A stretch of DNA of 22,020 nt from a virus, in the IMG/VR virus record IMGVR_UViG_3300021378_000183, positions 1 through 22,020 of that record; one strand, written 5' to 3'. Made by a program: the position numbers and the translations under genes. The notes under the pieces are model-generated. The model did no database searches. It was given only the letters and a program-made list of their open reading frames with translations, and was not told the origin of the DNA. Below are positions 1-22,020 of this stretch, piece by piece (position 1 is the first letter of the stretch; every line of letters starts with the position of its first letter).

Positions 1-1699
1 CATACATTGTGTTATAATCTGTACCACCGGCTATTCTAAACTCTACAAGATTGTTTTCTGAGTCATTGTCTTTTTCGCCTTTGAAATGTATACTATTAAA
101 CTTACCAGTATCTATACCTTTGGACAGTATTGCTTCAAACTGTTTAAAACTCTTTGCATCTCCACGTTTCATACCTTCTGCATATTTTAATACATTTCGA
201 TATTGACTTTTTGTATAACTGTTTCTAAGTCTGCCAAACTCTGCAAGTAAATATTCATCACCTAACAGTAGTGCCATTTTTAATTTATTTTGTTCTGCTT
301 TTTTACCTTGCCAACTCATTGTGACGTGAAGTCCTGTTGAATTATTAGTGCCAAAGTTTTTTTCACTCCAGTCAAATAAACTTTTCATTTCTGTAAGCAT
401 TTTTCTAGGACTGTCAAACACAGGTGATATTAGTTCTGCTCCTGTACCTTCATCAGGTTCAATACTGCTGTCTTTTTCTACTGCCCAACTAGTTGTAGTG
501 TAAGTATCTCCGTAATCTCCTGATTCCGGATAGTCGGTGAATTTACTATTATCTCTGATCCATACCATTAATTCATCTGCAACACCTTCAACATCGCCAT
601 TACCACCACCATACTCATAACCATAATCATCAAGGAAACTGCTTATATAACTGTAGTTGTCAAATATCCAATCTTCTACACTATAATCACTTCTTGCGGC
701 TTCTCTGGCTTCATCGTCTAGATCATTATCTTCTTGTACATCACTTCTTAACCAGTCTAGGTATTCGTCTTCGTATTCTTCTTCAACAAATTCTCTGACC
801 CAGTTCATATACTCCCAACCATCTTCTTCACGGTTTTCGTATTCTTTGGGATCGTTTTCTTCGAAATCTTTTTTGTATTGTTCTATTGCTTCTGAACTTG
901 GTCCGTCTCCACTATCTATAAAGTCATTTAGGTATTCTTCATCTTCTCTGACCTCATTTACTTTATCTTCTATAATGTCACTTAGATATTCGTCTTGACC
1001 TTTAGTGTATAACCATTCTTCAAAGTCTTCCCAAACTTGATCTGGCATATCACCGTATTCGTATTCGATATCACTGATGCTCATATCATCTACATTATTA
1101 GAACCTGAGGACCCATCTACACTATAGAAAAATGTTTCTGCTTCAAAGCCACATTTTACAGGTGCATCCAAGGCCTCTACGGCTATCTCTCTTCTATTAA
1201 AATTAATTTCACATAATTCTTCAGGTTGTTCTTTTAATCTTTTTTTGGATAACTTTTTAATTTTTCCTTTAAGTTTTCTAATTTGAAATTTTTTACCTTT
1301 CTTTTTGGCTAATTTTTTTAATTTGCCTTCTTGTACTTCACCATCTATAAAAACTTCTTGATCAGGTTCTACAAATTGATACTCCCCTTTAGGGTCTTGT
1401 ATTACAACTTTATCTGGCTGTGGTTTATCTCCAATTTTACTTACTACTTTCCCAGCAACTACACCTTTATCATCTTTGTATTCTGTATTTACTTCTAACT
1501 CACTGGCTTTTGTAGTAATTGGGTTCGGAGTTTGTTGTTGTGCTTTTGCTGGTCCATCTAATGAAGGAGAAAAGTTTTTTCTTGTTGCTAAAGGTCTTTT
1601 AGCATTCTGCTTTGCAATAGTGCCGTGTTTTTGGTCTCCTACCGGAGTGGCATATTCTTTCAAAAGGTGCTGTATTGTTTTGACATCTTTGAATTTCAT
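1..1699 (-). CDS. Amidoligase-like protein, C-terminus cut by window edge
   Basis: The frame stays open from the ATG at 1699 to the window edge, giving 566 residues without a stop. The second half carries motifs of the amidoligase family (GCS/COOH-NH2 ligase fold, Amidoligase_2 type): CGFEAETFF near residues 183-191, a GAELISP stretch, TGLHVTMSW near 453-461 and VEFRIAGGTDYN near 549-560. Known members form amide bonds with ATP. Between the first and second motifs lies a long, very acidic helical insert (about residues 205-345), and before them a lysine-rich stretch (about 126-155). The N-terminus MKFKDVKTIQHLLKE, then YA, resembles a T4 capsid-targeting peptide with an L-x-E cleavage site after residue 15. 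The ATG overlaps the stop of the gene upstream (TAATG). Its substrate is unknown; I infer that it is a virion cargo enzyme. The family call is fairly sure; the role is not. Confidence 0.7.
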   Translation of the reverse strand, partial: MKFKDVKTIQHLLKEYATPVGDQKHGTIAKQNAKRPLATRKNFSPSLDGPAKAQQQTPNPITTKASELEVNTEYKDDKGVVAGKVVSKIGDKPQPDKVVIQDPKGEYQFVEPDQEVFIDGEVQEGKLKKLAKKKGKKFQIRKLKGKIKKLSKKRLKEQPEELCEINFNRREIAVEALDAPVKCGFEAETFFYSVDGSSGSNNVDDMSISDIEYEYGDMPDQVWEDFEEWLYTKGQDEYLSDIIEDKVNEVREDEEYLNDFIDSGDGPSSEAIEQYKKDFEENDPKEYENREEDGWEYMNWVREFVEEEYEDEYLDWLRSDVQEDNDLDDEAREAARSDYSVEDWIFDNYSYISSFLDDYGYEYGGGNGDVEGVADELMVWIRDNSKFTDYPESGDYGDTYTTTSWAVEKDSSIEPDEGTGAELISPVFDSPRKMLTEMKSLFDWSEKNFGTNNSTGLHVTMSWQGKKAEQNKLKMALLLGDEYLLAEFGRLRNSYTKSQYRNVLKYAEGMKRGDAKSFKQFEAILSKGIDTGKFNSIHFKGEKDNDSENNLVEFRIAGGTDYNTMY

Positions 1700-1986
1700 T
1701 ATCTACGTCTCTTGTTCATCATACGCAATCTACGACTATTAGGATTAAACTTTTTAGTCCTTTGAGCCCTTCTTATCATTCGTTTCCCAAGTCTTGCTTT
1801 AGTTTTCTTTAATGTAAGTCTCTTTTTAAAATCTATAGGAGCACTACATTGGCTAACATTTGATACCACACGTCCTTTACGTCTGCCACTTGTACATCTG
1901 ACAGCACGTTTTACGACGTTGCCCATTTTACGCCATACCATTCTGCCTTCTGTAACTGTTACATCAGTAAATTCTTCTAATCTCAT
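1699..1986 (-). CDS. Small strongly basic phage protein
   Basis: A 95-residue protein starting MRLEEFTDVTVTEG. I chose the ATG at 1986 because it lies one base past the stop of the upstream gene (TAAAATG); an in-frame extension to 2136 would only be a shadow of that gene. From about residue 17 the protein is rich in Arg and Lys and ends in MMNKRRR, with a segment CTSGRRKGRVVSN and two cysteines (CTSG, QCSAP) that could be structural. I recognise it only as a type of small basic protein found in marine T4-like phages; no function is established. The charge suggests binding to DNA or to acidic scaffold inside the head. Its stop shares one base with the amidoligase start, so the two are probably translated together. 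Confidence 0.7.
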   Translation of the reverse strand: MRLEEFTDVTVTEGRMVWRKMGNVVKRAVRCTSGRRKGRVVSNVSQCSAPIDFKKRLTLKKTKARLGKRMIRRAQRTKKFNPNSRRLRMMNKRRR

Positions 1987-1987
1987 T

Positions 1988-2356
1988 TTACCATTTCCTA
2001 CATGACCAATATCTTGCTTTGGTCTTTGGTCCCGGATTATCGCAATTATGTCTTGCTCTAAAACTTTTTCTTGCTTTAGGATTACTTTTCCTAATACGCA
2101 TTGTTTTTCCTTTAACACTAGAACCGCCATGTCCAAAGTTTACTTTTTTAACGTTTCCTGTTTTAGGATCTTTAACATATACTTTGAATTTTTTAACATC
2201 ACCTTGCATAGGTTTGTTTAATTTAACTTTACGTCCACGATATTCTGCTTCAAACATATCGTTTTCGTCTATACTATAACCAAGATAACCAAATTCCTCA
2301 TGAAAGTCTTCTGCATCATCTAATGTTATTTCTTCTACTATATCTAAATATCTCAT
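1988..2356 (-). CDS. Conserved small phage protein with SFRARHNC...KARYWSCRKW tail
   Basis: A 122-residue protein. The start at 2356 is chosen because that ATG overlaps the TGA of the upstream gene (ATGA); the longer in-frame version only adds residues overlapping that gene. The first half is acidic (MRYLDIVEEITLDDAED), the second basic. The C-terminal 38 residues include RIRKSNPKARKSFRARHNC and end in KARYWSCRKW, a tail I know as recurrent in uncharacterised proteins of marine T4-like phages. The two conserved cysteines and the His could bind metal, but this is a guess. The N-terminus MRYLDIVEE resembles the other short leader peptides in this cluster. Likely a virion or head-assembly protein from its place in the late region. 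Confidence 0.75.
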   Translation of the reverse strand: MRYLDIVEEITLDDAEDFHEEFGYLGYSIDENDMFEAEYRGRKVKLNKPMQGDVKKFKVYVKDPKTGNVKKVNFGHGGSSVKGKTMRIRKSNPKARKSFRARHNCDNPGPKTKARYWSCRKW

Positions 2357-2592
2357 AATATCTTCATTAATAACCCTACAACTGTTGTCATCAGTGTAGT
2401 AAATGTTAATCCAACAATAGCAATTATCCAACTTTCAAGTTTGTTTAATCTGTCTCTTGTCACTTCTTTGAATTCTTTTAATTCTGCCGTAATACTTTCT
2501 ATACGAAGCATGTCTGCGATTATATGTGCTTCTATATTGCCACTTTCGACATATGGCTTTGGCATTGTTTCCGGTTCATTTTTTTTAGGCAT
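2353..2592 (-). CDS. XhlA/holin-like small membrane protein
   Basis: A 79-residue protein with three parts: a polar Pro/Lys N-terminus (1-20), a charged amphipathic helix likely to form a coiled coil (about 22-54, ending RDRLNKLESW), and a single C-terminal membrane segment (about 55-78, IIAIVGLTFTTLMTTVVGLL). This is the layout of the haemolysin XhlA family, which includes phage holin or lysis accessory proteins. It follows the 135-aa protein by 8 bases and its TGA overlaps the next ATG. No endolysin is visible in this window, so a lysis role is only suggested by architecture; a membrane-anchored virion or host-takeover protein is the alternative. Confidence 0.6.
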   Translation of the reverse strand: MPKKNEPETMPKPYVESGNIEAHIIADMLRIESITAELKEFKEVTRDRLNKLESWIIAIVGLTFTTLMTTVVGLLMKIL

Positions 2593-2600
2593 TGTATACT

Positions 2601-3008
2601 CTATAATAAATCTTGTTTAGTAAATTCCATATTAACTGAATTTTTAGTATCTATTGTACCACCGTTCAGTACTATTCCATCTAACTCATCTGTCAATGTT
2701 TGTATAGTATGTACATCTGTTCTTTCAAAAGCAAATTTAAAAATCCAACCTGCTCCAGTTATACTTGGTGCTCCATAGTTTTCAATAACATTTGCCCCTA
2801 CTCCGTTAAGTGGAACTGGCTCATTCATTACTACTGGCTGAGCTCTTAATCCGATTACTTGTACAATACTTTCAAAATCTTTTTGACTGTCGTCGTTGTA
2901 ATCACCTGTTCTTGTTATGTCTATTGTAGTAAACAATGTGTAAAATTCTATGTTACCTGAAAGTGTTTCACTACTTCCCATTGCTCCACTTCTATTTCCT
3001 GCAACCAT
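2601..3008 (-). CDS. Probable late structural protein, unknown family
   Basis: A 135-residue protein starting MVAGNRSGAMGSS. It has its own late promoter box (GATAAATA, 21 bases upstream of the ATG) and a clear ribosome site (AGGAG). The sequence is rich in beta-prone and polar residues (EFYTLFTTIDITRTGDYNDD), with no signal peptide or membrane segment, as expected of a small head or tail protein. I do not recognise a named family. Together with the XhlA-like protein, the two small basic proteins and the amidoligase downstream it forms one transcription unit running off the left edge. Confidence 0.65.
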   Translation of the reverse strand: MVAGNRSGAMGSSETLSGNIEFYTLFTTIDITRTGDYNDDSQKDFESIVQVIGLRAQPVVMNEPVPLNGVGANVIENYGAPSITGAGWIFKFAFERTDVHTIQTLTDELDGIVLNGGTIDTKNSVNMEFTKQDLL

Positions 3009-3029
3009 TATGTGTCTCCTGTATTACAC

Positions 3030-3037
3030 TATTTATC
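3030..3037 (-). promoter_or_regulatory. T4-type late promoter box GATAAATA
   Basis: On the minus strand the box reads GATAAATA, a one-base variant of the T4 late consensus TATAAATA recognised by RNA polymerase with gp55. The box ends 21 bases before the ATG at 3008, with an AGGAG ribosome site in between. Four more identical boxes occur in the window in equivalent positions. Confidence 0.75.
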
Positions 3038-3058
3038 AGTATTACCTTTCCTTTGATC

Positions 3059-3089
3059 AAAAAAAATCCCCAACTAGTGAGGATTTTTA
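3059..3089 (-). terminator. Rho-independent terminator after the 86-aa protein
   Basis: On the minus strand an 8-bp stem AAAAATCC / GGATTTTT, extended by weaker inner pairs around a CTAG loop, is followed by an uninterrupted run of T. It lies just after the stop at 3104 and just before the late promoter of the next gene, so it separates the two transcription units. Confidence 0.75.
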
Positions 3090-3103
3090 TAAGTTTGTTT
3101 AAC

Positions 3104-3364
3104 TTAGAATGAGACGTCTGCAATAACGTGTCCTGCTAGGTCACCGTTTGCTAGGTTGTCTGCACCTTCTACAATCATATTAACTGCCGCACCACTTACT
3201 GCGCCAACTTTTAATACTGAAAGATTTAAGTTTTGAACTGAGCTAACTAATGCTGTTAGTTGAGTTGCTGAAATGTTTCCTGATTGTTGAGTAAAACTCT
3301 TAAGGAATACATCTTTACCAATAAACTCACCAGCCGCCGCCGCTCTTCTATCTGATTGTGCCAT
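3104..3364 (-). CDS. Small MAQS-type protein A (paralogue of the neighbour)
   Basis: An 86-residue protein starting MAQSDRRAAAAGEFIG, rich in Ala, Val, Ser and Gly, without membrane segment or catalytic motif. The N-terminus matches the neighbouring 80-aa protein (MAQS, polar residues, AA, then F-[IV]-G) and both genes have the same promoter, 46-base leader, ribosome site (AGGAGAATT) and terminator arrangement. The pair therefore looks like a duplicated cassette. A single-gene unit with a strong late promoter, strong ribosome site and tight terminator suggests a highly expressed virion protein such as a head decoration or tail component; this is an inference and no named family was recognised. 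Confidence 0.75.
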   Translation of the reverse strand: MAQSDRRAAAAGEFIGKDVFLKSFTQQSGNISATQLTALVSSVQNLNLSVLKVGAVSGAAVNMIVEGADNLANGDLAGHVIADVSF

Positions 3365-3386
3365 TTTAATTCTCCTAAATGTATAT

Positions 3387-3402
3387 GTACAATATTTTGT
3401 AC
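3387..3402 (-). promoter_or_regulatory. Hairpin in the 5' leader of MAQS protein A
   Basis: The perfect 6-bp inverted repeat GTACAA / TTGTAC with a 4-base loop lies just downstream of the expected transcription start of the late promoter at 3411-3418. The neighbouring cassette has a hairpin of different sequence in the same place (3741-3753), so structure rather than sequence appears to be kept. A role in mRNA stability is likely. Confidence 0.65.
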
Positions 3403-3410
3403 GTTACCTT

Positions 3411-3418
3411 TATTTATC
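3411..3418 (-). promoter_or_regulatory. T4-type late promoter box GATAAATA
   Basis: GATAAATA on the minus strand, 46 bases before the ATG at 3364. The flanks AAAGGTAAC are nearly the same as those of the box at 3763-3770, as expected from duplication of the whole cassette. Confidence 0.75.
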
Positions 3419-3427
3419 AAAATAGCC

Positions 3428-3454
3428 ATAAAAAAAGGCAGTATAAACTGCCTT
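3428..3454 (-). terminator. Rho-independent terminator after the 80-aa protein
   Basis: Perfect 8-bp stem AAGGCAGT / ACTGCCTT with a 4-base loop, followed on the minus strand by a run of seven T. It lies 20 bases past the stop at 3474 and just ahead of the next late promoter. Confidence 0.85.
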
Positions 3455-3473
3455 CTTTTGTAAAAACTAAATC

Positions 3474-3716
3474 TTAACTAAATGTTGCGATTAATGTTGC
3501 ACCTGCAATAGATGGTGTTGCGCCTGCGCCTTGTACAGCGATGTGACTACCACTTGTTAATCCTTCAACTGCTACAACTACGAAGCCTTCTACTTGTGCT
3601 TCAGTACATGCCGCTTCAACTGTTACAGATGTTACGTCATCTACTTCTAGAATGTGAGTAGTTCCTACGAATCCGTTTGCCGCTCTAACTGCCGCGTTTG
3701 GGTTTGATTGTGCCAT
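3474..3716 (-). CDS. Small MAQS-type protein B (paralogue of the neighbour)
   Basis: An 80-residue protein starting MAQSNPNAAVRAANGFVG, followed by a Val/Thr/Ala/Gly-rich beta-type body (DDVTSVTVEA, GFVVVAVEGL, GSHIAVQGAG) and no membrane segment. It shares its N-terminus, promoter, leader length (46 bases), ribosome site and terminator layout with the 86-aa protein next door; the bodies have diverged much more than the leaders. The single-gene transcription unit with late promoter suggests a small, abundant virion protein. No family name can be given with confidence. Confidence 0.75.
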   Translation of the reverse strand: MAQSNPNAAVRAANGFVGTTHILEVDDVTSVTVEAACTEAQVEGFVVVAVEGLTSGSHIAVQGAGATPSIAGATLIATFS

Positions 3717-3740
3717 TATAATTCTCCTAAATATATTTTA

Positions 3741-3753
3741 GAGCAAATTGCTC
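3741..3753 (-). promoter_or_regulatory. Hairpin in the 5' leader of MAQS protein B
   Basis: The inverted repeat GAGCAA / TTGCTC (6-bp stem, one-base centre, so the real loop is larger by opening inner pairs) sits between the late promoter and the ribosome site. It corresponds to the hairpin at 3387-3402 but with different stem bases, which is compensatory change between paralogous leaders. Confidence 0.6.
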
Positions 3754-3762
3754 CGTTACATT

Positions 3763-3770
3763 TATTTATC
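3763..3770 (-). promoter_or_regulatory. T4-type late promoter box GATAAATA
   Basis: GATAAATA on the minus strand, 46 bases before the ATG at 3716; followed by AATGTAAC, nearly matching the flank of the box at 3411-3418. It lies in the gap after the stop of the 165-aa gene at 3799, for which I see no convincing terminator. Confidence 0.75.
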
Positions 3771-3798
3771 TAAATTGGATGTTTTTTTGTTATATAAA

Positions 3799-4296
3799 TT
3801 AGAGTTTTTTATCTAAATTCTTTTTACTTGCGGCTAATTTAAAATTACCTGGTTTGTTGTATGATACTTTAGCACCACCTATCTGTCCTAGTTTTTGTCC
3901 TAAATCAAAACTTGTTGTTGCGGCTTTGGTAACTGTTGATGTGTCAACTTTTGGTAAGTCACTTAATCCTAATCTTTGCTGTATTTCACTACCACCTTTA
4001 AAAGCATTTTGGTTACCTATTTGAGCCCCTCTTTTTCTTTTTATTTTAGGATCTTCAGCACTAATTTTATCACTATCTTTCTTTGCTTTACTGTCCTGTT
4101 GCTTCTGAACCTCTCGTTGATACTCAGCATTACCTAAATCGATTGCAGAACCCCAATCTGTTTTACCATCTATTTGATTTCTAGGATCTTGTCCGGCTTT
4201 CATAATATGTCTCAAAAGAAGAGTATTCCCTGAATATTTCTGAGTTACATCTCCCCATGTAAGTTCTTCTTTTAATATTATGTTTTTAATTTTCAT
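3799..4296 (-). CDS. Unknown 165-aa late protein with capsid-targeting-like N-terminus
   Basis: A Lys/Gln/Ser-rich, largely disordered-looking protein of 165 residues. It starts MKIKNIILKEELTWG, which resembles the short leader peptides of its neighbours, with possible prohead-protease sites L-x-E at residues 8-10. The middle (about 60-95) is highly charged (QKQQDSKAKKDSDK, KIKRKRGAQIG). No catalytic motif or membrane segment is visible. The ATG overlaps the TGA of the upstream gene (ATGA), and it is the last gene of the run that begins at 9205. A small internal head protein is the most natural reading, by position and composition only. Confidence 0.65.
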   Translation of the reverse strand: MKIKNIILKEELTWGDVTQKYSGNTLLLRHIMKAGQDPRNQIDGKTDWGSAIDLGNAEYQREVQKQQDSKAKKDSDKISAEDPKIKRKRGAQIGNQNAFKGGSEIQQRLGLSDLPKVDTSTVTKAATTSFDLGQKLGQIGGAKVSYNKPGNFKLAASKKNLDKKL

Positions 4297-5411
4297 TTTT
4301 GTCGTTGCCTTCCACTAGCCCAATAACCTGCTATTGCGCCTATTCCAGTTCCTGCTTTCTTATATTTATCAACATCTTTACCTAATTTTTGTGCAATCTT
4401 CTTACCAGCATACCTACCTACTACTGCACCTGCGGCCGCACCTGCAACTCGCTTTGCTGTACTAGGCTGTTTTTTATACTTATCTGACATTCTATAACTT
4501 TTATATCTTGTCATAGTAGATAAAGGACTAATCATTTCACTTCCTCTACCTATTCTTCTAAACTCTTGTATCATCTGAGTAACAACCAATTGTTTAGATC
4601 GATATTTTAAATTTTTCCAATCTGTAACAAACCTACGAAATTGTTTATACTTTGCATTACTAATTTTTAATTGCTTTTCTAGTCGCATAAAATACACAAC
4701 ACTATCGTTAGAGTTTTCTCTGCCTTGTCCTAATTTAGTAAAAAAGTTCCAATGATGCCTGTCATTAAATTTACAACTTTTAAGAAACCTGTTACTTTCT
4801 ATAGAACTTTTTAATTTTATATTTCTATTATCAGGATCACTTACTTGATATGCCAATAAGTATAAATCCGTTGCATGACTTCTAAAAAAATTATACTTTC
4901 CATATTGTGCTGTTTGCTTTGCATATGATCTAGCAAATGCTTCTTGCTTTTCGTCTTTTGCCATCATAAAGGTTGCTAATGATGTTAAATAAAGTAAGTC
5001 TGCAATTTCCCTTCCGTTATAAATTTCGAAGTTTCTAGTAGTTCTATACAACCTTGCTTCTGATATTTCTGTATCTATTAATTTAAATTCCATTTTACCT
5101 TCGCCCACATAGGCTTGTATTGTTTTAGCACCTTGTTTCTTTAATGCTTGATGTCTATGATTGCCATCAATAATGCCGCCATTTTTATGAACTACAATGA
5201 TAGGAGCATCACTTAAATTACTCTTAAACATGTTATCTATGTTATCTTTATTTCCTTGCCAACCATCTGCAGGAGATACAGAGTCTATATCAATATTTTT
5301 TAATTTAAAAACTTTATTTTGACTTACCCAGCCAAGCCAATCTGGATGATGCCTTTCTTTCATATCTTTTTGTAACTTTGATAACATCTGATCTAATGTC
5401 ATAGTATCCAT
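4293..5411 (-). CDS. ParB/sulfiredoxin-like domain protein with C-terminal glycine zipper
   Basis: A 372-residue protein. Residues about 35-105 hold a ParB/Srx-type fold signature: a hydrophobic strand (APIIVVHKNGG) followed by IIDGNHRHQAL at 80-90 and a strand IQAYVG. In the ParB/sulfiredoxin superfamily this D-G-x-H-R motif binds or hydrolyses nucleotide. Residues about 130-315 are helical and basic. The last 50 residues are a glycine zipper (GAAAGAVVGRYAG, then GTGIGAIAGYWASG), a pattern seen in membrane-inserting or pore-forming segments. The start overlaps the stop of the ligase-like gene (TAATG); ATG codons at 5411 and 5402 are both possible. I infer an internal or injected virion protein whose zipper might act at the host membrane. 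The domain call is good; the function is open. Confidence 0.7.
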   Translation of the reverse strand: MDTMTLDQMLSKLQKDMKERHHPDWLGWVSQNKVFKLKNIDIDSVSPADGWQGNKDNIDNMFKSNLSDAPIIVVHKNGGIIDGNHRHQALKKQGAKTIQAYVGEGKMEFKLIDTEISEARLYRTTRNFEIYNGREIADLLYLTSLATFMMAKDEKQEAFARSYAKQTAQYGKYNFFRSHATDLYLLAYQVSDPDNRNIKLKSSIESNRFLKSCKFNDRHHWNFFTKLGQGRENSNDSVVYFMRLEKQLKISNAKYKQFRRFVTDWKNLKYRSKQLVVTQMIQEFRRIGRGSEMISPLSTMTRYKSYRMSDKYKKQPSTAKRVAGAAAGAVVGRYAGKKIAQKLGKDVDKYKKAGTGIGAIAGYWASGRQRQK

Positions 5412-6673
5412 TATGCTCCAGGCCTCCCTGATCCAAAGTTCAATTTACTAAACTCTAATCTGTCTATTAGTTTTAGAGCATTACCATCTCTATCAACTGC
5501 TACAAAACCTTCTTCCCCGGTTACTTCGAACCCTTTTTCTGTTTCTTTAAATGTAGGCATTTGTCTTATAGTTTCTAATTTTTGTACAATTAAATTTTTG
5601 GCTTGTATAAGTTTTAAATATAAATTATAAACTCCAACAATACTGTTTACATGCTCTTTTAAAAATTTTACACCTTGCACTAATAACTGCCTGTATTCAT
5701 CTTTCTTTTGTTCTGTTTTATATCCATCTATTTTTTTAGTCATTCTTGCAATATAACTTTGTGTAAAATCACTAGAAAACTTAACAGGGTCTTGTTCAAA
5801 ACTTTCCATCTCTCTGATATTGGAATTAATATGTGCCTTAAGATAAATCATAAAATCCTTACCTATTATATCATTACCTTTTTCAACCCAGTCAAACATT
5901 GGTTTGCCTACTGCTTTTAAATACCTATCAGCAGTTTCTATTGCTGACAAAATATCTTTACCTTCTTTATCTGTAAGAGTAATTGTACCACTTAAATCTT
6001 TTATAGTGGCATCTCTAAACCATACAGCAGAATTTTGTTTTAAACCAGTGCTATCAAACCCAAACTTGGCTTGGGTATCTGCTAGTGTAGGTCCGCCTAC
6101 ATACTCTGTATGAAAAACTATACCCATTTGTGAAGCCATTATTTCCTTTGCTAAGTCTGACTTTACAGGAACACCATAAACCAATGTGTTTGGTTTAAAA
6201 TAAACAACTTCCTCACCATTTATATTACCTTGTTGTAATGTATCTTTTTTATACAACATGTCGCCTTGTAATACAGTTTGTATATCTAATTTAGATAAAT
6301 TTTCTAAAGCAACTTTTAAAATATCTTGTAAACCAATATCAGGATGATTTTCTTCTATGTCTTTAGGGGTAAAATTTATTTTAGGTTTTTGTGCAAACAC
6401 ACCTTTAGTACCCACAAAAAATTTACCAGTTTCAGGATCTTTACCACAGACTATTGCAGGAGCACCATCCCATTTTGTTGTCATTGATACTTTTGTGTCT
6501 GATTCGCCTTCCAGCATCTGGTGTAAACTATATAGATAGTCAACTGCCTCTTTGGCACCGTTAAATCCTTTGTTATAAATATTATCTTCCAAATGCTCAA
6601 GGTGTGTATTTTTACCTTGTGCTTCTAATAATATTCCACTAAGAATATTTTTTTGTAAATCTAAAAATTTCAT
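5411..6673 (-). CDS. ATP-dependent-ligase-like nucleotidyltransferase, virion-associated (DUF6267-like)
   Basis: A 420-residue protein with the motifs of covalent nucleotidyltransferases (DNA/RNA ligase and capping-enzyme superfamily): motif I TKWDGAP with the candidate adenylated Lys67, FFVGTKG near 84-90, a V-L-Q-G-D-M strand near 134-139 (place of the Glu/Asp motif III), EEGFVAV at 387-393 (motif IV) and ALKLID with Lys401 (motif V). About 130 mostly helical residues (250-380) are inserted before motif IV. From memory it matches a family of T4-like marine phages listed as DUF6267. The N-terminus MKFLDLQKNILSGILLE, then AQ, fits a capsid-targeting peptide with an LLE cleavage site after residue 17. 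Start and stop overlap both neighbours (TAATG). It could join nucleic-acid ends or transfer a nucleotide; the substrate is unknown. Confidence 0.72.
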   Translation of the reverse strand: MKFLDLQKNILSGILLEAQGKNTHLEHLEDNIYNKGFNGAKEAVDYLYSLHQMLEGESDTKVSMTTKWDGAPAIVCGKDPETGKFFVGTKGVFAQKPKINFTPKDIEENHPDIGLQDILKVALENLSKLDIQTVLQGDMLYKKDTLQQGNINGEEVVYFKPNTLVYGVPVKSDLAKEIMASQMGIVFHTEYVGGPTLADTQAKFGFDSTGLKQNSAVWFRDATIKDLSGTITLTDKEGKDILSAIETADRYLKAVGKPMFDWVEKGNDIIGKDFMIYLKAHINSNIREMESFEQDPVKFSSDFTQSYIARMTKKIDGYKTEQKKDEYRQLLVQGVKFLKEHVNSIVGVYNLYLKLIQAKNLIVQKLETIRQMPTFKETEKGFEVTGEEGFVAVDRDGNALKLIDRLEFSKLNFGSGRPGA

Positions 6674-8946
6674 TATTTAGGTTTGTACTGAGTAGAGGTA
6701 CTGCCTGATGCTGTGCCTGTTCTGTTACCTGATTTATTAAGTACATCTGTAACATGAGCTATATCTAATTTAAAAGTTAGCCATTTTTTAGTAAGTGATT
6801 TCATATTAAGGATATTTGGATTTTCTTCATCAAAACTTTCAAATGTTCCTTTTACTTCTTTGCCTTTATTTACACCACTTACTCCTTTCCATGAAACAAT
6901 ACTACCAGGTTTTAATTCCCTATGTTTTATCATTATTGGACCGCCTGTAGGCTTCTCTAATTCTTCAGGACTACCACCTGCACCTTCATTTGCCTCATCA
7001 TTAATTTGTTTATCTTCTTCTTCATTAGTGGTTAAGTCTGGCATTTCTTGTTCTTTTTCCTGTTGGATTTCTTTTCTTAACTTCTCTAAAATTTCATGCT
7101 GGTCTTTGCTCATGGTTAATGTATTTTTACCTTTAAGTGGGAAAACTTCTCCAGTATAAAAATAAAATCCATCACCATTTGGTCCTTGCTCCTTATTTAC
7201 ATTTAAACCAAGTTCAGGATAATGTAGTTTTACTAGCACAGAATTTAAAATCCTAGTGGGTCTTGTTAATACTTTTCCTGTATCTGGATCTACCTGACCA
7301 CTTATTTCATCTTCTTTTGCAAAAGGTACTTTGTTATCTGATTTGTCTATACCCGCACCCATAACTTTTCCTGAACATTTAAAATTAATTGTGGGGAAAT
7401 CCATAGCACCTCCGGAATATCCACTGGGATTTGCCTTTTCATCTGGCTGGACTACCACTAGTTGTCCTTTCCTAAATTTGCCGCCATAATATCTAGTTAA
7501 AATATCTTCATACTTTTTAATATTTTGTAGTGATATTTGTCTGAATTTTTTATCAAGAGTCTTATTTTTTACAGCATCTTTATATGCATCTAAATGGACT
7601 TGTACTTCATCTAATAATGATCCAGTTGATTGATCAGTTCTGCCTTTTTTTACTGTTACTAAAAGTTCACTTAATTTATTTTCCCAATATACTATACTCT
7701 TTTTGGCTTCCTCTGATTCATCAATCTCACCTTGATGCTTCTGCCAACTATATGCTTTTTTAAGTGTGCCATAATGATTAGTTAATCCTTTTTTAGCCAT
7801 ACCAAAAATTGCATTAGAAATCGGATTGTATACACCTCTTTTAATAATTTTAGTAAACAATGGTGCTTTTGGATCTAAATCATCCCCATATAAACTAAAT
7901 TGCTCTGTAAACCAGTCTTGTATTTTTTGAGTTGATGAGGGTGGAATTCTTGTTACTGTATCTGCTTCGTATCCTAATGATGCACATAGTAATGCATGTG
8001 TCATAGAATTTTGTGGGACTTTTTTCTGGTCGCTTTGTCTTACAAAATATGGGCGATGATCTGGATTGTTAGGATATTTCAGAGGATCCATTTTTATGAT
8101 TACTTCTTTACCGTCTTCATCTATACCTTTAAATTCTCCCTTGTAAATATATTTTACACCTGAGCCTTTCATAGCATAGGCTCTATCATGTTTTAATAAT
8201 GTTCCTGTGGTTTCTGCTTGAAATTCTTGATACTTCTCATTATCCTTTTTTATTTTTTTAATAACGGCTGTTCTATAGGCGCGGTCAACAGTTCCATCTG
8301 ACTCTATATTACCTGTATTTTTAGCAGTTGATTTTTCATAATTATATGTATTGGTTCTACTATCATAATCAGGAACAAAACGTCTATCTCCATTTATAAG
8401 ATACATCAACTTTGCTACTAGTTCTCTTAATTGGGAGTTAGTTGCCCTTCCTATATTAAATGGTTCATTTTCTGTACCAACCCTGTGCCATGCTCCACTG
8501 GTAGAATTGTTGGTAATATACTCTTTTTGAATATACTCAGCGTCTGTAAGTTCTGCATCTGGATTTTTTTGTAGTATTGCCTTAGTAATTGCCTTAATAT
8601 CAGGTGATCCTGCAGGAGTATTTACCTTAGCAAAATCTAATAACCTCTTATATTCATCAGAGTTCGGGTCTACTTCTACATCTGGATCTTCATCTTTAGG
8701 AGTAATATCTGGATTCCACCATGTCCCAGGAGTATAATTATCAGGTCCTATAAGAGGCTCTAAATCATAGAGCCAAACATAATAGTCATTAGCATCAGTC
8801 AAAGGATTAATTGATTTATCACCTGCATATGTGGGGATATCATGATTCCTTGCATATTGGCCATGCATCAATTTGTTATTAGAATTGAGTTTAGGACCCG
8901 CTTCAAGTAAATTAGATTGTACTTTAGTTACTTCTAGAATTCGCAT
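6673..8946 (-). CDS. Large late virion-type protein, unknown family
   Basis: A 757-residue protein, the longest in the window, without a membrane segment or a catalytic motif that I recognise. The N-terminus MRILEVTKVQSNLLE, then AG, looks like a T4 capsid-targeting peptide with cleavage after LLE at residue 15. There follow a mixed domain (20-330), a helical, lysine-rich region (about 400-510), a domain with KGQLVVVQPDE (about 515) and a C-terminal small-barrel-like part (ELKPGSIVSWKGVSG, then KEVKGTFESFD, about 680-720) that resembles an SH3-like or KOW-like module. A Glu-rich linker lies near 640-675. Its start overlaps the end of the 93-aa gene by 23 bases. A packaged internal or injected protein is the best guess from leader peptide and gene order. 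Confidence 0.65.
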   Translation of the reverse strand: MRILEVTKVQSNLLEAGPKLNSNNKLMHGQYARNHDIPTYAGDKSINPLTDANDYYVWLYDLEPLIGPDNYTPGTWWNPDITPKDEDPDVEVDPNSDEYKRLLDFAKVNTPAGSPDIKAITKAILQKNPDAELTDAEYIQKEYITNNSTSGAWHRVGTENEPFNIGRATNSQLRELVAKLMYLINGDRRFVPDYDSRTNTYNYEKSTAKNTGNIESDGTVDRAYRTAVIKKIKKDNEKYQEFQAETTGTLLKHDRAYAMKGSGVKYIYKGEFKGIDEDGKEVIIKMDPLKYPNNPDHRPYFVRQSDQKKVPQNSMTHALLCASLGYEADTVTRIPPSSTQKIQDWFTEQFSLYGDDLDPKAPLFTKIIKRGVYNPISNAIFGMAKKGLTNHYGTLKKAYSWQKHQGEIDESEEAKKSIVYWENKLSELLVTVKKGRTDQSTGSLLDEVQVHLDAYKDAVKNKTLDKKFRQISLQNIKKYEDILTRYYGGKFRKGQLVVVQPDEKANPSGYSGGAMDFPTINFKCSGKVMGAGIDKSDNKVPFAKEDEISGQVDPDTGKVLTRPTRILNSVLVKLHYPELGLNVNKEQGPNGDGFYFYTGEVFPLKGKNTLTMSKDQHEILEKLRKEIQQEKEQEMPDLTTNEEEDKQINDEANEGAGGSPEELEKPTGGPIMIKHRELKPGSIVSWKGVSGVNKGKEVKGTFESFDEENPNILNMKSLTKKWLTFKLDIAHVTDVLNKSGNRTGTASGSTSTQYKPK

Positions 8947-9205
8947 CTTCTATCTCTTTTTGGTCTTCTTTTATAACTTTTTTAATACCTCTGGAGAATT
9001 TATTTGCGTCTTTTCCGCGAATGCTGTTTATAAGCCTATTTGTAAGATCTTTTGCAGTTTGCTCATTGTAGTTTTGTTCAATTTGTTCTATTAAGTTAAT
9101 AGCACTATTGATTACATGCTCGCCTCTGTTCGATACCACATGGTTTCTGTCACGATCTACTGAGATTTGATTTAATTCTTCTAATATACTGCGAGCCTTT
9201 TTCAC
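8924..9205 (-). CDS. Small helical late protein, GTG start
   Basis: A 93-residue, nearly all-helical protein (MKKARSILEELNQISVDRDR), known to me as a recurrent uncharacterised protein of marine T4-like phages. The start codon is GTG at 9205; it is supported by GGAG six bases upstream and by the late promoter box at 9237-9244. An ATG that lies a few bases upstream is in another frame and stops at once. The first residues contain ILE-E, again compatible with an L/I-x-E protease site. It is the first gene of the late run 9205-3799. Scaffold, core or internal protein are possible roles. Confidence 0.7.
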   Translation of the reverse strand: MKKARSILEELNQISVDRDRNHVVSNRGEHVINSAINLIEQIEQNYNEQTAKDLTNRLINSIRGKDANKFSRGIKKVIKEDQKEIEDANSRSN

Positions 9206-9236
9206 GTTTTCTCCATTGAAAAATTCTATATAATGC

Positions 9237-9244
9237 TATTTATC
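9237..9244 (-). promoter_or_regulatory. T4-type late promoter box GATAAATA
   Basis: GATAAATA on the minus strand, 31 bases before the GTG at 9205. It lies in and just beyond the last bases of the gp41 gene (stop at 9246), so the late unit of virion proteins begins immediately after the replication block. Confidence 0.75.
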
Positions 9245-9245
9245 A

Positions 9246-10628
9246 TTATAAGTCGGATTTCTTTAGGAACTCTCGCATGTTCATAGACTGCTCTATTGTG
9301 GATTTTTGTTCAGGTTCGTCTGCCTTTATGGCATTTCCACGTTTTAGTTGATCCACTAGGTTGTTTGTAGTGACTGTCATTGCATCTTCATCACCATCCT
9401 GAAGATCTTCTATCCGTAATGTGTCAGGATCAAATCTTAAATCTACTTTAGTGCCAACACCACTACTACTTCTTGTTTTCATAAATTGTATCTGATATCT
9501 ACCCTTTTCTCTCATAGCATTACTTGTAAAAATACCCACAACATTATCTGCTGTCTGTATTTTACTAATACCACCTGCTATATGATGATGATCGAATTCT
9601 ATTTCTTCTACAGCACCTCTGTTTAACTGTGAAGCAGTAACAAATAATAAGTCTCTTTCAACTGCTAAGTTACGCAACTCCTCAGATACATATTTGTCTT
9701 TAATAAACAAATCACTACCACTTACCTTTGCACTGATAGGCATCATTAAATCCAAGTAATCAACTAATAAACAATCTACTTTTTCACCACAAGATATTTC
9801 ATATTCACGTAAAAATACTCTGATATCATTTACATTTACACCATTTGGCATCTGTTTTACTCTAAGTCTACCAGCACCTTTGGCTTTCATACGAACTTTT
9901 AAATCTACATCATCCATATTACGCATTATTTCTTTTGTACCAAATCCACTTACCATACTGTCTAATCGCATACTAATTAATTGTTCACTAAGCTCTAAAC
10001 TGATATAAACAGTATTCATACCTGCCAATGCCCAATTAACAGCAAAGTTTTGTAAAAACAAACTTTTACCTGCACCAGATCCACCAGCAAAAATAGTCAT
10101 TTCGCCTCTGTTTAATCCACCATATAGTTTTTGATCTATTCCTTTCCAGCCTGTGCTAATAGCACCTGACTGATCTTTTATCCATTGCAATCGCTCTTTC
10201 GGATTTTCAAAATAATCTAAACCTAAATCTTTTACTAAGCCTACCTGGCTTGCTTCTTTAATTTTATTTTCCACAGTACCATAGTCTTGTTTTTCTAACA
10301 AGTCTGTGCTTTCAATAATTGCTTTTTCTAATGCTTTGTGTCTGCAGAATGTCTCGAATTCATTCATAAACCATTCATGATGATCAGGCGTCACATTTGG
10401 AATAGGTTCCAGTTGTATACCTGCTACTGCACTTACCTGCTCAGGCGTAGGAATAGCATTGTGGCTTGTGCTGTGAGACTCAAATAACTCAACTGCTTTT
10501 CGATACTTTAAGTTAAAAAACTCAGGTTTTACAATATTTTGACACCTAGCAAATAAGTCTTTATCACTTAGTAAAAATCTTAAAAATAATTCTTGTGTTT
10601 CTTCTGTATATGTTTTTATATCTGCCAT
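9246..10628 (-). CDS. 41: Replicative DNA helicase gp41 (DnaB family)
   Basis: The protein has 460 residues, close to T4 gp41 (475). It is the ring helicase that unwinds DNA 5' to 3' at the fork and works with primase gp61. An N-terminal helical domain (1-130) is followed by a RecA-type core: Walker A GGSGAGKS at 182-189, YISLELS (the strand and Glu after motif 1a, about 208-214), Walker B CLLVDYLDLM at 286-295, a QLNRG motif (about 341-345) with the sensor Gln, and FMKTRSSSG near the arginine-finger region. The start has an AGGAAA ribosome site. The upstream SGNH-like gene overlaps it by 13 bases. T4 also has 61 and 41 close together with small genes between. Confidence 0.93.
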   Translation of the reverse strand: MADIKTYTEETQELFLRFLLSDKDLFARCQNIVKPEFFNLKYRKAVELFESHSTSHNAIPTPEQVSAVAGIQLEPIPNVTPDHHEWFMNEFETFCRHKALEKAIIESTDLLEKQDYGTVENKIKEASQVGLVKDLGLDYFENPKERLQWIKDQSGAISTGWKGIDQKLYGGLNRGEMTIFAGGSGAGKSLFLQNFAVNWALAGMNTVYISLELSEQLISMRLDSMVSGFGTKEIMRNMDDVDLKVRMKAKGAGRLRVKQMPNGVNVNDIRVFLREYEISCGEKVDCLLVDYLDLMMPISAKVSGSDLFIKDKYVSEELRNLAVERDLLFVTASQLNRGAVEEIEFDHHHIAGGISKIQTADNVVGIFTSNAMREKGRYQIQFMKTRSSSGVGTKVDLRFDPDTLRIEDLQDGDEDAMTVTTNNLVDQLKRGNAIKADEPEQKSTIEQSMNMREFLKKSDL

Positions 10629-11329
10629 CTTTTTCCTATCTCATTTAATATATATCTTGCGAAAATGATATGCCCATCTTTGTTTGGATGTTTATCGTCT
10701 TCACTTATTTTGTGGTTTATAGTAATATTTGATACTGGCAAAATAAAATTACTTTTATCAAATACTGGAAAGTCTAATCCATTAAAAGGTTGGCCATCAT
10801 GACCAGATTCAGTAAACACATTAGGCATACATTTATTACTCATACCTGTGATTAAAAATTTTATATTTTTGTGTTTACATAATTCTATAAAAGTATTTAA
10901 CATGTTGTATGTTTCAAATATACCTTCTTCTAGAGTTCTTGTCATAAAAATAGTAGGCATAATTAATCTTTGAAAAAAATTTTCAACCTCTTTTACTACA
11001 TCTATACTTTCTTGTAAAACTCTGTCCTCAGTAAAATGTAAATCTTTTATGACACCTATCCAAGCCTTGTGAGTGTCATGAAAAACTTCTGTTCTTTCTG
11101 GTGATGTAAGTTGTAAAATAATAATCCAATCGTCTAAATTTTCTGTATTGTTTATAAATTCTGTTGCTTGTCTAAATAATCTGTGATTACTTCCTCCCTC
11201 AATAGATTTATTAATAACAGTTTCAAAATTATCTTGTAAATAAAATCCCCAATTTATTAAATTATCTGTATTGGGGAACTTCTGTGTCCCAGAGCTAAAA
11301 CTACAACCATTTACATATAGTTTTTTCAT
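10616..11329 (-). CDS. SGNH/GDSL-hydrolase-like protein
   Basis: A 237-residue protein starting MKKLYVNGCSFSSG. The start at 11329 is preferred over an in-frame ATG four codons upstream because it overlaps the TGA of the 43-aa gene (ATGA). Blocks of the SGNH family are present: block I NGCSFSSG with the candidate nucleophile Ser, a G-G-S-N stretch (block II/III-like, EGGSNHRL near 44-51), and the C-terminal DDKHPNKDGH (block V, Asp-x-x-His). Such proteins hydrolyse esters or act on acylated sugars. The position between primase and helicase is unexpected for an esterase. Proteins of this type are common in marine phages with unknown substrate; tailoring of cell-surface or virion glycans is one possibility. 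Confidence 0.75.
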   Translation of the reverse strand: MKKLYVNGCSFSSGTQKFPNTDNLINWGFYLQDNFETVINKSIEGGSNHRLFRQATEFINNTENLDDWIIILQLTSPERTEVFHDTHKAWIGVIKDLHFTEDRVLQESIDVVKEVENFFQRLIMPTIFMTRTLEEGIFETYNMLNTFIELCKHKNIKFLITGMSNKCMPNVFTESGHDGQPFNGLDFPVFDKSNFILPVSNITINHKISEDDKHPNKDGHIIFARYILNEIGKRWQI

Positions 11330-11457
11330 AAAACTGTCCATAAAAGCATAATTAACATAGGTACTTCATGCAGTAACAAATGTATGATTACAGAATATCC
11401 AAGTATTTGTTTCCAGTGTATCTTACATAAATTAAAAAAGTCGTTTATATATTTCAT
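11326..11457 (-). CDS. 43-aa membrane miniprotein between gp61 and the SGNH gene
   Basis: The protein begins MKYINDFFNLCKIHWKQILG and continues as a hydrophobic segment (about residues 18-43) ending MLIMLLWTVL, a likely single membrane helix. Its ATG overlaps the TGA of gp61 (ATGA), and its own TGA overlaps the ATG of the SGNH-like gene (ATGA), so it fits exactly in the gap and is translationally coupled on both sides. This is strong evidence of a real gene despite its size. The basic, aromatic N-terminus suggests an amphipathic region before the membrane segment. The function is unknown. Confidence 0.75.
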   Translation of the reverse strand: MKYINDFFNLCKIHWKQILGYSVIIHLLLHEVPMLIMLLWTVL

Positions 11458-12431
11458 AACATTTTTGCCTTTACTTGTACTTTTAATTTATTATCTGTGG
11501 AATGTTTTATAATACTTGCCAAAGTAGCCAATCTTCCATACTTAATAACCGCTTCATCGGCATCTTTAATGTCATTTGCCCAGGGAGGAAAACTTACCTC
11601 CCAACCTAACTCTAATGCCTGCTCTATAAGTTCTTTTCCTGCACTATCTCTATCAGGACATAGTATAACACGTTTACCTAATTTTTCAATCAGATGTGCC
11701 TGCTCTGGTGTAACACTATTACCTTGTATACTAACTCCATCTAGTTGAATTGCATCAAAAACACCTTCAGTCACAATTACAATTTCTCTTTTGCTATCAG
11801 CAAACCTATCAATATTAAAAACATACCCAGGTTGTATTTTATGCAAATACTTTGGTGTTGTTTTATTAGGAGGATCAATATGCCTTGCAGTCCAACCAAC
11901 TAACTCTCCATTATAAGTAAATGGAACAACCAGTCTCTGCTTATATAGACTCTCATCAAAATAAAGTAATGGATATAGACCAAGCAGACCTCTTTGTTTT
12001 GCATATTGCTTTATACTATGTGTATCTGGCAAATCTTCTACTGCTACGGCTGTGTCTGGCAGTTTCTCCGTGCTGAACTTTTGTAAGTTGTATATATAGT
12101 CGCCCGGCTCCTGTTCTTCTAAGACATCATTATATTTTAATAATTCAATTTGCACTTTATGTATATCTGAATCGGATACACCCAGTATAGATGCTAAATC
12201 TTTATATTTTTTCCCTAAATTTGGATTTGGTGCCCAACCTGTAGTAAAACCACAATTAAAACAATTATAACTTATTCTAGCACCAGTTGTAATTAGTCCG
12301 CCCCTTTTTCTCTTATCATTACACATAGGACAATCCATAGTAATCCAGCCACTAGGAGTTTTTGTTGTTCTAACGGGTAAATTATCTAAAAGTAGCCTAT
12401 GTACTTTTTCTACAAGAAAGTCGATATCCAT
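11454..12431 (-). CDS. 61: DNA primase gp61
   Basis: The protein has 325 residues (T4 gp61 has 342). It makes RNA primers for lagging-strand synthesis with helicase gp41. It has an N-terminal zinc ribbon (CPMC at 34-37 and CFNC at 57-60), a central region with YFDESLYKQRLVVPF, and a Toprim domain: TEGVFDAIQL with Glu222, CPDRDSAG with Asp260 and Asp262, and a DIKDADEA stretch near 287-294. The ATG at 12431 has no ribosome site; the sigma70 promoter just upstream would start the mRNA at or within a base or two of the ATG. Its TGA overlaps the following miniprotein start. Confidence 0.92.
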   Translation of the reverse strand: MDIDFLVEKVHRLLLDNLPVRTTKTPSGWITMDCPMCNDKRKRGGLITTGARISYNCFNCGFTTGWAPNPNLGKKYKDLASILGVSDSDIHKVQIELLKYNDVLEEQEPGDYIYNLQKFSTEKLPDTAVAVEDLPDTHSIKQYAKQRGLLGLYPLLYFDESLYKQRLVVPFTYNGELVGWTARHIDPPNKTTPKYLHKIQPGYVFNIDRFADSKREIVIVTEGVFDAIQLDGVSIQGNSVTPEQAHLIEKLGKRVILCPDRDSAGKELIEQALELGWEVSFPPWANDIKDADEAVIKYGRLATLASIIKHSTDNKLKVQVKAKML

Positions 12432-12437
12432 GCGGAT

Positions 12438-12466
12438 ATTATAGCAGAATATATCTAAAAAGTCAA
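12438..12466 (-). promoter_or_regulatory. Sigma70-type promoter for the gp61-gp41 block
   Basis: On the minus strand, TTGACT (-35, 12466-12461), a 17-base spacer and a perfect TATAAT (-10, 12443-12438). The expected start of transcription, six to seven bases on, falls on the A of the gp61 ATG at 12431. It is unlike the late boxes and implies early or middle transcription by host polymerase. Confidence 0.8.
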
Positions 12467-13270
12467 TTAATTTCTGACCAGAACTTTGTCTATAGTACCG
12501 CTGTCAGGTGTATGAATTACTCTGATCCAATTTGCATTTACAGTAAATGTTTTATGGTAGATATCACTAGAAGCGGATATACTTATATTACTTTCTATAT
12601 TAAACCAATCACTACTTGCTTCGTCACTGTTAGGAGTATTTTCTATACAACTACCTTGTATTGTTAAATTTCCTGTATATGCTGAAGGGTAAACAGCAAT
12701 GCTATGTAGAGCATGGCTGAAATTTCTATCCTGATTACCAAATAAAGCACTGGTTGTAAATATATTTGCTGGATCACCAGACCCAGTACTAGCAACCTGT
12801 GTAAAACTGTTTGATAATTGGGTTTCAACAGGTTCATGTTTTATTTGTGCGTCTATTTCTAACTGAAACTTTACACTACTGTTTTGATCAGTATAGACAG
12901 GATATTCATTGCCGTCTTGTTTTGTCATAGAAACATAAATTGTATATAAACCTTCATCAACATTTCTTAAGTCTCCTTCGTCTAAAACAAGTTTAACCTG
13001 TCCTATATCGCTAGTATGCTCAAGAAGTTTAGTAAATATTCTACGTTTAGTAGTAGGATTTATAAGTGTAGCAGATAAACTGTCAGAAAAAACATTCTGT
13101 AGTTTTCTATCCCTATTCCTAATATCAAATTTTATTTGGTTATACATGCCTTTGTGGGCGATTAGTTTTCTATTATTCATTGGTCTGTTATCCACATAAA
13201 GTCCATTGGTATCCACCACCATTTCGATGATATCCTCGTAAAGATATAGTCTGTGATCACCATGTGACAT
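12467..13270 (-). CDS. Probable tail/baseplate-associated structural protein
   Basis: A 267-residue, beta-rich protein. Residues about 20-145 look like the immunoglobulin-like domain of baseplate upper proteins (BppU type): strands such as NQIKFDIRNRDRK, SATLINPTTKRRIF and EGLYTIYVSMTKQDG describe a repeated pattern of a quantity, its limits and a sequence of values. The C-terminal half (about 175-267) is a second beta domain that includes SHALHSIAVYPSAYTGNLT and a final IRVIHTPDSGTIDKVLVRN. There is no signal peptide or membrane segment. A late promoter box lies 23 bases upstream. A role in tail fibre or baseplate is inferred from composition and promoter type. Confidence 0.6.
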   Translation of the reverse strand: MSHGDHRLYLYEDIIEMVVDTNGLYVDNRPMNNRKLIAHKGMYNQIKFDIRNRDRKLQNVFSDSLSATLINPTTKRRIFTKLLEHTSDIGQVKLVLDEGDLRNVDEGLYTIYVSMTKQDGNEYPVYTDQNSSVKFQLEIDAQIKHEPVETQLSNSFTQVASTGSGDPANIFTTSALFGNQDRNFSHALHSIAVYPSAYTGNLTIQGSCIENTPNSDEASSDWFNIESNISISASSDIYHKTFTVNANWIRVIHTPDSGTIDKVLVRN

Positions 13271-13293
13271 ATTTTTAGCTCTTAATAATATAC

Positions 13294-13301
13294 TATTTAT
13301 C
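13294..13301 (-). promoter_or_regulatory. T4-type late promoter box GATAAATA (leftward)
   Basis: GATAAATA on the minus strand, 23 bases before the ATG at 13270. It is the left half of a near-palindrome whose right half is the plus-strand box at 13311-13318. Confidence 0.75.
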
Positions 13302-13310
13302 GTTTCGACG

Positions 13311-13318
13311 CATAAATA
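13311..13318 (+). promoter_or_regulatory. Late promoter-like box CATAAATA (rightward)
   Basis: CATAAATA on the plus strand matches the last seven bases of the T4 late consensus. With the usual T4 spacing, transcription would start at about 13324, which is the GTG start of the plus-strand gene. It is the only such box facing right, and it serves the only rightward gene. Confidence 0.6.
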
Positions 13319-13323
13319 CTTTT

Positions 13324-13710
13324 GTGGAGAAAGACAACCTTATAACAGAAACAACTGAGCGATACCCTTTTCTGACTGGTATACAATACGGACAAGGAGA
13401 ATACATAGGCATTGTTGTGAATCATGATAATGCTATAATGACTTTTTATGATGTATCAAAAATAAACAATGAAAAAGAACGTGAAGAGTTCCTAGAGCTA
13501 GGCGAAACCTGGTGGTGGGAAAGTAACAGACAATTGCCTATAGATATATTTTTACATCATGAAATGAAACAATTTCATAGATGTTTAAGGACCTTTGTAA
13601 TGAAAGATATAGAAATACTTTTTGGTCCTATAACCAGTTTACAAAATCTTCTTAAAAAGAGAATTAAAAGAAGAGGCGTACAACTTGTAATTAAACATAA
13701 AGATAACTAA
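13324..13710 (+). CDS. Conserved phage protein of unknown function, the only plus-strand gene
   Basis: A 128-residue protein with conserved-looking segments RYPFLTGIQYGQGEYIGIV, ETWWWESNRQLPIDIFLHH and LKKRIKRRGVQLVIK, a type I know from marine T4-like phages without a function. The only in-frame start before the conserved part is GTG at 13324 (an upstream TAG at 13276 closes the frame). It has no ribosome site, and the late-type box at 13311 would begin the mRNA on this codon, so translation may be leaderless. It ends flush against the minus-strand gene at 13711: the two stop codons are adjacent. The C-terminus is basic, which may mean nucleic-acid binding. Confidence 0.75.
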   Translation: MEKDNLITETTERYPFLTGIQYGQGEYIGIVVNHDNAIMTFYDVSKINNEKEREEFLELGETWWWESNRQLPIDIFLHHEMKQFHRCLRTFVMKDIEILFGPITSLQNLLKKRIKRRGVQLVIKHKDN

Positions 13711-14283
13711 TTACAAATTTTCAACAATTAAATTTAATTGAACTAATATTGCTAAAGCATACCCATAACTATGACTTTTCTTAAAAAAGTAAGTATTATC
13801 ATTAGGTTTTATCCAAACATCTGCTTCAACTTCGGACCAAGTTTTACCTACTAGATGTCTTTTACCTGGTCTAATCATTGCTAATATCATTGCTAATTGA
13901 TCTATATTTTTAGGTTTATATTGTTTTACAATATCAAAATGATTATTAATATGAAATAATTGTTCTACAACTTCTTGATGTTCTAGTAATTCCCACATTG
14001 GTTCTGTACTAATAAGTTTATCCAAATGCTGTTCATCTTTTATGCCTTTGTAAACATGATTGTTTAAAAAATCTACTTTAAACCAACCATCTTGTTCTGC
14101 TTGTTTGTGATCTATTGTGCTATAGCCTTCTAGTGGAAACTTTGGAATATTTTGAAAATAAACACCAGTATTGTGTTTAGTAAACTTACCATCTTTTTCT
14201 ATACTAGCAGGTGTGATATTTACTAACTTGAGAAAATCCTCTCTGTTAGCCATATCAATATCTACATCAAAATCTATTTTCAT
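13711..14283 (-). CDS. Miniature DnaE-like (family C polymerase palm) protein
   Basis: A 190-residue protein with four hallmarks of the bacterial DNA polymerase III alpha core in the right order: DFDVDID at 4-10 (in DnaE, PDFDVDF with two catalytic Asp), KVDFL at 69-73 (in DnaE, KFDFLGL with the third catalytic Asp), LAMILAMIRPG at 130-140 (in DnaE, ALxRPGP), and KKSHSYGYAL at 168-177 (in DnaE, NKSHAxAYAL). HNTGVYF at 37-43 fits the DnaE stretch with HAGGV. The distances are much shorter than in DnaE (about 60 residues between the Asp motifs, against about 150), and PHP, fingers, OB and tau-binding parts are absent. Its start overlaps the stop of the oxygenase gene (ATGA). All three catalytic Asp are kept, so nucleotidyl transfer is possible; a regulatory or decoy role is the alternative. 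Confidence 0.8.
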   Translation of the reverse strand: MKIDFDVDIDMANREDFLKLVNITPASIEKDGKFTKHNTGVYFQNIPKFPLEGYSTIDHKQAEQDGWFKVDFLNNHVYKGIKDEQHLDKLISTEPMWELLEHQEVVEQLFHINNHFDIVKQYKPKNIDQLAMILAMIRPGKRHLVGKTWSEVEADVWIKPNDNTYFFKKSHSYGYALAILVQLNLIVENL

Positions 14284-14939
14284 TTATAACTGAATCCTGA
14301 ACTTGTAAATAATCTTCTTGCGAGACTAGTAAATTTATAATTACAACTAATACTGTATCTTTCACTTTCTCCTAATACAGGATAAGTAAAATGTTTTAAA
14401 GAAGAAGGAAAAACATACATGTCTCCTTCTTCTGGATTCACAGTTAAACTATGTAATCCAAACCCATTCTTTTCTGATTCTCCAAAATTAAAATTTAATT
14501 GTCCAACTTGATTATCTTTTGCATTTGTATTATAGCACGTTACATCAGGATCTAATTTTATTTTAGGATATATAACACAAACCAAGTCTGCACTTAAAAT
14601 ATGATTATGAATTGGATTAAATTCATGTTTTACTTGTTTATTATACCATGAATCCGTACATTTTAAATAATTATTCAACTCTTTACTTTTGATAGATTCA
14701 GTCCAAAAACCACTGTCTACATTTTGTAAATAATCTTCCATATTATTATTAATTGTTTTAAATACATCTAATTTTTTTAAATTATCAAAAATATTAATTT
14801 CTTCTGAAATGAAACCAACTAAACTGTTAGAATAATCTTCTTGTTTTTTAGGTACACAGATTTTAAATAAACTATCAGTTTCCTGATTAGTTAATTTATA
14901 TTGTGCTATCCTAGGACCAAAGGGTTCAATTACATTCAT
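14280..14939 (-). CDS. 2-oxoglutarate/Fe(II)-dependent oxygenase-like protein
   Basis: A 219-residue protein with the layout of the phage 2OG-FeII oxygenase family (type 5, double-stranded beta helix). FNPIHNHILSADLVCVIYPK at 107-126 carries the candidate first iron ligands (His111 and His113), VNPEEGDMYVFPSSLKHF at 167-184 carries the distal His183, and ERYSISCNYKF at 193-203 carries the Arg194 that would bind the 2OG carboxylate. Such enzymes hydroxylate proteins, nucleic acids or small molecules; marine T4-like phages often encode several. The stop overlaps the start of the DnaE-like gene. The target cannot be read from the sequence. Confidence 0.8.
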   Translation of the reverse strand: MNVIEPFGPRIAQYKLTNQETDSLFKICVPKKQEDYSNSLVGFISEEINIFDNLKKLDVFKTINNNMEDYLQNVDSGFWTESIKSKELNNYLKCTDSWYNKQVKHEFNPIHNHILSADLVCVIYPKIKLDPDVTCYNTNAKDNQVGQLNFNFGESEKNGFGLHSLTVNPEEGDMYVFPSSLKHFTYPVLGESERYSISCNYKFTSLARRLFTSSGFSYK

Positions 14940-14942
14940 ATT

Positions 14943-15125
14943 TTATTTTTTAAGTTTTTTGTAGCCTTTTGAATAATTATCTTCTGGATCTATCTCTGCA
15001 TCAGCATTCATAAACCTCATACGTTGTATAAGATCCCAATTTATGCCGTCACTTGGCTTCCATTTTTCTTTAATACTAGTCATATCATTTAAATCAAAAG
15101 ATTTATTATTTTGTTCTTCGTTCAT
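14943..15125 (-). CDS. 60-aa hydrophilic protein of unknown function
   Basis: A polar protein of 60 residues (MNEEQNNKSFDLNDMTSIKE, ending KGYKKLKK), without membrane segment or known motif. Its ATG overlaps the stop of the zinc-finger gene (ATGA), and the oxygenase start follows three bases after its stop. The fit between two coupled genes supports it as real. Confidence 0.65.
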   Translation of the reverse strand: MNEEQNNKSFDLNDMTSIKEKWKPSDGINWDLIQRMRFMNADAEIDPEDNYSKGYKKLKK

Positions 15126-15832
15126 ATTCCTGCTACCTCACATGCCTGTTTTACTTCAGCAACTTCTTCTTTATTTTGTACAAATAATTTCATCCAAAAA
15201 TTTGCTTCAATAATATGTTCTATCATTTTTACTTGTTCATCACTAAATCTAGGCAATAACTGATCTCCTGTTATACTTAAATATATTAACCAAGGAGATA
15301 TTTTAGCACTTCTTATATCGTGTACCGCTCTTGAAGTACTAACTTCATTAAAATAATTTTGCCATTGAGTGCTATTATCTTTTGCCCAAGTATCTAAGTA
15401 CATAATATTTCGTTCTAAGGCTTTCATACCTGGTTCTTTTTTAACATAAGTCAGTAAAAACTCATCATATAATTTATCTTTACTCCAATCTGCTAATTTT
15501 TTACCTTCTTTAATTAACCACTCTGCAAATTTTTCTGGTTGTAAGTATTCATTTGTAATACAACTTCTACCAAACTTTACAAATCCTTCATAGTATTGAC
15601 TTTTTATAAAATCTTCATGTGTTTTAGATTTAGTTGCAGTAGTATTTAGTTCATAAAACATCTGAAATACTCTATATCCTAATCTTGTATGTGTTAAGTC
15701 CTTATCAGCCCAACGTCTTTTCTTTACACACATATGGGCACTCAGAGTTCTTTCGCTCATGAAACTTTTTTCACACCATTTACAAGTATTACTTTCCAAA
15801 GATTTCCTTGATTGATTTGTCATCATAACCAT
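15122..15832 (-). CDS. Zinc-finger protein of T4-like marine phages
   Basis: A 236-residue protein with an N-terminal zinc-finger-like motif: CKWC at 17-20 and SAHMC at 31-35 (C-x2-C-x12-H-x-C), followed by KKRRW. The rest is helical with conserved-looking stretches YYEGFVKFGRSC and LYDEFLLTYVKKEPGMKALERN. I know this combination as a recurrent uncharacterised protein next to replication genes in T4-like marine phages. Binding of DNA or RNA is probable from the finger and basic tail. The first ATG at 15832 overlaps the gp62 gene by 44 bases; ATGs at 15826 and 15823 are equally possible, and no clear ribosome site decides. Confidence 0.75.
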   Translation of the reverse strand: MVMMTNQSRKSLESNTCKWCEKSFMSERTLSAHMCVKKRRWADKDLTHTRLGYRVFQMFYELNTTATKSKTHEDFIKSQYYEGFVKFGRSCITNEYLQPEKFAEWLIKEGKKLADWSKDKLYDEFLLTYVKKEPGMKALERNIMYLDTWAKDNSTQWQNYFNEVSTSRAVHDIRSAKISPWLIYLSITGDQLLPRFSDEQVKMIEHIIEANFWMKLFVQNKEEVAEVKQACEVAGI

Positions 15833-16256
15833 TTGATTTTGCTAAATCCTTTAATTCGTCAGTTGTATTAATATCAATTAGATTGTCTATATCCTCACTT
15901 TTCATATGAGGGAATAATCCATATATAAATTCAAAAACTTTATTTTTCTTTTTTCTTGCATTAGGCGGTTTTAAATATGGATGAAATTGTATTTTACCAA
16001 CACCACAGGCACTTAGAAGCAACCATTGTAACTCAGGATGTTTACTAACTTCGCTAAATTGAAAGTTTACAAGTTCATTAGTCATGTATATATAATTTGT
16101 GGCATCTTTTCCCTGTACACTACTACAATACCTCATCATCATCCAGGCACTAAAGGCTTTTTTACCTTCATCCGTTAGGTTATTATAAAAGTTTCTATCC
16201 TTTTTGTCAATTGCCGCCATTATATCTTTTAATGGAATTTGAGGTTTTCTGGCCAC
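15789..16256 (-). CDS. 62: Probable clamp-loader small subunit gp62
   Basis: A 155-residue protein that I match, from memory, to the gp62 clamp-loader subunit of T4-like marine phages: VPLKD-like start (PQIPLKDIMAAIDKKD), FYNNLTDEGKKAF, SAWMMMRYCSSVQG, HPELQWLLLSACGVGKIQFH and a helical end. With gp44 it loads the sliding clamp gp45 onto DNA. T4 gp62 has 187 residues. The start is GTG at 16256, sharing one base with the TAG of the upstream gene (TAGTG), with GGAG about ten bases before. The gp44 and gp45 genes are not in this window. The identity rests on motif memory rather than a search. Confidence 0.72.
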   Translation of the reverse strand: MARKPQIPLKDIMAAIDKKDRNFYNNLTDEGKKAFSAWMMMRYCSSVQGKDATNYIYMTNELVNFQFSEVSKHPELQWLLLSACGVGKIQFHPYLKPPNARKKKNKVFEFIYGLFPHMKSEDIDNLIDINTTDELKDLAKSNGYDDKSIKEIFGK

Positions 16257-16555
16257 TACTCTAAGTCTCCATCTGGATTCGAATAATCTATAAAATCTCT
16301 TTGTACTATCTCTGTCATAAGTTCTTCCAAACTGTATTTGGCATGATAAAATAGCTCATAGTCTTTTTCATCTAGCATTGAGTTTGTTACTAACGTTGTA
16401 AGGTTATGTATTGTTCTCATAAATCTAATAACTTCTGCATCATCGCTAGGCACATCACTAAGATCTAAATTTACCCACCAATCATCATTTGTTATATCAG
16501 CAGTTTCTAAATCTTTTCGTATACCTGGAAATTGTATTATATTATCTTTTGCCAT
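16256..16555 (-). CDS. 99-aa acidic phage protein of unknown function
   Basis: A 99-residue acidic protein beginning MAKDNIIQFPGIRKD, with a helical body (SDDAEVIRFMRTIHNLTTLV, YELFYHAKYSLEELMTEIV). The N-terminal NIIQFPG phrase is frequent in small phage proteins, but I cannot attach a function. It is coupled on both sides: its ATG overlaps the apt stop (TAATG), and its stop overlaps the gp62 GTG. Being placed directly before gp62 suggests a replication-linked role. Confidence 0.7.
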   Translation of the reverse strand: MAKDNIIQFPGIRKDLETADITNDDWWVNLDLSDVPSDDAEVIRFMRTIHNLTTLVTNSMLDEKDYELFYHAKYSLEELMTEIVQRDFIDYSNPDGDLE

Positions 16556-17097
16556 TATTCTCCCTCAAATTCGATTAATGTTTCTACATTAAATCCTGCT
16601 TCTTTTAATACAGCACTTCCTCCTAAATCAGGAAGATCAATTACTGCCAACACTAATATATTTTTTTTAGATATATTAAATTTACTGCTTATTAAATCAG
16701 CACAGGCATATGCAGTACCACCTGTTGCTATAAGGTCATCTATTATAACAATTTTATCGTTTTTTGTCAATTCTGAACATTTTTGTATGTGTAATTCTGC
16801 AGTTCCGTATTCTAATTTATATTCTTTACAGTATGTAGGATTAGGTAACTTGCCTGGCTTCCTAGCAAGTAGAAAAGGTAATTCTAAATCTCTAGCAATA
16901 GGAGACCCAAACACAAACCCTCTGCTTTCTATTCCTATAATTTTTGTTGCATTAAACATCATACAACTAGCAGTCATGTCAATAAGTGCTTTATTTAGAG
17001 CTTCTGGGCGTTCTAATAGGCTTGTAATATCCCTAAACTGTATACCTTCTATAGGAAAATTAGGAACGGTTCTTATATATTCTTTTAATTCTTTCAT
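16555..17097 (-). CDS. apt: Adenine phosphoribosyltransferase
   Basis: The protein has 180 residues, close to E. coli Apt (183). The enzyme converts adenine and PRPP to AMP. It has the N-terminal FPIEGIQFRDITSLL (residues 14-28), ESRGFVFG at 57-64, ARKPGKLP at 78-85, and the PRPP-binding loop VIIDDLIATGGTA at 117-129. All landmark residues are there, so it should be active. The ATG overlaps the stop of the upstream gene (ATGA), and the stop overlaps the next start. In a phage it would salvage adenine, including adenine released from methylthioadenosine if SAM is consumed in quantity; metK lies three genes upstream. Confidence 0.92.
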   Translation of the reverse strand: MKELKEYIRTVPNFPIEGIQFRDITSLLERPEALNKALIDMTASCMMFNATKIIGIESRGFVFGSPIARDLELPFLLARKPGKLPNPTYCKEYKLEYGTAELHIQKCSELTKNDKIVIIDDLIATGGTAYACADLISSKFNISKKNILVLAVIDLPDLGGSAVLKEAGFNVETLIEFEGE

Positions 17098-17420
17098 TCT
17101 ATTTTTAACTTAAAAATTGTTTCCCATTCTGCATATTGGATAGTATCAAAATATTTTGGAGGATATGTAGGTGCTGTCCATTTTATCGAACGTTGTCTTT
17201 TATAAATTGTTTTTAACCAAACTTTATGACCTGCTATTGTTTCAACAGGTCTCCATGCAAACCATTTTTTCCATTTGGAATATTCTGGTTGTGTTGGATC
17301 TTTCAAATGTGGATACCTCGTGTAAGCAGGATGACTAAAATTTGTATTTAGTTTTTTTCCTTTTATAATGTTTTTTGATAATTTCTTGTTGTTTCCATCG
17401 CCTGTGATTATTTTCTCCAT
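17094..17420 (-). CDS. Small phage protein with FAWRPVETIAGHKVWLK core
   Basis: A 108-residue basic protein. The conserved-looking part starts near FSHPAYTRYPHLKDPTQPEY and includes FAWRPVETIAGHKVWLKT and a C-terminal YAEWETIFKLK; I know similar short proteins from T4-like marine phages, function unknown. I chose the ATG at 17420, preceded by GGAGAG, over a GTG at 17429. Even so, its first 28 residues overlap the GIY-YIG gene by 86 bases, which is far more than elsewhere in this window, and the conserved part begins just where that gene ends. A start inside, or a fusion by frameshift at the A7 run (17352-17358), are alternatives. Confidence 0.65.
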   Translation of the reverse strand: MEKIITGDGNNKKLSKNIIKGKKLNTNFSHPAYTRYPHLKDPTQPEYSKWKKWFAWRPVETIAGHKVWLKTIYKRQRSIKWTAPTYPPKYFDTIQYAEWETIFKLKIE

Positions 17421-17691
17421 TCTCTCCACCCCAACTAGAATTTAACTTTAAATTTTGTGGTACTCGTTTAATTAACTTCTTTTCCCAATCTAATGCTTCT
17501 TCCATAGTAGGAAATGTTTGTATCACTCTAGCATCACAATCATATTCGGCATTTCGCATTTTTTTATACAAAAGACTTTTACCTTTTTGGCTTGCTTTTA
17601 AATGCTCTGTTAATCTGAAATTAAATGGTTTTGCTGTATATCCATAATAAACAAATCCATCTTTGAATCTGATTTCATATACTTTAAACAT
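17335..17691 (-). CDS. GIY-YIG-like endonuclease domain protein
   Basis: A 118-residue protein. The first 90 residues follow the GIY-YIG nuclease fold: VYEIRFKDGFVYYGYTAKP at 4-22 (Y-E-I and Y-Y-G-Y-T standing for GIY and YIG), FRLTEHLK at 25-32 with the catalytic-type Arg26, and a conserved Glu in EALDWEKKLI at about 65-74. Such single-domain proteins occur as free-standing homing or repair nucleases in T4-like phages. The C-terminal 28 residues are a low-complexity Lys/Arg tail read across the start of the next gene. The ATG overlaps the metK stop (TAATG). The domain is fairly clear; whether the tail is genuine is not. Confidence 0.7.
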   Translation of the reverse strand: MFKVYEIRFKDGFVYYGYTAKPFNFRLTEHLKASQKGKSLLYKKMRNAEYDCDARVIQTFPTMEEALDWEKKLIKRVPQNLKLNSSWGGENGENNHRRWKQQEIIKKHYKRKKTKYKF

Positions 17692-18785
17692 TAAAACAAG
17701 TCAATACGCTCATAAGGTAAATCAGATTTACCAAAATGTCCATAATTTGTTGTTGTCGTAAGGTTCAGATCAAATAAATTAAACTTATCTATAATTCCTT
17801 TAGGTGTTAAATTAACATTATCTACTATCCAACTTGCAAGGTCTTGCCTAACTTCTCCGTCAGCATACACATAAACACTTGTAGGTTCTATAACACCAAT
17901 TGCGTAACTTAATTGTACTGTGGCATTTTTTGCCTTGCCGCCTGCTACAATGTTTTTAGCCAAGTACCTAGCCATATAAGCCGCACTTCTATCTACTTTG
18001 GTACAGTCTTTACCACTAAAGGCTCCGCCGCCATGTGGTGCATATCCGCCATAAGTGTCTACAATTATTTTTCTACCTGTTAATCCTGTGTCTCCATCTG
18101 GACCACCAATAACAAATCTGCCTGTAGGATTTATTAAAAAATCTACTTTATCTAAATCGTATTCTGTTATTTCCTCTCTAATAAGTTCTTCTAAACTTTT
18201 TCTTACTTGCTCTATAGTTACATAATCTTTATGCTGAGTACTGCAAACTATTTTATCAATACTAACAGGATCATTAATACCGTTATAACTCATAGTTACC
18301 TGAGATTTGCTATCTGGCTGTAACCAATTTAATGTATTATTTGTTCTTTCACTTTGTAGTCTTCGTAATATTCTATGACTAAAATGTATAGCACTTGGCA
18401 TATAGTCTTCAGTTTCATTACAGGCATACCCAAACATTAGACCTTGATCACCTGCACCAAAATTATCTGTTCCTAATGCTATATCAGGAGATTGGCCATG
18501 CAGTTCGTTATATACTTTTAATTTTTCCCAATGAAAGCCGTCTTGCTCATATCCAATATCTCTTACTACAGCTCTAATAAGTTTTTCAATATATACTTTA
18601 TCAAACTTATCGCTTTTATATTCACCTGCTAATGTAACCATATTTGTAGTAACTAATGTTTCTACAGCCGCTCTGTGATTAATATTTTTATCTATCAGGT
18701 ATGTAGCAACTGCATCTGATATTTGATCTGCTATTTTATCTGGATGTCCTTTACTGACACTCTCACTTGTGAATTGATAACTCAT
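17691..18785 (-). CDS. metK: S-adenosylmethionine synthetase
   Basis: The protein has 364 residues, slightly shorter than bacterial MetK (about 384). It makes S-adenosylmethionine from methionine and ATP. Seen: FTSESVSKGHPDKIADQISD at 5-24, VTLAGEYKS near 50-58, the hexapeptide GAGDQG at 110-115 inside GAGDQGLMFGYA, NPTGRFVIGGPDGDTGLTGRK at 219-239, and the P-loop-like GGGAFSGKDCTKVDRSAAY at 252-270. All these are signatures of an active enzyme. The start and stop overlap the neighbours (TAATG). A phage copy should raise SAM supply for DNA or RNA methylation, or for other SAM-using steps during infection; no methyltransferase is visible in this window. Confidence 0.95.
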   Translation of the reverse strand: MSYQFTSESVSKGHPDKIADQISDAVATYLIDKNINHRAAVETLVTTNMVTLAGEYKSDKFDKVYIEKLIRAVVRDIGYEQDGFHWEKLKVYNELHGQSPDIALGTDNFGAGDQGLMFGYACNETEDYMPSAIHFSHRILRRLQSERTNNTLNWLQPDSKSQVTMSYNGINDPVSIDKIVCSTQHKDYVTIEQVRKSLEELIREEITEYDLDKVDFLINPTGRFVIGGPDGDTGLTGRKIIVDTYGGYAPHGGGAFSGKDCTKVDRSAAYMARYLAKNIVAGGKAKNATVQLSYAIGVIEPTSVYVYADGEVRQDLASWIVDNVNLTPKGIIDKFNLFDLNLTTTTNYGHFGKSDLPYERIDLF

Positions 18786-19084
18786 TAATTATCTCCTTCT
18801 TTTACAAAAATACCATCTACCATGCGGCCTTTTCTATCTTTTATATCATCATATGCTACAGTTAGGCATTCTTCCATTGTGATATTATTTCTTTTCATAA
18901 TGTTTATCATTACAACCATCATATCACCTAAATCATCTCTAATATCATTTCCTTTGCATACATTATCAGATAACTCGCCCATTTCCTGAATTAGTTTTAA
19001 TACCTGATCTTTATCTGTTGCACCGTCAATTAAGTTTCTATCAATGTGCCATTTTTCTATAAGCTCTATAAGTTCACTAGTCAT
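18785..19084 (-). CDS. MazG-like nucleotide pyrophosphohydrolase
   Basis: A 99-residue, all-helical protein of the MazG/dUTPase-like superfamily. The metal-binding pattern appears as QEMGELSD at 33-40 (E-x2-E-x2-D) followed by DDLGDMMVVM at 50-59 (D-x2-D), and the size agrees with a single MazG domain. Such enzymes hydrolyse (d)NTPs to monophosphate and pyrophosphate, and phage forms have been linked to nucleotide-pool or ppGpp control. It sits between the kinase-nucleotidyltransferase and metK, with TAATG overlaps on both sides. Confidence 0.82.
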   Translation of the reverse strand: MTSELIELIEKWHIDRNLIDGATDKDQVLKLIQEMGELSDNVCKGNDIRDDLGDMMVVMINIMKRNNITMEECLTVAYDDIKDRKGRMVDGIFVKEGDN

Positions 19085-19884
19085 TATAATTTTCCTTCAT
19101 CTTTCATTTGTTTACGAATATTTGTAGCACTAATATCTTCTATGTCTGCGTCAAAAGATTCCTGCTCTACTTTATACCCTACATCTCTGCCATACGTTAT
19201 GTTCATAATATTTGGTACCGGATAACATCTAAACTTACCGGCATATTGGGCTAATGATATTTCAATATTCTCGCATATTTTGTCTACTTGCCAAGGATTG
19301 TCGTCAGTTAAAGGCATATCTCTAACAAGTATTGCTACCTGCCCATGTTTTTCTAATGCTCTTTCAAATAGTGCTTTATGGCCATCATGAAATGGTTGGA
19401 ATCTTCCTAGCATTTGTGTAGTTGGTTGCTTAGGTTGGAACTCATGATCCTTTAAATCTACAGCAATTAATCTTGCCCATTCCTCTACTAAGTCTTCTGT
19501 CCACCATTCGTCAGCAGTTATTGTTACATTTATAAATGTACTGCCGTCTGGTTTTTCAAACATCTTGTTTGTGTCCTCAAACCTTCCTTCATCAATAGTG
19601 TCCATCCATATTATATACTCTGGAACATTCTTTTCACGAAGTTCGTTTGTAGGGCATACAAAATCTGCTACACCATAATTACCTTTTGCAACACTTTTGC
19701 GAACATAATCTCTCATTCGCAATGATTGTCTTTCTCTACCTTCAGGAGAAAAATCCCAATCATTAAATGTTTCACGTATTTTATCTGCATTATGCCAGTC
19801 TGCATTACCTAGTATTTCTACTAATTTTTCTGCAAGAGTAGATTTACCAGACCCTGGTAAACCAAAAATTAAGACTCGTTTCAT
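19084..19884 (-). CDS. Bifunctional P-loop kinase and HxGH nucleotidyltransferase
   Basis: A 266-residue fusion. The N-terminal part (1-145) is a P-loop kinase of the adenylylsulfate-kinase type: Walker A GLPGSGKST at 8-16, NADKIRETF at 32-40 (as DxDxxR), FSPEGRERQSLRMRDYVRKS at 45-64. The C-terminal part (about 155-266) is a cytidylyl/adenylyltransferase: GRFQPFHDGHKAL at 160-172 with HxGH at 166-169, and DISATNIRKQM at 250-260 (ISxTxxR motif). The domain order is the reverse of NadR, where the transferase precedes the kinase. Possible products are a nucleotide cofactor such as NAD or a CDP-linked metabolite; an APS/sulfate function cannot be assumed from similarity to CysC. The domains are clear; the substrates are unknown. 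Confidence 0.85.
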   Translation of the reverse strand: MKRVLIFGLPGSGKSTLAEKLVEILGNADWHNADKIRETFNDWDFSPEGRERQSLRMRDYVRKSVAKGNYGVADFVCPTNELREKNVPEYIIWMDTIDEGRFEDTNKMFEKPDGSTFINVTITADEWWTEDLVEEWARLIAVDLKDHEFQPKQPTTQMLGRFQPFHDGHKALFERALEKHGQVAILVRDMPLTDDNPWQVDKICENIEISLAQYAGKFRCYPVPNIMNITYGRDVGYKVEQESFDADIEDISATNIRKQMKDEGKL

Positions 19885-20657
19885 CTATTTTCCCTTTCCC
19901 ATTCTGCGTTTTCTTCAAATTCTGCAAGATATTCTTCCATGTTTTCATGTATAAGTTCTTCAGTATCATGCCACTTAGTATTTAACCAGCCTACTTGAGC
20001 GTCATAACTTTTACCGGTTGTGTCATTGTAATCATATTCGCAATCTAATTCCACTTTATCGTAAAATACTGCATCAACAAATTCACCTAAATTTGTTTCA
20101 ACAACACCCATTCCAAGTTTAAACTCATCAAAATCTTCGCCGTCTGTTTCCACAAACCAAGCACCAAAAGAACCTTTCTCTGAACTGTGAAACATTAAGA
20201 CAGGAACATATTTGTTACCGTCTTCATCTTCTTCGTTTATTACTTCTGGTTCGTCATCAGTACTAAAGTATCCGCCTTCTCTGCCATATACATGGATTGC
20301 TTCTCCTTCGTAGACTTCTTTTTCATAATCATAATCTTCTGAGCCATCTGCTGGAACTTCATATACTGTAAATCCGCCATCTGCATAGGCACTATTAATG
20401 TGTTCAAATTCATCATTTTCCCACATGTAAAAATCTTCACCTGGACATGCAGGGTGTGGTGGGCCTTCTGGATCTAATAATGTATCATTATCTTCGTCCT
20501 CTTTTGGTTCCCAATCTTCTGCTTCTAATACTGCATCAATAAGTTCACTAGTATCATCTAGTTCTGCATAATAACTAACAAATGATGGATTTACTTCTCC
20601 TAAAACAAGTTCTCCACCGTATCTGCCGCCTTCTATTCTAAATCTTCTTTTTGACAT
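19881..20657 (-). CDS. Highly acidic phage protein of unknown function
   Basis: A 258-residue protein starting MSKRRFRIEGGRYGGELVLG. I chose the ATG at 20657, which follows GGAGG at nine bases, over an in-frame TTG three codons upstream. By my count about 74 of its residues are Asp or Glu against about 17 Lys or Arg, a net charge near -57. Only the first 15 residues are basic. The sequence is otherwise rich in Tyr, Phe and Gly, not low complexity, and so probably a folded protein (for example FSYYAEL-like and GSFGAWFVETDGED stretches). DNA mimicry or binding to a basic partner is conceivable, but there is no direct evidence. Its stop overlaps the kinase gene start. Confidence 0.75.
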   Translation of the reverse strand: MSKRRFRIEGGRYGGELVLGEVNPSFVSYYAELDDTSELIDAVLEAEDWEPKEDEDNDTLLDPEGPPHPACPGEDFYMWENDEFEHINSAYADGGFTVYEVPADGSEDYDYEKEVYEGEAIHVYGREGGYFSTDDEPEVINEEDEDGNKYVPVLMFHSSEKGSFGAWFVETDGEDFDEFKLGMGVVETNLGEFVDAVFYDKVELDCEYDYNDTTGKSYDAQVGWLNTKWHDTEELIHENMEEYLAEFEENAEWERENR

Positions 20658-20659
20658 TT

Positions 20660-20842
20660 TTACCAACCTCCGTCAATTGTTTCCATTACTTCATTCATAT
20701 GACCTAACAGTTGTGTGATAGGTTCATCATAGTCACCAATTTCATAGTCAACGTCATCTTGTTCTTTGAACATTGCTTTTATTTGATCACCATACTGAAC
20801 AACCATTTCAAGTTGTTCTCTCATTTCATCTGATATTGCCAT
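20660..20842 (-). CDS. 60-aa acidic helical protein
   Basis: MAISDEMREQLEMVVQYGDQ and onward, 60 residues, acidic and helical, ending in DGGW. The start is the ATG at 20842, set by an excellent ribosome site (AAGGAGG, four bases before); an upstream in-frame GTG at 20866 would overlap the previous gene. The ATG shares a base with the stop of the upstream membrane protein (TAATG). No motif is recognised. Confidence 0.72.
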   Translation of the reverse strand: MAISDEMREQLEMVVQYGDQIKAMFKEQDDVDYEIGDYDEPITQLLGHMNEVMETIDGGW

Positions 20843-21252
20843 TATGCCTCCTTGCTCGGATCCCACATAACTAAGTTTTTCTTTCTCAGTCTGTTTGTTA
20901 TAATAGTATATCTATTCTGCTCTTCTTTCCATTCTTTTAACCATTTATGCCCATCACGTTCTGCATCAATAAAGATTGCATTAGTGAATGCTAATGGTAG
21001 CAAAATAGAAATATGCATTACAATACTGATAACAGTATTATAATTAAAAAACCCTAAGTAGTTTGCGGCTAAGAAGCCAAAGAACACACTCCATATAGTA
21101 AATAATACCAACATAAAGTATGTCTGCAGACTCGGGTCTTTGATTACTCTTAATGGATTGTATCTCACATCCATTACACGTCTCCAGCCATTTACAAGTC
21201 CCATTACAGTTCTTCTAAATAGACTAGGTTTGTTAATACTTGGTTCTATCAT
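20842..21252 (-). CDS. Two-helix membrane protein of unknown function
   Basis: A 136-residue protein with a basic N-terminal region (FRRTVMGLVNGWRRVMDVRY), then two membrane helices: about residues 44-72 (TYFMLVLFTIWSVFFGFLAA) and about 75-97 (TVISIVMHISILLPLAFTNA), and a charged C-terminal region (EWKEEQNRYTIITNRLRKKN). The ATG at 21252 has a GGAGAA ribosome site. By the positive-inside rule both termini would face the cytoplasm. Inner membrane location is likely; a role in takeover or lysis timing cannot be read. Confidence 0.72.
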   Translation of the reverse strand: MIEPSINKPSLFRRTVMGLVNGWRRVMDVRYNPLRVIKDPSLQTYFMLVLFTIWSVFFGFLAANYLGFFNYNTVISIVMHISILLPLAFTNAIFIDAERDGHKWLKEWKEEQNRYTIITNRLRKKNLVMWDPSKEA

Positions 21253-21261
21253 TTTATTCTC

Positions 21262-21357
21262 CTATTCTATATGATTTCTCACAAACTCTTTTATTACATG
21301 TAAGCCTACTGACGCCCATGTAATTATTATTAAACTCCAAAACAAAACTTCTATCAT
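21262..21357 (-). CDS. 31-aa single-helix membrane miniprotein
   Basis: MIEVLFWSLIIITWASVGLH, then VIKEFVRNHIE. Residues 4-22 form one hydrophobic helix, followed by a charged tail. The ATG overlaps the TGA of the 165-aa gene (ATGA), and its TAG runs straight into the ribosome site of the next gene (TAGGAGAA). It fills an otherwise unexplained gap between two coupled genes, which supports it despite its size. A small membrane effector is possible. Confidence 0.62.
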   Translation of the reverse strand: MIEVLFWSLIIITWASVGLHVIKEFVRNHIE

Positions 21358-21851
21358 ACAAGATCTGCTATTTGGATATTTTTAACTTTATTTGCTTCTT
21401 TTACAAAATATGCACACTTTGGATTAGGTCCATCTTCTAATGGAACTGCTAACATATGACCATTTTTTAATTTAGGGAAATACCATTTTACATCCTGGTA
21501 CACATTTGTAATACCTATTTCTTGGCTCTGTGGTATCCTGGTTGTTAATGGATTCATTACTAACACTCTAAATCCTCTATTGTTTAAACTTGCTAATGGC
21601 AATACTTCTATACCATCTAGATCTTCATCACAAAGTAGTATACTCCAATCCATTGGCATTTGTACATTATACTCGCCAATTTGTAAACATATTGCAGGAG
21701 CATGGAAACTCTCTAAAAATATCAATGGAAGAAAATAAAAGTCTACATACTCTGGATCTCCTCCGTCAAGTACACAATACCTAATATCATCTATTTCATC
21801 AGGTACGCAATCTATATCGTATGTATTATTTTCTACTGTAAGTATTTTCAT
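21354..21851 (-). CDS. Conserved T4-like marine phage protein of unknown function
   Basis: A 165-residue protein with stretches I know to be strongly conserved among marine T4-like phages: LPLIFLESFHAPAICLQIG, MPMDWSILLCDEDLDGIEVL, VYQDVKWYFPKLKNGHML and AVPLEDGPNPKCAYFVKEAN. No catalytic motif or membrane segment is visible; it looks like a folded, soluble protein. The ATG at 21851 is preceded by AAGGAAA. It follows the UvsW-like gene by 12 bases, so it may be part of a replication or recombination unit. Confidence 0.78.
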   Translation of the reverse strand: MKILTVENNTYDIDCVPDEIDDIRYCVLDGGDPEYVDFYFLPLIFLESFHAPAICLQIGEYNVQMPMDWSILLCDEDLDGIEVLPLASLNNRGFRVLVMNPLTTRIPQSQEIGITNVYQDVKWYFPKLKNGHMLAVPLEDGPNPKCAYFVKEANKVKNIQIADLV

Positions 21852-21863
21852 ATTTTTTCCTTT

Positions 21864-22020
21864 TTATTTGTATGCAACTTTTGTAACTTGGAATCTAAAT
21901 CCTTGTTCTTTATAAAATTGTTTTCTTTTTGTAAGATGCCTTTTACTATATTTTAAGTTACTAGTTACATCTAATACATTAAGATAGTCTTTGTCAGAGG
22001 CTTTTCTAATACCTCTGCCT
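21864..22020 (-). CDS. uvsW: C-terminus of a UvsW-like helicase (partial)
   Basis: The frame enters from the right edge and ends at a TAA at 21864-21866, giving 51 residues that end in FQVTKVAYK. The first of these, GRGIRKASDKDYLNVLDVTS, fit SF2 helicase motif VI (Q-x-x-GR-x-x-R) followed by the strand with Asp, and then KYSKRHLTKRKQFYKEQGF, as in the C-terminus of UvsW, the T4 recombination and fork-remodelling helicase. Only a short part is visible, so another SF2 helicase is possible. Confidence 0.6.
   Translation of the reverse strand, partial: GRGIRKASDKDYLNVLDVTSNLKYSKRHLTKRKQFYKEQGFRFQVTKVAYK

Follow-up and report, generated by a model that had tools for sequence, protein, structure and literature searches.

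What does a phage protein of 190 residues do with the catalytic motifs of DNA polymerase III alpha (Pol III alpha)? We analyzed the gene that raises this question in a stretch of 22,020 nucleotides from IMG/VR virus record IMGVR_UViG_3300021378_000183, referred to as the window, and we call its product half B. An earlier interpretation of the DNA letters (the sequence-only reading) had placed a 190-residue protein at 13711-14283, and the ORF listing and translation confirm that this ORF is real, with the correction that it runs on the minus strand (13711..14283); the plus strand is riddled with stops over the same interval. The motifs named in that reading all lie at the residues given for them: DFDVD (4-8), HNTGV (37-41), KVDFL (69-73), MIRPG (136-140) and KKSHSYGYAL (168-177).

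Motifs and register of half B

Family alignments set the conserved register of the first motif as DVDID, with D6, D8 and D10 invariant and D4 variable. The codons of D6-D10 (14254..14268, minus strand, as are all those that follow) encode the metal-binding aspartates, aligned with D401, D403 and D405 of Escherichia coli DnaE and invariant in all 65 half B sequences. Family and DnaE alignments pair H37-G40 (HNTG, 14164..14175) with E. coli H511-G514, K69-L73 (KVDFL, 14065..14079) with the region of the third catalytic aspartate, D71 corresponding to D555, and R138-K141 (RPGK, 13861..13872) with the RPG motif of the fingers, R639-G641. A C-terminal helix of the predicted structure (residues 169-188, 13720..13779) carries the invariant H171, which aligns with E. 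coli H760, a residue modelled as the steric gate in the O-helix of DnaE (PMC8485763). The three catalytic aspartates had been proposed to be kept at about half the spacing of DnaE, and both points hold: D6, D8 and D71 are invariant in the 65 relatives, D8 and D71 lie 63 residues apart versus 152 in E. coli DnaE, and D71 and H171 lie 100 residues apart versus 205.

Half B is a relative of the Pol III alpha core

Half B falls into phrog_11778 in a PHROGs profile search (E 7e-69) and matches phrog_405, the family of full-length phage DnaE, at E 8.5e-5. Pfam and NCBIfam were by themselves too weak to place it, and a PDB search with the single sequence returned chance matches alone (mambalgins, E 1.4). 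The sequence-only reading had proposed a profile-profile search against DnaE and a comparison of predicted structures, and the comparisons of both kinds agree with a relationship to DnaE. A profile built from the 65 relatives gave a significant match to a seven-member DnaE alignment (probability 94.7%, E 5.7e-8), in which residues 35-141 correspond to E. coli 509-642; its PDB matches were nearly all Pol III alpha and singly not significant (E 0.19-2.5). An AlphaFold2 model computed from 64 sequences taken from the window and viral contigs (pLDDT 89.3) aligned end to end, over 180-188 of the 190 residues, with DnaE and PolC structures, corresponding to E. coli residues 397-780. The Z score was 8.7 for 2hnh and 9.3 for the best match, while the next, unrelated fold reached 3.6, and Foldseek placed Pol III alpha chains on top (best E 0.0027). 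In the fold alignment, palm and fingers cover the whole ORF. We conclude that half B is a genuine relative of the family C (DNA polymerase III alpha) core.

The remaining part of the palm is encoded by a second gene

The GRGS motif of DnaE is absent from the half B chain. When four large related genomes were searched with phrog_405, each turned out to have another ORF, separate from that of half B and about 158-177 aa long. Its product, half A (about 160-180 aa), carries GVGRGSS, which contains the GRGS motif, and belongs to phrog_11127 (E 3e-85 to 5e-36); it passes the Pfam DNA_pol3_alpha cut-off at E 1.6e-8 to 5.3e-12, and the match ends at profile position 94-95. The last residues of half A (..EFLK) correspond to FERFLN of E. 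coli DnaE, which ends near residue 393; half B starts at the counterpart of the next conserved block, PDFDVDF (400). In a model of half A (pLDDT 88.8), residues 51-156 align to E. coli 278-393 with a Z score of about 11, and each of the 17 best Foldseek matches is a DNA polymerase, in most cases named Pol III alpha or PolC. Since the model of half A corresponds to E. coli 278-393 and that of half B to 397-780, the two together tile DnaE from 278 to 780, leaving a gap of some three residues. Neither the end of half A nor the start of half B shows a visible extension resembling an intein.

It is close to certain that half B is the C-terminal half of a split minimal Pol III alpha. The idea that the 190 residues compress the whole catalytic core therefore has to be revised: half B holds the aspartate triad and reduced fingers and does not suffice as a core by itself, since the palm segment with GRGS sits on a second, distant gene.

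Residues 1-50 of half A (L131:10007-10474) are predicted confidently, have no counterpart in the DnaE alignments and differ in length between phages. In addition, half A has matches close to one end of phrog_7513, phrog_13169 and phrog_11165, families of 461-782 positions; in phrog_7513 the match covers 367-436 of 461. This could mean that other phage groups, too, have a DnaE divided or rearranged around its active site.

The two halves occur together

Half A is absent from the 22-kb window, a fragment too short to show a distant gene, but a 250-kb contig with a half B 83% identical to the window copy does contain it. Accession lists compared over 50,697 phage records contained 63 records with half B and 63 with half A, 62 of them in common. 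The sole record with half B and no half A match is 109 kb long, from a phage with relatives of more than 340 kb; in the sole converse case, a 9.9-kb contig, the match to half A is weak and partial. Both halves were found in all 15 large related records. In Alishewanella phages of 141 kb the two genes lie about 11 kb apart; the spacing is about 14 kb in the Stenotrophomonas phages and reaches about 180 kb in Atu_ph07, and loci of up to about 20 kb included none with both halves. No fused ORF was present among 100 half A and 100 half B ORFs. Pairwise distances of the two proteins correlated across 16 genomes (r 0.91, reached in 0 of 5000 permutations), as shared phage descent would also produce. 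Relatives of half B in public viral contigs numbered 239 in a first scan and at least 571 in a second, and the split pair is widespread in large T4-like phages.

Catalytic residues are kept and thumb and fingers segments are lost

Against nine close relatives, dN/dS of half B was 0.06-0.13, indicating purifying selection. Residues invariant in the 65 half B sequences include D6, D8, D10, H37, G40, K69, D71, R138, P139, K141, H171 and Y175, and the invariance of the catalytic residues holds across half B sequences down to about 32% identity. The low dN/dS and these invariant residues rule out that half B is a pseudogene. As D6, D8, D71, H171 and others are invariant, the metal-binding and sugar-contacting parts of the enzyme have been kept.

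Other parts have been cut down. Between D10 and H37, the region that holds the thumb, half B has 27 residues versus 106 in E. coli, and between R138 and H171 it has 33 versus 121. The QEQ and RRAMGKK segment of the fingers is invariant or strongly conserved in DnaE, and none of the 65 half B sequences contained a match to YQEQV (686) or RRAMGKK (709). A Pfam scan of half B found no PHP, HhH or OB domain, and the clamp-binding and C-terminal parts are absent as well. The sequence-only reading was thus right about PHP, OB and clamp binding but not about the fingers: these are reduced rather than missing, as both the RPG motif and the O-helix with SH..Y belong to them. With the thumb and the QEQ/RRAMGKK segment lost, contacts to template and triphosphate must differ from those of DnaE, and this is the main ground for caution about templated synthesis.

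Half B lies in a conserved replication gene neighborhood

We compared the surroundings of half B in 168 loci, each count below covering the loci with enough flanking sequence. A small convergent gene, phrog_11637 (13324..13710, plus strand), is kept in 161 of 162 loci, mostly tail to tail with half B within about 10 bases, and conservation this strict suggests that the two genes are linked in function or regulation. Downstream of half B and beyond this small gene come, in turn, a virion-annotated gene (138 of 140 loci), a Toprim DNA primase (11454..12431, minus strand; 115/116) and a DnaB-like replicative helicase (9246..10628, minus strand; 87/89). On the upstream side, two or three genes away, lies phrog_11058, whose product has a weak C2H2 zinc-finger match (15122..15832, minus strand; 125 of 133 loci), together with phrog_11758 (15789..16256, minus strand; 118 of 124). 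The latter ORF is the one that had been taken for gp62, an identity that the searches did not confirm. In Slicko01, a gene for a gp44-like clamp loader lies ahead of the half B cluster.

Two candidate partners were rejected. A 2OG-oxygenase, previously cited as context, is a variable neighbor found next to half B in 39 of 153 loci, and a DnaQ-type exonuclease as an obligate partner is ruled out by its detection in 12 of 16 records by this search. Further along the window, the minus-strand ORFs of 16555-19884 look by sequence like a nucleotide-metabolism run (adenine phosphoribosyltransferase-, GIY-YIG-, S-adenosylmethionine synthetase- and nicotinamide-nucleotide adenylyltransferase-like), the first of these with a weak profile match.

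A family B polymerase was found in 15 of 15 large related records and in Slicko01. The window fragment itself gave no match, nor did two contigs of 180 and 191 kb, which may be incomplete. Matches to the gp43-like family B polymerase fall into two open frames in Atu_ph07 (NC_042013, 212336-213688), PA5oct (NC_071039, 217618-221395) and Slicko01 (OQ508956, 3529-5033); with two separate frames, for example of 578 and 418 aa, this polymerase also appears to be split.

A predicted two-gene family C polymerase core

We propose that halves A and B form a two-gene minimal family C polymerase core with one joint active site that assists the family B replicase, a reading to which we assign a probability of about 0.72 on the basis of sequence comparisons and structural models. 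Half B would supply the metal-binding aspartates D6, D8 and D71 and the palm elements K69 and H37, and would add a shortened fingers module composed of the RPG loop and the O-helix with its steric-gate histidine H171. Half A would supply the remaining palm with the GRGS loop, the element of DnaE that holds the triphosphate of the dNTP. The two chains are predicted to associate non-covalently and thereby rebuild a single site for the addition of dNTPs. Most likely, the pair would assist the family B replicase, with the adjacent primase and helicase, in short syntheses, for which primer extension, gap filling and lesion bypass are candidates. What the analysis shows is the homology, the exact position of the split, the co-occurrence, the invariant catalytic residues and the predicted folds; association of the halves, catalysis and the role in the cell are inferred from these. 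The pair is likely to be an active nucleotide-adding enzyme, and it may plausibly be a templated polymerase. The fullest version, in which the halves come together as an active templated family C polymerase that has no thumb and works beside the family B replicase, in a two-polymerase replisome, is put forward tentatively, at somewhat less than even odds.

The alternatives differ in how much of this activity they retain. If the pair were a nucleotidyltransferase rather than a templated DNA polymerase, acting for example in end-tailing or another nucleotide transfer, the loss of most template-binding parts (thumb and QEQ/RRAMGKK segment) and the full family B replicase in related genomes would be readily accommodated. 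The invariance of the RPG motif and of the O-helix histidine aligned with H760 fits this poorly, as does the kept place in a replication gene cluster, and we consider it unlikely. A structural or regulatory remnant without catalysis, such as a replisome scaffold, is less probable again: small size, lost domains and the presence of another replicase would agree with it, but aspartates, lysine and steric-gate histidine that stay invariant to such low identity are not expected without catalysis, and dN/dS is low.

The sequence-only reading had suggested that half B acts alone, either as a one-chain mini polymerase or transferase of a possibly new family, or as a decoy that binds the host clamp loader or polymerase partners. 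The aspartate triad within one short chain invites such an idea, which we now regard as very improbable. A part of the active site, the GRGS segment, lies on a separate, co-occurring gene, and the split had already been predicted (PMC7824862), so that neither a single chain nor an unknown family describes half B well. A decoy in particular is unlikely because the DnaE parts that contact the clamp, tau and the epsilon exonuclease are those missing, while the catalytic residues are invariant.

Relation to known polymerases

A split minimal Pol III alpha was predicted in jumbo phages, in group 2.2, by Iyer, Anantharaman, Krishnan, Burroughs and Aravind in 2021, who name Atu_ph07 as a group 2.2 phage (PMC7824862), and that phage carries relatives of both halves. 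The statement that no description of the protein's function was known is superseded by this work; the split enzyme has been described, and the window protein is a further member that does not differ in kind, being a marine-type metagenomic relative. Half B shows the stand-alone C-terminal half with the aspartate motifs and has no further Pol III alpha domains. The distant N-terminal, NTP-binding half (62 of the 63 half B phage records) and the accompanying family B polymerase (the 15 large records and Slicko01) are seen in its relatives, outside the 22-kb fragment. Genome papers before 2021 mention just an alpha-like protein: that on CBB calls one of 172 aa, the size of half A, truncated (PMC5259590), and that on Atu_ph07 lists a predicted alpha subunit (PMC6102473). 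The entries phrog_11778 and phrog_11127 are both annotated 'DNA polymerase', with no mention that they are halves of one enzyme. We found no laboratory test of a split Pol III alpha in the literature, in a search whose scope excluded preprints and most subscription papers.

With bacterial DnaE and PolC, the pair shares the palm, RPG and O-helix motifs as well as the fold. The bacterial enzymes are single chains, about 1160 aa long, that include PHP, thumb and full fingers along with HhH, OB and clamp-binding parts, whereas in the phage pair all of these are lost or reduced and the core is interrupted, the break falling between E. coli residues 393 and 397; half B alone lacks the full domain set and does not combine GRGS with the aspartate triad. 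Cyanobacterial DnaE is likewise encoded by two distant genes, and its halves are spliced into one chain by a split intein; the break lies elsewhere there, and neither phage half bears a visible intein-like extension.

The present analysis extends the 2021 prediction to a non-jumbo host of 141 kb and supplements it with near-perfect co-occurrence, a conserved gene order, a mapped junction with its deletions, structural support and the invariant steric-gate residue. As several isolates grow on laboratory bacteria, that prediction is directly testable. Should the pair be active, it would set the minimal core of a C-family polymerase and show that two unlinked genes can jointly provide one polymerase active site in trans.
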